Shown here one piece after another: positions 1 to 64,000 of a DNA stretch of 64,000 nucleotides (positions are counted from its first letter, which is position 1; every line of letters starts with the position of its first letter). The stretch lies in contig NZ_CP017704.1 of the NCBI RefSeq assembly GCF_002243645.1, forward strand, positions 907,501 through 971,500. Reading direction: 5' to 3'. The position numbers were made by a program, and so were the translations under genes. Below the pieces are notes generated by a model. That model was given only the letters and a program-made list of their open reading frames with translations. It was not told where the DNA came from and ran no database searches. The stretch is from Peribacillus simplex NBRC 15720 = DSM 1321 (GTDB taxonomy: Bacteria > Bacillota > Bacilli > Bacillales > DSM-1321).

Positions 1-594
1 CAACAAATGTTTGGTCATCAGGTAACTGGATAGCATTTCCTCAGTTACATTTTCCTTTATTATACCATTCTTAGCATCTTGAACGATGCTATTCACTGCA
101 GATACAATCTCCCCGCGGCTTCCATAGTTCAGGGCAAAATTCAGAATCATCCCATCATTGTCTTTCGTGTCTTCCATCGCCCGTTTAACGGCATTTTGAG
201 TATGTGACGGAATGAGTGACAAGTCCCCAATCGTTTCAACTCTTACATTTTCGGAAATGAGCTCGGGTAAAAATGTCCCAAGAAATTCCTGGGGAAGCTT
301 CATCAAAAAGTCGACTTCACTTTTCGGACGTTTCCAATTTTCAGTGGAAAACGCATAGACTGTCAAAGTTTTGACCCCTAATTTATTGGCAACTTTAGTA
401 ATTCTACGAACGGTTTTCATTCCTTCATGATGACCCGCCACACGTGGCAATGCACGCTTTTTGGCCCAACGGCCGTTCCCATCCATAATGATGGCGATAT
501 GCTGAGGAACATCAAACTGTTTAATATGCTGAATCCTATTTGTTACATCGGAAGAAGCATCTTTTTTAACGAAACGCTTCCAAAGTGAATACAT
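1..594 (-). CDS. uppS: Isoprenyl (undecaprenyl) diphosphate synthase UppS, 3' end cut by window edge
   Basis: Cis-prenyltransferase that adds isopentenyl units to farnesyl diphosphate to make the C55 lipid carrier for cell-wall synthesis. The first 198 codons are visible. They include the family signature MDGNGRWAKKR around residue 30, with the catalytic Asp, and a later ENWKRP stretch that binds the diphosphate. The last roughly 60 residues lie outside the window. The ATG at 594 has a GGGGGA ribosome-binding site a few bases upstream. It follows frr after a gap of about 400 bases, so it may have its own promoter; cdsA would be expected next. Confidence 0.95.
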   Translation of the reverse strand, partial: MYSLWKRFVKKDASSDVTNRIQHIKQFDVPQHIAIIMDGNGRWAKKRALPRVAGHHEGMKTVRRITKVANKLGVKTLTVYAFSTENWKRPKSEVDFLMKLPQEFLGTFLPELISENVRVETIGDLSLIPSHTQNAVKRAMEDTKDNDGMILNFALNYGSRGEIVSAVNSIVQDAKNGIIKENVTEEMLSSYLMTKHLL

Positions 595-993
595 ATGTTA
601 GTCCCCCATCAGGTTGTACTTATCTCTCTACAAAGGCAAAGTTTTCGTGCACTATGTATATCAAGCTTTCTGCCGCTTAAAAAGAATCTATATTATAATA
701 TCAAAAAAAAACTGGTTCTCATATTATTATTATGAAAATTATTTCTTCATTAGAAGCTAGAAAGGGAGAAATCATTACTTCTTTTTTTCTAAAACCGGTT
801 ATGATTACCATGAAAAATGCAAAAAAAGGACCACCTCCAACGTTTGCATGCAACATACTAACTCAAGGAGTAATCATTATCGGAGAAACCTTATTATAAC
901 AGTTTTCTCCTTTAAGCACACCTATATGTTAGAACCAAGACATGACCCAGTATGGATTCGGCCCTCTTTATTTAATCAATTCTTCAATGGAAA
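595..993. other. frr-uppS intergenic gap
   Basis: 399 AT-rich bases without a recognised gene. On the minus strand I see an extended -10 (TG-T-TATAAT, 901-893) with no good -35, and a second TATAAT-like element near 690. There is a 7-bp inverted repeat (882-888 with 904-910) without a T-run, so it is not a convincing terminator. A 45-codon minus-strand reading frame (856-719) is described under findings. Which of the two -10 elements serves uppS cannot be decided from sequence. Confidence 0.4.
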
Positions 994-1551
994 TTATACT
1001 TCCAAAATTTCTTTTTCTTTATCTTTTGTAATTTCATCGATTTTCGTGATATTTCCATCTGTCATCTTTTGGATGTCATCAGCATAACCACGTAAATCAT
1101 CTTCAGTGATTTCACCACTTTTTTCAAGCTTTTTCAAATCATCATTAGCATCGCGACGCACATTACGGACAGCTATTTTCGCTTCTTCCGCTTCTTTTTT
1201 CACAACTTTCACAAGCTCTTTTCTGCGCTCTTCAGTTAACGCCGGGATGGCTATCCTGATGATCGATCCATCATTAGAAGGATTTAAGCCTAAGTCTGAT
1301 TTCAAAATCGCCTTTTCGATTTCACCCAATACCGTTTTATCATATGGTTGAATTACTAATAGTCTAGCTTCCGGGACAGAAATACCAGCCACCTGATTAA
1401 CTGGTGTCGGCGAACCATAATAATCAATCGAGATTCTATCTAGCAATGAGGCGTTTGCCCTTCCGGCACGGATGCTTGCTAATTCACGTGTGTACGCTCC
1501 AATGGCTTTTTCCATTTTCGTTTTCGCATTCGAAATAACTTGTTTCGGCAT
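994..1551 (-). CDS. frr: Ribosome recycling factor
   Basis: 185-residue RRF, which with EF-G splits post-termination ribosomes. Length and sequence fit the family throughout: the N-terminal [11 protein letters not shown] helix, the RAGRAN segment, and the long C-terminal three-helix arm rich in Lys/Glu. It starts 3 bases after pyrH, and its ribosome-binding site (AAGGGGG) lies inside the last pyrH codons, so the two are translationally close. pyrH-frr is the usual Bacillota pair. Confidence 0.97.
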
Positions 1552-1554
1552 CTT

Positions 1555-2277
1555 TTATTTCCCCCTTACAATAGTTCCAAGCGTTTCGCCTAAAACGGCC
1601 CGTTTAATATTACCTTTTTCCATGATCGAGAAGACGATCAATGGAATATCATTGTCCATGCATAGTGAGGACGCAGTTGAATCCATTACTTCTAACCCTT
1701 CTTTAATCACATCAAGATAGGAAAGTTCATCATACTTCACTGCATTTTTGTCCTTAACCGGATCTGCATTGTAAACGCCATCCACATTATTCTTCGCCAT
1801 CAAGATGACATCAGCTTCAATTTCAGCAGCACGCAGGGCGGCAGTGGTATCCGTTGAGAAGTATGGATTACCTGTACCAGCTGCAAAAATCACCACTCTC
1901 TTTTTCTCTAGATGCCTGATTGCACGGCGTCTAATGTATGGTTCTGCGACTTGTCTCATTTCAATGGAAGTTTGCACGCGCGTTTCAATTCCAAGCTGAT
2001 CAAGGCTGTCTTGTAATGCCAATGAGTTCATGACTGTAGCCAGCATACCCATATAATCGGCATTAGCACGATCCATGCCCATTTCACTGCCTATTTTCCC
2101 GCGCCAAATGTTTCCGCCGCCGACAACAACAGCCACTTCAACATCAAGCTCAGCCACTTCCTTGACTTGTTCAGCAATAGATTTAATTACTGCAGGGTTA
2201 ATTCCAAATCCTTCTTCACCGGCTAATGCTTCGCCACTTAGTTTTAGAACGACACGTTTATATTTAGCGTTACTCAT
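1555..2277 (-). CDS. pyrH: UMP kinase
   Basis: 240-residue bacterial UMP kinase of the amino-acid-kinase fold, phosphorylating UMP to UDP with ATP. Visible are the N-terminal [10 protein letters not shown] phosphate-binding segment, the [11 protein letters not shown] loop and the D-rich [10 protein letters not shown] uridylate-binding region. A TTG four codons upstream also opens the frame, but that TTG is part of the GGAGG ribosome-binding site, so the ATG at 2277 was chosen. A promoter candidate precedes it just after the tsf terminator. Confidence 0.97.
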
Positions 2278-2328
2278 GAGAACCTCCAACTATGTAATCT
2301 TTTCATTCGTTCATCATGCTTTCTTGCA

Positions 2329-2356
2329 ATACTACCAAAAATTCATGATATTTCAA
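2329..2356 (-). promoter_or_regulatory. Candidate sigma-A promoter for pyrH-frr
   Basis: On the minus strand: -35 TTGAAA (2356-2351), 16-base spacer, -10 TAGTAT (2334-2329) with an upstream TG giving an extended -10. The -35 overlaps the T-run of the tsf terminator, so transcription would restart directly after termination. Inferred from sequence only. Confidence 0.4.
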
Positions 2357-2382
2357 AAAATAGGGAACACAAGAGTGTTCCC
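2354..2382 (-). terminator. Intrinsic terminator after tsf
   Basis: 8-bp perfect stem (2363-2370 with 2375-2382, arms GGGAACAC/GTGTTCCC) and a 4-base loop, followed on the minus strand by TATTTTTTG. It closes the rpsB-tsf unit about 20 bases after the tsf stop. Confidence 0.9.
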
Positions 2383-2402
2383 CATTATTAATTATCTGAC
2401 AA

Positions 2403-3287
2403 TTAGTCTTTTTTAACTTGGTTCATTACTTCTTCAGCAAAGTTTTCTTGACGTTTTTCAAGACCTTCCCCTACTTCATAACGAACGAATGATTGGATTT
2501 TTCCGCCTTTTGATTCAACGAATTGTCCCACTTTTTGATCAGGGTTCTTAACGAAAGCTTGTTCGTTAACACAGATTTCTTCGTAGAATTTATTGATACG
2601 TCCTTCAACCATTTTCGCAACGATTTTTTCAGGTTTTCCTTCATTAAGCGCTTGCTGCGTAAGAACTTCGCGTTCGCGTTCTAATTCACTAGCATCTACT
2701 TGATCGCGAGAGATATATTTAGGGTTAATTGCAGCGATATGCATTGAAACGCTTTTAGCTGCCTCTTCGTCAGTTGTACCTTCAAGAACTGATAGTACGC
2801 TGATACGTCCACCCATGTGAAGGTATGCACCAAATGCGTCGTTATCTGTTTTAGAAACGACTTGGAAACGACGAAGAGTTAATTTTTCCCCGATTTTAGC
2901 AACAGCAGCATTGATATGATCTGCTACTTTTGCTCCATTTTCCATTGTTTGCTCAAGAGCTGCTTCAACGCTTTCAGGTTTGTTAGCAAGAAGGAATGCA
3001 GCTAATTCTTTAACAAGATTTTGGAAGCCTTCGTTTTTAGCAACGAAATCAGTTTCTGAGTTCACTTCTAGAATAACCGCTTGGTTTCCTTCTACAACGA
3101 TTGAAGTTAAACCTTCAGCAGCAATACGGTCGCCTTTATTAGCAGCTTTTGCAATTCCTTTTTCACGTAGGAAATCGATTGCCTTTTCCATATCGCCTTC
3201 TGTTTGTACAAGTGCCTTTTTACAGTCCATCATACCGGCACCAGTTTTTTCACGCAATTCTTTAACTAATTGTGCAGTGATTGCCAT
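2403..3287 (-). CDS. tsf: Elongation factor Ts
   Basis: 294-residue nucleotide-exchange factor that regenerates EF-Tu-GTP. It has the N-terminal UBA-like domain with [13 protein letters not shown], then the TDFVAKN core signature near residue 80, and the coiled-coil dimerisation region. The ATG at 3287 is chosen over a start six codons upstream because AGGAGG sits 9 bases before it. It lies downstream of rpsB, as in nearly all bacteria, but a terminator and a structured leader separate the two here. Confidence 0.97.
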
Positions 3288-3336
3288 AATATATATCCTC
3301 CTCAAATTAAATGCAGTTTATTCAATCTTTACCCAT

Positions 3337-3389
3337 TATTGCCAAAAAATACTTGTTATCATCAAAGAAAATAACGACCCTTGGCAATA
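3337..3389 (-). promoter_or_regulatory. Nested hairpin in the tsf leader
   Basis: The transcript can form a perfect 9-bp outer stem (3381-3389 with 3337-3345; TATTGCCAA/TTGGCAATA) enclosing a second 5-bp stem (GTTAT/ATAAC, 3371-3375 with 3355-3359). It begins about 50 bases before the tsf start and is not followed by a T-run, so it is not a terminator. It looks like a folded 5' leader element. No known family is recognised. Confidence 0.45.
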
Positions 3390-3524
3390 TTTCAGAAAAA
3401 ACATCCACTTTTTCAGTCAATTTGACGGAACTAAACTAGCTGATGATTTTCATCCCTTAAAAATCGACCATACCTTTTTAAAAAGACATTACGTACAGTG
3501 ATTTTATGTATGTTTATTTAGTGC

Positions 3525-3551
3525 AAAAAAAAGGGATAAAAGGCATTATCC
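3525..3551 (-). terminator. Intrinsic terminator between rpsB and tsf
   Basis: 6-bp stem GGATAA/TTATCC (3546-3551 with 3534-3539) followed on the minus strand by C and eight T. The stem is short and AT-containing, so it probably attenuates rather than stops transcription completely. That would let tsf be expressed from the rpsB promoter. Confidence 0.65.
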
Positions 3552-3595
3552 TCTTATCACCTTTTTCTTACTGAATAAGCAACCTTTTTTACTTA

Positions 3596-4309
3596 TTAAG
3601 CAGTAGTTGTTTCAGTTGCTGTTTCTTCGCCTTGTTTAGCTTCTAAGATAGCATCTGCCATTTTACCTGTTAATAATTTAACAGCACGGATTGCATCGTC
3701 ATTCGCAGGAATAACTACATCGATTTCATCCGGGTCACAGTTTGTATCAACGATACCAACAAGTGGAATGTGTAATTTGTGTGCTTCCGCAACAGCAATA
3801 CGCTCTTTACGAGGGTCGATAACGAAGATCGCATCTGGAAGAGTCTTCATATCTTTAATACCGCCTAAGAATTTCTCTAAGCGATCCCATTCTTTTTTAA
3901 GTTGGATAACTTCTTTTTTAGGAAGTACTTCGAAAGTTCCGTTTTCTTCCATTTTTTCGATATCTTTAAGACGAGTGATACGTTTTTGGATTGTTTCAAA
4001 GTTTGTTAAAGTTCCACCTAACCAACGTTGGTTTACATAGTACATACCAGAACGGATAGCTTCTTCTTTAACAGATTCTTGAGCTTGTTTTTTAGTTCCA
4101 ACGAAAAGAACAGTACCACCGTTAGCAGCTAGTTCTTTCACGAAGTTATAAGCTTCTTCAACCTTTTTAACTGTTTTTTGAAGGTCGATGATGTAGATGC
4201 CGTTACGCTCAGTGAAGATATATTTCTTCATTTTCGGGTTCCAGCGACGTGTTTGGTGTCCGAAATGCACACCAGCTTCAAGCAATTGTTTCATAGAAAT
4301 GACTGACAT
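3596..4309 (-). CDS. rpsB: 30S ribosomal protein S2
   Basis: 237-residue S2 of the small ribosomal subunit. The N-terminus [19 protein letters not shown] is the family signature, and the [11 protein letters not shown] and [10 protein letters not shown] segments follow. The acidic, Thr-rich tail is typical for Bacilli. The frame is open 47 codons further upstream, but that extension crosses the promoter and leader. The ATG at 4309 has AGGAGG 7 bases before it and matches the conserved N-terminus. Confidence 0.97.
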
Positions 4310-4422
4310 TTTAGTTCCTCCTAAATGGTTTTGTTTTTCCTCCGCACCGATCATTTTCATACAGAAACTGTCGTAACAGCACCATCTGCAAGAATCACGG
4401 GGCGTGTGTATTAACACCATTT
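4310..4422 (-). promoter_or_regulatory. Structured rpsB leader, candidate S2 autoregulatory element
   Basis: Between the rpsB promoter and start lie about 110 transcribed bases. The 5' segment AAATGGT (4422-4416) is complementary to ACCATTT (4329-4323), which directly abuts the AGGAGG. This would close a multi-branch fold around a CTGT-TACG-ACAG hairpin (4379-4368). Ribosomal-protein leaders that sequester the ribosome-binding site are well known in Bacillota. Assigning this one to S2 feedback is inference. Confidence 0.5.
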
Positions 4423-4425
4423 CAT

Positions 4426-4454
4426 AATATATCATAATGGCTCTGCACAATCAA
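4426..4454 (-). promoter_or_regulatory. Sigma-A promoter of rpsB
   Basis: Minus strand: -35 TTGATT (4454-4449), 17-base spacer, -10 TATATT (4431-4426). It begins 10 bases after the swrB stop, so the translation genes restart transcription right behind the fla/che operon. Confidence 0.8.
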
Positions 4455-4463
4455 GAGATATCT

Positions 4464-5102
4464 TTATCTATTCTTGCGAAACTTTAGTAATAGCTCTATC
4501 TCCGTTTGACCGGAACCTAACTTTTTGGCGATTTCCTCTACTGAATGTCCTTGATCCGCTAATATATCCACTTTTTCATTTAATGACCGTTCATTTAACG
4601 AAGCCTGCAGCATGTCCGAAAATTCCATGTCAGCCGGCTTCCTCTCGTTTTGAGGGGAAGTGGCAGCCGATGAAAGCTCCAATTTGTCCTCGACTTTTAC
4701 GGGTAATGCATTGGCCTCATTTTCTTCAGGCATTATTTTATAGGCGTTAATCGCCTGCTTTTTAGCGGCGGAATGGCTTCCCTCTTTATACTCTAGCAGC
4801 ATGTTTTGTTCATGTTTTTCTTCTTTATCTTCCTTTGTTTCTTTGATTGAGCCATGTTCTTGTCCTTTTTGTCCATGCTCGGGATTCATTGCCACCGAAT
4901 TGGTGAATGCCTTTACCAATGTCTCGTTGTCCTCTTTCATCTCCATTAAATAACCAGACAAAAGTTGTTCCATTTCTCCAATGATGGCTTTTTGGTCTTT
5001 TTCCAACTTACTTAAACGATTTTGACGAAGATATAAAACGATGATGGCAAAAATGGTGAATATGTTTAATACAAACAACAGAAATATAAAAAATGCTGAC
5101 AT
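4464..5102 (-). CDS. swrB: Swarming motility protein SwrB (YlxL)
   Basis: 212-residue membrane-anchored protein. It has one N-terminal transmembrane helix (about residues 3-25), a charged coiled-coil/low-complexity middle, and a conserved C-terminal motif (HSVEEIAKKLGSGQTEIE) near residues 180-205. In B. subtilis SwrB is needed to activate flagellar export and swarming by promoting basal-body maturation. Its position as the last gene of the fla/che operon, after sigD, supports the call. AGGAGG precedes the ATG. The middle region is poorly conserved, so identity rests on the two ends and context. Confidence 0.85.
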   Translation of the reverse strand: MSAFFIFLLFVLNIFTIFAIIVLYLRQNRLSKLEKDQKAIIGEMEQLLSGYLMEMKEDNETLVKAFTNSVAMNPEHGQKGQEHGSIKETKEDKEEKHEQNMLLEYKEGSHSAAKKQAINAYKIMPEENEANALPVKVEDKLELSSAATSPQNERKPADMEFSDMLQASLNERSLNEKVDILADQGHSVEEIAKKLGSGQTEIELLLKFRKNR

Positions 5103-5360
5103 GTTGCCTCCTAATTAACCGGAATAGTCAATCCTGTTACCTTTATACGGATTGGGATTTTTTTCACTGTTGTTTTATTCTTGATTACTTTCTCTACGCT
5201 TTTCTTGACAAAGTACAGTTCGAACATCCTGTGATTTCAAAACATATATTGAGGCGGGTACCCGTAAGAATTCTTTCAAGTTGACATATAGTGGCTTTCT
5301 TCGTTCAATCTTTATGCTTCCCAGACTCCATAGCCCTCCTCTTCAATCAAAATATCATGA
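5103..5360 (-). other. sigD-swrB gap with two short reading frames
   Basis: 258 bases separate two genes that are adjacent in B. subtilis. A strong ribosome-binding site (GAGGAGGG) at about 5344-5333 precedes an ATG at 5331 whose frame stops after 8 codons (5305). A second, 38-codon frame (5227-5111; MFELYFVKKSVEKVIKN...) is Lys/Val/Ile-rich, and its TAG overlaps the swrB ribosome-binding site. The two are in different frames. This could be the remains of one small gene or a real small ORF. No family recognised. Confidence 0.3.
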
Positions 5361-6125
5361 TTAAATCTTTTGATCTTGCATCGTGTTTCTTAATTTATAT
5401 ATCGCTTTCGAGTGAATTTGGGATATACGGGACGTAGATAGGCTCATCACTTGTCCGATTTCGGTTAATGTTAGTTCTTCTTTATAAAAAAGCTGTAAAA
5501 CCAACTGTTCTTTTTCATTAAGGGTTTCTATGACTTTGGCTAATTCCACATACAGTTCTTCCCTTAACACATATTCCTCAGGTAAATCCGCCTTTTCATC
5601 TTTAATATGAAAATTCGCGCTTTCTTTATCGTCCTCTTGGGGATTTTCATCCATTGATAGTACATTGGCAAAGAAATTCTCATTTAATGCAGCATATACT
5701 TCATCTTCCGGGATATTCAATTCAGCGGCAATCTCATTTGGCAAAAGGTTCCTCATGTATTGCTGCTCCAGCTTTTCTATTGCAGATTCAATTTTCTTGG
5801 CTTTATCTCTTGCACTCCGTGGAAGCCAATCCTCTTTTCTTAATCCATCTAAAATAGCACCACGAACTCTAAATGAAGCATATGTGTCAAACTTCAGGTC
5901 ACGCTTCGTATCAAAACGTTCCAGGGCATCGAATAACCCCATCATCCCTAAACTCCTTATATCATCCCGGCTCACATTTTTAGGAAGACTTACTGAAATA
6001 CGTTGAACATGATATGATACGAGTGGTATGTATTTCTTTACCAAAATGTCCCCGGCTAGCGGATCTCTGCAGTCCACCCAATTTTTCCAACATAACTGCT
6101 CTTCTTCGATGGTCAGATGAGACAT
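5361..6125 (-). CDS. sigD: Flagellar/motility sigma factor SigD (FliA)
   Basis: 254-residue sigma-28 family factor, the same length as B. subtilis SigD. It directs RNA polymerase to late flagellar, chemotaxis and autolysin genes. Region 2 is visible around DDIRSLGMMGLFDALERFD and FDTYASFRVRGAILDGLR, region 3 after WLPRSARDKAKKIE, and the region 4 helix-turn-helix near the C-terminus (LTEIGQVMSLSTSRISQIHS). The ATG at 6125 is chosen because AGGAGGAGG precedes it; an upstream in-frame extension of 37 codons is hydrophobic and unrelated. FlgM, its anti-sigma factor, is not in this window. Confidence 0.97.
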   Translation of the reverse strand: MSHLTIEEEQLCWKNWVDCRDPLAGDILVKKYIPLVSYHVQRISVSLPKNVSRDDIRSLGMMGLFDALERFDTKRDLKFDTYASFRVRGAILDGLRKEDWLPRSARDKAKKIESAIEKLEQQYMRNLLPNEIAAELNIPEDEVYAALNENFFANVLSMDENPQEDDKESANFHIKDEKADLPEEYVLREELYVELAKVIETLNEKEQLVLQLFYKEELTLTEIGQVMSLSTSRISQIHSKAIYKLRNTMQDQKI

Positions 6126-6251
6126 TGGACCTCCTCCTAACATTGTTATACGATTTGTAATCAAAACGGCCCCTAAAGCCATAAATGTAATAATATTACG
6201 GTTGCAAGTGTATCTGTCATATTTTTGGCTTTTCAAAAGCCAAATCCGATC

Positions 6252-6755
6252 CTATATGTTTTTAGTCCCTTTTGTAACGGTCCGTATATTTAGCAAACAA
6301 TTATTTAAATTGAATTCAATTGTTCTTCCGCTATTCCCGCCAACATCTTCGGCAACGACTCTAATGCGCAAGTCAGATAACTCTTTCCGGACAGCTTCCA
6401 CATTCCGGGGTCCTATTCTCATTAAATCCCCTCCGGAGGCAAATTGAAACATTTGCGCTCCGCCAGCCAACTTCGCTTTTAGGAATTGCATTCTTGCGCC
6501 TTCTTTTACTAAAATCTGCACTAATTCCTTTATCGCCGTATCTGCAAATTTGGCAACGTTTATCTGTCCCGATTTAGCGAGTGAAGAGTCAGGCAGCATG
6601 ATATGTGCCAAACCTGCAATTTCTTTTTTTTTATCATAAATCACAACACCAACACACGACCCCAACCCGGTAGTACGAATCGTATAAGAAGGTTTTATTA
6701 TATTCATATCCGCTATTCCAACCTTAACAACCTGTACCTTTAACAATTCAGTCAC
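6252..6755 (-). CDS. cheD: Chemoreceptor glutamine deamidase CheD
   Basis: 167-residue CheD, which deamidates receptor glutamines and, bound to CheC, takes part in adaptation. The catalytic Cys34 (GLGSCVG) and His51 (GLAHIMLP) are present. The GTG at 6755 overlaps the cheC stop (GTGA), but AGGAG lies only one base before it. A TTG at 6746 has better spacing (about 10 bases) and may be the true start, giving 164 residues. It sits directly downstream of cheC, its protein partner. Confidence 0.95.
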   Translation of the reverse strand: MTELLKVQVVKVGIADMNIIKPSYTIRTTGLGSCVGVVIYDKKKEIAGLAHIMLPDSSLAKSGQINVAKFADTAIKELVQILVKEGARMQFLKAKLAGGAQMFQFASGGDLMRIGPRNVEAVRKELSDLRIRVVAEDVGGNSGRTIEFNLNNCLLNIRTVTKGTKNI

Positions 6756-7378
6756 ACTCCTAAAGCGGAAAAAATGATATCAAAAAATTCGGGATCAGGT
6801 AATAGAAAGAAATGACCATTAATGGAGTCAGCAAAAAGCTGGTCTTTTTCAAGTACAATATCAATGACTATGGCTGCGTCACTTACTTGAGATAATTCCA
6901 ATAATCCATAACTGATCGTTGCCCCTACCATATCGATGCTCAAGGATGGAACGGATGGATAGATATTCAATCGGGTGAAATCAGAAAGGGAAGAGAGATA
7001 GGATCCCGATAAAATATTCCCTAATTCCTGAAGGCAAGAGAGTGCCAATTCAGTATAGGGTACGGAATTTATCAAAAAGGACTCATCACCAATCATCTTA
7101 CGAATCAAGTATTCAGCTACAGGTAGCGAAAGGATAAAAAACATACTCCCTGAAGCATCACCTTCAATTCTAAGGAAAACGCTGGCAACGACGTGATCGG
7201 CCCCGCCAGCCATTTCCATCATTTCATCAAAGGAAACGATTCGGACATTAGGAACATTCATATCAATTTTCCTATTAAGGATGGTAGAAAGCGCAGTTGC
7301 TGCGTTCCCTGCACCTATATTACCGATTTCCTTCAAAATATCGAGTTGAAGAGGGTTGATTTTCTCGATGAACGACAT
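6752..7378 (-). CDS. cheC: CheY-P phosphatase CheC
   Basis: 208-residue CheC-family phosphatase that dephosphorylates CheY-P and binds CheD. Both active-site repeats are visible: D13-x3-E17-x2-N20 (DILKEIGN) followed by a GAGNAATALS helix, and a second one in the middle (CLQELGN...SGS). It starts 4 bases after cheW, with a ribosome-binding site (GAAGGA) that overlaps the cheW stop, and overlaps cheD at its end. Confidence 0.96.
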   Translation of the reverse strand: MSFIEKINPLQLDILKEIGNIGAGNAATALSTILNRKIDMNVPNVRIVSFDEMMEMAGGADHVVASVFLRIEGDASGSMFFILSLPVAEYLIRKMIGDESFLINSVPYTELALSCLQELGNILSGSYLSSLSDFTRLNIYPSVPSLSIDMVGATISYGLLELSQVSDAAIVIDIVLEKDQLFADSINGHFFLLPDPEFFDIIFSALGV

Positions 7379-7382
7379 ATGA

Positions 7383-7838
7383 TTATCCTTCTCTTAACAT
7401 ATTTTCAGTCATTTCTAGACTTAAAGCCTTCTCCAAATTAATTAGGACGAGCAGTCGCTTTTCAATTTTAGCCACTCCGCTAATGTATTCTGAAGCCAAA
7501 TGTCCCACAACTTCAGGCTGAGGTTCGATACTTTCCACTGGAATATCCAAAACATCATTGGCAGAGTCCACTATTAACCCAACTTCCATATCATCCAAAA
7601 TGACGATGATAATCCTTGTTGATTCATCGTATTCCACCTCTTCGAAACCAAAACGAACCCGTAAATCAATAATTGGAGTGATTACACCCCTTAAATTTAT
7701 GACTCCCTTAACAAATTTTACAGCCTTTGGAACTCTGGTAATATGCAGAAGCTTTTCGATACCACTGACCTTATCCACTGGAATTGCATATTCTTTATCC
7801 TTAATTTGAAATACGATTACTTTCATATCCTCCGACAT
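7383..7838 (-). CDS. cheW: Chemotaxis coupling protein CheW
   Basis: 151-residue CheW, an SH3-like scaffold linking CheA to the chemoreceptors. It has the conserved KVIVFQIKDKEYAIPVDKV start and the INLRGVITPIIDLR signature near residue 67. Two ATGs are possible (residues 1 and 5). The first has GGAGGGG five bases upstream and was chosen. About 100 bases separate it from cheA, with only a doubtful 19-codon frame between. Confidence 0.96.
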   Translation of the reverse strand: MSEDMKVIVFQIKDKEYAIPVDKVSGIEKLLHITRVPKAVKFVKGVINLRGVITPIIDLRVRFGFEEVEYDESTRIIIVILDDMEVGLIVDSANDVLDIPVESIEPQPEVVGHLASEYISGVAKIEKRLLVLINLEKALSLEMTENMLREG

Positions 7839-7944
7839 CTATTCCCCTCCATTAAAAAACTCATGATGATTGTGAAGTCTTGACGAATTCTGAATCGACA
7901 CGTTCGAACCAACGTCCCATTACCCTACCCCATTTATCTATCAT

Positions 7945-9987
7945 TCAATGAATCAATGTGTTGCAATCTATGATTAAAGCAACTTGACCATCACCAAGTA
8001 TCGTTGCCCCCGATACTGCAAATGCACTAGTTAAATAATTACCTAGTGATTTCAGAACGATTTCCAGCTGCCCGATAAATGAATCAACGACTAATCCTGC
8101 TAATTTATCGCCTTTTCTTACAATGACTACAGAGAGGGACTCTTCTTCTTCCTGACTGATAGGCACTTCAAATATATCTTTCAAGAACAGAAGCGGTAGA
8201 ACCCTCCCCCTGAAGTCAATAACTTGTTGATTATGGGCATTCATGATATCTGCTTTTTTTATGATTGCTGTTTCTATAATGGAGGAAAGCGGTATGGCAT
8301 ATTTTTCGTTTTGGATTGCAACCAGCATGACAGAAATAATGGACAATGTAAGCGGAAGCTGAATAAGGAAGATGGATCCTTCATTCTCTTTGGAATCGAT
8401 CGTGACAGATCCACCGAGGGACTCAATAGTATTTTTAACCACATCCAGCCCTACACCGCGTCCTGATACATCTGAAATGGTTTCCGCTGTTGAGAAACCA
8501 GAAGCGAATATCAGTTCATAGATTTGCTTATCCGTTAGGGTGGCGGCAGTTTCCTTAGTTAATATCCCATTGGATAGCGCCTTGTTCAAGACTCGATCTT
8601 TATTAATGCCTGCACCGTCATCCTCGATTTCAATGAAAACATGATTGCCGCTGTGATATGCTTTTAACAGGATTTTACCTTCTTCATTCTTTCCTTTCTC
8701 CAGACGTACTTCAGGTGTTTCAATTCCATGATCCATGGCGTTTCTTAATAAATGGACGAGAGGATCACCGATTTCATCAATGACTGTACGATCAAGTTCC
8801 GTTTCGGCACCGTTGATTTCCAAATTGACTTTCTTGTTTAAATCCCTTGCCAATTGACGAACCATTTTAGGAAAACGATTGAATACAGTTTCCACGGGCA
8901 CCATCCGCATATTCAATACGATTGTTTGTAAATCACTTGTTATACGGGACATTCTTTCTACTGTTTCATGCAATTCTTGATTATCCAAATCACTAGAAAT
9001 TTGGTCAAGTCTGCCTCTATCGATTACTAGTTCCTCGAATAAGTTCATTAATATATCAAGCCGCTCAATGTTCACCCGAATGGTCTTGCTTGATGGCGTC
9101 TTAACGGGTGCCTGTTTTTTCCTATCATCATTATCAGTTGGAATCAAGGCATTATTTGTCTCTTGTTCCGGAATTTCAGCAACTTTATCCTCTTTAGAAT
9201 TGGGTGCATGCCGCAAGCCTTCAAGATCAAGGGCATTTACAACAACTTGATCCACTTCTGAAACCTTCATGATTTTTTTCGTTATCTCTTCAACCGATTC
9301 TGTTGTTACCATCGTGACCGTAAATTGCTGATCGAATTGCTCTTCTTCCAAAAGTTCGACGGGTGGGTGTGACTTGATTACTTCACCTGACTTTTCAAGC
9401 ACCTCGAAAACCATAAACACCCGGGCAGCTTTTAAAAGACAGTCTTCACGCAACCCTATCGAAATTTCGTAGCTGTTGAAGCCTTGATCTTTGGACTGCT
9501 GAAGTACTGTCCACTCAAATTCATCGTACTCTCCCGCAGTCATTTCCTCCTTTTCAAGGACGGCAGAAGCTGCTGCAATCTCTGCAATGGTGGAAGAAAT
9601 GGGCGACTCCCCTTTTTCAATCATTTCCAGCTGATGGACAACTCCCTTCACATTTCTTTTTCCATCTCCACCTTCAGCAATGGACATGACCATCGCCTCT
9701 AAATCATCAACCGCTAAAAATATCACGTCAAACAATTCAGGCGAAAGGGCGATTTGACTGTTTCGGATCTCATCCAACACATTCTCCATTTTATGAGTTA
9801 AATTGGCTAGATCCTCATACCCCATAGTTGCCGACATCCCTTTTAAGGTATGGGCGGAACGAAAGATTTCGTTTACGATCGAGAGGTCTTCCGGGTTCTT
9901 TTCGAGTACCAGCAACTGTTCGCTGCACGTTTGAAGATGTTCTTTACTTTCTTCAATAAATACCTCTAAATACTGATTCATATCCAT
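7945..9987 (-). CDS. cheA: Chemotaxis histidine kinase CheA
   Basis: 680-residue chemotaxis kinase, full length for Bacilli. Domains in order: Hpt/P1 with phosphorylated His46 (RSAHTLKGM); P2 CheY-binding domain (about 160-265); a Lys/Asp-rich linker; P3 dimerisation (about 300-365); HATPase P4 with N box (NAMDHGIE), G1 (DDGAGI) and G2 (SGRGVGLDVV); and the C-terminal CheW-like P5 domain. GGAGGTG precedes the ATG. It phosphorylates CheY and normally also CheB, but the neighbouring cheB is disrupted here. Confidence 0.97.
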   Translation of the reverse strand: MDMNQYLEVFIEESKEHLQTCSEQLLVLEKNPEDLSIVNEIFRSAHTLKGMSATMGYEDLANLTHKMENVLDEIRNSQIALSPELFDVIFLAVDDLEAMVMSIAEGGDGKRNVKGVVHQLEMIEKGESPISSTIAEIAAASAVLEKEEMTAGEYDEFEWTVLQQSKDQGFNSYEISIGLREDCLLKAARVFMVFEVLEKSGEVIKSHPPVELLEEEQFDQQFTVTMVTTESVEEITKKIMKVSEVDQVVVNALDLEGLRHAPNSKEDKVAEIPEQETNNALIPTDNDDRKKQAPVKTPSSKTIRVNIERLDILMNLFEELVIDRGRLDQISSDLDNQELHETVERMSRITSDLQTIVLNMRMVPVETVFNRFPKMVRQLARDLNKKVNLEINGAETELDRTVIDEIGDPLVHLLRNAMDHGIETPEVRLEKGKNEEGKILLKAYHSGNHVFIEIEDDGAGINKDRVLNKALSNGILTKETAATLTDKQIYELIFASGFSTAETISDVSGRGVGLDVVKNTIESLGGSVTIDSKENEGSIFLIQLPLTLSIISVMLVAIQNEKYAIPLSSIIETAIIKKADIMNAHNQQVIDFRGRVLPLLFLKDIFEVPISQEEEESLSVVIVRKGDKLAGLVVDSFIGQLEIVLKSLGNYLTSAFAVSGATILGDGQVALIIDCNTLIH

Positions 9988-9993
9988 ACAATC

Positions 9994-11105
9994 TCACACC
10001 TCCACGTGATAACAATAGCTTATTATCGCTTTAGCTATTTTTTCTACATCCTCTATGCTATCTATTAACTTGGTATTGATTGCCGCCTTAGGCATACCAA
10101 AAACGATTGATGTCTCCTGTGATTCGGCTATCGCTTTTAATGGCCCATTTTGTTTAAGCTTGGTAAGCCCCATTGACCCGTCCATCCCCATCCCGGTCAT
10201 GATGACGGCTATTTTTGCAGAATCATTCATTTCACTTACCGATTCAAATAGCACATCAACCGACGGGCGATGTCCATTACGCAATTCGGATTGATCCAAA
10301 AGGATTGCCCAACTCATTCCGACTTTCCTCACTTTCAAGTGAAAACCTCCAGGTGCGATGTAGGCGACACCTTTTTGAATCAGTTCTCCCTCTTCAGCTT
10401 CCTTCACTTTAATCTTGCATAATGAATTCAGGCGTGTTGCCAAGGATTTTGTGAAACTGGGGGGCATATGCTGAACAATGAGTATGGGAGCATCAATTTC
10501 TTCCGGGAGTCCTGTCAAGACGGTCTGCAGAGCACTCGGGCCTCCTGTTGATGTACCGACGACTATTATTTTTTTGTGCCCATAGGACCATTTTTCTTTA
10601 TTTTTTTCGTTTTTTAACGATTATATTGAATCTATTTCACTATATTCTTTCCAAACGGATGCACTTCTTTCAATATTTATCGCATTTTTTTCTAGTTTGT
10701 GAACATTTGCCCTGCTGGCAGCCATAACTTTTTCATGGAGTTCTTTCTTTATTTTATGTAAATCCAATGAAATGGCACCCGAAGGTTTAGCCACAAAGTC
10801 AAAGGCTCCACTGTTCATGGCGGCAAATGTATTTTCCGTTCCTTTTTTCGATGTGCTTGATAACATGACTACAGCGGTTGGACATTCATTCATGATCCGG
10901 TTTAATGCTTCCAATCCGTCCATAATCGGCATTTCCACATCCAAAGTCACGACATCGGGTTTTAAAGCCTTTATTTTGTCTATGGCATCTCTTCCATTTC
11001 TGGCAGTCCGGATGACTTCTACCCTGCTATCTTCTCTAAAAACTCTGAAATCAACTTTCTCATAAACGCAGAATCGTCCACTATCAGCACTTTTACTTTA
11101 CCCAT
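9994..11105 (-). pseudogene. cheB: Disrupted cheB (receptor methylesterase), frameshift plus internal stop
   Basis: Homologous to the two-domain methylesterase/response regulator along its whole length, but unreadable. From the ATG at 11105 the frame encodes the receiver start (VLIVDDSAFMRKLISEFL) and ends at TAG 11021-11019 after 28 residues. Adding one base at the five-T run (plus 11038-11042) restores EDSRVEVIRTARNGRDAI...PDVVTLDVEMP. That frame then meets TAA at 10623-10621 in the interdomain linker, and continues in the same frame with the methylesterase domain (IIVVGTSTGGP, VQHMPP, TGMGMDG). The catalytic Ser, His and Asp are still encoded. The only initiation codon reachable in the second half (TTG, 10518) lies after the catalytic Ser. 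Flanking flhG and cheA are intact. Confidence 0.85.
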
Positions 11106-11115
11106 ATTAGGAGAC

Positions 11116-11982
11116 CTACTTTCCCAAAAAATATCTCTTCATATTTTGGAGGAAATGGCTTTTTTGCAAAGTCAATTCTTCACCAAATGAATGATTTGCA
11201 TATCTCGAAGCAATGTCCATAATGGCTTTGGATATATCGGCTTCAGAATCGAAAAGGAGAAAGGGCATTTGTTTTGTAACAGATTTGGGTACGCTTCTAT
11301 CATCTGGCAAGTACCCTAGGGCTACAGCTTCCATACCCAAAAATTTCACTAGTGCATTTTGGAGCCGCTTAATCGTTTCTTTGCCGTCCTTACTCGTGAA
11401 AACACGATTGCAAACTAGGAACAATGGAATCTCTTTATTTACTGAATGAATATATTTCATTGCGGAATATACATCCATGATAGAAGTAGGTTCAGGCGTC
11501 GTGATAACGACTAATTCATCCACACATAACATGAATTTCATGGAATCCTGAGTGATGCCTGCACCCATATCAAATAAGATATAATCGTAATTCTCCAACA
11601 ACAAACTGAATTCTTCATTAAAACGGGAATACTTATCTTCATCAAGTGAAAAGAGATTCGTCACCTCTGTTCCACCTGTAATGATTGAAATATTTCCCGG
11701 TCCTGCCATGATGATATCCTTCAAACTACAATCTTTTTCAAAAAAATCAATAATACTGCAGGGCGAGTGCTCCCCGATCAAAATATCAATATTCCCCATA
11801 CCGATATCCATGTCGAACAACAGTACTTTTTTGCCTCTTTGGGATAAGGCAATGGAAAAATTCAAAGAAAAGTTTGATTTTCCCACTCCACCTTTACCGC
11901 TTAAAACGGCAATCGTTTTGGCCATTGATTGATTTTGGAGGGCTTCCAATCTACTTCGTAAATTCTCAGCTTGATCTTTCAT
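11116..11982 (-). CDS. flhG: Flagellar number regulator FlhG (YlxH), MinD-like ATPase
   Basis: 288-residue MinD/ParA-type ATPase. The deviant Walker A (LSGKGGVGKSNFS) is near residue 30, followed by the LLFDMDIGMGN switch, and a C-terminal amphipathic region that could bind membrane. With FlhF it controls number and placement of flagella and assists C-ring assembly. Its ATG overlaps the last 17 bases of flhF, so coupling is likely; an own ribosome-binding site is poor. Met20 is an alternative start. Confidence 0.93.
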   Translation of the reverse strand: MKDQAENLRSRLEALQNQSMAKTIAVLSGKGGVGKSNFSLNFSIALSQRGKKVLLFDMDIGMGNIDILIGEHSPCSIIDFFEKDCSLKDIIMAGPGNISIITGGTEVTNLFSLDEDKYSRFNEEFSLLLENYDYILFDMGAGITQDSMKFMLCVDELVVITTPEPTSIMDVYSAMKYIHSVNKEIPLFLVCNRVFTSKDGKETIKRLQNALVKFLGMEAVALGYLPDDRSVPKSVTKQMPFLLFDSEADISKAIMDIASRYANHSFGEELTLQKSHFLQNMKRYFLGK

Positions 11983-13123
11983 ATTTTTTAGCCCAAAAAA
12001 CCGTTTCCAATAGCTTTGATGATGTAGCTATTTCAATATCGTCCGGTACATTCTGTCCATCTGTTATATAGGCGGCTCCTAATTTATGAGTGTGTATAAA
12101 ATTGAATATCGGCCCGAAAGTGGAAGTTTCGTCCGCTTTTGTAAAAATGACCTGTTTAATCGGTATGGTAGCAAACTGTCGATAAATATCTTCCATATCC
12201 TTTTGTTTAGAAGTCAATGACAACACTAAATAGGTTTCCATCTCATCTGTAAAATGAATGATTTCATTAAGATCCTTAACATATTGCGGGTTGCGGAAAT
12301 TCCTTCCGGCCGTATCAATAAAAACAAAATCATAATGTGAGAAACGTTCAGCCGCCCTTTTGAAGTCTTCCAAATTATAAGCGACTTCAATTGGAACGTT
12401 TAAAATCTTGGCATATGTCTTAAGTTGATCTATTGCAGCAATCCTGTAAGTATCCGTCGTAATGAAAGCCACCTTTTTATCATGCTTTAACATGGTTTCC
12501 GCAGCTACTTTTGCCAGGGTCGTTGTCTTTCCCACACCTGTTGGGCCAACAATATTAATATACTTTTTTCGCAGCCCGGATTTTCCGTTTTCAACCTTTT
12601 CCAAAATAGCGAACATGGCTTCTTCCAACCAAACTTGAACCTCTTCATCAGTGGATTGTTGTTTAAAAACGAACCATTTTTCAAGTAGTTCATCCATGAT
12701 TTGGGACCTAAGTGATATATCCACTTCCTGCTCGGTTAGGTATACGTGGATTTTCTGCAGTTTCCCCGGAAATTTTCTATCAGGTGAATAGATTTGCAAA
12801 CTCTTTAGCATATCTTTCAAACCTTCGATTTCTTTTAATAAGTCAGCACTTTCCCTACTGCCGTCATTAGATTCAGGGGCATGACTTGCCATTTCCAGCT
12901 TTGATGGCAACTTCTTGGACTTTTGTTTGGTTACGGTTTGGATCGGGTGGGACACGGGGTCTATGGCTGCAATGACTTCAATATTCCTCTTTTTGAACAA
13001 TCCTAAGAAACCACCAGTATATACTGCCTTTGAGCTTAAGATTACCGCATCACTGCCTAGTTCTTCCCTTATTCGCTTCATTGCCTCGTTCATTGATGGT
13101 GCCAAATATTTCTTTACCTTCAA
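11966..13123 (-). CDS. flhF: Flagellar GTPase FlhF (SRP family)
   Basis: 385-residue SRP-type GTPase that marks flagellar assembly sites. The N-terminal B domain (first ~110 residues, KVKKYLAPSMNEAM) is followed by an N domain and the G domain with [15 protein letters not shown], the DTAGR motif (VFIDTAGRN) and TKAD. The start is a TTG overlapping the flhA stop (TTGA); GGGGTGG lies about 10 bases upstream. FlhG, its activator, is encoded next. Confidence 0.95.
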   Translation of the reverse strand: MKVKKYLAPSMNEAMKRIREELGSDAVILSSKAVYTGGFLGLFKKRNIEVIAAIDPVSHPIQTVTKQKSKKLPSKLEMASHAPESNDGSRESADLLKEIEGLKDMLKSLQIYSPDRKFPGKLQKIHVYLTEQEVDISLRSQIMDELLEKWFVFKQQSTDEEVQVWLEEAMFAILEKVENGKSGLRKKYINIVGPTGVGKTTTLAKVAAETMLKHDKKVAFITTDTYRIAAIDQLKTYAKILNVPIEVAYNLEDFKRAAERFSHYDFVFIDTAGRNFRNPQYVKDLNEIIHFTDEMETYLVLSLTSKQKDMEDIYRQFATIPIKQVIFTKADETSTFGPIFNFIHTHKLGAAYITDGQNVPDDIEIATSSKLLETVFWAKKYERSS

Positions 13124-15156
13124 TCAAAAATCACCACCCCTACACTTTGTACTTCTACATTCGATTCAAGTTCATTGTATGAAAGAATCGGTACATTAGG
13201 AAAATAACGTTCAGTTAATTGCCGGGCATACATCCTTACTGCTGGAGAGCAGAGTAAGATCGGTTGGTGATCCATTAGGGTCAGCTCTCCCAATTTGGCT
13301 GCAATAGCCTCCAATATGGATTGCGATATAGTTGGATCCAATGATAAAAAATTACCATGTTCGGTTTGCTGTACACCATCCGCGATGGTCTTTTCCACTT
13401 TTCCCGATAATGTTATGACTTTAATTCTATTTTCATCCGAAATAAAAGAATTCGTTATTTGTCTGGCTAAATTCTGCCTTACATATTCAGTTAGCAAATC
13501 TGTGTCAGTCGATAACTTGCCATAATCAGCAAGTGTTTCGAAAATAATCGGTAAGTTCCTTATTGAAACTTTTTCCTTTAATAATTTTGCCAATACCTTT
13601 TGTACATCTCCTATAGACAAGGGATTCGGAGTGACTTCCCCTACTAGTATAGGTGCCGATTCGTTGAGATGATCAATCAATTGTTTCGTTTCCTGCCTGC
13701 CCAATAATTCCTGCGCATTGGCCTTTATGACTTCCGTCAAGTGAGTGGATACAACACTTGGCGGGTCTACAACTGTATAACCCAACATCTCGGCTTGTTC
13801 TTTCATATCATCCGTGATCCACTTGGCCGGTAAACCGAAAGATGGTTCTATCGTATCAATTCCTTCTATTGAATCATCCTCCATCCCTGGACTCATGGCC
13901 AAGAAATGATTAAGGAGCAATTCCCCCTTTGCCATGACACTTCCTTTAATCTTCAGACGATACTCATTGGGATTCAACTGAATGTTATCACGTATTCTGA
14001 CGACAGGGATCACGAGCCCCAATTCAATTGCAAGCTGCCTGCGGATCATGACGACCCGGTCCAGCAGGTCTCCCCCTTGATTGGCATCCGCAAGCGGAAT
14101 CAATCCATACCCAAACTCAAATTCGATCGGGTCGACACTTAAAAGGTTAACGACGCTTTCTGGACTTTTCATTTCATCGGTTTCTAGCACTTCTTCCATT
14201 TCTTGTAATTCACGTTCGTCCTGCTTTGGTATCCTTGAAATTGTATACCCTCCAACAACTAATAAAGCAGCAATCGGAATGGTGAATAAGTCGGAAATGG
14301 GTGTGAATAACCCTAAAAGAAAAATGGTTGCTGCTGTTAGGTAAAGCATTTTGGGAAATTGAAATAACTGTTCAACAATGTCCGCTCCGAGGTTTCCATT
14401 CGAGGCTGCCCGGGTTACGACTATTCCCGTAGCTGTAGAAATCAATAAAGCAGGAACCTGACTCACGATACCGTCACCAACCGATAACATGGAAAAATGG
14501 ACGGCTGATTCTCCAAAGCTCATGTCTAATTGCATGACGCCAATGATCATACCGAAAATCAAGTTAATGATGACAATGATGATGCCCGCTATGGCGTCCC
14601 CTTTAACAAACTTACTCGCTCCATCCATGGATCCATAAAAGTCTGCTTCGTTACTAATTTTTTCCCTTCTGGCACGTGCTTCGTTTTCGGAGATCATCCC
14701 AGCATTTAAATCTGCATCTATGGCCATTTGTTTCCCTGGCATCGCATCCAGCGTAAACCTTGCCGCTACCTCCGAGACCCGTTCGGAACCTTTCGTGATG
14801 ACGATGAAATTGATGATGACCAAAATGATGAATACAACTAATCCTACAAGCACGTTACCGCCGACTACAAACGACCCAAAGGTTTCTACTACTCCTCCAG
14901 CATCACCATAGGTCAAAATGGCACGAGTCGTCGAAACATTCAACCCCAGCCTGAACAATGTCAGTAAAAGGAGCAAGGAAGGAAAGATTGAAAATTCGAG
15001 AGGTTCTTTCATATTCATCGTAGTCAATAGAACCAGCAACGCAAGAGAGATATTTAAAAGGAGTAAAATACTTAACAACCATGTTGGCAATGGAATGACC
15101 AACATGGCAACGATCATGATGACGCTCGATATAACAACTAAATCCCTTGCTCGCAT
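13120..15156 (-). CDS. flhA: Flagellar export gate protein FlhA
   Basis: 678-residue core of the flagellar type III export gate. The N-terminal half has about eight hydrophobic helices including LFRLGLNVSTTRAIL and the conserved FHIPEP-type loop (SKFVKGDAIAGI). The C-terminal cytosolic half (about 330-678) forms the nonameric ring that receives substrate-chaperone complexes. The ATG is preceded by AGGAGAG. It is followed by overlapping flhF. Confidence 0.97.
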   Translation of the reverse strand: MRARDLVVISSVIMIVAMLVIPLPTWLLSILLLLNISLALLVLLTTMNMKEPLEFSIFPSLLLLLTLFRLGLNVSTTRAILTYGDAGGVVETFGSFVVGGNVLVGLVVFIILVIINFIVITKGSERVSEVAARFTLDAMPGKQMAIDADLNAGMISENEARARREKISNEADFYGSMDGASKFVKGDAIAGIIIVIINLIFGMIIGVMQLDMSFGESAVHFSMLSVGDGIVSQVPALLISTATGIVVTRAASNGNLGADIVEQLFQFPKMLYLTAATIFLLGLFTPISDLFTIPIAALLVVGGYTISRIPKQDERELQEMEEVLETDEMKSPESVVNLLSVDPIEFEFGYGLIPLADANQGGDLLDRVVMIRRQLAIELGLVIPVVRIRDNIQLNPNEYRLKIKGSVMAKGELLLNHFLAMSPGMEDDSIEGIDTIEPSFGLPAKWITDDMKEQAEMLGYTVVDPPSVVSTHLTEVIKANAQELLGRQETKQLIDHLNESAPILVGEVTPNPLSIGDVQKVLAKLLKEKVSIRNLPIIFETLADYGKLSTDTDLLTEYVRQNLARQITNSFISDENRIKVITLSGKVEKTIADGVQQTEHGNFLSLDPTISQSILEAIAAKLGELTLMDHQPILLCSPAVRMYARQLTERYFPNVPILSYNELESNVEVQSVGVVIFD

Positions 15157-15196
15157 GTTTTTTCTCTCCTAACTAGCGGGTTACCCTATTACTTCT

Positions 15197-16279
15197 TTAC
15201 AGTCTACCTTTGGTTTTATATACAAAGGCCAGTATTTCAGCGACCGCCTTAAAGAACTCTTCAGGTATCGCCTGGCCTAATTCAGCTTGATCATATAAAG
15301 ATCTGGCCAAGGGCCGATTTTCCACCATGATCACATCGTTTTCTTTAGCAATGAATTTAATTTTCTGAGCAACAAAATCAACACCCTTTGCCACTACATA
15401 CGGAGCCTTAGCTTTTTCTTCATCATATTTTAAAGCAATAGCAAAATGCGTCGGGTTAGTGATAACGACATCCGCATTGGGAATTTCCTGCATCATTCTT
15501 TGAGCGGCCATCTGCCTTTGCTTTTGCTTTATCTTGGATTTGATGAGCGGGTCCCCTTCGGAATTTTTATACTCATCCTTAATATCCTGTTTGGACATCC
15601 GGATGTTTTTTTCAAAGTCATATTTTTGGTACAAATAGTCTAATAGAGCAATGAACAATAAAGCCACGGCAGCATAAAATCCTACTTTAATCGTAATATC
15701 CGCCAATGTTGCCATCGCTTCTTCCACAGAAATCTGTGATAAAATCATAATCTCGTCCATGCGCTGCCATAGTACATATAAGGCAACAAAACCAACAAAT
15801 GATATTTTAAGAATGGATTTCAATAATTCAACAATGGCCCTTATTGAAAAAATACGTTTGAATCCTTTAATGGGATCCAATTTATCAAGTTTGAACTGAA
15901 TGGATTCAGTCGAAAACAAAAAACCGATTTGCATGACATTGGCCAATATCCCAGCCACTATCGTTGCTGCTAAAACGGGTCCTAGGATAAGACCCATCTC
16001 CTTTAAAACCTCAATCATGATAATTTGCATATACTCCTCGCTGAATCCAGTCAAGGTAAAATGTTGCAGGTATTCTTTCATGAGACCGAGCAAATGATTA
16101 TACATGTACGGTCCCATAAGCAATAGCACTGAAAACACTGCAATTAAATTCACAGAGGTATTAACATCCTGACTCTTTGCCACCAGACCTTTTTTCTTCG
16201 AATCCTGACGTTTTTTTGGAGTCGCCTTTTCGGTCTTCTCACCAGCGAAAAACTGTAAATCCAGCTGATAACTCTCCAT
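15197..16279 (-). CDS. flhB: Flagellar export switch protein FlhB
   Basis: 360-residue FlhB: four transmembrane helices and a cytosolic C-domain that self-cleaves at Asn-Pro to switch export from rod/hook to filament substrates. The NPTH motif (VVITNPTHFAIAL) is present near residue 265. The N-terminus LDLQFFAGEKTEKATPKK is typical. The ATG at 16279 was chosen, as the upstream TTG belongs to the GGAGGCG ribosome-binding site. A stand-alone relative of its C-domain is encoded at 44999-45271. Confidence 0.97.
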   Translation of the reverse strand: MESYQLDLQFFAGEKTEKATPKKRQDSKKKGLVAKSQDVNTSVNLIAVFSVLLLMGPYMYNHLLGLMKEYLQHFTLTGFSEEYMQIIMIEVLKEMGLILGPVLAATIVAGILANVMQIGFLFSTESIQFKLDKLDPIKGFKRIFSIRAIVELLKSILKISFVGFVALYVLWQRMDEIMILSQISVEEAMATLADITIKVGFYAAVALLFIALLDYLYQKYDFEKNIRMSKQDIKDEYKNSEGDPLIKSKIKQKQRQMAAQRMMQEIPNADVVITNPTHFAIALKYDEEKAKAPYVVAKGVDFVAQKIKFIAKENDVIMVENRPLARSLYDQAELGQAIPEEFFKAVAEILAFVYKTKGRL

Positions 16280-16280
16280 A

Positions 16281-17057
16281 TCAAACGCCTCCAATCAACT
16301 GCATTAGTTGACGCATAGTCAATAGCAAGAAATTGAAGAGTTGGGTTACGACCGTCATCATCATCCCCATTACCAGTATGATAACTGCTAAGCCGGCAAT
16401 GATTTTCACTGGAATCCCGACAACGAACACATTTAATTGAGGGACTGTCCTGGCAAGGATCCCTAGCGTGACATCCACTAAAAAAATACTTCCCACTACA
16501 GGTATGGACATTTGAAAAGCAATCATGAAAGCTTTGCTGAAAGCTCTGGCCAAATATTCTATCAGTGTATGATCTCCGAATGGTACAAATAATTGGTCTA
16601 TCGGGATGAACTGATAACTATAAAAAATCCCATCCAAAAGCAAATGATGTCCGTTAGTACTCAATAGGAATAATAAAGCAATTGTATAAAGGTATTGTCC
16701 CATCAACGGGCTTTGTGCCCCCGTTTGGGGATCGATGACATTCGCAATTGAAAAACCCATTTGAAAATCAATCAATCCGCCAGCGATTTGAACGGCCGAT
16801 AAAATCATATAAGATGCAAAACCGATGAAAAGCCCAACCAGCGCTTCCTTCATGATCAATAAATAAAATGTGACATCCAATTCCAGAACCGGAGCATCGA
16901 TGGTGTAGTACATGATCCAGGCAAGGAAGATCCCAAGCCCTACCCGATGTTGTACCGGTATTGAACGGTACGAAAAAATCGGCATGGCCACGAAAAACGT
17001 AGTTACCCGGACCACAATTAATAAAAAGGCGGGAAAGTGCGGAAATAATTCCTCCAT
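16281..17057 (-). CDS. fliR: Flagellar export protein FliR
   Basis: 258-residue membrane component of the export gate, forming a helical core with FliP and FliQ. Multiple hydrophobic helices and the conserved IDFQMGFSIANVIDPQTGAQ loop near residue 95-115 are visible. It starts 3 bases after fliQ and ends one base before the flhB ATG. The ribosome-binding site is weak (GGGTAGGG), which suggests coupling to fliQ. Confidence 0.96.
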   Translation of the reverse strand: MEELFPHFPAFLLIVVRVTTFFVAMPIFSYRSIPVQHRVGLGIFLAWIMYYTIDAPVLELDVTFYLLIMKEALVGLFIGFASYMILSAVQIAGGLIDFQMGFSIANVIDPQTGAQSPLMGQYLYTIALLFLLSTNGHHLLLDGIFYSYQFIPIDQLFVPFGDHTLIEYLARAFSKAFMIAFQMSIPVVGSIFLVDVTLGILARTVPQLNVFVVGIPVKIIAGLAVIILVMGMMMTVVTQLFNFLLLTMRQLMQLIGGV

Positions 17058-17060
17058 GCC

Positions 17061-17330
17061 CTACCCTACAAATCGATTCAGATTACCGAATATTTCATTT
17101 GCATATGATAATAGGTGGCTCAGCATCCATGGAGCCAATAAAATGAGTCCCAATAAGACTGCGACGATTTTCGGAACAAATGCCAAGGTTTGTTCCTGAA
17201 TCTGTGTAGTCGCCTGAAAGATGCTTACTAATAGTCCTATAATAAGAGCGATTACCATCAATGGGCCAGCGATAATCAATACCATATAAATTCCTTTTTC
17301 TGCAATATCAATAACAAACTCTGCACTCAT
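17061..17330 (-). CDS. fliQ: Flagellar export protein FliQ
   Basis: 89-residue, two-helix membrane protein of the export gate; four copies pack on the FliP/FliR core. The helix-loop-helix with GLLVSIFQATTQIQEQTLAFVPKI near residues 30-53 is the family hallmark. AGGTGAG precedes the ATG. It lies between fliP and fliR in the canonical order. Confidence 0.96.
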   Translation of the reverse strand: MSAEFVIDIAEKGIYMVLIIAGPLMVIALIIGLLVSIFQATTQIQEQTLAFVPKIVAVLLGLILLAPWMLSHLLSYANEIFGNLNRFVG

Positions 17331-17344
17331 TTTTTCTCACCTGC

Positions 17345-18010
17345 TTAAAAACTCTGTAATAAAGACTTCACTACTAAATACCATCCGTCAACAAGAATGA
17401 AAAGGAGGATTTTAAATGGCAGGGAAATCATGACTGGCGGCAACATCATCATTCCCATTGACATCAGGACACTTGCAACGACCATATCAATAACCAAAAA
17501 TGGAATGAAAATCATAAAACCTATTTGAAAAGCTGTTTTGATTTCACTGATGGCAAAGGCTGGTACAAAGGCAGTCAAGGGAATGTCCTGTATCGTTTCC
17601 GGCTTATCCACCTTGGCATACTCCAAGAATAAGGCCAGATCCTTTTGCCTTGTATGGGCACTCATGAATTCCTTAAATGGTATCGAGGCCTGTACATATG
17701 CCTCTTCTAAATCTATCTCTTCATTAAATAACGGGGTTAATGCCTTTTCATTCACTTCCTGAAAAGTCGGTGCCATTATGAAGAATGTCATGAAAAGTGC
17801 CAGGCCGACCAACACCTGATTCGGCGGCATCTGCTGGGTAGCTAGCGACGTTCTCACAAAGCTCAGGACAATGATAATTCTTGTAAAACAGGTCATCAAG
17901 ATCAATATGCTTGGAGCCAGCGATAAGACAGTCATTAGAAGAACAAGTTTGACAGAAGTAGAGACATTAGTAGGATCACTGTTATTAAAAAACTCCATGA
18001 ACTCATTCAT
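17345..18010 (-). CDS. fliP: Flagellar export protein FliP
   Basis: 221-residue export-gate protein. It has the N-terminal MNEFMEFFNNSDP start, the first helix pair with MTCFTRIIIVLSFVR, and the C-terminal pair with MLPPVMISLPFKILLF. As in B. subtilis, there is no long cleaved signal peptide. Its ATG overlaps the fliO stop (ATGA). Confidence 0.97.
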   Translation of the reverse strand: MNEFMEFFNNSDPTNVSTSVKLVLLMTVLSLAPSILILMTCFTRIIIVLSFVRTSLATQQMPPNQVLVGLALFMTFFIMAPTFQEVNEKALTPLFNEEIDLEEAYVQASIPFKEFMSAHTRQKDLALFLEYAKVDKPETIQDIPLTAFVPAFAISEIKTAFQIGFMIFIPFLVIDMVVASVLMSMGMMMLPPVMISLPFKILLFILVDGWYLVVKSLLQSF

Positions 18011-18666
18011 TCCTTGTCTCTTCCTTTCCTACCAAGCTCCTTTAACAGCTTTTTCCTGCTATCAGACATTTGATCAAGTTGATTTTTGAACTCTGCAGAG
18101 AAACTAGCGGTTTCGGATCCGCTTTTCTTCAACCACTTATTTTTCAACTTCATTGCAAGTCCCCCAGGCTGGATCATTTGATCGATCTTATCGTTGTGAT
18201 CTTTCAAAAGCTGTTCATATTCCTTGGGATCATCTATTTCTTTCAAGAGCTGAATATTTTCGCCAACCCCGATCACCAATATTCGCCCGCCGACTTTAAC
18301 AAGCTGCACAGAACGATTTGCACCAAGGCTCGTACCGCCTAAATTCTCCACTGAATTTGCCTTTTGATACGATTTACTTTTTTTATTGATGAATTTTAAT
18401 AGGATATATAGAAGGGCCACTACAAAAATAGTAGCAAATATCATCCTCAGAAACTCCCAAACAGTTATCCCCACTTTGTCAGGATTCGAAGCCTGTTTGG
18501 TAGATTTCGAGTCTTTTGATTCATCATTATCCACCTTTAAATCATCTGGCTGTTTATAAACATCCTTCACTGTTTTTTCAAGATCTTCCGCATGGACCTG
18601 TATGGCCCCAGAGAAGAATACTGCTATCATCAGTGAGACCTGAAGCCATTTTTTAATTAAAAACAA
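18007..18666 (-). CDS. fliO: Flagellar biosynthesis protein FliO (FliZ of B. subtilis)
   Basis: 219 residues: an N-terminal signal sequence (about 1-26, ending AIQVHA), a short acidic extracellular part, one transmembrane helix near 72-90, and a FliO-type cytosolic domain (VQLVKVGGRILVIGVGENIQLL). FliO stabilises FliP during gate assembly. The start is TTG with GAGGGTG about 8 bases upstream. The Lys/Arg-rich tail is poorly conserved. Confidence 0.92.
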   Translation of the reverse strand: MFLIKKWLQVSLMIAVFFSGAIQVHAEDLEKTVKDVYKQPDDLKVDNDESKDSKSTKQASNPDKVGITVWEFLRMIFATIFVVALLYILLKFINKKSKSYQKANSVENLGGTSLGANRSVQLVKVGGRILVIGVGENIQLLKEIDDPKEYEQLLKDHNDKIDQMIQPGGLAMKLKNKWLKKSGSETASFSAEFKNQLDQMSDSRKKLLKELGRKGRDKE

Positions 18667-18681
18667 TATGAAGACACCCTC

Positions 18682-19044
18682 TTAACTTAATGCTTTATTT
18701 ATGGCTTCCAATACCCTGTCTGCCTGGAATGGCTTCACGATAAAGTCTTTTGCACCAGCCTGGATCGCATCAATGACCATGGCTTGCTGCCCCATCGCTG
18801 AACACATAATGACCTTAGCTTGAGGATTCACCTTTTTTATTTCTTTTAAAGCTGTAATTCCATCCATTTCAGGCATGGTAATATCCATCGTTACAAGATC
18901 CGGATGCGTTTCTTTATATTTTTCCACCGCTTGCGCGCCATCTGCTGCTTCGCCGACAATTTCAAAACCGTTTTTAGAAAGGATATCCTTTATCATCATT
19001 CTCATAAATGCTGCATCGTCCACAATTAAAATTCTATTCGCCAT
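18682..19044 (-). CDS. cheY: Chemotaxis response regulator CheY
   Basis: 120-residue single-domain receiver. The acidic pocket D9-D10, phosphoacceptor D54 (VTMDITMP) and K104 (IVKPF) are all present. CheY-P binds FliM/FliY at the C-ring; in Bacillus it promotes counter-clockwise rotation. It sits between fliY and fliO, as in B. subtilis, rather than with the other che genes. Confidence 0.97.
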   Translation of the reverse strand: MANRILIVDDAAFMRMMIKDILSKNGFEIVGEAADGAQAVEKYKETHPDLVTMDITMPEMDGITALKEIKKVNPQAKVIMCSAMGQQAMVIDAIQAGAKDFIVKPFQADRVLEAINKALS

Positions 19045-19062
19045 TATATTCGTCCCCCAAAT

Positions 19063-20280
19063 TTATCTGATTTTATTTAATCTGTCGCTTTGGCTCATGA
19101 TATCCGTAACACGGACCCCAAAGTTTTCATCAATCACTACTACTTCGCCTTTTGCTATCAAGCGGCTGTTTACCAGGATATCCACTGGCTCTCCTGCTAA
19201 TTTATCCAATTCGATGATTGATCCGGAGGAAAGCTCCAAAATATCCTTGACGCAGCGTTTCGTTCTTCCAAGCTCCACAGTTACTTGCAAAGGGATATCC
19301 ATCAGCATGCTGAGATTTTTCGTTTCAGACTCCTGAAGCTGATAAGGCTGAAAACTAGTGAAACTGGCATGCTGAACATTTACCGGCTGTCCTGTTGGAA
19401 CGGATGAAACTCCAAAATGTTGTGGTACATTCGGTATTTGGTTCGTAGGTTGTGTCTGGTGACCGTTTTGTCCATAAGTTTCATTTGCCGATCGATCAGA
19501 CCGGGTGTCCTGGAAAGGTGCCGGCTGCTGAGTTGGAATGTTTGTTACTGGATCACTAAGTCCTTTTTCCGTTTTCATATCGGTAGGTTCGCTTTCACTC
19601 GTCCCATTTAATAATTCAGAAACTAACCCTTTAGCAAACTCTAATGGTAACAATTGCATAATACTGGAATCAATTAAGTTACCGACACGGAGACGGAACG
19701 AGATTTTTGCAAATAAATCCTCGTCCGGTATCGCATTTTCACCTACACCATTTAGAAAGTTAAGTAAATCTATGCTAGGTGGAGAAATATCCACTTTTTT
19801 ACTAAAAATGGTCGACATGGATGTAGCAGCGGAACCCATCATTTGGTTCATGGCTTCCTGGACAGCACTCAATTGAATTTCTCCAAGCAGATCAGAAGGA
19901 TTCTCCCCATCTCCTCCAAGCATCAAATCTGCAATGATAGCAGCATCGCTCTGCTTGATGACCAGCATATTTATACCTGAAAAACCTTCTGTATATTGCA
20001 CTTGAATCGCTACATACGGATGCGGGAATTCTTCCGCGATCTGTCCCCGTTCAATTAAGGTAACCGTCGGGGTGGTGATTTCCACTTTCTGATTCAACAA
20101 AGTGGATAGGGCAGTGGCCGAACTCCCGAAGGAGATATTACCAATTTCACCGAGGGCATCGAGTTCCATCATTGATAAATAATCGTCAATCGAGAGAGGG
20201 ATCACCTCATCTTCTATATCACTTGTACCTTTTAAAAGGGCATCTATCTCGTCTTGCGAAAGCATTCCATCACTTACCAT
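19063..20280 (-). CDS. fliY: C-ring protein and CheY-P phosphatase FliY (FliN/FliY)
   Basis: 405 residues in three parts. The N-terminal peptide (MLSQDEIDALL, resembling the FliM CheY-P-binding peptide) comes first. A CheC-like domain follows, with active-site helices (LGEIGNISFGSSATALS and VQEAMNQMMGSAATSMS). Then a Gln/Pro/Thr-rich linker of about 80 residues leads to a FliN/SpoA domain at the C-terminus (MDIPLQVTVELGRTKRCVKDIL). It forms part of the rotor switch and removes phosphate from CheY-P. Its ATG lies inside the end of fliM (11-base overlap). Confidence 0.96.
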   Translation of the reverse strand: MVSDGMLSQDEIDALLKGTSDIEDEVIPLSIDDYLSMMELDALGEIGNISFGSSATALSTLLNQKVEITTPTVTLIERGQIAEEFPHPYVAIQVQYTEGFSGINMLVIKQSDAAIIADLMLGGDGENPSDLLGEIQLSAVQEAMNQMMGSAATSMSTIFSKKVDISPPSIDLLNFLNGVGENAIPDEDLFAKISFRLRVGNLIDSSIMQLLPLEFAKGLVSELLNGTSESEPTDMKTEKGLSDPVTNIPTQQPAPFQDTRSDRSANETYGQNGHQTQPTNQIPNVPQHFGVSSVPTGQPVNVQHASFTSFQPYQLQESETKNLSMLMDIPLQVTVELGRTKRCVKDILELSSGSIIELDKLAGEPVDILVNSRLIAKGEVVVIDENFGVRVTDIMSQSDRLNKIR

Positions 20281-21268
20281 CTTCGTCTCCCCCTTTCAAA
20301 ATATCAAGAATCTGGATAGCATGTTTTTTCCCCACTTTTCCTGGCTGCCCGCTGTATTTTGGGATCCCTCCAATTGTAATCGTCAAAGGTTCATCGATTG
20401 CCTTATTTAAATCGATGACATCGCCAACATCAAGCAGCAAAAAATCCTGGATGGTGATGTCCGTAGAACCAAGTTCAGAAATAATGGGAAGATCTGCGTT
20501 TCGGATCCGCTTTTCCAAAATCATGATTTCCTCTGGGATTTTTTCCTTTTGGGAATTTTCCATCCAATAATGAGCAGATAATTTTGGTATGATCGGTTCC
20601 AATACGACGTGAGGAATACAAACATTAATCATCCCGCTTGTTTCGCCGATATGTGTATTCAAGGAAATGACCACAACAGTATCGTTGGGCGAAACCAGTT
20701 GTAAAAATTGTGGATTCACCTCGAACTCTGTCATCACCGGTTCGATTTCAACAATCGTTCCCCAAGCCTCCTGTAAATTTTCAAAAGCCTTCTCGAATAA
20801 ATTCGACATGATTTTCGTTTCTATTTCCGTTAAACTATCTACCTTATTCACGCTTATGCCCCGCCCGCCCAAAACGCGATCCATCATGGAATAAGCGATA
20901 TTCGGGTTGACCTCAAGAATGATTCGGCCATCCAAGGGTGGCACCTCAAAAACATTCATGATGGTCATTTTCGGAATCGATCGGATAAACTCTTCGTATG
21001 GTATTTGATCTGCCGAAGCAACGGATATTTGGACATATGTTCTAAGCTGAGCAGAGAAGTATGTGGTCAGCAGTCTTGCAAAGTTCTCGTGTATCCTAGT
21101 CAAACTGCGGATTTGATCCTTTGAAAACCGAAGCGCCCTTTTAAAGTCGTATACTTTCACTCTTTTTTCTACTTCTACTTTTTTAAAATCATCTGCATCC
21201 ATTTCACCTGTGGAAATGGCCGATAACAAAGCATCGATTTCATTTTGCGATAATATTTCCCCGGACAT
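20270..21268 (-). CDS. fliM: Flagellar motor switch protein FliM
   Basis: 332-residue C-ring protein. It has the N-terminal CheY-P-binding peptide (GEILSQNEIDALLSAIS), a CheC-like middle domain without phosphatase residues, and a C-terminal SpoA domain. The ATG at 21268 has GGAGGTGA 6-9 bases upstream; a GTG two codons earlier overlaps that site and was rejected. Confidence 0.97.
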   Translation of the reverse strand: MSGEILSQNEIDALLSAISTGEMDADDFKKVEVEKRVKVYDFKRALRFSKDQIRSLTRIHENFARLLTTYFSAQLRTYVQISVASADQIPYEEFIRSIPKMTIMNVFEVPPLDGRIILEVNPNIAYSMMDRVLGGRGISVNKVDSLTEIETKIMSNLFEKAFENLQEAWGTIVEIEPVMTEFEVNPQFLQLVSPNDTVVVISLNTHIGETSGMINVCIPHVVLEPIIPKLSAHYWMENSQKEKIPEEIMILEKRIRNADLPIISELGSTDITIQDFLLLDVGDVIDLNKAIDEPLTITIGGIPKYSGQPGKVGKKHAIQILDILKGGDEDGK

Positions 21269-21319
21269 TAACACTCACCTCCAAAGCTTCCCCTTCTTAT
21301 TTAATGAGCAAGGATGTTC

Positions 21320-21748
21320 TTATTGCAGAATCGAGGAGGTTATATAAACCTTTTCAACTTTTCCTTCTTCCATTAATTCATTCATTCTAGTCTTTAACGC
21401 TTCTTGAAGCTTTTCCTTGCCTTTTTTACCGGTTAACTCTTCCGCTTTCATTTCGGACAGTTCGGTAATGATAATATTTTTCACTTGAAAATTTCTTTTT
21501 TCCAACTCTTCTTTTGCTTTTTTATTTTCTGTTTGAACCATAAATGAGATTTTGATATAATCATTGCCCGCAAGATTCGTAGTAATTTCAGGAATCTCAA
21601 CTGATGATTTGACAATTTCGTCAATGCTAGGTTTATCTTCGGCAGATGTGGGATCAGATAACTTTGTCACAACCACGACCGCTATGACACCTACAAGCGT
21701 TATAGCCACGAGTATAATCGACATAATAGTCATTAGATTTTTTTTCAT
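21320..21748 (-). CDS. fliL: Flagellar basal-body protein FliL
   Basis: 142 residues: one N-terminal transmembrane helix (about 8-28) and an extracellular domain that surrounds the stator units and aids torque. The KISFMVQTENKKAKEELEKR segment fits the family. The ATG overlaps the swrD stop (ATGA), and GGAGGAAAG precedes it. Confidence 0.95.
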   Translation of the reverse strand: MKKNLMTIMSIILVAITLVGVIAVVVVTKLSDPTSAEDKPSIDEIVKSSVEIPEITTNLAGNDYIKISFMVQTENKKAKEELEKRNFQVKNIIITELSEMKAEELTGKKGKEKLQEALKTRMNELMEEGKVEKVYITSSILQ

Positions 21749-21981
21749 GAACTTTCCTCCACATCCTTACGAAAACCGAGAATATTAACGGTACGATAAA
21801 ATTGTATAATAGCTTCAACCAGTTCCTCTTCCTTCTCTAGCACAACGATTTTCTTACCATTTGTAAAAGTAATGGTCGTATCTGGCAATGACTCAACTGT
21901 GTCTATGTACAATGCATTGATATGAAAGCATTTTCCATTGAGCCTTGTGACTTTGATAATGATATTTAGGAGCCAGAGCAA
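21745..21981 (-). CDS. swrD: FlbD-family protein SwrD (YlzI), unusual start
   Basis: Small FlbD-family protein that raises flagellar motor power in B. subtilis. The conserved core IKVTRLNGKCFHINALYIDTVES...DTTITFTNGKKI and NILGF are clear. Homologues begin Met-Ile-Lys, but here the equivalent first codon is ATT (21960). The nearest usable initiation codon is a TTG at 21981, seven codons upstream and 11 bases after GAGGAG, giving 78 residues. A strong hairpin covers this region. The start is therefore uncertain. Confidence 0.85.
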   Translation of the reverse strand: MLWLLNIIIKVTRLNGKCFHINALYIDTVESLPDTTITFTNGKKIVVLEKEEELVEAIIQFYRTVNILGFRKDVEESS

Positions 21982-21996
21982 AAAGCACCCGGCTCC
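21969..21996 (-). promoter_or_regulatory. Hairpin over the swrD translation start
   Basis: In the transcript GGAGCC (21996-21991) pairs with GGCTCC (21974-21969), extended by GG/TC-type and GC pairs around a TTTTT loop. The 5' arm overlaps the GGAGG ribosome-binding site, and the 3' arm lies just after the TTG start. There is no T-run behind it, so it is more likely a translational control element or processing site than a terminator. Confidence 0.55.
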
Positions 21997-22009
21997 TCCC
22001 TCCCTTATC

Positions 22010-23275
22010 CTATCGTTTTAAGTTAACCAATTCTTGTAAAATTTCATCCGACGTCGTGATGATCCTTGAATTCGACTGGAAACCACGTTGCGCAACGATC
22101 ATTTCAGTAAATTCTTCGGATAAATCCACATTGGACATTTCCAAAGAACCTGATGCAATCACACCTCGCCCTTCACCTGCGATATTGATGTTGGCAGTAC
22201 CTGAATTGATTGATTCCTGAAAAGTATTACCACCCGTTTTCGTCAAGCCTGATGCATTGGAAAACTTGGCGACGGCCAGTTGACCTAAGGTTGTGATCAG
22301 ACCGTTGGAATAAACGCCATTTATTTCCCCTGATGAACCAATATTAAAGCTTTCCAGTTTACCTTCTTTATTACCATTCGGATTGACAAGAGCAGTGGTG
22401 GAACCTTTAACTTGAGTAAGGTTTGAGAAATCAAAATCCAAATTAACTTTTTGAACGCTTTCATCGACCGCTGTATCCGAGTCATCCTCTTTGCCGCCTG
22501 AAATGTTAATGGTTTTACCTGCCTGGGTTTTATCACCTGCCACTATCTGACCATTAGCATCGAAACTCACCGAAGTGAACGGTTTTGGTTCAGTAGTTGA
22601 TGTATCCTCCAAAGGAGCAGGTTCTTCATCAAAAAGCTCCCATTTATCACCACCTGTTTTTTGGAAATAAATAGTTGCCGTTTGTTCTTTCCCCTTTTCA
22701 TCTACGACTTTCATTTGCTGGCTAAATACGGTACCATCAATTGCGTCAGCAGCTAGATTTCCACTTACTGATATTTTAGTAGTGGTAATGGCAGGTAAAA
22801 TCGCATTGACGTTAACAGCAACTTCGCCAATCGTTTTTGATCGTTTCCCGTTTTCATCAACCTTGTAAGCCTGTACTTTCAAACCATTCGCGTTAACAAG
22901 CGTACCATTATCATCCAAATAAAAGTTTCCTGCACGTGTATATGAAAGAGAATCGCCTTGTTTGACGACGAAATAGCCATCACCAGATATTCCTAAATCA
23001 AGATCGCGGCCGGTGGTTTGCAGGCTTGACTGTGTATGGATCGTATCGATTGTAGCAATCGTGGAGCCCAATCCAATTTGTTTAGAATTGGTTCCGCCTT
23101 TATTGGCTGTTGCTGCACTTGCACCAGATACCGTTTGGTTCATCGCATCGCTGAATGTCACACGGCTTTTTTTGAAACCATATGTATTGACATTGGCGAC
23201 GTTATTACCGATAACATCCAATTTTGTTTGTAAGTTTTTTAATCCGCTTATTCCCGAATACATTGAACGAAGCAT
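22010..23275 (-). CDS. flgE: Flagellar hook protein FlgE
   Basis: 421-residue hook subunit (annotated flgG in older B. subtilis maps). The N-terminal D0 helix with MYSGISGLKNLQTKLDVIGN and NVNTYGFK, and the C-terminal D0 (SNVDLSEEFTEMIVAQRGFQ), are typical. The length exceeds distal-rod FlgG (about 260) because of a central D2-like insertion (about 170-330), which supports hook identity. AGGGGAGC precedes the ATG. Confidence 0.95.
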   Translation of the reverse strand: MLRSMYSGISGLKNLQTKLDVIGNNVANVNTYGFKKSRVTFSDAMNQTVSGASAATANKGGTNSKQIGLGSTIATIDTIHTQSSLQTTGRDLDLGISGDGYFVVKQGDSLSYTRAGNFYLDDNGTLVNANGLKVQAYKVDENGKRSKTIGEVAVNVNAILPAITTTKISVSGNLAADAIDGTVFSQQMKVVDEKGKEQTATIYFQKTGGDKWELFDEEPAPLEDTSTTEPKPFTSVSFDANGQIVAGDKTQAGKTINISGGKEDDSDTAVDESVQKVNLDFDFSNLTQVKGSTTALVNPNGNKEGKLESFNIGSSGEINGVYSNGLITTLGQLAVAKFSNASGLTKTGGNTFQESINSGTANINIAGEGRGVIASGSLEMSNVDLSEEFTEMIVAQRGFQSNSRIITTSDEILQELVNLKR

Positions 23276-23347
23276 GTAAAAGCTCCCCTTTCATATAACG
23301 ACTGCTTCCGTCATTTCACAGTCTAGGCTTACTGTTTCAGGTTCAGC

Positions 23348-23734
23348 CTATTTATCTAAAATTATGGTTCCATTGATGTTCGTGAAAATTTGTGATATTG
23401 CTTCATCCCTGTCCATGACCGTGATGACCTTGTTGTTTTTCGTGCTTACTATGAGTGCCGCATTATCTGTAATGATAAGAGATTCGGTTACACCCATCTT
23501 TTTGGCTTCATTGGTTTTATCAGCTATTTTCTCCCAGGTTTGTGGTGCTATTTCTATATTCCTTTGACTCATCCGCAATTGAGCATGTTTACTAATGGTC
23601 AATTTTTCATTTATGGGGACAGCAGTTTGAAAATGCTGTTGAAAGCCTTGTTGGATCATCTGCCTTTGCCTCAAGGGTAATTTTGTTTGTGACATCAGCT
23701 GAGCGGAATTTGCTTGAAAACCAAGTTTATTCAT
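23348..23734 (-). CDS. Flagellar operon protein of the TIGR02530 (flg_new) family
   Basis: 128-residue soluble protein found between flgD and flgE in many Bacillota; its molecular role is unknown. The conserved portion is LTISKHAQLRMSQRNIEI, followed by a C-terminal half with SLIITDNAALIVSTKNNKVITVMDR. The ribosome-binding site (AAGGGGCGGG) overlaps the flgD stop, so it is co-translated with the hook-cap gene. A role linked to hook assembly is inferred only from position. Confidence 0.85.
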   Translation of the reverse strand: MNKLGFQANSAQLMSQTKLPLRQRQMIQQGFQQHFQTAVPINEKLTISKHAQLRMSQRNIEIAPQTWEKIADKTNEAKKMGVTESLIITDNAALIVSTKNNKVITVMDRDEAISQIFTNINGTIILDK

Positions 23735-23745
23735 ATTCCCGCCCC

Positions 23746-24381
23746 TTAAGCTTCAGCGATTTTTATCAATTGCTCTGATGATAGCTTGGTGTTGTTTTCA
23801 TCATCCACTTCAATTTGCAGCTTGCCAATACTCATGGATACCGAGATTACGACAGCGGACGACTCTCCATTTTTTTCGTCCATCCAGGAAACGCGCTTGC
23901 CTATTAATTCACTTGCCGCCGTCAAGCTGTTCGACGTGGAACTTGTTTGTTTCATTGCTGAAATATTTGCTGGTTCAAGCTTCGTGCCATCTTCTAAAAG
24001 AAAATAAACACCATCACCCTTATATTGGATCGACTTAACGATGCCTGTCCCTTCTTCTATCTCAAGGTCATCATCATCTTCATCCAGTTTGTGCCAAGTG
24101 ACTTCCTTTCCGACAAAAGAGTTATAGTTCATTAAACTATTTTGTTGATTGATCCCGATTATTTCTTCCATTTGGGCTCCCATATTCATCATCTGTTCCA
24201 GAGAAGAAAAAGTGGCCATTTGGGCGATGATTTCCGTATTGTCCATCGGACTTGACGGATCTTGGTTTTGAAGCTGGGTAAGCAACAATTTCAAGAAATC
24301 ATCTTTTCCCAATGCATCCCCGGTTTTTCTGTTTTCAGTTTGAGATTTTGATAATAATAGTGACGTATCGATGGTCGTCAT
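23746..24381 (-). CDS. flgD: Hook-capping protein FlgD
   Basis: 211-residue hook cap scaffold. The N-terminal signature (KDDFLKLLLTQLQNQDPSSP, then MDNTEIIAQMATFSSLEQM) is the exported, conserved region. The C-terminal part carries a small beta domain (VKSIQYKGDGVYFLLEDGT). It lies between fliK and the TIGR02530 gene. Confidence 0.95.
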   Translation of the reverse strand: MTTIDTSLLLSKSQTENRKTGDALGKDDFLKLLLTQLQNQDPSSPMDNTEIIAQMATFSSLEQMMNMGAQMEEIIGINQQNSLMNYNSFVGKEVTWHKLDEDDDDLEIEEGTGIVKSIQYKGDGVYFLLEDGTKLEPANISAMKQTSSTSNSLTAASELIGKRVSWMDEKNGESSAVVISVSMSIGKLQIEVDDENNTKLSSEQLIKIAEA

Positions 24382-24389
24382 TTTTTCAC

Positions 24390-25697
24390 CTACACTTCCA
24401 GATTTAACAGAGCATCAGCAAGGGATCCCGTAAACTCGCTTTCCGTCTCATCATTGCTTTCTTCCTTACTCTCCTGTTGTTCATTATGTTCATCCGCATC
24501 TTTATGGCTGAATTTCTCGGAGTTAAAAGCATTGAAGGCCTGTGAAATTTCAATTCTTTCAATTTGAATGTTTTGACCGCTAAAGGCTTGTTTTAAGCCA
24601 TGAACCTGATTCTCCAGCATATCTTTGGCCTGAGCAGTAGTAGCCATAATCTTGGCTGACAGCATACCATCCTTTTGAATCAACTCGATTCTAAGAGACC
24701 CTAAATGTTCAGGATTCAATCTGATCAACAGTTTATTTACACCGTTAGTTCCGCTAAAATTCGCCTTACTCAAAATATTTTCAAATTGTTTAACAAACTC
24801 TTCTTGACTGACAGTTTGCTCACCTTTGGGAGCTGCCAAAACGAATTGCTCCAGCTTTGTCATGAGAAAAGGCATACCAGACCCTTGATGTTTACTGCTA
24901 TCCGGGCTTTGCAAAGTCACTCCGCTGCTGAATGTCCCGTCTTTATTTACCTTGTCACTCCCAGATAATTGTGAGAATGTGCTTTTCAATATTTCTATTG
25001 TTTTAGTTTGCCCTTTCTCCAAAGTGTTGGATTGATCAGGTTCTGATTTTGATTTTGACTGATTGGACAGCCATTTCTCCAGTTTCCCCGTTAACCCTTC
25101 AAGCAGTTGTTTCATTTGTTTCTGGATGGCCGCTTCATCTTGTGACATATCCTTATTCTCCGATAGAAGATCTTGAATTTTCGCAAATTTCAAAAGATTA
25201 ACAACACTAGTTAATGGGAGCTCATGCCATTCTTCTTCGCTCAATACAGTAACTTTTTTCAGGATGGTATACAGTTCCATGACATTGGCTGATAACAAAC
25301 TCTGTAGATTCAGGCTGAGGTCATCCACATCTTGTTCTAAATCCAGTTCCTCGATGCTCGCAAAAAAATCAGCAAGGGCACCCTCAGCATTTCCGGCTAC
25401 ATTTTTTAGGACCTGTAAAATAAGGTTGTTGTCTTGTTGGTTTACTGAAGGGGCTTCGGAAACACTCTGTTCCCCAGTATCACTTAATCTTTCAAGTTTC
25501 AAAAAACCAAGCAAATCCTCTATTACAGACATTCTTCCTTCAGTGATGCCAGCTATATTCGATGGAATGTGTGGTTCTGCCCCTATGGCGGATTGAAGGA
25601 CTGAACCAAACCCTGAATTAGTTTGCTGATTTGGCTTAATTGGTACGTTTAGACTTAATGATGCCAAAGGAAGTAAACAATTAATGGCTGAATTCAT
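24390..25697 (-). CDS. fliK: Hook-length control protein FliK
   Basis: 435-residue molecular ruler, secreted during hook growth, that triggers the FlhB specificity switch. The N-terminal and middle regions are variable and Gln/Ser/Glu-rich. The conserved C-terminal Flg_hook domain is visible near 315-385 (LIRLNPEHLGSLRIELIQKDGML...). AGGAGGTG precedes the ATG. The length variation is normal for the family. Confidence 0.93.
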   Translation of the reverse strand: MNSAINCLLPLASLSLNVPIKPNQQTNSGFGSVLQSAIGAEPHIPSNIAGITEGRMSVIEDLLGFLKLERLSDTGEQSVSEAPSVNQQDNNLILQVLKNVAGNAEGALADFFASIEELDLEQDVDDLSLNLQSLLSANVMELYTILKKVTVLSEEEWHELPLTSVVNLLKFAKIQDLLSENKDMSQDEAAIQKQMKQLLEGLTGKLEKWLSNQSKSKSEPDQSNTLEKGQTKTIEILKSTFSQLSGSDKVNKDGTFSSGVTLQSPDSSKHQGSGMPFLMTKLEQFVLAAPKGEQTVSQEEFVKQFENILSKANFSGTNGVNKLLIRLNPEHLGSLRIELIQKDGMLSAKIMATTAQAKDMLENQVHGLKQAFSGQNIQIERIEISQAFNAFNSEKFSHKDADEHNEQQESKEESNDETESEFTGSLADALLNLEV

Positions 25698-25722
25698 TTA
25701 TTCACCTCCTCACTCTTTCCAC

Positions 25723-26340
25723 TTAAGAACTTTGTTCCGTTAGTTTCTTCGTTAACCTTGCAGCATCAGCCGTTGTCATTTGCTCCAAAACCTTAGCTAA
25801 AGTGGCTGCTTTCATACTCGAGAGAATCTCCACTGCATCTTCATCATTCATTTCTGTAATTATAGGTGCAGCCTTCTTGGGAGCCATGGTTTCGTAAGTA
25901 CGGATTATATCTTTGAACGCTTGTTTACTATTATTCTGACTATCCTTAAGTTGGTTCATTTCTGTTTGAAGCTGCTGTTTTTCCGCTTCTGCCTTTTCAA
26001 TGGCCTTGTCACGTGTATCAATGATGCTCTCAAGCTTGTCTATCTCTTTTTCCTTGTTTTCAATCTCGGTTTCCAATTTTTCGAGCTTCATGGAAACTTT
26101 CTCATCATTCTTGGCTGGTTTACCTTTCTCTTCATCCTTTTGATCCGATTCAATGAAGGGTATTTTCGCAGACATTTCCTTTGCCTTTTCCACTACATTT
26201 ACCCCTGCAACTGTAAAAACGATCAACGCTACAGTTACCGCAAAGATTAATGGAATGAAGATGACAAGAAACCATTGAAACTTACTTATCTTGCTTTCTA
26301 CCAATTCTTCCAATCCATTAGATTCACTTTTTTTTCGCAT
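25723..26340 (-). CDS. ylxF: MotE-family protein YlxF, membrane-anchored coiled-coil
   Basis: 205 residues: one transmembrane helix (about 25-48), a long Glu/Lys coiled coil (about 80-135), and a C-terminal MgtE_N-like helical domain (APIITEMNDEDAVEILSSMK...). In alphaproteobacteria MotE chaperones MotC; in Bacillus the role is unproven. It lies between fliJ and fliK. The ribosome-binding site (AAGGTGATGG) overlaps the fliJ stop. Confidence 0.85.
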   Translation of the reverse strand: MRKKSESNGLEELVESKISKFQWFLVIFIPLIFAVTVALIVFTVAGVNVVEKAKEMSAKIPFIESDQKDEEKGKPAKNDEKVSMKLEKLETEIENKEKEIDKLESIIDTRDKAIEKAEAEKQQLQTEMNQLKDSQNNSKQAFKDIIRTYETMAPKKAAPIITEMNDEDAVEILSSMKAATLAKVLEQMTTADAARLTKKLTEQSS

Positions 26341-26344
26341 TCCA

Positions 26345-26791
26345 TCACCTTACGCCTTTGCTTAAGAATTGCCGGATAGATATTTCATCCATTTGTTTGT
26401 TCTCAGCTTCCTTAATGACATCGAGGAATTTAAGAAAATCATTTTCTTTCATTTTTTCGTACTTTTTAACCTCAATATTTCTTTCCATTAATATATCCCG
26501 TTGAATATTCATCTTGTATCGCGCTTCAATGACTTCCTGTTGACAGTGGCTTAAGAGTTTTTCCAAGTTGTCCATAAATAACTGATGATGACGAATTTCC
26601 TGAACGGATAATCCATTTCGCAGCTTTTCCTGTTGAAACTCAAGCAACTCTTCTTTTTTCTTTAAAAGCTTATATAACTTTTCTGCCACTTCTTCAAATT
26701 TTTTTAAAGCAGAATTATGTTTAGCTAGTGCATCGGTTTTTTCTTTTTCTTTGATGGTCAGGATCTTCTCGAATTTATATTGATAAATCAT
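26345..26791 (-). CDS. fliJ: Flagellar export chaperone/stalk protein FliJ
   Basis: 148-residue, almost entirely alpha-helical antiparallel coiled coil, rich in Lys/Glu/Gln. It is the central stalk of the FliI hexamer, resembling the F-ATPase gamma subunit, and links it to FlhA. Sequence conservation in this family is low, but the size, predicted coiled coil and position two bases after fliI are decisive. Confidence 0.92.
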   Translation of the reverse strand: MIYQYKFEKILTIKEKEKTDALAKHNSALKKFEEVAEKLYKLLKKKEELLEFQQEKLRNGLSVQEIRHHQLFMDNLEKLLSHCQQEVIEARYKMNIQRDILMERNIEVKKYEKMKENDFLKFLDVIKEAENKQMDEISIRQFLSKGVR

Positions 26792-26793
26792 TA

Positions 26794-28113
26794 TTAATCA
26801 CCTTTCTCCATCAATTCGACAAGGGCGTTGATACTATTATCTTTGGAAGCTTTTTCATGGGTTCCTTGCTTCAAAAATGAAATGATTTCAGGATAGCGTG
26901 TAATCGAGTTATCAATTTGTTCGGAAGAACCCTTCTTATAAGCTCCTATATTAATCAAATCTTCCGACTCCATATAGGTTGATAAACTTGCCCGCAATTT
27001 TTCTGCGGCGTTTTTATGCTTGTCACCAACAATATTATTCATGACACGACTAATGCTCTTTAATACATTGAGCGCTGGAAACTGTCCTTTATTGGCCAAG
27101 TTACGGTCTAGTATGAAGTGACCATCCAAAATTCCCCTGACAGCATCAGCAATCGGTTCATTCATATCATCACCGTCGACAAGAACGGTATAAAACGCTG
27201 TAATGGTACCCCGCTGATTTGTTCCCGTTCTTTCGAGTAACCTTGGCAGGATGGCAAAAACGGATGGTGTATACCCTTTGGTTGTCGGCGGTTCCCCTAT
27301 AGCAAGCCCAATTTCCCTCTGGGCCATCGCAACCCTCGTGACCGAATCCATCATCAGCATCACATTCAATCCCTTATCACGAAAATATTCTGCGATGGCG
27401 GTTGCCGTCAAAGCACCCTTTATCCTCATCAACGCTGGCTGATCAGATGTCGCCACTACAACGATTGATCGTGCCAGCCCTTCTGGTCCAAGATCTTTCT
27501 CAATGATTTCACGAACTTCACGGCCACGTTCTCCAATAAGACCTATTACGTTTAAGTCAGCCTTCGTATTCCTCGCTACCATCCCAAGCAACGTGCTTTT
27601 ACCGACACCGCTCCCTGCAAAGATACCAACACGTTGTCCTTTTCCAACTGTTAATAAACTATCAATCACCCGCACTCCTACATCTATCGGTTCATTAATG
27701 GGAGGTCGTTTCATCGGATTTGGAGGATCTTGATCCACAGAAATTGTCGCGAGCCCTTTTGGAAGCAGTGAGTCATCAATGGGATGTCCCAATGGATTGA
27801 CTACTTTGCCAATAAGCCCACTTCCCACCTTTATCTCAAGGCTCCGTCCGCTTCCTTCCACGATACAACCCGGTGCAATATCACTAACTGCTGTAAATGG
27901 CATTAAAATAACCATTTCATCTCGGAAACCAACAACTTCAGCTAAGATTCGATTTTTCTTTTTTTGTATACCTGTATAGATATAACAAACATCACCTACA
28001 GAGCTTTCAGGGCCTTGAGATTCTATCATTAACCCCACTACACGTTTGACCCGTCCATAATGTTTGAATGGATGAACTTCATCAACTAAGGGCAATAGGT
28101 CTCTAGTGTTCAT
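26794..28113 (-). CDS. fliI: Flagellar export ATPase FliI
   Basis: 439-residue F1-beta-like ATPase that energises and orders export. Walker A (GIFAGSGVGKSTLLG) is near residue 170, Walker B (GLNVMLMMDSVTR) near 250, and the IGEPPTTKGYTPSVFA loop near 275. The ATG overlaps the fliH stop (ATGA), with GGGGAG upstream. Confidence 0.97.
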   Translation of the reverse strand: MNTRDLLPLVDEVHPFKHYGRVKRVVGLMIESQGPESSVGDVCYIYTGIQKKKNRILAEVVGFRDEMVILMPFTAVSDIAPGCIVEGSGRSLEIKVGSGLIGKVVNPLGHPIDDSLLPKGLATISVDQDPPNPMKRPPINEPIDVGVRVIDSLLTVGKGQRVGIFAGSGVGKSTLLGMVARNTKADLNVIGLIGERGREVREIIEKDLGPEGLARSIVVVATSDQPALMRIKGALTATAIAEYFRDKGLNVMLMMDSVTRVAMAQREIGLAIGEPPTTKGYTPSVFAILPRLLERTGTNQRGTITAFYTVLVDGDDMNEPIADAVRGILDGHFILDRNLANKGQFPALNVLKSISRVMNNIVGDKHKNAAEKLRASLSTYMESEDLINIGAYKKGSSEQIDNSITRYPEIISFLKQGTHEKASKDNSINALVELMEKGD

Positions 28114-28889
28114 CTTTGCTCCCCTTCCAGCAATTCAGTTAGTTTCACTTTTATTTCCTGCAGCTGACTGTCGACACTGGCATCCATCCTTCCGTTTTCG
28201 GATTCGATGATACAGTTGCTTTCTTCAAGCTCATCATCCGGAAAGATATACAACTTAGTATCTTTCGGAAAGAGGAGCATCAACTCATCTTTATGAGAAA
28301 GAATCCTTTGATATTGGATTGGATGGATATGCAATTGCACTTCACGGTAATCCCTCACTTCTTTGATGGCTCTTTTGACTATGGATAAAAAAGATTCTTC
28401 ATCTTTTTCAAGCTGTTGCCCGATAATTTTCTCTGCCACCTTCAGGGCAAGATTCAAAATAACGGTTTCAGATGATTCGATATGGTGCCGATAATCTTTT
28501 TTAGAGGACTCTACCACTTCTTTTGCGAAAGCTATTTCCGCTGCAATCTCGTTATAACCCTTTTGGATACCATCTTCGACTCCCTGCTGATACCCTTCTT
28601 TTTGAGCTTGTTCGATAAACATTGCTTTTTCTTGATTCTCCCATTGTTCTCGGTCTTGCTGGATTTCCGCAGCAATCGCTTGGGCTTTTTGTTTAGCATC
28701 GAGCAATAACGTTTCCACTTCTTGTTTTGCATCATTGAGAAATTCATCAGATTGAAAATAATGATGGTTTTTCCGTTCATCTGCATCATCATTTTGAAGT
28801 AAGTCAAAAGGGCGAACTTTTATCGCAATCTTTTTGCTTTTCTCCTGGTGAGCCTGCTGGGATTTGATAATCCTAGACAATGATATCAT
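28110..28889 (-). CDS. fliH: Flagellar assembly protein FliH
   Basis: 259-residue stator-like regulator of FliI that docks it to the C-ring. It has a basic N-terminal FliM/FliN-binding stretch (MISLSRIIKSQQ), a long Glu/Gln/Lys coiled coil with repeated Gly-containing motifs (GYQQGVEDGIQKGYNE), and a C-terminal ATPase-binding domain. The ATG at 28889 overlaps the fliG end, and GGAGGGG is very close to it. A TTG at 28880 with more normal spacing is an alternative start. Confidence 0.92.
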   Translation of the reverse strand: MISLSRIIKSQQAHQEKSKKIAIKVRPFDLLQNDDADERKNHHYFQSDEFLNDAKQEVETLLLDAKQKAQAIAAEIQQDREQWENQEKAMFIEQAQKEGYQQGVEDGIQKGYNEIAAEIAFAKEVVESSKKDYRHHIESSETVILNLALKVAEKIIGQQLEKDEESFLSIVKRAIKEVRDYREVQLHIHPIQYQRILSHKDELMLLFPKDTKLYIFPDDELEESNCIIESENGRMDASVDSQLQEIKVKLTELLEGEQR

Positions 28890-29892
28890 CCCCTCCGCCG
28901 CGGGCAATAACGATATCTCCAGTTTCTTCCAGATGTCGAATGACGGCAACAATTCTTGATTGTGCTTCTTCTACATCACGCAAACGTACAGGCCCCATAT
29001 ATTCCATTTCTTCTTGGAACGTTTCAACCATACGTTTTGACATGTTTCGGAAAACGATTTCCTTCACTTCATCACTAGCCACTTTAAGAGAAAGTTTAAG
29101 GTCTTCGTTATCAGATTCCCTGACTACGCGCTGAATCGCTCTGCTATCAAGGGTCACGATATCTTCAAAAACAAACATTCGTTTCTTGATTTCCTCAGCA
29201 AGCTCCGGATCTTGGATTTCAAGTGCATCCAAGATCGTTCTTTCCGTTGAGCGGTCAACACCATTCAACACATCTACAACGGCTTCCACTCCACCGGTCT
29301 GTGTATAATCTTGGGTTACTGTCGCAGAAAGTTTCCTTTCGAGTATTTGCTCCACTTCATTGATGATTTCCGGAGAAGTGCTATCCATTAAAGCAATCCT
29401 TCTTGCAATATCGGCCTGCACCTCTTGCGGAAGTTCAGATAATATTTGTCCGGCCTGCGCGGGATCAAGATATGACAAGATTAATGCAATGGTCTGCGGA
29501 TGCTCGTTCTGGATGAAATTCAAGATCTGTCCAGGATCTGCCTTTCGTGCAAAGTCGAATGGACGAACCTGTAAGGATGATGTTAAACGGTTAATGATGG
29601 CGGTTGCCTGATCAGTACCTAATGCCTTTTCAAGTACTTGCTTCGCATATCCTATCCCGCCCTGCGAGATGTAATCCTGTGCTAAAGCAATATTATGGAA
29701 TTCTTCCAGAATTTCTGCTTTATCATGGGAGTCCACTTTCCTCACTCCCGAAATTTCAAGGGTCAATCTCTCAATTTCCTCTTCAGAAAGATGCTTATAT
29801 ACGGATGCAGAAACATCCGGGCCTAAGGAAATAAGGAGGATGGCAGCTTTCTGTTTGCCAGTCAATCCGGCCTTTTTTTTTCTTTCTGTCAC
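28873..29892 (-). CDS. fliG: Flagellar motor switch protein FliG
   Basis: 339-residue C-ring protein that couples MS-ring to FliM and interacts with the stator for torque. The N-terminal domain (LTGKQKAAILLISLG), the EHPQTIALILSYL middle domain, and the C-terminal charged torque helix (LSLKVASDEVKEIVFRNMSK) are all visible. The start is GTG, with AGGAGG 9 bases upstream overlapping the fliF stop. Confidence 0.97.
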   Translation of the reverse strand: MTERKKKAGLTGKQKAAILLISLGPDVSASVYKHLSEEEIERLTLEISGVRKVDSHDKAEILEEFHNIALAQDYISQGGIGYAKQVLEKALGTDQATAIINRLTSSLQVRPFDFARKADPGQILNFIQNEHPQTIALILSYLDPAQAGQILSELPQEVQADIARRIALMDSTSPEIINEVEQILERKLSATVTQDYTQTGGVEAVVDVLNGVDRSTERTILDALEIQDPELAEEIKKRMFVFEDIVTLDSRAIQRVVRESDNEDLKLSLKVASDEVKEIVFRNMSKRMVETFQEEMEYMGPVRLRDVEEAQSRIVAVIRHLEETGDIVIARGGGDDIIV

Positions 29893-29905
29893 TTTCTAAA
29901 GCCTC

Positions 29906-31501
29906 CTAGTCTTCTGCTATCCAGCTTCTTAATAATTTTGCAAATTCATCCGGCTTTTCTTTTGCAAGTTTCTCCAGTTGTTTTCTTTTTAAAGATGCTT
30001 CCGTTTCCTTTTCTTTCAAATCCGGAACATCGAATACGACTTCTTCCTCTTCAACCACGTACTCCTCTTCCATATCAGCTTGCTTTCGGGATCGGAGGAA
30101 TAAGATTAAGAGAATGATAATGACTAGTAAAAGCACTCCACCGACGATGTATGCCCATATTGGTAACGAAGGATTCGTTTCATCTTTTTGCAACGTCATT
30201 TTTCCGTTGAACGGCTGAACGGAAATCGCAATTTTATTATTAAGCTCCTCGTCCGTCAGTTCTTCCCCTTCAGCTTTTTTCTCGATTGTCGTGCGTATTA
30301 TCGTACCAAGGATTTGTGTAATATCATCCACACTCTGCTGAGATAAAGAATTCGGATCGTTTGCAGTGGGCGGTTCGACCATGAGCTGAATACCTAAATC
30401 TTTAACTTTATATGGGCTTCCGACTATTTCTTTCTTGATTCGGTTCACTTCACTATTTATCGTTTCATCGACTTTTTCATAATCACCGGAGCCGTTTGTG
30501 CCTTCAACGTAACTGGATCCCAATGAATCTGAGGAATCCTCACTTTGCGGAACGCCTCCTGGACCTGCTGCGTCCCCACTATACGATTCATTGATTCTTT
30601 GCGCAGAAATCTCAATTCCAGCCATATTTTCTTCATCGACCGGTTCAACTAAATTCTCTTCCCGGTGTTCTTGAGTGAAATCAATGTCTGTCGTGACAGA
30701 AACAACCACTTTGTCTCTCCCCATTATCGTTCCAAGCATATTTTGTACCTGTCTTTGAATATCGCGTTCTATTTCTTTTTTAATTTCGTTTTGGGAAGCA
30801 AATGCGGACGCGAAAGAGGAATTTTCATTTTCAAGATCGAAGTACTCAAACTCTTGGTTCATGATGACGATATTATCTGTAGGGAGATTCGGAACACTTT
30901 TTGAGACCAGATGATAAAGGGAATTGATTTGACTTTCTTCAAATTTATAACCGGGTTTCGTATTCAATACAATGGACGCGGACGCTTCCCCAGCTGAATC
31001 ACTGACAAAAACTCCTTTATCAGGAAGAGTGATCATTACACTAGCATCTTCTACACCATCAATCTTTTTTATTAAACTGGCCAATTCCGTTTGCATCGAG
31101 TCCAGTTTAATGACATTGAATTCATTTTCAGTCATTCCGATACCAGCACTTTGACTAAAAAAGGAATAGTCGATACTGCCTGATTCCGGAATTCCTTCAG
31201 CTGCCAGTTCCACTTTTAGTGAATCCAGTCTTTCTTCAGGAACTTTTATGGTCGTTCCATTTTCAGAAACTTCATTCATAATCCCTTGACTGTCTAAATT
31301 TTCTTTAATGCTTCCCGTTTCCGATGGAGTTAAGTTGGAATATAAGGGCACCAGCGTCGTACGCGTGGTTAAAATTGAAACTGCCGTAATGATGATGATA
31401 ATTAATGCTGCTGAACCAAACATCATGAATTTTTGTTTTTTACTGCGGCTCGTCCAATAACCAGTTATTTTGTTTTTAAAATTCACTAGTACTTCATTCA
31501 T
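29906..31501 (-). CDS. fliF: Flagellar MS-ring protein FliF
   Basis: 531-residue MS-ring subunit. It has an N-terminal transmembrane helix (about 27-45), a PrgK/YscJ-like domain (TTLVPLYSNLTPSETGSI...), a second conserved domain up to about 350, a second transmembrane helix (about 445-467), and a C-terminal FliG-binding tail (DEFAKLLRSWIAED). The ribosome-binding site (GGGGGA) lies within a possible hairpin described separately. Confidence 0.97.
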   Translation of the reverse strand: MNEVLVNFKNKITGYWTSRSKKQKFMMFGSAALIIIIITAVSILTTRTTLVPLYSNLTPSETGSIKENLDSQGIMNEVSENGTTIKVPEERLDSLKVELAAEGIPESGSIDYSFFSQSAGIGMTENEFNVIKLDSMQTELASLIKKIDGVEDASVMITLPDKGVFVSDSAGEASASIVLNTKPGYKFEESQINSLYHLVSKSVPNLPTDNIVIMNQEFEYFDLENENSSFASAFASQNEIKKEIERDIQRQVQNMLGTIMGRDKVVVSVTTDIDFTQEHREENLVEPVDEENMAGIEISAQRINESYSGDAAGPGGVPQSEDSSDSLGSSYVEGTNGSGDYEKVDETINSEVNRIKKEIVGSPYKVKDLGIQLMVEPPTANDPNSLSQQSVDDITQILGTIIRTTIEKKAEGEELTDEELNNKIAISVQPFNGKMTLQKDETNPSLPIWAYIVGGVLLLVIIILLILFLRSRKQADMEEEYVVEEEEVVFDVPDLKEKETEASLKRKQLEKLAKEKPDEFAKLLRSWIAED

Positions 31502-31594
31502 TTAAATCCCCCGGTCAGTCTATGAATTTATGATTGGGGGATTTCTTTTCCCCCTGGTCATTTTTCTCTATATAATGAGGTTAAAAAATGAATG
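31502..31594 (-). promoter_or_regulatory. fliE-fliF intergenic element with competing hairpins
   Basis: The 93-base spacer can fold in two exclusive ways. AAATCCCCC (31544-31536) is perfectly complementary over 9 bp to GGGGGATTT (31512-31504), which is the fliF ribosome-binding site. The same C-run can instead pair with an upstream GGGGGA (31554-31549) across a 7-base loop. The arrangement is that of a sequestrator with an anti-sequestrator, but no ligand or regulator is apparent. Confidence 0.5.
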
Positions 31595-31903
31595 CTATAT
31601 ACTCATTCTCATCATTTCCTGGTAGGCTTCCACAACCTTATTCCGAACCTCTAATGTGGCCTGCATGGTAACGCTGGCTTTTTGTGAAGCTATCATCACC
31701 GAATGAAGCTCAACATCCTCTCCATTAACCAATCTAGTTGTAAGATCGTCAGATGCCACTTGTGTTTCGTTAACTTTATTCATTGATTCTTTTAATACCG
31801 ACGCAAAATTCTGCTGTGCTTCGTATGATGTATTAGTATGGTTTTGATCTTTTTTCAGTACATTACTTGCATTGTTAACTGCTGAAAGAGAAATCCCCTC
31901 CAT
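31595..31903 (-). CDS. fliE: Flagellar hook-basal body protein FliE
   Basis: 102-residue adaptor joining the MS-ring to the proximal rod. The conserved C-terminal segment (VNGEDVELHSVMIASQKASV and MQATLEVRNKVVEAYQEMMRM) is intact. AAAGGAG precedes the ATG by 9-10 bases. It follows flgC closely. Confidence 0.96.
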   Translation of the reverse strand: MEGISLSAVNNASNVLKKDQNHTNTSYEAQQNFASVLKESMNKVNETQVASDDLTTRLVNGEDVELHSVMIASQKASVTMQATLEVRNKVVEAYQEMMRMSI

Positions 31904-31926
31904 ATCAACTATCTCCTTTCAAACTT

Positions 31927-32385
31927 TTATTTTCCGATTTCCAAAGCTTTCATCATCATTCCCTTTGATGCATTTAAAACTGTCACATTTGCTTCGTATG
32001 AACGTGTGACACTCATTAAATCAACCATTTCCCGAAGCGGGTCGACATTTGGCATTTCAACATAACCTTCTTCATTGGCATCAGGATGTTCGGGATTATA
32101 GTCCAGTTCAAAAGGCGTTTTATCTTTTACTATTCCAGTAACCTTCACTCCATTCCCTACCTCGCTCGTTTTTCCGGATGCTGCGTTTAAGAAACTCGAA
32201 AAACCGTTTTCCTTACTTTGCAACACAACCGATTTTCTTGTGTATGGCTTCCATGTTTTCGATTCGGCGTCATATTCCGCCCTGGTCGTATCGGCATTAG
32301 CCATATTGGCAGAGATAACATCCATCCTTACCCTTTGACTTGTCAGGCTAGATCCGGTCATGTTTATACTTTGGAAGATTCCCAT
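31927..32385 (-). CDS. flgC: Proximal rod protein FlgC
   Basis: 152-residue rod subunit. It has the N-terminal IFQSINMTGSSLTSQRVRMD helix, the NMANADTT motif, and the C-terminal VDLMSVTRSYEANVTVLNAS helix. The ATG at 32385 shares its A with the flgB stop (TGATG). A GTG one codon upstream was rejected because GGAGG then sits too close. Confidence 0.97.
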   Translation of the reverse strand: MGIFQSINMTGSSLTSQRVRMDVISANMANADTTRAEYDAESKTWKPYTRKSVVLQSKENGFSSFLNAASGKTSEVGNGVKVTGIVKDKTPFELDYNPEHPDANEEGYVEMPNVDPLREMVDLMSVTRSYEANVTVLNASKGMMMKALEIGK

Positions 32386-32780
32386 CACTTACCTCCCCTA
32401 ATTACATTCTGCAATGATTGAAACTTTCCTGAAAGCCTGTCGGTTACTGCATTATAATAAATCTGATTGGCAGCTAGATCCGTCATTTCCTTATCAACAT
32501 CCACGCTATTTCCATTATTGTTATATCGGACATTTTTCTGTGTCAGGATGTGAGAAGCATGACTCCCCTCTGATTTGAAGGTAAAATGTCGTTCATCGGT
32601 ACGATATGACTCCAGAGAAGATTTAAGCTCTGCCTTAAAGGATTGTGTTTTGTCGACGTCTTTAGCTTTATAATTAGGCGTTTCCGAATTGGCTATGTTC
32701 TGTGAAATGACTTTTTGTTTTGCATTAGAATAATTAAGGGCATTTTCTAATGATTGAAAAGTATTTGAAAATAATTCCAC
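32385..32780 (-). CDS. flgB: Proximal rod protein FlgB
   Basis: 131-residue rod subunit and first gene of the fla/che operon. The IANSETPNYKAKDV motif near residue 30-43 marks the family. The GTG at 32780 (giving M-E-L-F-S, as in homologues) has AGAGG 8 bases upstream. The GTG three codons earlier has no spacing to that site and was rejected. Confidence 0.95.
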   Translation of the reverse strand: MELFSNTFQSLENALNYSNAKQKVISQNIANSETPNYKAKDVDKTQSFKAELKSSLESYRTDERHFTFKSEGSHASHILTQKNVRYNNNGNSVDVDKEMTDLAANQIYYNAVTDRLSGKFQSLQNVIRGGK

Positions 32781-32865
32781 ATCGATCACCTCTTTCTATA
32801 ATTAACAGATAATGACTTTATCAATAAAATAACCCAGTGCATTTACGCTTTAATTTTAAAGAAAC

Positions 32866-32874
32866 ATTATAACA
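32866..32874 (-). promoter_or_regulatory. Candidate extended -10 promoter of the fla/che operon
   Basis: TG-T-TATAAT on the minus strand (32874-32866), about 86 bases before the flgB start, with no good -35 hexamer. Directly upstream lies GTCTAT/ATAGAC, a 6-bp inverted repeat (32877-32882 with 32892-32897), and a further GTCTA copy at about 32899-32903. In B. subtilis the operon is driven by a sigma-A promoter under CodY and SwrA control; equivalence here is inference. Confidence 0.45.
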
Positions 32875-33172
32875 ATGTCTATAAACAATACATAGACTTT
32901 AGACCTATTATCGTCGAAAATTGTCACAAACTGCTCATTTTTGTCGTTTTTCTTAGTATGATTACAGGATTAACATTACGTTATATGACATTTTAATATG
33001 ATTTTCTACATATTAACCAAATTTCACTTCTATTTTCTTATATATCATATCGAAAAACAAATCTATATACCTGATACTTTAGAACTAATTCCCACATTTA
33101 CTTTCAAGTAATCATTTAATTTTAGTTGATTTCACCCTTTTAAAATAAAGGGTTTATAAGAAAAAAAAGAAT

Positions 33173-33265
33173 TTATGCATTTTTTATTTTTTTGAAAAAA
33201 AACGTTTTTTTCAAAGTTCTGATCCATTCGACAAAATTCTCTAATGACTGAAATCCGTTATCCAT
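33173..33265 (-). CDS. Possible 30-residue ORF upstream of flgB (unproven)
   Basis: ATG at 33265 to TAA at 33173. The peptide starts MDNGFQSLENFVEWIRTLKK and ends in a Phe/Lys-rich tail, so it would be amphipathic and basic. The ribosome-binding site is weak (AGAAAG). The 3' half coincides with the A/T palindrome, which by itself gives the alternating Lys and Phe codons, so this may be chance. No family recognised. Confidence 0.2.
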   Translation of the reverse strand: MDNGFQSLENFVEWIRTLKKTFFFKKIKNA

Positions 33266-33504
33266 AGACTTTCTAAAATCAAAATTACAACAACAATCAT
33301 TTTCATCATTTCAACAGTTATAACAATATAATTACCCTTTTAAAGAAAAATTTAACTATTATTATTACTTCTTATAGAAAACACGCCTATATTCACATTT
33401 CAGATATAAGATTATCTATACTAATTACCTCTTTTTCCTTTCTCCCCCTGTCATTTACCCGCATTTACCTGTTAGTCCCAGACAGCAACACATCTAAATA
33501 TCAC

Positions 33505-33538
33505 AAAAAAAAGGCAGCCCTTTTTCAAGGACTGCCTT
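33505..33538 (-). terminator. Intrinsic terminator after codY
   Basis: Roughly 12-bp stem (AAGGCAG-T-CCTT with AAGG-G-CTGCCTT, 33538-33511, one G-U pair) followed on the minus strand by eight T. Strong; it isolates codY from the flagellar operon. Confidence 0.93.
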
Positions 33539-33546
33539 TCTATAAG

Positions 33547-34326
33547 TTAATTATTTTTAAGCTTCTCTAATTCAAGAAGGAATTTATCGTTCAATACTTT
33601 GATATAAGTACCTTTCATTCCAAGAGAGCGTGATTCAATGACTCCTGCACTTTCCAGTTTCCTTAGTGCATTTACGATAACGGAACGGGTAATACCAACA
33701 CGGTCTGCAATTTTGGAAGCTACAAGCAGACCTTCATTACCTTTAAGCTCCTCAAAGATGTGCTCAATTGCTTCCAATTCGCTGTAAGATAACGAGGAAA
33801 TTGCCATTTGAACGACAGCTTTACTACGAGCTTCTTCTTCTATCTCTTCTGATTTTTCACGTAGGATTTCCATACCGACTACAGTCGCACCATATTCAGC
33901 CAAAATTAAATCATCATCGTGAAATTTTTCTTGTAATCGGGCAAGAACCAATGTTCCTAAACGTTCTCCCCCACCCATAATTGGTACGATCGTTGTTAAT
34001 CCAGTTGCGAAAAGCTCTTTGTTTTCGACCGGGAAAGCAGTATATTCGCTTTCGATATCAAGATTCGAAGAGGTTTCAGGAATATTGAAAAGGTTTTTTG
34101 TGTACTCTTCAGGGAATTGTTTATCTTCCAACATTTTGTACATACGTTCGTTTTCAATTTGCTGACTTACCGCTATGCCAAGTAATTTCCCGCGGCGGCT
34201 CACGACGAATACATTCGCTTCGATAACTTCACTTAAACTTTCAGCCATTTCCTTGAAGTTAACTGCTTTACCTGCTGCTTTTTGGAGCATTGCATTGATT
34301 TTTCTTGTTTTTGCTAATAAGTTCAT
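33547..34326 (-). CDS. codY: Global nutritional repressor CodY
   Basis: 259 residues, identical in length to B. subtilis CodY. It senses branched-chain amino acids (N-terminal GAF domain, about 1-155) and GTP, and represses stationary-phase, transport and motility genes through a C-terminal winged helix ([20 protein letters not shown]...). The ATG at 34326 has AGGAGG 10 bases upstream. It is the last gene of trmFO-xerC-hslVU-codY. Its known target, the fla/che operon, follows directly. Confidence 0.97.
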
Positions 34327-34434
34327 TTGATTTGTTCCTCCTAAAAATACCATGGTTCACAATAACTATGAAGTTGTATTTCCGTAATTTTATGTTCATT
34401 GCATAGGCAAATCATTGCCAAAATTGTTTCTTAA

Positions 34435-35844
34435 TTAAAGGATAAACTGGCTTAAATCTTTATTCCGGGCGATAGAACCAAGCTTACCTTCGACATATTG
34501 GGGCGTAATTGTAATCTTCTCCATCGTTATTTCCGGAGCTTCAAAAGATAAGTCTTCAAGCAACCGTTCCAAAATGGTATGAAGTCTTCTTGCACCAATA
34601 TTGTCTGTGTTTTGATTTACTTCGAAGGCCACTTCAGCTATCTTACGAACAGCATCGTCAGAAAATTCAATTTCTATACCTTCAGTTTCTAATAAAGCAA
34701 CATATTGTTTTAACAAGGCATTATCCGGTTCATGAAGAATCCGTACAAAGTCGTCTACAGTCAGTTTGTTCAATTCTACACGAATTGGGAATCTACCTTG
34801 TAATTCAGGGATAAGGTCGGATGGCTTAGCCATATGAAAGGCCCCTGCAGCAATGAATAGGACATGATCCGTTTTAACTGAACCATATTTAGTCACTACT
34901 GTCGAACCTTCAACAATTGGCAGGATATCCCTTTGGACACCCTCTCTTGATACATCCGCTGATGAACTTCCAGATTGCTTACTGGCAATTTTGTCGATTT
35001 CATCTATGAAGATAATCCCATTTTGCTCAGCCCCGTATACTGCATCGGAAGTGACTTCATCCATATCAATCAATTTTGCCGCTTCTTCATTTGTTAAAAC
35101 GATTCTCGCTTCACTTACTTTCAATTTGCGCTTCTTGCTTTTTTTCGGCATCAAGCTTCCTAAAGCATCCTGCATGTTCATCCCCATTTGTTCCATTCCC
35201 GAACCTTGGAGCATATCAAACATCGAAGCAGCCTGTTCTTCCACTTCGACCGTTATCATTTCACTTTCTAACTCACCATTAGCCAGCTTTTCAGCGACGA
35301 TTTTTCTTTTTTCCTGCAAACTTAAATCTTCGGAATTTTCTTCCGAATCCTGTTCGTCTTGATTGTTATTGCCACCAAAAAAGACTTCAAGTGGATTCTT
35401 GAAATTACTCTGTTTTTTAGTTGATGGCACTAATAGCTCTATTAAACGGCGATTTGCATTTTCTTCTGCCCGTTCCTTTACGCTGACCATCTTTTCTTCC
35501 TTCACGAGGCGGACGGAAGTCTCAACCAAATCACGAACCATGGACTCTACATCCCGGCCGACATACCCGACTTCCGTAAATTTCGTTGCTTCAACTTTTA
35601 CAAAAGGAGCACCTACCAATTTAGCCATTCTCCGAGCAATTTCTGTTTTCCCAACGCCTGTCGGTCCAATCATTAATATATTCTTCGGAACGACTTCATC
35701 ACGAAGTTGATCCGAGAGAAGGGAACGTCGGTAGCGATTCCGAAGAGCCACTGCCACTGCCCGTTTTGCCTCACGCTGCCCTACGATATACTGATCCAGT
35801 TTTTCTACGATTTGCCTCGGTGTTAAATTAGCTTTTTTTGACAT
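34435..35844 (-). CDS. hslU: HslU (ClpY) unfoldase ATPase
   Basis: 469-residue AAA+ ATPase that unfolds substrates for HslV. Walker A ([15 protein letters not shown]) is near residue 60. The intermediate I-domain spans about 110-245 and is Glu-rich, Walker B is [11 protein letters not shown] near 275, and the C-terminal [20 protein letters not shown] engages HslV. GGAGGAG precedes the ATG. Confidence 0.97.
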
Positions 35845-35856
35845 ATGCGCTCCTCC

Positions 35857-36384
35857 TTACAACTCTTCCACGATTATATTCGTATTCGTAAATACACAAA
35901 TTTCCGCTGCAATTTGTAAAGATGATTGGGCGATTTCCTTTGCCGATAAATGGTCACTGGAAAATCGCATTAATGCCCTGCCGGCAGCCAGTGCATAATT
36001 CCCTCCCGACCCTATGGCGAGAATACCATCATCCGGTTCAATTACTTCCCCGGTACCAGAAACGAGCAGTAAATGGTTCTTATCCATTACGACTAGCATG
36101 GCTTCCAGCTTTCTCAATACATTGTCACTTCTCCATTGCTTTGCCATTTCGACGGCAGCACGCTGAAGATTGCCATTGTACTCTTCAAGTTTAGCTTCGA
36201 ACATCTCAAATAAAGTGAATGCATCTGCAACGGAACCTGCAAAACCTGCAAGGACATTACCATTAAAGATTTTTCTTACTTTCCTCGCTGTATGCTTCAT
36301 CACTACTGAATTTCCTAAAGTAACCTGCCCATCACCGGACATGGCACATTCACCTTTATGATGCACTGCAAATATCGTTGTCAT
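35857..36384 (-). CDS. hslV: HslV (ClpQ) protease subunit with N-terminal threonine
   Basis: 175-residue proteasome-like peptidase. It starts directly MTTIFAV, so Met removal leaves Thr1, the standard HslV nucleophile. By contrast B. subtilis ClpQ carries an N-terminal extension beginning with Ser. The [23 protein letters not shown] core and the [14 protein letters not shown] loop are intact. AAAGGGG precedes the ATG with normal spacing, and no upstream in-frame start was found that would supply the longer B. subtilis form. Confidence 0.96.
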
Positions 36385-36404
36385 AAAGTGTCCCCTTTCA
36401 ACAT

Positions 36405-37307
36405 TTAAGGCCGCGGATGTGATGCATTGTAGACTTTTTTTAATTGGTCTTTTGTAACATGCGTATACACTTGCGTTGATGAAATTTTAGAATGACCAAG
36501 CAATTCCTGAACCGTGCGAATGTCCGCCCCATTATTCAATAGGTGTGTAGCAAACGAATGCCTTAACATATGGGGATGAAGACTTCCATCTGCGGCTGAC
36601 TTTTTAATCAATTCATTCAATATATAGCGAACTCCCCTAGGTGTCAGAGGGTCTCCACGAAAATTAACAAATAAATAAACATGCGCCTTGGCGTCAGACG
36701 AAGTCAATTCCATCCTGGCTGTACGTATGTATAAATCTATCGCTTCCTGTGCATATCTACCAACCGGAACGTAGCGATCTTTTTTTCCTTTTCCATGGAC
36801 CAGTACCGTACCTAAGGAAAGATCGATATCCTGCAATTTAATCTCACAACATTCACTTACGCGAATGCCTGTAGCATACAATAATTCCAGTAAGGCACTG
36901 TTTCTTATTCCTATCGGTGAATCTTTCTTTAAAGAAGAAAACAACTGATTCATTTCCTTCTCATAAAGAAAACGTGGCAGTCTTTGATCCTTTTTAGGTA
37001 AAGAAGCAAGAGAAAAAGGATTATCCTTCACATCACCTTCACGTAGTAAAAATTTATAAAGGCTCCGCAAGCAAGAAGTTTTTCTTGCTACAGTGCGCTT
37101 AGAAAGTTTTTTCTCATATAAATTCGTTAAATACAACCGGACATCAAAATATTCAACGGACGTGATATTCTCAATGCCCTGTTCATTAAGGAACAGAAAA
37201 AATTCGTGAATATCACGTTTATAATTTTCAATGGTGTAATGTGAACTATTTTTTTCAATTTGTAAATATTCAATGAAGGATGATAATGCCTTTTTTTGAT
37301 TAATCAT
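36405..37307 (-). CDS. xerC: Tyrosine recombinase XerC (CodV)
   Basis: 300-residue site-specific recombinase that resolves chromosome dimers at dif with XerD. It has an N-terminal SAM-like core-binding domain (about 1-90) and a catalytic domain with Arg in [32 protein letters not shown] and the nucleophile Tyr in TQVYTHV. The ATG at 37307 has GAGGTG 5 bases upstream. It lies in the codV-clpQ-clpY-codY order known from B. subtilis. Confidence 0.96.
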
Positions 37308-37366
37308 GGAAACACCTCGCAAAGGCTAATAAATAGTATCATACTTTAAAACAGCAGGCAAATATT

Positions 37367-38674
37367 TTACAAATTTTTCACAAAGTTCTGAATTGTGTCC
37401 AAAGCGCGTTTAGCATGCGTTTCGTTCCGCTCTTTTTTGGATTTGATTCTCACTTCAAGGTCTGGAAGCAACCCAAAGTTGGCATTCATCGGCTGGAAGC
37501 TCTTTCCATTCGTCGACGTTATGTACCTTGCCATGCTGCCCATCGTCGTCTCCGCAGGGAAAATGATAGGCTCCAATCCTTGGACGATTCTTGCAGCATT
37601 GATACCTGCAACCAGTCCTGATGCAGCCGATTCTACATACCCTTCGACTCCAGTCATCTGACCGGCAAAGAATAAATCATCCCGATTCTTGAATTGGTAC
37701 GTAGGCTTCAAAACATTAGGTGAGTTTATGAACGTGTTTCGATGCATAACTCCATAACGGACAATTTCGGCATTTTCCAAACCAGGTATGAGCTGCAATA
37801 CTTCTTTTTGCGGCCCCCATTTCAAATGTGTCTGAAAACCAACAATATTGTAGAGTGTTCCTGCCGCATCATCTTGTCGCAATTGAACTACAGCAAAAGG
37901 ACGTTTTCCCGTTTTTGGATCTTCTAAGCCAACAGGCTTCAATGGACCAAATAACATCGTTTTCTTCCCACGTGATGCCATCACTTCAATCGGCATGCAG
38001 CCTTCAAAAAAGATTTCTTTTTCGAATTCTTTAAGTGGGACTGTCTCAGCAGCAATCAAAGCTTCATAAAAGCGGTCAAACTCTTCTTCCGTCATCGGAC
38101 AGTTCAAATAAGCTGCTTCCCCTTTATCATAACGGGATTTCAAATATACTTTATCCATGTTGATGCTGTCTTTTTCAAGAATTGGTGCGGCAGCATCATA
38201 GAAGTACAAGTATTCTTCATCCATGATTTGCTTTAAGCTGTCAGATAGTGACTGACTTGTAAGCGGACCGGTTGCAATGACGGTAGGACCTTCCGGAATT
38301 TCCGTCACTTCTTCATTAATGACCGTCACATTTGGATGATTTTTGACCCTTTCCGTAACAAGACCGGCAAATTCATGACGATCAACAGCTAAAGCACCCC
38401 CAGCCGGTACAGCACAAGCATCTGCTGCGGACATGATGACCGAATCCAGTATACGCATTTCTTCTTTTAATACACCAACTGCATTTGTTAAAGTATTTGC
38501 CCGAAGTGAATTGGAACAAACAAGTTCAGCGAATTTATCGGTATGATGGGCTGGCGTTTGTTTTACAGGACGCATTTCATATAGATCGACTTTAATTCCT
38601 CTTTTAGCTAACTGCCACGCCGCTTCACTTCCAGCAAGCCCAGCACCGATTACACTTACTTTTGTTTCTTTCAT
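37367..38674 (-). CDS. trmFO: Methylenetetrahydrofolate-tRNA-(uracil-5-)-methyltransferase TrmFO
   Basis: 435-residue FAD/folate-dependent enzyme that makes m5U54 in the tRNA T-loop. The N-terminal FAD-binding motif ([19 protein letters not shown]) and the VCSNSLRAN catalytic-Cys region are visible. The frame is open for 56 codons upstream, but the ATG at 38674 has GGAGG 8 bases before it and gives the family length. The leader between promoter and start is about 200 bases. Confidence 0.97.
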
Positions 38675-38880
38675 TTTTCGAACCTCCATGTATAGATATG
38701 ATAAGACAGGATCATTTATCATTAAAACTGCTTTCATAAAAGTTTCATTTTTAACGATATCTATGTATTTATAACCGAAATACTCATTCCTGCTAACGAT
38801 AATTTTAAAGCATATGCCACAAAGCCGGCATTCTTCCTGCATTCCATCTTTTCTAAAAAGGGTAAAGGACGCAATTAGGA

Positions 38881-38910
38881 ATTATATCTTTAAAAGAATG
38901 TACTTGTCCA
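38881..38910 (-). promoter_or_regulatory. Sigma-A promoter of the trmFO-codY operon
   Basis: Minus strand: -35 TGGACA (38910-38905), 18-base spacer, -10 TATAAT (38886-38881). It lies in the 427-base gap between topA and trmFO, which otherwise holds the topA terminator and an untranslated leader of about 200 bases with no folded element I can name. Confidence 0.7.
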
Positions 38911-39013
38911 CTGAATTTTACATCACATGGCCTAAATAAAAAAGTTTCAAGCTTTATCCATTTTCTTCTTGGAAGTAAATCCATATAGTATCATGATATC
39001 ATACTTTCCTGAA

Positions 39014-39040
39014 CATAAAGAAACTCGGCAGATGCCGAGT
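39014..39040 (-). terminator. Intrinsic terminator after topA
   Basis: Perfect 8-bp stem ACTCGGCA/TGCCGAGT (39040-39033 with 39030-39023) with a 2-base loop, followed on the minus strand by TTTCTTT. Closes the topA unit. Confidence 0.85.
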
Positions 39041-39101
39041 CAATTTATATGTTGGGTTTTTCGATTGTTCACAGGGAAAGCAAACGATTTCACGTTCTTT
39101 T

Positions 39102-41177
39102 CTATGCTTGGGGCATTTCTTTGAAATCACAATCCATGCACTGGACCTGGACGCCTTTTTTGAGTTTTTTCTCAACAAGTGTACCTTCACATTTTGGACA
39201 ACTACGCGGCAGCGGTTTATCCCAAGATATGAAGTCACATCCAGGGTAGGTATCACACCCGTAAAATATGCGGCGTTTTTTACTTTTCCTTTCAATGATG
39301 TTTCCTTCTTTACATTTTGGACATTTGACACCGATTTCTTTAACAATTGGTTTTGTGTTACGGCAATCCGGGAAATTACTGCATGCCATGAACTTTCCAT
39401 AACGTCCCATCTTAAAGACCATCCCATGTCCGCATTCCACGCAATCTTCACCTGCAGGTTCATCTTTGATTTCAATTTTCTCCATCTCGACTTCGGCTTT
39501 AGCCAAATGAACTGCAAATTCTTTATAAAATTCATCTATGACCTTTATCCATTCGATACTGCCTTCCTCGACGCTGTCGAATTCCTGTTCCATCTTGGCA
39601 GTGAACTCTGCATCAAGAATATCCGGGAAGAATTCGCGTATCAATTCAAGAACGATTTCACCAAGCTCTGTCGGGATGAACCGTTTATTATCCAAGGTAA
39701 CATAGCCCCGTTTTTGAATCGTATCCAAGGTAGGAGCATATGTAGAAGGACGGCCTATTCCCAGTTCCTCTAGGGTTTTGACAAGACGGGCTTCAGTATA
39801 TCGGGGCGGAGGCTGTGTAAAATGCTGCTTCGGCTCGATATCTTTTGAAAAGAATTGATCTCCTTTTTTCACATCCGGAAGTGCATTTTCCTTTTCTTCC
39901 ACCGAGTCATCGGACCCTTCAACATATACCTTCATGAAACCTGGAAACTTAATTTTTGAACCATTTGCCCTGAAGATGACATCCTCGTTATGCAGGTCGA
40001 TGCTCATCGTATCCATGACCGCCGAAGACATTTGACTAGAAACGAATCGTTCCCAAATCAATTTATAAAGACGGAATTGATCTCTGGATAAGAACTCCTT
40101 GACTACACCCGGTTCACGTAATGTGCTGGTTGGCCTGACTGCTTCATGGGCATCCTGGGCATTGGTTTGTTTTTTCTCCTTGCGTTGTTCAACCTGAACA
40201 TAATCTTTACCATAATTATTTTGAATGAAGGTATGAACTTCCTCTTTCGCAACATCGGAAATCCGTGTCGAATCGGTTCTCATATAAGTGATTAACCCGA
40301 CTGTACCTTCCTTGCCAAGCTCGATTCCTTCATAAAGCTGCTGAGCAAGCATCATGGTTTTCTTTGCACGGAAATTCAATTTACGTGCCGCTTCTTGTTG
40401 CAGGGAAGAAGTTGTAAAAGGTGCAGCTGGATTGCGCCTTCTTTCCTTTTTAGCCACAGTTCCTATCGTAAATTCGCCGCCATTTAAAGAAGCGAGCACT
40501 TTTTTGACGTCCTCTTCGGTATTTAATTCCTTCTTCTCGCCGCCAAGGCTGAAGAAGGAACCTTCAAACTGTTCTTTTCCTTTTACAAAATCAGCCTTGA
40601 TTGTCCAATACTCTTCCGGGATAAAATCTTTGATCTCCTTCTCCCGGTCAATGATCATCCGCACAGCAACCGATTGGACCCGTCCCGCGCTTAAGCCTTT
40701 TTTCACCTTTTTCCACAAAAGCGGGCTTATATTGTATCCGACCAAACGATCCAAGACCCTTCTTGCCTGCTGGGCATCAACCAATTTCATATTTATTGGC
40801 CTCGGCGATTTAAATGATTCTTTGATGGCCTCTTTCGTGATCTCGTTGAATACCACGCGGCAATCTGAGTTAACGTCAACATCAAGACTGTGAGCCAAAT
40901 GCCAGGCAATGGCTTCCCCTTCCCTGTCGGGGTCAGCCGCGAGATAGATTTTTTTCGCTTTTTTTGCAGCGGTTTTCAATTCTTTTAAAACCGGGCCTTT
41001 GCCGCGGATAGTTATATATTTAGGTTCATATTCATGTTCAACATCGACACCCATTTGACTTTTAGGCAAATCGCGTACATGCCCCATGGAAGCCTTTACT
41101 TTATATTTTTTTCCCAAGTAACGTTCTATTGTTTTCGCCTTTGCGGGCGATTCCACAATCACTAAGTATTCTGACAT
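39102..41177 (-). CDS. topA: DNA topoisomerase I
   Basis: 691-residue type IA topoisomerase that relaxes negative supercoils. It has the Toprim domain at the N-terminus ([31 protein letters not shown]), the active-site Tyr in [12 protein letters not shown] near residue 300, and three C-terminal four-Cys zinc ribbons (about 570-685, each C-x2-C...C-x4-5-C or similar). The ATG at 41177 has AGGAGG 9 bases upstream. It has its own promoter and terminator. Confidence 0.97.
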
Positions 41178-41218
41178 CCAATAAATCCTCCTCAAAGAGG
41201 TAATATAAATCTTCACTA

Positions 41219-41247
41219 TTATTAATCATTCAAAAATCATTTGTCAA
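41219..41247 (-). promoter_or_regulatory. Sigma-A promoter of topA
   Basis: Minus strand: consensus -35 TTGACA (41247-41242), 17-base spacer, -10 TAATAA(T) (41224-41219), about 40 bases before the topA start. Upstream, at 41379-41394, is an A6-GCGC-T6 palindrome that may act as a weak stop for dprA. Confidence 0.85.
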
Positions 41248-41440
41248 CACCTCTTTACTTTTCAAAGCATGCTGATTCATTTATTTATGGGTTTTTGACA
41301 AGAGGTGCCATTTGCAAAACTTATAACAGTTTTACAATATTTTCAACCCTTTTGTCTAATAATTCAACCCATCCTTCTAAAAAAGCGCTTTTTTTCTAAT
41401 TTCCCGTTTGATTCTCCGTCTATCTTCTATATTATATTGT

Positions 41441-42307
41441 TCAAAACTCTTCTTCGATCTGTCTGGAACTTAAAACAAGTTTGGCACCATCCTGAATCAA
41501 TTGATTGGTCCCCTGTGATTCAGGGCTCGTAACATTACCAGGAAGCGCAAATACCTCCCTGCCGTGTTCCAAAGCAGCTTGTGCCGTAATAAGGGAACCG
41601 CTTCTTTCTTTTGCCTCGACCACGAATACTCCCTGTGATAATCCACTGATGATTCGATTCCTAAGCGGAAACATCCAAGGTTCCGCCCTCATTTCCGGTG
41701 GCGTCTCAGATATAAGCAGGCCTTTATTGATGATTTCCTCAGCAAGGGTAACATTGGATTTCGGATATATTTGCAGAAGCCCCCCACCTAAAACCCCAAT
41801 CGTATCTCCGCCTTCCTTTAATGCGATCTTATGTGATTCTGCATCGATTCCAGCCGCCACTCCGCTTATGATTACGAACTTTTTCTTTACAAGCGGTAAT
41901 AGAATCGTTTTTAAAGCCTCCAGACCATACGAGGTTGGCTTACGTGTTCCAACAACACCTAGCGTATTCTTCCTTGTTAAAAGCTTCTTATCACCTCTTA
42001 AATAAAGAACCCACGGAGGATCGAATATTTGCTTCATCAAAAAAGGATATTCATCATCGAATATCGTCAAACAATGGATTTGGGTATCTTCGTATTTTTT
42101 AAGTTTATCGATGGTATTGAGTGAATGTAAATCTTTGTAAAAGAGGGAAAGCTTATTTGAAGGGATAGGGAGTATTTTTGCCCATTCAACGTAATTCGTC
42201 GTGAATAGGGAAGATAATGACGGGTCTTTGGACATGATTGTTTGGATTGTTTTCCATCCTGCTCCGCGGCAATGATGGAGATGGATTAATCTTTCTTTTG
42301 TATTCAA
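41441..42307 (-). CDS. dprA: DNA processing protein DprA (Smf)
   Basis: 288-residue recombination mediator that loads RecA on incoming single strands during transformation. The Rossmann-like domain is clear: LGVVGTRKPTSYGLEAL near 115, ISGVAAGIDAESHKIAL, IGVLGGGL, and FPLRNRIISGLSQGVFVVEA. The start is TTG with AGGAG 9 bases upstream. It lies between sucD and topA, as in B. subtilis. Confidence 0.95.
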   Translation of the reverse strand: MNTKERLIHLHHCRGAGWKTIQTIMSKDPSLSSLFTTNYVEWAKILPIPSNKLSLFYKDLHSLNTIDKLKKYEDTQIHCLTIFDDEYPFLMKQIFDPPWVLYLRGDKKLLTRKNTLGVVGTRKPTSYGLEALKTILLPLVKKKFVIISGVAAGIDAESHKIALKEGGDTIGVLGGGLLQIYPKSNVTLAEEIINKGLLISETPPEMRAEPWMFPLRNRIISGLSQGVFVVEAKERSGSLITAQAALEHGREVFALPGNVTSPESQGTNQLIQDGAKLVLSSRQIEEEF

Positions 42308-42385
42308 TTGGAAACGCTCCTAATCGGATATTTTTAAAGGTAGGTTGATAGTGATGTATTGGTCTCTCCCGAGGAAATTGGAGGG

Positions 42386-42416
42386 AAATAAAGACCGACC
42401 CAAATAAAGGTCGGCC
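42386..42416 (-). terminator. Intrinsic terminator after sucD
   Basis: 8-bp stem GGCCGACC/GGTCGGTC (one G-U pair; 42416-42409 with 42400-42393), 8-base loop, then TTTATTT on the minus strand. It lies just after the sucD stop. Confidence 0.85.
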
Positions 42417-42425
42417 CAGCTTAAA

Positions 42426-43328
42426 TCAATGTGTTTTACAAGGTTCGTAAATTTCTTTTTCTTTCAAGACGGATATCAACGTTTCACCCATTACGGACGG
42501 AGTTTCGGCAACTTTAATTCCACATTCGTTCATAACGCGGATTTTCTCGTCAGCAGTCCCTTTTCCTCCTGAGATAATGGCACCAGCATGTCCCATGCGT
42601 TTACCGGCAGGTGCTGTACGGCCACCAATGAAACCAACAACTGGCTTAGTCATATTTTCCTTCACCCAGATTGCTGCTTCTTCTTCTGCCGTTCCGCCGA
42701 TTTCCCCGATCATGATCACCGCATGTGTTTCCGGATCGTCATTGAACGCTTTCAAAACATCAATGAAATCCGTTCCGTTTACGGGATCCCCACCGATACC
42801 GACAGCCGAAGATTGCCCAATTCCAGCTTGTGATAATTGGTGAACGGCCTCATACGTTAAAGTTCCAGAACGGGAAACTACACCTACATGGCCTTTTTTG
42901 TGGATATACCCTGGCATGATACCAATCTTACACTCTTCAGGAGTAATGACACCTGGGCAGTTCGGTCCGATCAAGCGAGTTTTTTTGCCTTCCATGTACC
43001 GCTTCACCTTGACCATATCCAGGACAGGAATATGTTCCGTGATACAAATGACAAGATCAAGTTCTGCGTCAACCGCTTCTAGAATTGCATCGGCAGCAAA
43101 TGGAGCCGGTACATAGATAACAGATGCAGTCGCTCCGGTTTCAGTGACAGCTTCGGAAACTGTATTGAATACAGGTACCCCTTCCGCTTCTGTTCCACCT
43201 TTACCCGGAGTGACTCCTCCAACGATTTTCGTGCCGTATTCCAACATTTGTTTTGTATGAAATAATGCTGTTGCACCAGTGATTCCCTGAACGATCACTT
43301 TCGTATCTTTATTAATATAAACGCTCAT
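42426..43328 (-). CDS. sucD: Succinyl-CoA ligase, alpha subunit
   Basis: 300-residue alpha subunit of the TCA-cycle enzyme that makes succinate and ATP or GTP from succinyl-CoA. It has a CoA-binding Rossmann domain ([22 protein letters not shown]), the [16 protein letters not shown] loop, and the phospho-His region [17 protein letters not shown] near residue 245. It forms an operon with sucC, 18 bases apart. Confidence 0.97.
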
Positions 43329-43346
43329 TATGTTCCCCCCTGCCTA

Positions 43347-44507
43347 TTATCCTACAAGTGATACTATTTTTTGTGCCCCATCTGCCATTGATTCAGCAGC
43401 CGTAATATTTAAACCTGACTCTTTTAGAATCTTTTTGCCAAGGTCCACATTCGTTCCTTCAAGACGAACAACAAGAGGGACATCCAGGCCAAGCTCTTTA
43501 GCAGCAGCCACTACGCCTGTCGCGATGATGTCACATTTCATGATTCCTCCGAAGATATTAACGAAGATGCCTTTAACATTTTGATCGGATAGGATGATTT
43601 TGAAAGCCTCTTTTACTTTTTCCTCAGTAGCACCGCCACCAACGTCAAGGAAGTTAGCCGGATCTCCCATATAATGTTTAATGATGTCCATCGTTGCCAT
43701 AGCAAGTCCGGCACCATTAACCATGCATCCGATATTTCCGTCAAGCGATATGTAACTAAGGCCATGTTTTGATGCTTCAATCTCTTTCGCATCCTCTTCA
43801 TCCAGATCACGGTACTCCGCGATGTCTTTATGGCGGTAAATCGCATTATCATCGAAATTCAATTTAGCATCAAGTGCCATTACATTGCCATCGCCCGTAA
43901 CCACTAATGGGTTGATTTCTGCGATTGAGCAATCTTTTTCAACGAAAGCAGTATATAAGTTAACCATCAGTTTGGAAGCTTTGTTTATAAGTGAAGCCGG
44001 AATATTGATATTGAATGCAATCCTACGTGCCTGGAAGCCAGTCAGGCCGACAACCGGATCGATTACTTCTTTGAAAATTTTCTCTGGTGTCTTTTCAGCC
44101 ACTTCCTCAATTTCCGTTCCGCCTTCTTCAGAAGCCATCAATACTACACTGTTCGTAGCACGGTCAAGGACCAGCCCGATATAATATTCCTTCGTAATGT
44201 CGCAGCCTTCTTCAATAAGTAAACGCTTAACTTCCTTGCCTGCAGGTCCTGTTTGATGGGTCACCAGCGTCTTACCAAGAATCTCTTCTGCATATGTACG
44301 TGCTTCATCAAGATTCTTCGCTACCTTGACTCCGCCGGCTTTCCCGCGGCCGCCCGCATGAATTTGAGCTTTGACGACAACAACTTCCGTACCTAACTCC
44401 TTCGCTGCTTCCACTGCTTCATCAACAGTAAAGGCAACCCGGCCATTTGGAACGGATACCCCGTATTGTCGCAATATCTCTTTCCCCTGATACTCATGGA
44501 TATTCAT
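43347..44507 (-). CDS. sucC: Succinyl-CoA ligase, beta subunit
   Basis: 386-residue ATP-grasp beta subunit. The N-terminal [17 protein letters not shown] is the family start. [15 protein letters not shown] and the [20 protein letters not shown] metal/nucleotide region are visible, and the C-terminal part carries [24 protein letters not shown] precedes the ATG. It is first in the sucCD operon. Confidence 0.97.
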
Positions 44508-44629
44508 TTCCCATCCTCCTTATCTACTAAAAAACAACTTTGAAATTTAATGCGTGTTTTCTCTACCATATTACAACAAAATTCTCCTTCGTGCATAATA
44601 TTCTTTCACAAAATTTTAAAAATATTATT

Positions 44630-44658
44630 ATAATATACTTCCATACCCTTGTGTACAA
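44630..44658 (-). promoter_or_regulatory. Candidate sucCD promoter with overlapping dyad
   Basis: Minus strand: -35 TTGTAC (44658-44653), 17-base spacer, -10 TATTAT (44635-44630). A perfect 7-bp inverted repeat ACAATGG-N15-CCATTGT (44655-44661 with 44677-44683) overlaps the -35. The rest of the 490-base gap upstream of sucC holds the ylqH terminator and AT-rich sequence with nothing else recognised. Confidence 0.55.
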
Positions 44659-44845
44659 TGGTAAAAACCGTCTTCGCCATTGTGTTTTTTTCTTATTTAA
44701 ATCATTTATTTTGGTTCTAAAATTCTATTATAAAAAAAAGTAATTACAGTTATAAATCTATTAAAAACACTTCCATGAAAGCCTTTTCATCATATTAACC
44801 CAGAGATCTTTTTGTGAAAAATTACGGTTATCCTTGTCTTGATTC

Positions 44846-44888
44846 AAAGGAAAAGCAAAAGGACAAAGCCACAGCCTTGTCCTTTTGC
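44846..44888 (-). terminator. Intrinsic terminator after ylqH
   Basis: Long stem (about 15 bp, GCAAAAGGACAA-type arms, 44888-44855) with a short TGTG loop, followed on the minus strand by TTTTCCTTTG. It closes the ylqG-ylqH unit. Confidence 0.85.
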
Positions 44889-44998
44889 AAATAGTTTAGT
44901 ATTTTTTTAATATAATGAAAATTCGTCAGTGATTTCCCTAATATTCTACATAAACCAACAGAAATCCATTTGATAAAATCACATGGATAATTAGGCTC

Positions 44999-45271
44999 CT
45001 ACCGATTCATGTCCTTGTCAACTTTATAAATGAATGCAAATACCTCTGCAACAGCTCCATACAATTCTTCCGGAATCGTTTGATTTATATCCAATTGACC
45101 TAAAAGTGCAGCAAGCGATTCGTCCCTTTGAACCGGTATATCCAGTTTCATGGCCTTTTCCAGAATATTTTCAGCCGTTTTACCTTTCCACTTCGCCAAT
45201 AAGACGGGCGCTTTTGATGTCTTTTGATCATACTTTAAGGCAATGGCTTCTTTTCGTTTATCATTTATCAT
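44999..45271 (-). CDS. ylqH: FlhB C-domain-like protein YlqH
   Basis: 90-residue soluble relative of the FlhB/EscU cytosolic switch domain, without membrane helices. It aligns with the segment of FlhB after the NPTH motif: AIALKYDQKTSKAPVLLAK, then IPEELYGAVAEVFAFIYK. The self-cleavage Asn-Pro is absent. The ATG overlaps the ylqG stop (ATGA), so the two are coupled. Function is unproven; a role in export switching is inferred from homology. Confidence 0.9.
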   Translation of the reverse strand: MINDKRKEAIALKYDQKTSKAPVLLAKWKGKTAENILEKAMKLDIPVQRDESLAALLGQLDINQTIPEELYGAVAEVFAFIYKVDKDMNR

Positions 45272-47190
45272 ATTCGTATATCCACTCCACTATATGAACC
45301 GGCTTCTGAAAAGGGAATCAGTTTCACTCTTAGGTCCCTGTCTTTTTCATTCACTGGATTTACAAATGAAACCCCTGATAATCTGTAATCCATTTTTCCC
45401 AGATTCACTCTCAGGTTGTCAAGATATTGACCGGCTGCCTCTTCAAGGATCGCACCATGCCCATTGATGACCGTCACTTTTATGATTCGGTTTTGAACCT
45501 GCATGTCGATGACCGTCTCTTTAATACGTTCCAATTCTAAATAAAATAGGACTCGGCAGTAATCCGGATCTATTTTGCCATCTTTTGTTTTCCTTCCGCT
45601 CCATTGTATCGTTAGATCCGTTTGAGTAGATCCCAGATTGAGTGGAAGTGTAAGGAGTAAATTCTGAATCGGCCCGTTTTCCTGTGAAAGGATCTGTTGC
45701 GCAGTAATCCGATTTAGGATTTGTTCTGCCATCTCCTTGATAGATGCTGGAATTTGCTCATTCAGCAATTTAAGCAGCAACGGTTTAAGTGTCTCTAAAT
45801 CCTTCGGGAAACCCGCCATATTATCTCCAGAAAGATTAATGAGTGCATGTTCCAGCTGAAGACCAAGGATTTTGGTCATTTCTTTCAGTTGGTGTGCAAC
45901 AGAAGGTCCATTTGTGAAATCGAATGTTTGAAACTCAGTATCCAATACATGTGAAAGGACTAGCTTCTCATTAATTCTAGCGTATTGGGCCTCAGGAAGC
46001 TTATTAAGCGACTGAAACAGTAATTCACCCGCCTTACCCTTCGACTCAGCTACTCGCTCTGTGTTCTTATTCAAGTAGCCTATAAGGTCATTCACTTCTA
46101 TATTTCCGCCTACTGCCTTTTTAGCTGCCGCTTCGAAAAAAGCACTCTGAAGTAAATGAAAGGCAAGAGGGGAAAGTTTTTCTGCAGAAATGTTTTTTCT
46201 CTGAATCGAGTGGACATCAATTGGCAGTTTTGTCTCCTCATGTTCATGACTATTCAATATGAGATTAATAGCAATTTCGATCTCTTCAACTTTTGCAAAT
46301 GCTCCCCTTTTTGCCTCGGAAAGCAGCTGCAATCCTTGGTGCAATTTATCAATCGATGAATTCTTAGGAATACCGGACCTAGCCTCAGCTCCATCTATTA
46401 GAATTTCCAGAAAGACAGATTCCGTAATTTCCTTTGGAACGAAACCCGTCTTTTGAAGCAGGGAAAATGCACCGGATTTCATTTCTGGCGTTGAATCGGA
46501 ATTCAGCCAAGTGGTCACTAGTTTTTGCAAACCGATTTGTTGAAGCTGGTTCTGTTTAGCAACACGTAAAGAGTCCAATACCTCCATAAGTTTGACTGCC
46601 GTCCTCGTTCCTGGCCCACCATCCTGCAGCTGCTGCTTGAAGCCACTGAGGAGTTTGTGGAAAGGCTCACCTTTGGACTGTGTAAATAATGCATCAAATA
46701 CATCTTTTACAAAAGGCAGTTGCTGAATGAACATTGTTTTTATTACAGGTAGACCTACTTCTGCAGCATCAGCAGTTTTTAACCATTGCAAAGCGGACTG
46801 AAAAGTTTCCTTGGTTATCGGCAGGCTATTTGTCAGGAGATATTCGGCAAGCTTCGTTGCGGCCGGTTCGGGCGTTATGCCGAGATGAGCGATCAATTGT
46901 GCAGCTGTTCCCTTTAAGCCGGAAATGTTCAAATCGGGGGAATCTAAAGCTTTTAACACGACCTTCCCCTCAATTGGGTGTTGCACTTGAAACCAATACT
47001 TTTCTCCTGTCCGAAGCGGGATATCGAGAGTGGCAATCATTTTTTGATGGCCAATCTGTATCTCGGCCGTTTGGTTAGGAAAAACCTTATTCACCTTCCC
47101 GAAAAGGATTTGCCCGTTTTTCAAACTCGCAGTTCCTTTTATTTCAATAGGTGAAGATACGGGTTGACCGCTTGTTATGGATTGCACCAC
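45268..47190 (-). CDS. ylqG: YlqG, FliK-like protein of unknown function
   Basis: 640 residues, mostly helical and repetitive in hydrophobic pattern. The last 110 residues (LTLPLNLGSTQTDLTIQWSG..., VINGHGAILEEAAGQYLDNLRVNLG) resemble the Flg_hook domain of FliK. Its start is GTG, with AAGGGGG 4-7 bases upstream. It is coupled to ylqH, which resembles the FlhB switch domain. The pair thus mirrors FliK/FlhB-C, but lies outside the fla/che operon between rnhB and sucC. Confidence 0.85.
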   Translation of the reverse strand: MVQSITSGQPVSSPIEIKGTASLKNGQILFGKVNKVFPNQTAEIQIGHQKMIATLDIPLRTGEKYWFQVQHPIEGKVVLKALDSPDLNISGLKGTAAQLIAHLGITPEPAATKLAEYLLTNSLPITKETFQSALQWLKTADAAEVGLPVIKTMFIQQLPFVKDVFDALFTQSKGEPFHKLLSGFKQQLQDGGPGTRTAVKLMEVLDSLRVAKQNQLQQIGLQKLVTTWLNSDSTPEMKSGAFSLLQKTGFVPKEITESVFLEILIDGAEARSGIPKNSSIDKLHQGLQLLSEAKRGAFAKVEEIEIAINLILNSHEHEETKLPIDVHSIQRKNISAEKLSPLAFHLLQSAFFEAAAKKAVGGNIEVNDLIGYLNKNTERVAESKGKAGELLFQSLNKLPEAQYARINEKLVLSHVLDTEFQTFDFTNGPSVAHQLKEMTKILGLQLEHALINLSGDNMAGFPKDLETLKPLLLKLLNEQIPASIKEMAEQILNRITAQQILSQENGPIQNLLLTLPLNLGSTQTDLTIQWSGRKTKDGKIDPDYCRVLFYLELERIKETVIDMQVQNRIIKVTVINGHGAILEEAAGQYLDNLRVNLGKMDYRLSGVSFVNPVNEKDRDLRVKLIPFSEAGSYSGVDIRI

Positions 47191-47199
47191 TCATCCCCC

Positions 47200-47985
47200 T
47201 TAGTCCTTCATTCGTGCAGCGATTTCCTTAACTGGTGCAAAACTTCTTCTATGCCAAGGTGTAAGCCCGTGCGTGTCGAGCGCTTCTAAATGTTGGCTTG
47301 TCCCGTAACCCATGTGCTTTTCAAAACCATATTCCGGATATTTTTCACCATATTCCTTCATCATCCTATCACGGGTCACTTTCGCAATTATGGAGGCCGC
47401 AGAGATGCTAATGCTTCTTGCGTCTCCCTTTATGAGTGAAAGCTGCGGAATCGGCACATCCAGTTCCATGGCATCGATCAACAAATGATCAGGAAGTTCT
47501 GACAGATCAGTCAATGCGGCCACCATTGCCTTTTTCGTAGCTTGATAAATATTGATTTCATCAATTACCTCGCTATGTACAACACCTACACCTATGGATA
47601 GTGCTTCCTTAAAAATTATTTCATAAAACAGTTCCCTTTTTGACTCTGGAATCTTTTTAGAATCATTAAGCCCTGGTAAATAAAAAGATTCAGGCAAGAT
47701 GACTGCACTCGTCACAACTGGTCCTGCCAGCGGTCCTCTTCCCACTTCATCGATACCAGCCAGAATGGAAAACCCCTGTTTTCGCAATTGCCTTTCAAAT
47801 TCCGTCATTTCCGTGAAAGCTTCCCTTACCTGTTGTTCTTTTTCATAAGCTCTTTGCCATTTGCTTACTAAGTCGTTTACTCCCTTTCGTCCGTCCTCCC
47901 GGCATTCTTGTAAAAATAAATCTCCGGGCTCTCTTATTGTCTTTAACTTTAAGGAGATTTCCTTAATGCTCATTGCAGTTATCAT
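47200..47985 (-). CDS. rnhB: Ribonuclease HII
   Basis: 261-residue RNase HII that removes ribonucleotides and RNA primers from DNA. After an N-terminal extension of about 70 residues typical of Bacillus, the catalytic core begins [22 protein letters not shown] with Asp-Glu. [11 protein letters not shown], the [20 protein letters not shown] motif, and the C-terminal [13 protein letters not shown] follow. GGGTGA precedes the ATG. Confidence 0.96.
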
Positions 47986-48039
47986 CTTTTATCACCCATC
48001 ATATTAATTATCGGCAGTCTTGCTGCCATTCTACAGTTC

Positions 48040-48109
48040 AAACAAAAATACGGAGCGGAAAAGAGACATCAAAAAGAAAAAGCCTTTTCGACATCCAACT
48101 CCAGCTCCG
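48040..48109 (-). terminator. Long hairpin terminator between rbgA and rnhB
   Basis: Outer 6-bp stem CGGAGC/GCTCCG (48109-48104 with 48056-48051) around an inner AT-rich imperfect hairpin of about 45 bases, followed on the minus strand by TATTTTTG. It separates rbgA from rnhB. Confidence 0.7.
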
Positions 48110-48137
48110 TATTACAACAATCAGATCAATGTTAATC

Positions 48138-49010
48138 TTATTCGGGGGTATCATCCTCTTCATAATCCAAAGGGGCCTCGAACGTAAGCGGGCCCATCTT
48201 TTCTGAACGGATTTCACGTACGACCAACTCTGCGGTTTTGTCATAATCGATGAAGCCCCCAGATGCTAAACAGCCCCTGAACTTTCCGACCGCATCGAAC
48301 AATTCGAGCGTTTCCTGCGGAATTACATCCAGGTTATAACGGGATTTCAATCTATCCGGATATTCTTTTTCCAAAAAGCGAAGGCCGTATAATGAGACTT
48401 CGTGCAAATTTAAAATCGTATCCTTGATCGCACCTGTCAATGCAAGCTTCAAACCTACTTCTTGATCCTCGAATTTCGGCCAGAGAATCCCCGGTGTGTC
48501 AAGCAATTCCAATTCCTTACCAACTTTTATCCATTGCTGCGCTTTCGTGACGCCAGGTGTATTACCTGTTTTGGCAATGTTCTTTTTGGCAAGTCGATTG
48601 ATTAATGTCGATTTCCCCACATTCGGAATACCTACTATCATGGCACGGATCGCTCTCGGCTTTATTCCTCTTGATTCCATACGTTCATACTTCTCTTTTA
48701 AAAGTTTTTTGGAAGCAGCTGTAATCTGGTTTAAACCGTTTCCTGCCTGTGAATTAATGGCAATCGCCGTTTTCCCCTGCGATTTATAATGTTCAAGCCA
48801 CATATTCGTTTTTACCGGATCGGCCATATCAGCTTTATTCAAAAGTATAACCCTCGGTTTATGCTGAATGATTTCATCGATCATCGGATTTCGTGAAGAT
48901 GCCGGAATCCGGGCATCCACAAGTTCAAAGATGATGTCGATCAGTTTTAATTTCTCTGTTACTTCCCGTCTTGCTTTGGCCATATGGCCAGGGAACCACT
49001 GTATTGTCAA
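48138..49010 (-). CDS. rbgA: Ribosome biogenesis GTPase RbgA (YlqF)
   Basis: 290-residue circularly permuted GTPase needed for late 50S assembly (uL16 incorporation). The motif order is permuted: G4 (LLNKADMAD) near 55-63, then G1 ([15 protein letters not shown]) near 128, then G3 ([10 protein letters not shown]) near 172. The C-terminal ANTAR-like RNA-binding domain follows. The start is TTG with GGTGG 6 bases upstream. Confidence 0.96.
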
Positions 49011-49027
49011 TGGAATCCACCTTCCTA

Positions 49028-49588
49028 CTATTCCGCCAATCGAAAGTCTTCAATCGGCCAATAAACTAATTTAGTTTTTCCTAACACTTTATCGTAAGGA
49101 ACGACACCTACACCAATATGGCGGCTATCCTTACTAAAACGGCGATTATCCCCTAGGACAAATAGGTGGTCTTCAGGCACCGTTCCTTGTTCTATGACAT
49201 CACTTAATGTAAAAGGTTCCGTCAAAGCACCGCCATCAATCAATTGTTCTTTATATTCATCCAAGTATGGCTCATCATAAGCTTTTCCATTCACGTAAAG
49301 AGTATCATCTCTATATTCCACTTTTTCCCCTGGCAATCCGATGACCCGCTTTATGTAATCTTTGCCTTCTGGAGCTTCGAAAACGATAATGTCGAATCTT
49401 TTCGGTTCACCAATCGAATAGGATATTTTATTAACGATCATGCGGTCCGTATCCTTTAATGTCGGCATCATGGAATTACCGTCCACAACAATAGGAGCCA
49501 GGAGGAAATAACGGATCAGTGTCGCCGCTATAACCGCGATTATGACCGCCTTTGTCCATTCCCACAATTCATTTTTCTTTTTCGCCAT
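49028..49588 (-). CDS. lepB: Type I signal peptidase
   Basis: 186-residue signal peptidase with a single N-terminal transmembrane helix (about 11-30). The catalytic Ser39 (DGNSMMPTL) and Lys80 ([12 protein letters not shown]) are present, as are the box E motif [14 protein letters not shown] and the short Gram-positive architecture. The ATG at 49588 has GGGTGG upstream. The rplS-lepB-rbgA order is common in Bacillaceae outside B. subtilis. Confidence 0.95.
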
Positions 49589-49621
49589 CCTTACCACCCT
49601 TTTTGAAACATATCAACAATT

Positions 49622-49630
49622 ATTTTAACA
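49622..49630 (-). promoter_or_regulatory. Possible extended -10 promoter of lepB
   Basis: TG-T-TAAAAT on the minus strand (49630-49622), about 35 bases before the lepB start and after the rplS terminator. No convincing -35. A 10-bp palindrome CGCTATAGCG lies about 15 bases upstream. Confidence 0.35.
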
Positions 49631-49701
49631 TGTTGCGGACGCTATAGCGAGCAGGATTCTATATAGTTTTTACCGTATGTGTATTCATCGTTTCTTAAAG
49701 T

Positions 49702-49740
49702 GCAAAAAGGGAGCCTGATAAACAAGCTCCCTTTTTTTGC
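49702..49740 (-). terminator. Intrinsic terminator after rplS
   Basis: Arms AAAAAGGGAGC and GCTCCCTTTTTGC (49740-49726 with 49714-49702) around an 11-base loop. The T-run lies within the 3' arm, so it could act on either strand. Confidence 0.85.
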
Positions 49741-49805
49741 ATGATACTGTTTGGTTATTCACCTTATGTGGATCATGGTAAACCCGCTTGAAGATATTCG
49801 AGGAA

Positions 49806-50153
49806 TTAACGACGAATTTCTTTAATACGTGCTTTTTTACCACGAAGTTCGCGTAGGTAATAAAGTTTCGCACGACGTACTTTACCGTGACGGATAACTT
49901 CTAGTTTCGCAATTTTTGGTGTGTGAACAGGGAAAGCACGTTCTACTCCAACGCCGTAAGAGATCTTACGTACTGTGAAAGTTTCACTAACTCCGCCGCC
50001 ACGACGTTTGATTACAACGCCTTCAAACAACTGGATACGTTCGCGAGTTCCTTCAATAACCTTTACGTGTACACGTACTGTGTCACCAGGTCTGAATGAT
50101 GGAAGATCTGAGCGAAGTTGTTCTTTTGTGATTTCGTTAATAAGATTTTGCAT
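49806..50153 (-). CDS. rplS: 50S ribosomal protein L19
   Basis: 115-residue L19 at the 30S-50S interface. [18 protein letters not shown] at the N-terminus, then [21 protein letters not shown] and the basic C-terminal [20 protein letters not shown] are characteristic. The ATG at 50153 is chosen by homology and by GGAGGAG 9 bases upstream. Confidence 0.98.
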
Positions 50154-50173
50154 CGATTTCAACTCCTCCTGGA

Positions 50174-50203
50174 CGCTCTTGCAAATACTTATTGTTTGCA
50201 GCG
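50174..50203 (-). promoter_or_regulatory. L19 leader hairpin upstream of rplS
   Basis: The transcript before rplS can form TGCAAA/TTTGCA (50200-50195 with 50185-50180), extended by CGC/GCG at the base (50203-50201 with 50176-50174) and an asymmetric 3-base bulge. It ends directly before the GGAGG. An L19 leader that controls rplS by feedback is an established Bacillota element, and this location fits it. Upstream, TTGCAT-17-TAGGAT (about 50281-50253) could be a promoter. Confidence 0.6.
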
Positions 50204-50283
50204 GAACATCGTTATAAGACTGAGCATTTTGCCCAAGTCACAAGGTATATCCTATCATACTATAGACGTCGATGCAATAGACA

Positions 50284-51018
50284 TCAGTCTTCTTTTTTAA
50301 TCTCGGACAATAATTTTTTTTCAACTTCCGATAGTTCATAACTATCGAGCAAATCCGGACGTCGAATCCAAGTTCTGCGCAGAGATTCCTTCATCCGCCA
50401 TTCATCGATTTTTTTATGATTCCCGGATATTAGCGGATCGGGAACTTTCATCCCACGGAAATCTGCAGGTCTAGTATAATGGGGATGCTCTAACAAACCA
50501 GAAGAATAGGAATCAAGAATCGGGGAGTCAACATTTCCCAGAACGCCAGGCAGCAAGCGCACAACGCTGTCAATAATGACCATTGCGCCCAATTCCCCGC
50601 CTGTAAGCACAAAGTCACCAATCGATATTTCATCAGTTACGACATGCTCCCGGATGCGCTCATCATACCCTTCATAATGCCCGCAAATGAAAATGAGATG
50701 TTCCTCTTCAGCAAACTCTTCGGCTTTTTTCTGCGTGTAACGCTCTCCCTGGGGACAAAGCAGGACTACCCTTGGGGTTAGCTCACCTTGCCCTTTAAGA
50801 GCCTCCACAGCATCAAAGATCGGTTGTGCCTTCAATACCATTCCGGCACCGCCGCCATACGGATAATCGTCTACCGTCGAATGCTTATTATCTGCATAAT
50901 CTCGAAAATTGGTCACCTTATAGCTGACAGCCTGCTTTTCCGCAGCCTTTTTTAAGATTGACGAACCCAATACCCCTTCGAACATTTCTGGAAAAAGCGA
51001 AAGCACATCGATTTTCAT
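50284..51018 (-). CDS. trmD: tRNA (guanine-N1)-methyltransferase TrmD
   Basis: 244-residue SPOUT methyltransferase that makes m1G37, preventing +1 frameshifts. N-terminal [27 protein letters not shown], and the trefoil-knot segments ([36 protein letters not shown]) are all visible. Its ATG shares one base with the rimM stop (TGATG). Confidence 0.97.
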
Positions 51019-51536
51019 CAGTCTAAAAGTCCTTCCATCGGTGTAATGATGACCTTTTTAGCAGAAATATCCACTTCTTTTACAATTTGTTCAATATACG
51101 GGATCAGGATGTCCTTACTGCCAGCTTTCTTAATGACCCAAACATCATTGGCACCAGGCGTAAGAACCTCAATGATTTCCCCAACTTCCATGCCTTCATC
51201 AGTAAATACCGAACATCCGATGATTTCATGAAAGTAGAACTCACCTTCGTCCAATTTACCAAGCTGTGCTTCCTTGACTTTCAGGACCCCGTTTCTAAAA
51301 GCCTCGACCTGTCCGACGTTATAATAGTTCTCGAACGTCAATAGGTTAAAGTTTTTATGGGTGCGATGCGACCTGATGATAAGCGGCAAAGGTTTTTTCT
51401 CCGTGTCCCTAAACAAATACAGAGTATTTCCCACTTTGTATCGTTTTTCTGGGAAGTCTGTTGAAGAAATAACACGGACTTCTCCTAAAAGACCATGTGT
51501 GTTGACAATTTTACCTACATTAAACCATTTTTCCAT
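51018..51536 (-). CDS. rimM: Ribosome maturation factor RimM
   Basis: 172-residue factor for 30S head maturation that binds S19. It has an N-terminal RimM domain ([20 protein letters not shown]) and a C-terminal PRC-barrel ([19 protein letters not shown]). The upstream open frame of 33 codons is not conserved; the ATG at 51536 has GAGGTGA nearby. It is co-translated with trmD. Confidence 0.96.
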
Positions 51537-51546
51537 TCTTTCACCT

Positions 51547-51933
51547 CTAACGAATTTCCGAGACGATTCCATCTTTAATGACAATGGTCTTCGTTGCCAT
51601 AATTTCGTCCCAATCTGCCCCAATTTCCACATCAATGATACTTTGAACTTCCCGTTCCTTCAATTCACTACCTGCCGGAAGGATCTCCAACTGCTCCATT
51701 TGAAATTCAAGCAGTTTAATTTTTTCTTGCCTCTGGTTTATTTCTTTTTCGAAATGAGCACGGAGACTAGCAGGTTGGAGAGTTCTTGTTTTTTCAAGTT
51801 TTTTCAGTTCAAAGCGAAGCTGTTCACTCTCTTTTTGAAGCTGAAGGCGTTTTGACTTGTATTTCTCGAGGAGCTGATTCTTGCTGGATTCCGTTAATAC
51901 TTGGTTAACGATTACATTTTGGAGAATTTTCAT
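51547..51933 (-). CDS. ylqD: YlqD-family protein
   Basis: 128-residue protein of unknown function found between the khpA and rimM genes in Bacilli. It consists of a central coiled coil (about residues 20-85, Lys/Glu/Gln/Leu) and a small C-terminal beta part ([20 protein letters not shown]). AGGAGGTG precedes the ATG. It lies after the khpA terminator; a -10-like TATACT at 52029-52024 could give it a promoter, but no good -35 is seen. Confidence 0.88.
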
Positions 51934-52125
51934 TCCAGCACCTCCTATTATCTATGATTTCTTATTTCCTTCAAAAAATATGTATGATGGGGTAATCTTT
52001 TTGAAATGGGGGTCATTCTCTTAAGTATAACGTAAATCGGTAAAAGATGCGTCTTAAAAAGGCGTAAAGTTTAAAGTCCGGGTCCATTCAATTAGGATCT
52101 AAGTCGGAATTTCACTTTCTTGAAG

Positions 52126-52156
52126 TACAAAAAAAGGAGGGCTATTAACCCTCCTT
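52126..52156 (-). terminator. Intrinsic terminator at the end of khpA
   Basis: Perfect 8-bp stem AAGGAGGG/CCCTCCTT (52156-52149 with 52141-52134) followed on the minus strand by seven or more T. The 5' arm begins within the khpA stop codon. It separates rpsP-khpA from ylqD-rimM-trmD. Confidence 0.92.
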
Positions 52157-52385
52157 ATTCGGAAATCTCCAAATAGATTTTCTTCTGCTGTGAAGATCCT
52201 GCTGCATATACCACAGTCCGAATCGCCTTAGCAACACGCCCTTGTTTACCGATTACCTTGCCCATGTCCTCTTTATGAACGGAGAGGATATAAACAATCC
52301 GGTCGGATTCTTCCTTGGAGGTCACGATGACTTCTTCCGGATAATCCACAAGTGCTGAAACAATTGTTTCAATCAGTGCTTTCAT
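52155..52385 (-). CDS. khpA: KH-domain RNA-binding protein KhpA (YlqC)
   Basis: 76-residue single KH domain with the GxxG loop (KVIGKQGRVAKAIR) near residues 43-56. In other Gram-positives it pairs with KhpB and affects cell-wall elongation and RNA regulation. The ATG at 52385 is preceded by a TTG; the ribosome-binding site is weak, so coupling to rpsP 13 bases upstream is likely. Confidence 0.95.
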   Translation of the reverse strand: MKALIETIVSALVDYPEEVIVTSKEESDRIVYILSVHKEDMGKVIGKQGRVAKAIRTVVYAAGSSQQKKIYLEISE

Positions 52386-52398
52386 CAACTACCGTCGA

Positions 52399-52671
52399 TT
52401 ACTTGCTGTTTTTTGCAACATGGAATTTTTCCATGATGCCTTGTGTAGAGAATAAGTTACGAACTGTATCAGATGGTTTAGCTCCATCTTGTAACCATTT
52501 AAGAGCAAGCTCTTCGTTGATTTCAACTTTAGCTGGTTGAGTCACCGGGTTATAAGTTCCTACCACTTCAATGTAACGTCCGTCACGTGGTGAACGAGAA
52601 TCTGCAACTACAATACGATAGAAAGGAGATTTTTTAGCTCCCATACGTTTTAAGCGAATTTTTACTGCCAT
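52399..52671 (-). CDS. rpsP: 30S ribosomal protein S16
   Basis: 90-residue S16 of the small subunit. It starts [20 protein letters not shown] and has the conserved [21 protein letters not shown] stretch. The ATG at 52671 has GGAGGTGC upstream with 9-base spacing. It has its own promoter within the ffh-rpsP gap. Confidence 0.98.
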
Positions 52672-52710
52672 TTTAAATAAGCACCTCCGAATAGTTTCAC
52701 ACAAGATAGT

Positions 52711-52740
52711 ATAATATCAAATGTCTTGCATGTTTGTAAA
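52711..52740 (-). promoter_or_regulatory. Sigma-A promoter of rpsP-khpA
   Basis: Minus strand: -35 TTTACA (52740-52735), 18-base spacer, -10 TATTAT (52716-52711). It lies in the 153-base gap between ffh and rpsP, about 40 bases before the rpsP start. Confidence 0.7.
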
Positions 52741-52824
52741 GGTTTTTTTCTTAACAGGTGAAAAAAGTGTTGAAATACATGGCTTCGACCCGTATTTCTC
52801 CTCAGTTTTGACCTAAAATAAACC

Positions 52825-54165
52825 TTACATGAACGGGAATTTGAATCCCTTTTTCTTTCCTTTTTGCATGTTCGTAACCTGTTTCATCATCTTTTTCATT
52901 TCTTCGAATTGCTTCAGTAAACGGTTCACTTCTTGAATCGATCTGCCGCTTCCTTTGGCAATCCGTTTCTTGCGGGATGCATTCATGGTTTCTGGATGTT
53001 CCTTTTCATGCGTTGTCATTGAACGGATGATAGCTTCAACATGACCGATCTGTTTCTCATCGATCTGAAGGTTGTCCATCCCTTTCATTTTATTCGCACC
53101 GGGAATCATTTTCAGAATATCATCAAGCGGTCCCATATTCCGCACCTGACCAAGCTGCTCAAGGAAATCATCAAAGGTAAAAGTGGCTGTACGCATCTTT
53201 TTCTCTAATTCTTTCGCTTTTTCTTCATCTACATTGGCCTGTGCTTTTTCGATAAGGGTCAATACATCACCCATGCCGAGGATCCTTGACGCCATCCGTT
53301 CTGGATGGAACGCTTCAAGTGCATCCAATTTTTCACCCATACCGACGAATTTAATCGGCGTGTTGGTGACTGAACGAATTGAAAGTGCCGCACCACCACG
53401 TGTATCCCCATCAAGTTTCGTTAATACGACTCCTGTCAGGCCTAGCTGTTCATTGAAGCTTTGGGCTACATTGACAGCATCCTGACCTGTCATCGCATCG
53501 ACAACCAGAAAGATTTCATCAGGTTTTGTCAACTCTTTGATATCCTTCAGTTCGCCCATCAAGTTTTCATCAACATGAAGGCGGCCTGCGGTATCAATCA
53601 ACACATAATCATGATGTTCTTCCTTAGCTTTTTCAATTGCCTGTTTGGCAATTTCAACAGGACTGACCTGGTCCCCAAGGGAGAAAACAGGCATGCTTAA
53701 TTGTTTGCCAAGTGTTTCAAGCTGCTTAATCGCCGCCGGACGGTAAATATCAGCCGCAACGAGCAATGGCTTGCGGTTGTATTTTTTTCTAAGAAGATTG
53801 GCAAGCTTTCCGGTGGTCGTCGTTTTACCAGCACCCTGAAGCCCTACCATCATAATGACAGTCGGTGGTTTCGAGGCAACGGCAATCTTGCTCTGTTCGC
53901 CGCCCATCAGCTCCGTCAATTCTTCCTTAACTACTTTAATTACCTGTTGACCGGGGGTTAAGCTTTTCAGCACTTCCTGACCTACCGAACGTTCACTGAC
54001 ACGTTTTACAAAATCCTTCACGACTTTAAAGTTAACATCCGCTTCAAGCAGGGCCAATCGAACTTCACGCATCATTTCTTTTACGTCCGCTTCGTTGACC
54101 TTCCCTTTTCCACGGATCTTTTGCATCGTGCTCTGCAGTCGGTCGGCCAATCCTTCAAATGCCAT
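52825..54165 (-). CDS. ffh: Signal recognition particle GTPase Ffh
   Basis: 446-residue SRP54. The NG domain carries GLQGAGKTTTTGKLA near residue 107, the DTAGRLHVDE motif near 190 and TKLDGDTRGGAAL near 248. The Met-rich M domain (about 300-446) binds signal peptides and 4.5S RNA (SRKKRIAKGSGRS). AGGAGG precedes the ATG. It pairs with FtsY, encoded upstream in this window, to deliver membrane proteins. Confidence 0.97.
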   Translation of the reverse strand: MAFEGLADRLQSTMQKIRGKGKVNEADVKEMMREVRLALLEADVNFKVVKDFVKRVSERSVGQEVLKSLTPGQQVIKVVKEELTELMGGEQSKIAVASKPPTVIMMVGLQGAGKTTTTGKLANLLRKKYNRKPLLVAADIYRPAAIKQLETLGKQLSMPVFSLGDQVSPVEIAKQAIEKAKEEHHDYVLIDTAGRLHVDENLMGELKDIKELTKPDEIFLVVDAMTGQDAVNVAQSFNEQLGLTGVVLTKLDGDTRGGAALSIRSVTNTPIKFVGMGEKLDALEAFHPERMASRILGMGDVLTLIEKAQANVDEEKAKELEKKMRTATFTFDDFLEQLGQVRNMGPLDDILKMIPGANKMKGMDNLQIDEKQIGHVEAIIRSMTTHEKEHPETMNASRKKRIAKGSGRSIQEVNRLLKQFEEMKKMMKQVTNMQKGKKKGFKFPFM

Positions 54166-54176
54166 ATTGCCGCCTC

Positions 54177-54509
54177 CTAATCCAACTTCTCAAGCGTTGT
54201 GATTGCGTCTAGCAGCTTCTCTTTTGAAAAGGAATCCTTTTCTATGAGTCCCTTCATATTCGCAATCCACTGGTTACGCTCTTGAAATTTTTGAAATAAC
54301 AATAGCTTTGCTTCGTATTCCTCAAGCATCGCTTCTGTTCTTTTTATATTATCATAGACTGCCTGCCTACTGACTTCGTATTCATCGGCAATCTCGCCAA
54401 GAGAGTAATCATCCAGATAGTAGAGGGACATGTAGCTCTGCTGCTTCTCTGTTAACAACGATTGGTAAAAGTCATACAAATAATTAATCCGCGTTGTCTT
54501 TTCAAGCAT
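54177..54509 (-). CDS. ylxM: YlxM helix-turn-helix protein of the SRP operon
   Basis: 110-residue sigma-factor-region-4-like protein. A helix-turn-helix is visible near residues 35-58 ([21 protein letters not shown]), followed by a coiled tail. YlxM homologues contact or modulate the SRP. It lies 11 bases before ffh, and a consensus promoter with a dyad precedes it. GGGAGG precedes the ATG by 9 bases. Confidence 0.93.
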
Positions 54510-54556
54510 CTTAGCAAGCCTCCCTGCTGTTAAGTGAAAACCCTTTACAAGTTTAT

Positions 54557-54585
54557 ATTGTAAAGCCTTGTTTATTTGATGTCAA
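54557..54585 (-). promoter_or_regulatory. Sigma-A promoter of ylxM-ffh
   Basis: Minus strand: -35 TTGACA (54585-54580), 17-base spacer, -10 TACAAT (54562-54557). The -10 lies within a perfect 8-bp inverted repeat CTTTACAA-N7-TTGTAAAG (54543-54550 with 54558-54565), a plausible operator. Confidence 0.85.
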
Positions 54586-54720
54586 GTTAAACCCCTTACC
54601 ACTTGTTTGCTAAGCATTATTTTTTTCTTTTTTTCGCTTTTTTTAGACCTTTTTGTAATTGTTCCTCCAAATAGCCACTGTGAATCCTGTATTAAGCATG
54701 GGGCTCATTAAAGCAAGGAC

Positions 54721-54751
54721 AAAAAAACCGGAAGAGAATAATCTCTTCCGG
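54721..54751 (-). terminator. Intrinsic terminator after ftsY
   Basis: Perfect 10-bp stem CCGGAAGAGA/TCTCTTCCGG (54751-54742 with 54737-54728), 4-base loop, then seven T on the minus strand. Very strong; it ends the rnc-smc-ftsY unit. Confidence 0.95.
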
Positions 54752-54764
54752 CTTACAATTTTTC

Positions 54765-55781
54765 TTAAACCTCTTCTTTATCGATGATATCAGCAAAAAG
54801 GCCATAAACATATTTCTCAGCATCGAATTCCTGTAGATCGTCCATTTTTTCACCTAGCCCGACAAATTTAACGGGAATGGCCAATTCATTGCGAATTGCC
54901 AAAACAATTCCACCTTTTGCGGTGCCATCAAGCTTTGTTAAAACAATACCGGAAACATTGGTCGCTTCCTTGAATGTCTTGGCCTGAATAAGGGCATTTT
55001 GTCCAGTTGTAGCATCAAGGGCAAGCAACACCTCGTGTGGTGCACCTGGTACTTCACGTTCAATTACACGTTTAACCTTTTCCAATTCCTTCATTAAATT
55101 CACTTTATTCTGTAAGCGACCGGCAGTGTCACAGATCAGGATATCAGCTTTTCGTGCCTTGGCGGCCTGAATGGCATCGAACATGACCGCTGCAGGGTCA
55201 GAGCCTTCACCCTGTTTGATTACACTGACACCTACACGCTCCCCCCAAACCTCAAGCTGCTCAATCGCACCGGCACGGAAGGTATCCCCGGCAGCCAATA
55301 CGACAGATTTACCTTCCGTTTTGAATTTATGGGCAAGTTTACCAATAGTCGTCGTTTTACCTACCCCATTAACCCCTACAAACAAAATGACCGTCAAACC
55401 TTCTTCTTGTATATTCAAGCTTGAAGTCTCTTCATCATCCCCTTGGTAGATTTCAACAAGCTTTTCGGAAATAACGGACTGCACTTCCCTCGTATCAGAG
55501 ATATTGCGAAGCTTGACTTCCATTTTTAATTGATCAATTAGTTCCATCACAGTGTCAAAGCCTACATCAGCCTGTATCAGGATTTCTTCAAGTTCTTCAA
55601 AAAAGTCCTCATCCACTTTCCGGTAACGGGCAACAAGTTCATTAACCCTTCCAGTAAAGGAATTTCTCGTCTTTGTCAAACCTTGCTTAAATTTTTCCCC
55701 TATGGATACTTCAGCTTCAACTGATTTTTCTTTTTCTTCCTGGGTCGTAAATTTCTCTTTTAGCTTTTTGAAAAAACTCAT
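54765..55781 (-). CDS. ftsY: SRP receptor FtsY
   Basis: 338-residue membrane-associated GTPase that docks SRP-ribosome complexes at the translocon. It has a short charged A region with a lipid-binding N-terminal helix (MSFFKKLKEKFT). The NG domain has GVNGVGKTTTIGKLA near 140, CDTAGRLQNK near 215 and TKLDGTAKGG near 283. GAGGAAG precedes the ATG. It is encoded right after smc. Confidence 0.97.
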   Translation of the reverse strand: MSFFKKLKEKFTTQEEKEKSVEAEVSIGEKFKQGLTKTRNSFTGRVNELVARYRKVDEDFFEELEEILIQADVGFDTVMELIDQLKMEVKLRNISDTREVQSVISEKLVEIYQGDDEETSSLNIQEEGLTVILFVGVNGVGKTTTIGKLAHKFKTEGKSVVLAAGDTFRAGAIEQLEVWGERVGVSVIKQGEGSDPAAVMFDAIQAAKARKADILICDTAGRLQNKVNLMKELEKVKRVIEREVPGAPHEVLLALDATTGQNALIQAKTFKEATNVSGIVLTKLDGTAKGGIVLAIRNELAIPVKFVGLGEKMDDLQEFDAEKYVYGLFADIIDKEEV

Positions 55782-55808
55782 TGTCCCACTTCCTCTAATT
55801 CATGAATT

Positions 55809-58800
55809 TTAAACTTCAATAAAGTTTTCTGATTCTTCCATCCGGACTGAAACAAGTTTTGAGACGCCTGACTCCTGCATCGTAATGCCATATAGGACAT
55901 CCGCCTCTTCCATCGTGCCTTTGCGGTGAGTAATCACGATGAACTGCGTTTCCCTGCTGAACTTCCTTAAAAATTGACTGAACCGGACGACATTCGCCTC
56001 ATCAAGTGCTGCCTCGACTTCATCAAGGATACAGAAAGGCACCGGACGCACTTTTAGAATGGAGAATAAAAGGGCTATGGCTGTCAATGCTCGTTCTCCC
56101 CCGGATAAGAGGCTCAAATTTTGCAGTTTTTTACCAGGAGGCTGTGCAATAATATCTACCCCTGTATTTAGTAAATCATCCGGATTTGTCAGTTTCAGCT
56201 CCGCTCTGCCTCCGCCAAATAAAGCTTTGAAGACTTGTTCGAATTCTTCACGGATAGAATAGAAGGTATCCGCAAAGCGCCGCTTCATTTCATCATCCAT
56301 TTCATCGATGACTTGGAATAATGTATCTTTCGCCTGTTGAAGGTCTTCCTTTTGACTAAGAAGGAATTCATAGCGTTCAGCTACACGTGCGTATTCATCA
56401 ATTGCACCTAGATTCACCGTCCCCAGTTCCTCAATTGCAAGCTTGATGAGCTTCACCCTTTTTTGAGCCTCTTCTGCAGGCATCATCAATGGATACTGTT
56501 CTTTAGCACCTTCAAAGGAAAGGGTATATTCTTCTCTCAAGTGGTCGAGGCGATTTTCCAGTTCGACATCCAGACGAGTTAATTTCACTTCTTCATCCTT
56601 TATCACTTCGACAATGCCTCTATAAAGTCGATTTTCTTCTTTCAAGGACAGTTCAAGCGTTTCAACTTCCGTTAGAAGCTCGTTTTTTTCCTGTTTTTTT
56701 ATGGTGATTCCTTCAATTGCTCCATTTTTATCGAGCAATTTCTGTTGAGCCATATCTTCCAAGGACTCTTCCCCGCTTGAACTGTCTGTCATTTCATTGG
56801 TCAGAAGCCCTAAATCATCTTTGTTTTCGGCAAGCCTGCTTGTTTCCTTTGAAAGATCCGATTCAATGCGTTCCATCTTCTCTTTTTGGTTTTGTAGCTG
56901 CCCACGCTTAGAGGCCAGCATTACCCTCAGTTCATTCGTTTCTTCAGCAAGGCTCTCTTTTGAGGATTGTTGAGATTGCTTTTGTTCGGTCATTTCGGAA
57001 ATCAACCGGTCCAGCCCTTCAATTTCCGTTTTACATGATTCCAAAAGTTCTTCCAGCTCTTCAAGTCTTGCCGTTTTTTGCTGTTGTTCTTCTAAATATG
57101 AATTTTTATCCAAATCATAAAGATGCAGCCGCTCATTCACATTTCTTTCCTGCAGCTCAACTTCACGGAGTTCTCCCTTAAGGGTTTGTTCTTGTAATCG
57201 AAGTCTCTCTCCTGTTTTTCTGGTTTGTTCAAGCGTTTGCTCTTGAACACCCACATCCACTTTGAGCTGTTTGACTTGCTTTTCCAACTGATTCGTTTTA
57301 GCTTCCATGGCAGTAAGTTTTTGATGGAGCTCTTCCAATTCCGTTTTCCTTGAAAGCAGGGAGGTCGTTTTTTGCTTTAAGGCTCCACCAGTCATTGAAC
57401 CACCTGGATTGACGATATCTCCTTCAAGTGTTACGAAGCGGAAACGGTGCTGCATCATTTTCGCCAGGTCATTTGCACCTTTTAAATCTGTGGTGATCAT
57501 CACGGTTCCTAATAGGTTTTCAGCAATCGCTGCATGCCTATCATCATATTGGATCAATGAGGAACCCGTCCCCACAAAAGCTGAATGACTCTTCAGCATC
57601 GATAATTGGTTAGCTGATATCTCTCTTGCCTTTATGACTGATAAAGGCAAGAACGTCGCACGCCCATACCTATTTTTCTTCAAGAAGGAAATGGCTTCCC
57701 GTGCATGCTCTTCGCGTTCCACGACAACATGCTGCATCGCTCCGCCCAGAGCCGTTTCGATGGCCGTTTCATATTCCTTTGGTACCTTTATCAATTCCGC
57801 AACTGCCCCTTCAATGCCTCGAAGGGTTTCTTTCGCTTTCAAAACCTCTTTTACACCCTGAAAAAAGCCTGCATAATCATCTTCCATTTCTTCAAGCAGT
57901 TCCTTACGTGATTTTGCCTGTTGAAGGAATTGATAGGCCTTATAAAGGGTGGTTTCTTGTTTTTGATACGTATCTTTTGCCGCATTCAATTTATTCTGCT
58001 GATTTCGGAAATAAGTGACATGCTCTTCAAGCTGCTTTGTCATATTGTCCATCAGCTGTGAATATTCCATTTTTTTAGCAGTGATATCCATTCTTTCGGT
58101 TAAGAACTTTTCATTTTCCATATCAAGTTTAGCATTTTTATGTTCCTGCTGTGTTAGCTGCTGGAGCAGGTATTGTTTTTCGTTTTTAGCCGATGCCTGC
58201 TTGTTCAACCACTCAATATAGTCACTCTTTTTCGCTTCGATCATCGCTTCGATATCACTATTGAATAAGCCTAGGCTTTTTTGTTTTTCATGTAATGTTT
58301 CTTGAATCCCTTTCACTTCCAAGTTCAGTGCATTCAGGATTTCCGTTTCTCTTTCCTTTTGCAAAGACAAACGCTCGACAGCAGCCTCACCTTCCACTAT
58401 CGCTTTTTCTAGCTGTGACTTGTTTTGGGCAGCATTTTTTTTCCGTTCTTTTAAAACTTCTTTACGGCCTTCAAGCTTTTCAAGTTCTTCGCTGGCGTTC
58501 AGGAGAATTTCCTGAAGTCCATTGATCGATGTTTCAAGCGTCGCAAGACTACCCCTTAGGTTTTTGAGATGCGCTTCCCTGTCATGAAGCTGTCCTGCCA
58601 TTTGCTGTTCCATTTCATTATGTTTTTCAAGTTCACGCGACAGTTTTTCCCATTTACCATAAAGTTCTTCTATTTCAAAAACGGTTAAAGCCACTTCTAT
58701 TTGCTCAAGCTCTTCTTTCTTCGCCAAAAATTCCTTGGCGAGGGAAGACTGAATTTTTAACGGCTCCACCTGCCCCTCCAATTCATGGAGGATATCATGG

Positions 58801-59372
58801 ACACGGTTTAAGTTATCCTGTGTTTCCGTCAGCTTCGATTCCGCTTTTCGTTTTCTTGTTTTATACTTCAGGACACCGGCTGCTTCTTCAAAGATCACTC
58901 GTCTCTCTTCAGCCTTACTGCTTAGGATTTCTTCCACTTTCCCTTGGCTGATGATTGAAAATGCTTCTCGCCCAAGACCAGAATCCATGAAAAGGTCTAT
59001 GATGTCTTTCAGACGGCAACCTTGATTATTAATGAAAAATTCACTTTCTCCCGATCGATATACACGTCTTGTCACACTGACTTCATGAAAGTCAATCGGC
59101 AGGGAATTGGTCTCGTTATCAAGGGTCAATGATACTTCCGCAAAATTCAACGCTTTCCTCGTGTCACTTCCCGAAAAGATGATATCTTCCATTTTTGCTC
59201 CACGCAGTGATTTCGCAGACTGCTCTCCAAGTACCCATCGGACTGCATCGGTCACATTACTTTTACCGCTTCCGTTTGGTCCAACCACTGCCGTGACACC
59301 AGGTACAAAATCAATCGAAATTTTCTCTGCGAAAGATTTAAATCCTACAACGTCCAAACGTTTGAGGAACAT
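55809..59372 (-). CDS. smc: Chromosome condensation protein SMC
   Basis: 1187-residue SMC ATPase, the expected length, which loops DNA together with ScpA/ScpB. The N-terminal head has Walker A (VGPNGSGKSNVTDAVRWV). Long coiled coils run about 170-500 and 680-1010, and the hinge lies about 510-640 (around IEGAVAELIKVPKEYETA). The C-terminal head has the signature LLSGGERALTAIALL and Walker B FCILDEVEAALD. The ATG at 59372 has GGGGGAAAGG upstream. Confidence 0.97.
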   Translation of the reverse strand: MFLKRLDVVGFKSFAEKISIDFVPGVTAVVGPNGSGKSNVTDAVRWVLGEQSAKSLRGAKMEDIIFSGSDTRKALNFAEVSLTLDNETNSLPIDFHEVSVTRRVYRSGESEFFINNQGCRLKDIIDLFMDSGLGREAFSIISQGKVEEILSSKAEERRVIFEEAAGVLKYKTRKRKAESKLTETQDNLNRVHDILHELEGQVEPLKIQSSLAKEFLAKKEELEQIEVALTVFEIEELYGKWEKLSRELEKHNEMEQQMAGQLHDREAHLKNLRGSLATLETSINGLQEILLNASEELEKLEGRKEVLKERKKNAAQNKSQLEKAIVEGEAAVERLSLQKERETEILNALNLEVKGIQETLHEKQKSLGLFNSDIEAMIEAKKSDYIEWLNKQASAKNEKQYLLQQLTQQEHKNAKLDMENEKFLTERMDITAKKMEYSQLMDNMTKQLEEHVTYFRNQQNKLNAAKDTYQKQETTLYKAYQFLQQAKSRKELLEEMEDDYAGFFQGVKEVLKAKETLRGIEGAVAELIKVPKEYETAIETALGGAMQHVVVEREEHAREAISFLKKNRYGRATFLPLSVIKAREISANQLSMLKSHSAFVGTGSSLIQYDDRHAAIAENLLGTVMITTDLKGANDLAKMMQHRFRFVTLEGDIVNPGGSMTGGALKQKTTSLLSRKTELEELHQKLTAMEAKTNQLEKQVKQLKVDVGVQEQTLEQTRKTGERLRLQEQTLKGELREVELQERNVNERLHLYDLDKNSYLEEQQQKTARLEELEELLESCKTEIEGLDRLISEMTEQKQSQQSSKESLAEETNELRVMLASKRGQLQNQKEKMERIESDLSKETSRLAENKDDLGLLTNEMTDSSSGEESLEDMAQQKLLDKNGAIEGITIKKQEKNELLTEVETLELSLKEENRLYRGIVEVIKDEEVKLTRLDVELENRLDHLREEYTLSFEGAKEQYPLMMPAEEAQKRVKLIKLAIEELGTVNLGAIDEYARVAERYEFLLSQKEDLQQAKDTLFQVIDEMDDEMKRRFADTFYSIREEFEQVFKALFGGGRAELKLTNPDDLLNTGVDIIAQPPGKKLQNLSLLSGGERALTAIALLFSILKVRPVPFCILDEVEAALDEANVVRFSQFLRKFSRETQFIVITHRKGTMEEADVLYGITMQESGVSKLVSVRMEESENFIEV

Positions 59373-59396
59373 GACCTTTCCCCCTCTACTGTTCAA

Positions 59397-60137
59397 CTAT
59401 CTTGTTGATTTTTTTTCTTTTAAAACGATCAATGCATGCTCAGCAGCATGCTGCTCCGCTTCTTTTTTGGACTTTCCTATTCCAGAGCCCAGCTCTTCCC
59501 CATTCAGGGAGACGGTCGAAACAAACTCCCGATTATGAGCTGGTCCTTTTTCCTGCAAGATCTTATATTGCAGGACACCGATGGCATCCCGCTGGATCAG
59601 CTCCTGAAGCTGGCTCTTATAATCCATCACATGAGAAAAAGCACCCTCGTCTATCTTCGGAAACACGACATTCGTCAAAAACTGCACAACTGGCTCTAAT
59701 CCTTGATCAAGGTACAAAGCACCAATGTAGGCTTCGAATACATCCGCAAGCATGGCAGGTCGTTCTCTTCCACCTGTCATTTCTTCCCCTTTTCCGAGTA
59801 ATACATATTCCCCGTAAGAAAGGCTATTGGCAAAAGCAACAAGTGAAGGCTCACACACAATGGCTGCCCTTAGTTTGGTAAGTTCACCTTCGCTCATCAT
59901 CGGATATTTTTGATATAAGTATTTAGAGATGGTCAGTTCAAGTACAGCGTCCCCCAAGAATTCAAGCCTTTCATTATCTTCATAAGGCTTACGGCGATGC
60001 TCATTCACATAAGATGAATGTGTAAAAGCTTGTTTCAATAAATTTTCATCTTTAAAATGAAAACCAAGATTTTCTTGCAACTGTTTAAATTTATTATCCT
60101 TCATTGATGGTTTACGATTATTTCCGTTCCTACGCAT
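59397..60137 (-). CDS. rnc: Ribonuclease III
   Basis: 246-residue endonuclease for double-stranded RNA (rRNA, scRNA and antisense processing). The catalytic signature [14 protein letters not shown] is near residue 60, with the second acidic site later ([13 protein letters not shown]). The C-terminal dsRNA-binding domain starts at about 170 ([25 protein letters not shown]). The ATG at 60137 has GGAGGG 9 bases upstream; an earlier in-frame start was rejected. Confidence 0.96.
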
Positions 60138-60184
60138 CACACAAAACCCTCCACAACGGTTCAAAAAGCATATTTTTCCTATAT

Positions 60185-60217
60185 ATAAAAAGAAACCTGG
60201 CAGGAATTCCTGTCAAG
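60185..60217 (-). promoter_or_regulatory. Terminator-like hairpin in the rnc leader
   Basis: CTTGACAGG-AATT-CCTGCCAGG (60217-60196; 9-bp stem with one mismatch and one G-U pair, containing the 12-bp palindrome CAGGAATTCCTG), followed on the minus strand by TTTCTTTTTAT. It lies between the rnc promoter and start, so it could attenuate rnc-smc-ftsY or be an RNase III target. Inferred. Confidence 0.5.
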
Positions 60218-60241
60218 CTTTCCTATGTACCATCATACATT

Positions 60242-60270
60242 ATTATCCGCTTAAAGAAAACTAATGGCAA
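60242..60270 (-). promoter_or_regulatory. Candidate sigma-A promoter of rnc-smc-ftsY
   Basis: Minus strand: -35 TTGCCA (60270-60265), 17-base spacer, -10 GATAAT (60247-60242). It lies between the acpP terminator and the rnc leader hairpin. Confidence 0.6.
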
Positions 60271-60345
60271 AAGGCCACTGCCATGCAGGCGGAGCTTACC
60301 CATACATGCTCATTCCCTTATCTGCCGCTGCATCAAACTTCTTTA

Positions 60346-60382
60346 AGCAATAAGAGAAAGCCCCGTTAAAAAACGGAGCTTT
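60346..60382 (-). terminator. Intrinsic terminator after acpP
   Basis: 11-bp stem AAAGC-T-CCGTT/AACGG-G-GCTTT (60382-60372 with 60367-60357, one G-U), 4-base loop, then CTCTT on the minus strand. It ends the fapR-acpP unit. Confidence 0.8.
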
Positions 60383-60399
60383 TAGTCAAATGACATTCA

Positions 60400-60633
60400 T
60401 TACATAGTGCTTTGTATGTAATTCACAGCATCACCTACTGTGGCGATTTTTTCAGCGTCATCGTCCGAAATTTCCATATCAAACTCGTCTTCGAATTCCA
60501 TGACTAGTTCAACTACATCCAGGGAATCGGCACCAAGATCTTCTTTGAAAGAAGCTTCAAGTTTTACCTCTGATTCTTCTACGTTCAAACGATCTACAAC
60601 GATTTTAGTTACTCTTTCTAATACATCTGCCAA
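60400..60633 (-). CDS. acpP: Acyl carrier protein
   Basis: 77-residue acidic carrier that holds growing acyl chains. The 4'-phosphopantetheine site is Ser37 in [14 protein letters not shown] start at 60633 gives the conserved M-A-D-V-L-E-R-V N-terminus and the B. subtilis length, with GGAGG 8 bases upstream. A GTG three codons earlier overlaps the ribosome-binding site and was rejected. Confidence 0.96.
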
Positions 60634-60690
60634 TGTGTTCACCTCCCCTCAAGACATTATAAATTAATTTCGAAAAAAATCAAAGAAAAC

Positions 60691-61434
60691 TTACATGACC
60701 ATGCCGCCATCTACATGAAGAGTTTGCCCAGTCATATATTTGCTGGCCTCAGAAGCGAGGAAAGACGCCACTGCAGCAATATCTTTAGGGTCACCGAACC
60801 GTGCAAGCGGAATTTGGTCCAGCATGGCTTTTTGGACGTCTTCAGGCAATTCACCAGTCATATCCGTTGAGATGAAACCTGGGGCAATCGCATTGACCGT
60901 AATCCCTCGTGAAGCAAGTTCCTTTGCCGTGGTTTTAGTCAGGCCGATCACACCAGCTTTAGCCGCTACATAATTAGCCTGCCCTGCATTTCCGCTGACG
61001 CCGACGATCGATGCCATATTGATGATCCTGCCGCTACGCTGCTTCATCATTTGCCTTGTAACCGCTTTGGTGCATAGGAACACGCCTTTAAGATTCGTAT
61101 TGATCACAGAATCCCATTCATCTTCTTTCATACGCATCAATAGGTTATCACGTGTGATACCTGCATTATTAACCAGGATATCCACTCTGCCAAACTGTTC
61201 GACGACCTCTTTAATCATGCTTGTCACCGATTCACTATTTGCAACATCGCATTGGATGGCGAATGCTTTACGGCCCAATGCCTTGATTTCATCAACCACT
61301 TCATTAGCTTTAGCTTCACTGCCAGAATAGTTGATGGCAACGTCTGCTCCCTGACGGGCAAGTTCTAATGCGACTTCCCTGCCAATACCTCGTGAAGCTC
61401 CCGTTACAAGTGCTTTTTTACCTTCGAGGATCAT
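60691..61434 (-). CDS. fabG: 3-oxoacyl-[ACP] reductase FabG
   Basis: 247-residue short-chain dehydrogenase for the first reduction of fatty-acid elongation, NADPH-dependent. The nucleotide motif TGASRGIG is at about 11-18, NNAG near 89, catalytic Ser-Tyr-Lys in the MASIVG/YVAAKAG region near 140-160, and ISTDMT near 190. The ATG overlaps the fabD stop (ATGA). Confidence 0.97.
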
Positions 61435-62378
61435 GCTTGTACCCCCTTCAAAGTTTCAATTGTTTTAATTAGAGTATCTATATCGGATACCGAGTGAATT
61501 TGAACGGAACGATCAATTTTCTTTATCAATCCGCCCAATACTTTCCCCGGACCCACCTCGATGAACGTATCCACGCCTAATTCAAGTAGATTTTTCACAC
61601 TGTCCTCCCAAAGGACCGGTGAATACAGCTGTTCGATTAATTTTTCTTTTATTTCAGCAGGTGCTGTAATGGGCTTAGCCGTTACGTTTGAAATGACAGG
61701 AATTTCTGCCTGTTTGAAGCTTACTTCATCGAGGACACCCTGTAACTTTTCTGCTGCCGGCTTCATCAATTCCGAATGGAACGGTCCACTCACTTCAAGA
61801 GGAAGAGCCCGTTTAGCCCCATTTTCCTTGGCTTTTGCACTAGCAAGTTTAACCCCTTCCGAGGTGCCTGAAATGACGATTTGCCCTGGACAATTAATAT
61901 TGGCCAATTGAACGGATTCCCCTGTGGCAGTAATTTCAGAAGTGACATCAGATAGAGCTTCCCGGTCCATTCCCAATATCGCAGCCATTGAGCCTTGTCC
62001 ATTCGGTACCGCAGCTTCCATGAATTCACCACGCTTACGCACTGTATATACGGCATCTTCAAAAGAAATTGCACCAGATGCCACTAATGCCGTATATTCA
62101 CCTAAACTGTGCCCGGCTGTATAATCGGGTTTGATCCCCGCTTCTTCCAACTCCTTGACAAAAGCATAACTCGTGGTCAATAAAGCAGGCTGTGCATTAT
62201 AAGTCACCGTTAATTCTTTTTGTGTGCCATTAAAGATCAATTCGGAAAGTGGAAAATCAAGTTTTTCATCAGCTGTTCGAAAAATTTGCTGAGCACGCTC
62301 GTTTTCCTGAAATAAGCCATGCCCCATTCCTATTGATTGTGATCCTTGTCCTGGAAAGACAAAAGCAATTTTACCCAT
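61431..62378 (-). CDS. fabD: Malonyl-CoA:ACP transacylase FabD
   Basis: 315-residue transacylase that supplies malonyl-ACP. VFPGQGSQ at the N-terminus, the catalytic Ser91 in [10 protein letters not shown], and the His in SGPFHSELM near residue 200 are present. GGGGAG precedes the ATG. It sits between plsX and fabG, in the classical fapR regulon order. Confidence 0.97.
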
Positions 62379-62405
62379 CTGTTACTCCCCTGCCTCTATG
62401 ATTTA

Positions 62406-63392
62406 TTATTGTTTTTCTATCGTCTCCGCAATTGTTGATATGACGTCATTTCCAACCATATCGCGAGTCTGGCGTATAGCATTATAGACCGCATTCGCAT
62501 CTGATGAACCATGAGCCTTAATGACAGGGGCCTTCAAACCGAATAGGCCAGCACCGCCATACTCCGAGTAATCCATTTTATTTTTTATGCCTTTTAATTC
62601 AGGCTTTACCATTGCTGCAGCCAACTTACTCTTAAGATTGCTCATCAAGGCCGTTTTCACCATTTTGAATACGCTCATAGCAGTACCTTCAAGCGTCTTT
62701 AACACCATATTTCCCGTGAAGCCGTCCGTTACGACAACATCTGCCGGCCCGCTTAGGAGGTCCCTTGCCTCTACGTTACCTATAAAGGATATCTCCGATG
62801 ATTGCTGCAGTAATGTAAAGGCATGCTTAGTCAGTTCATTCCCTTTTTTTTCTTCTGTTCCGATATTAAGCAATCCGACACGGGGCTTTTCGATTCCCCG
62901 CACTTTTTGGGCATAAACAGACCCCATTATAGCGAATTGAAGGAGATGCTCCGGTTTCGCATCGGAGTTCGCGCCTACATCCAGTAATACAAAACCTTTA
63001 CCATCGATTGTCGGAAGGGTGGGAGCCAATGCCGGACGTTCAATGCCTTCTATCCTTCCGACCACAAACAGGCCTGCAGCCATTAGCGCCCCGGTATTGC
63101 CTGAAGAAATGCATGCATCGGCTTCTCCATCAGCCACTTGCTGTGCAGCCAATACCATCGAGGCGCTTTTCTTGCGGCGAACCGCACGAACAGGTTCATC
63201 GGTACTTAATATTTTTTCATCAGTATGTATAACCCTTATTCGGCCATGTTTCGCTAAGTATTGGTTAATCTCAGATTCATTGCCTATCAAGGTGATTTCC
63301 ACATCGGAAAAAGTCTCGACAGCTTTCATCGCACCCAAAACCTGTGCCTTGGGAGCATTATCGCCACCCATTGCATCTATCGTTATCTTCAT
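62406..63392 (-). CDS. plsX: Phosphate acyltransferase PlsX
   Basis: 328-residue enzyme that makes acyl-phosphate from acyl-ACP, the acyl donor for PlsY in phospholipid synthesis. It begins [20 protein letters not shown]. The central [18 protein letters not shown] and [19 protein letters not shown] segments follow, and an amphipathic helix region near 250-265 is visible. AAGGATG precedes the ATG. It follows fapR by 24 bases. Confidence 0.97.
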
Positions 63393-63416
63393 TTTATTTC
63401 ATCCTTTACTAGCAAG

Positions 63417-63974
63417 TTAAGAGCGATACATTTCGAACTCGCCTTTAAAAACCAGTTCATTACCCACGTAGCTTCTAACCTCCACCACGGAACGATCATT
63501 GGTGTGGTCCACGTTTTTGACCCTCGCTTTAGCTACCACTCTTTCATTTTCCTTTACAGAACGAGTAAATAAAATGGATGCTTTCGCAGTTAATGCCAAT
63601 TCATCATTTATGACTGCTACAGCCAATGAATTTGCTTGGGCAAAAAGGTGATGTCCCCTTGCAATTCCATTCCGCTTAAAGACATGCTCTTTATTTATAT
63701 CCAAAATCGAAATTGCATTGTCATCTAAATTAAGATCAATTACTTCCCCGATGATTTCATCCAAAGGCAATGCCCTGATTTCGTCACTGAATTTTTTCTC
63801 GGCCACGCTTTTAATACGTTCACGCAGTTCCGGTATCGATAATTCAAGACGGTCAAGCCTAATGGTCTGGACGCTCACCGAATATTTTTCAGCCAGCTCC
63901 TCATCCGTTACAAAAGGATTCTGTTTAATCGTTTCGATTAATAATTGCTGGCGTTCCTTCTTATTTCTTCGCAT
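63417..63974 (-). CDS. fapR: Fatty-acid and phospholipid repressor FapR
   Basis: 185-residue malonyl-CoA-responsive repressor. It has an N-terminal helix-turn-helix ([22 protein letters not shown]), a linker helix, and a C-terminal hotdog domain ([20 protein letters not shown]) that binds malonyl-CoA. The ATG at 63974 (MRRNKKERQ) was chosen by homology with GGTGA upstream; another ATG lies five codons earlier. The promoter, where autoregulation is expected, falls at or beyond the window edge. Confidence 0.96.
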
Positions 63975-64000
63975 TTTGAAGGTCACCATCCGTAGTATTA

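Follow-up and report, generated by a model that had tools for sequence, protein, structure and literature searches.

The cheB gene in the window (the whole stretch of 64,000 nucleotides analysed here, from a soil Peribacillus) is very probably a recently inactivated pseudogene, lying in a flagellar/chemotaxis operon whose frames are otherwise open. The evidence for this reading includes the following: the gene carries three changes that are unseen in relatives, 13 of 14 relatives have it intact, and the genome contains a single match to the CheB methylesterase. A preliminary description of the locus, made from the sequence alone, had reported two lesions and raised the possibility that cheB is decaying. 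Both lesions are real and decay is now well supported, but the count was incomplete, since the native stop codon has been lost as well. The coordinates of the features are collected in Table 1.

The operon lies on the minus strand and is of the B. subtilis fla/che type (fliM, fliY, cheY, fliO, fliP, fliR, flhB, flhA, flhF, flhG, cheB, cheA, cheW, cheC, cheD, sigD). Families were tested by profile for nine pieces; for the remaining genes, we use the names that we presume from homology.

Table 1. Features and indels at the cheB locus and elsewhere in the window (window coordinates)
Feature	Position	Strand	Remarks
sigD	5361..6122	minus	open frame, family match
cheD	6252..6755	minus	domain intact; GTG start overlapping cheC, ATG in relatives
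cheC	6752..7378	minus	domains intact; last codons trimmed by private 8-base deletion
cheW	7383..7838	minus	open frame, family match
cheA	7945..9987	minus	open frame, all five domains
cheB remnant	9994..11105	minus	flanked by flhG and cheA; slot of the relatives' 365-codon cheB
Methylesterase domain	9994..10620	minus	208-codon open frame; no ATG, GTG or TTG upstream of the catalytic Ser codon (10551-10549)
Native cheB stop site	10009..10011	minus	now a Tyr codon; stop in 11 of 11 relatives
In-frame TAA in linker	10621..10623	minus	sense codon in all 14 relatives
Receiver remainder and first part of linker	10624..11018	minus	out of frame with the cheB start
Premature stop	11019..11021	minus	after 28 codons (frame translation)
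Junction of one-base deletion	11035..11036	minus	by comparison with all 14 relatives; two bases beyond the run of five T (11038-11042)
flhG (ylxH)	11116..11982	minus	open frame
cheY	18682..19044	minus	open frame, family match
3-base insertion between genes	5341		private; 20-kb alignment, six relatives
Eight-base deletion, cheC/cheD junction	6754		private; 20-kb alignment, six relatives; also at an ORF edge in the two-relative comparison
One-base deletion between cheA and cheW, intergenic	7853		private; 20-kb alignment, six relatives
One-base deletion in cheB	11036/11035		private; 20-kb alignment, six relatives
Indel at fliY end	19064		ORF edge, two-relative comparison
Indel at extended 5' end of an ORF	49593		ORF edge, two-relative comparison
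Indel at extended 5' end of an ORF	63974		ORF edge, two-relative comparison

The frame that opens at the cheB ATG (11105) closes after 28 residues, as the preliminary description had said, and the one-base deletion ends translation there. That description was right that a base is missing early in cheB but had placed the loss at the run of five T (11038-11042); in the alignment the gap falls between 11036 and 11035. The out-of-frame receiver piece still carries the TLDVEMP motif, which we take to hold the phospho-acceptor Asp of the receiver. An open frame at 10621-10950 matches PF00072 (E = 5e-10) over profile positions 47-103 of 111, so that the receiver piece, read from its GTG at 10950, does not include the domain's first half. 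The receiver frame runs into the TAA in the linker, and the methylesterase domain follows in the same frame, both as first described. The match to PF01339 is complete (positions 1-174 of 174, E = 9.2e-62), and GTSTGG, QHMPP and MTGMGMDG, presumably the motifs of the Ser, His and Asp triad, are all read in the 208-codon frame; in sequence, the domain has what the methylesterase part of a functional CheB requires. Loss of the native stop, which follows codon 365 in relatives, extends the frame by five codons to a TGA at 9996-9994. Compared with a B. subtilis-type CheB, the remnant occupies the same flhG-cheA slot and has the same two domains with the catalytic motifs still present. It differs in that the frame is broken twice and the native stop is gone; the continuous frame from receiver through linker to methylesterase that a functional CheB requires is missing, and one protein is not expressible by ordinary translation.

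The earlier claim that no usable start precedes the catalytic Ser also holds: no ATG, GTG or TTG occurs in the 24-codon stretch that begins at 10620 and ends with the Ser codon (10551). Together with the nonsense codon in the linker, this predicts that no methylesterase should be made. Programmed recoding, in which a frameshift and stop readthrough would give a full CheB, is scarcely credible: the receiver and methylesterase frames are otherwise open, but both sites are absent from all 14 relatives, in 13 of these no recoding is needed, and the deletion adjoins no run longer than five bases.

The preliminary description had proposed a comparison of cheB in related strains. An intact gene of 365 codons is found in 13 of the 14 relatives examined, and all 14 lack both the TAA and the deletion, so these are disabling lesions absent from close orthologues. 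The single exception, in genome G008 (L016), has its break at codon 142; that assembly is 87% complete, and its cheA is likewise in pieces. Of 327 places, the best 80 put Bacillus sp. strains, Peribacillus simplex and P. frigoritolerans nearest among named relatives, which makes the organism a Peribacillus.

Is the damage an artefact of sequencing or assembly, with cheB intact in the living strain? The evidence is an assembled sequence and one of the lesions is a single base, but we consider such an artefact improbable. A single gene holds two lesions of different kinds plus a lost stop, and the genome (G000) is one contig of 5.65 Mb, 100% complete with 0.23% contamination. The pattern of indels points the same way. 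In 20 kb aligned with six relatives, four indels are private to the window. Over nearly all 64 kb, the window differs from two relatives (95.5% and about 95.9% identity) by 58 and 52 indels; 17 are common to both comparisons, and 15 of these have a length not divisible by three. Checked against minus-strand ORFs of at least 40 codons, one of the 15 is the cheB deletion, ten fall outside all ORFs and four lie at ORF edges; we read the edge indels at 49593 and 63974 as sitting upstream of the real starts. Of the frame-breaking indels common to both comparisons, that in cheB is thus alone in falling within a gene body, which makes a sequencing error unlikely. The T run has the same length, five T, in the window and in all 14 relatives, and the missing base lies outside it, so the deletion is not an error of homopolymer length. 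We therefore reject the homopolymer sequencing error that the preliminary description had raised for one lesion and had itself called unlikely as the sole cause.

The substitutions in cheB bear on the age of the lesions. Changes private to the window number eight nonsynonymous (one of them the lost stop) and one synonymous. For 20 neighbouring genes the corresponding figures are 64:63 (Fisher p = 0.036), and five lineages with an intact cheB together give 46:40 (p = 0.07). One lineage with an intact cheB, L035, has a ratio of 12:3, as extreme as that of the window; L037 was left out of the substitution count, as the fla genes are missing at its locus. Because the private substitutions are few, the p-value against intact cheB is 0.07 and L035 stands at 12:3, relaxed selection on the window cheB is only suggested, and the lesions, judged from these substitutions, are young. 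The small number of private substitutions and the presence of the catalytic motifs count against the pseudogene reading, as do the other private changes in the window, i.e., the eight-base deletion at cheC/cheD and the one-base deletion between cheA and cheW.

The preliminary description had also proposed searching the genome for another CheB and for CheR and CheV. A profile search of the genome finds a single match to the CheB methylesterase, and a second CheB elsewhere is rejected on this count. There are two CheR-family matches, one of them in an open frame of 272 codons, and a CheV of 301 amino acids is encoded outside the operon (its receiver half was read by eye). The genome also has five receptors with open frames, and the frames of CheA, CheW, CheC, CheD, CheY, CheV and CheR are all open. 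At the cheC/cheD junction (6752-6755), the eight-base deletion, absent from six relatives, trims the end of cheC and gives cheD a GTG start in place of ATG; it could change the output of CheD.

With the cheR gene kept and cheB inactive, receptors should carry more methyl groups. B. subtilis is described as having three adaptation systems, namely methylation, CheV and CheC/CheD/CheY-P (PMC3513319), and its cheB deletion is reported to leave runs and tumbles while precise adaptation is lost (PMC340952). Since B. subtilis has these three systems and its runs and tumbles persist without cheB, a cheB-less cell of the B. subtilis type should still respond, only less exactly. Adaptation in the present organism would most likely rest on CheC/CheD with CheY-P and on CheV, all of them encoded in this genome. 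The first suggestion of CheC/CheD/CheV-type adaptation fits both the encoded genes and the B. subtilis systems, and it stands as an expectation by analogy.

Damage to cheB recurs in the genus. A whole cheA is found in 33 of 36 Peribacillus genomes, and in three of these 33 (G000, G004 and G005) cheB is not intact. The damage takes three forms: a frameshift with a nonsense codon in the window, an internal receiver deletion with a frameshift in P. butanolivorans (G004, L040), and absence of the gene in G005. The last has no CheB match and only about 120 bases from flhG to the cheA ATG, with cheW, cheC, cheD and sigD present. P. butanolivorans also has a short flhF (314 amino acids). Among the other three Peribacillus genomes, G006 keeps cheB with fla genes lost at this locus, G019 is without cheA and cheB, and G008 is fragmentary. 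In G006 (L116), the neighbouring large gene of the intact cheB is codY; cheA is cut to 158 amino acids, and the match to canonical CheR is fragmented.

In P. butanolivorans, the two halves of cheB appear to evolve differently. In codons common to all, N:S is 22:16 for the receiver versus 6:16 pooled from four relatives (p = 0.03), and 18:20 for the catalytic domain versus 23:35 pooled (p = 0.53); an in-frame ATG lies ahead of the methylesterase domain. Because the receiver changes fast and the catalytic domain does not, the methylesterase of P. butanolivorans may still be in use. A receiver-less CheB of 196-227 amino acids, with a usual start and in the flhG-cheA slot, occurs in at least ten genomes of family f41 (loci L122-L131; G242, G149, G304, G324, G197, G263, G343, G220, G399, G417); these ten were picked for short open frames among the CheB matches listed and do not represent a frequency. 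A further observation is the 366 amino acid CheB of G381, which has a strongly divergent receiver. The f41 and P. butanolivorans genes lend some colour to the idea that in the window, too, the methylesterase domain alone is still made, by an unusual start or re-initiation. We think this quite unlikely. Receiver and methylesterase are separated in the window as they are in f41 and in the F3 class of Campylobacterota, where receiver-less CheB is described (PMC9321776), but each of those ten f41 genes opens with a usual start codon ahead of the methylesterase, which the window lacks. Ahead of the Ser, its frame offers only two ATA codons (10569, 10566) in place of a usual start, and the earliest start listed for it, a TTG at 10518, lies past the Ser.

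In a sample of 397 genomes of the order, 349 have a CheB match and 359 have a CheA match. Comparing the lists by eye, we find 12 of the 359 genomes with CheA and no CheB methylesterase match (CheA was re-found in all 12) and two with CheB and no CheA (G249, G364); the totals agree (359 - 349 = 12 - 2). All 12 have a CheR-family match, though G065 and G107 have no more than a match of the weaker kind. G005 is the only one with cheW, cheC and cheD beside cheA. Four genomes (G245, G327, G326, G383; L145-L148) have flagellar operons with cheA, cheW and cheD and no match for cheB or cheC, and CheR-family genes are kept. In G065 and G107, cheW, cheC and cheD are all absent beside cheA, and the CheA of G065 is itself short. 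G106 and G166 have a cluster of the cheY-cheA-fliY type. The remaining three (G208, G360, G397) have cheA and cheW, with no flagellar genes recognised within 18 kb, except that G360 has a weak flhG-like match. The window resembles these CheA systems in keeping CheA and CheR without a working CheB; it differs in that CheC, CheD and CheW are kept and remnants of cheB are still visible.

Several other cheB genes in the order depart from the usual form. Among the matches listed, cheB is split into receiver and methylesterase by a linker frameshift in G211 (L133) and G169 (L134); the latter frameshift lies near a run of eight A, and slippage or assembly error is possible. Weak CheB matches in G205 (1.1e-5), G132 (1.9e-37), G378 (6.3e-45) and G364 (1.7e-51) are possibly further decayed copies. 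The notion that cheB is markedly more fragile than its neighbours is unsupported: it is short in two of 75 loci, compared with 0 to 2 for each neighbouring gene, in a sample drawn from 80 named loci all chosen for a CheB methylesterase (five under 20 kb were dropped, and loci with no match for a neighbouring gene were left uncounted for it).

It is conceivable, though we hold it rather doubtful, that Peribacillus and the order dismantle methylation-based adaptation in a repeated order, in which the first loss is that of CheB, or of its receiver before it, with CheR, CheC, CheD and CheV retained, and CheC is the next to be lost in other lineages. If this were true, the window would capture the process at its opening stage, in cells that steer with receptors to which methyl groups are added and from which none are removed.

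We found no report of a broken cheB in Peribacillus in the titles and abstract openings of the literature listed on cheB pseudogenes and Peribacillus. Systems without CheB are already known, and Wuichet et al., as relayed in PMC2829493, have argued that CheB and CheR may now and then be missing; the window adds one more case. The lesions are real and the cheB remnant is very probably a young pseudogene, one more loss of CheB and not a new system. It represents a fairly ordinary gene loss in a pathway with backup adaptation systems. At the same time, it provides a natural cheB mutant in which cheR, cheC, cheD and cheV are kept, so that the weight of the three Bacillus adaptation systems is testable in a wild strain, and sister species with an intact cheB are available for a side-by-side comparison.
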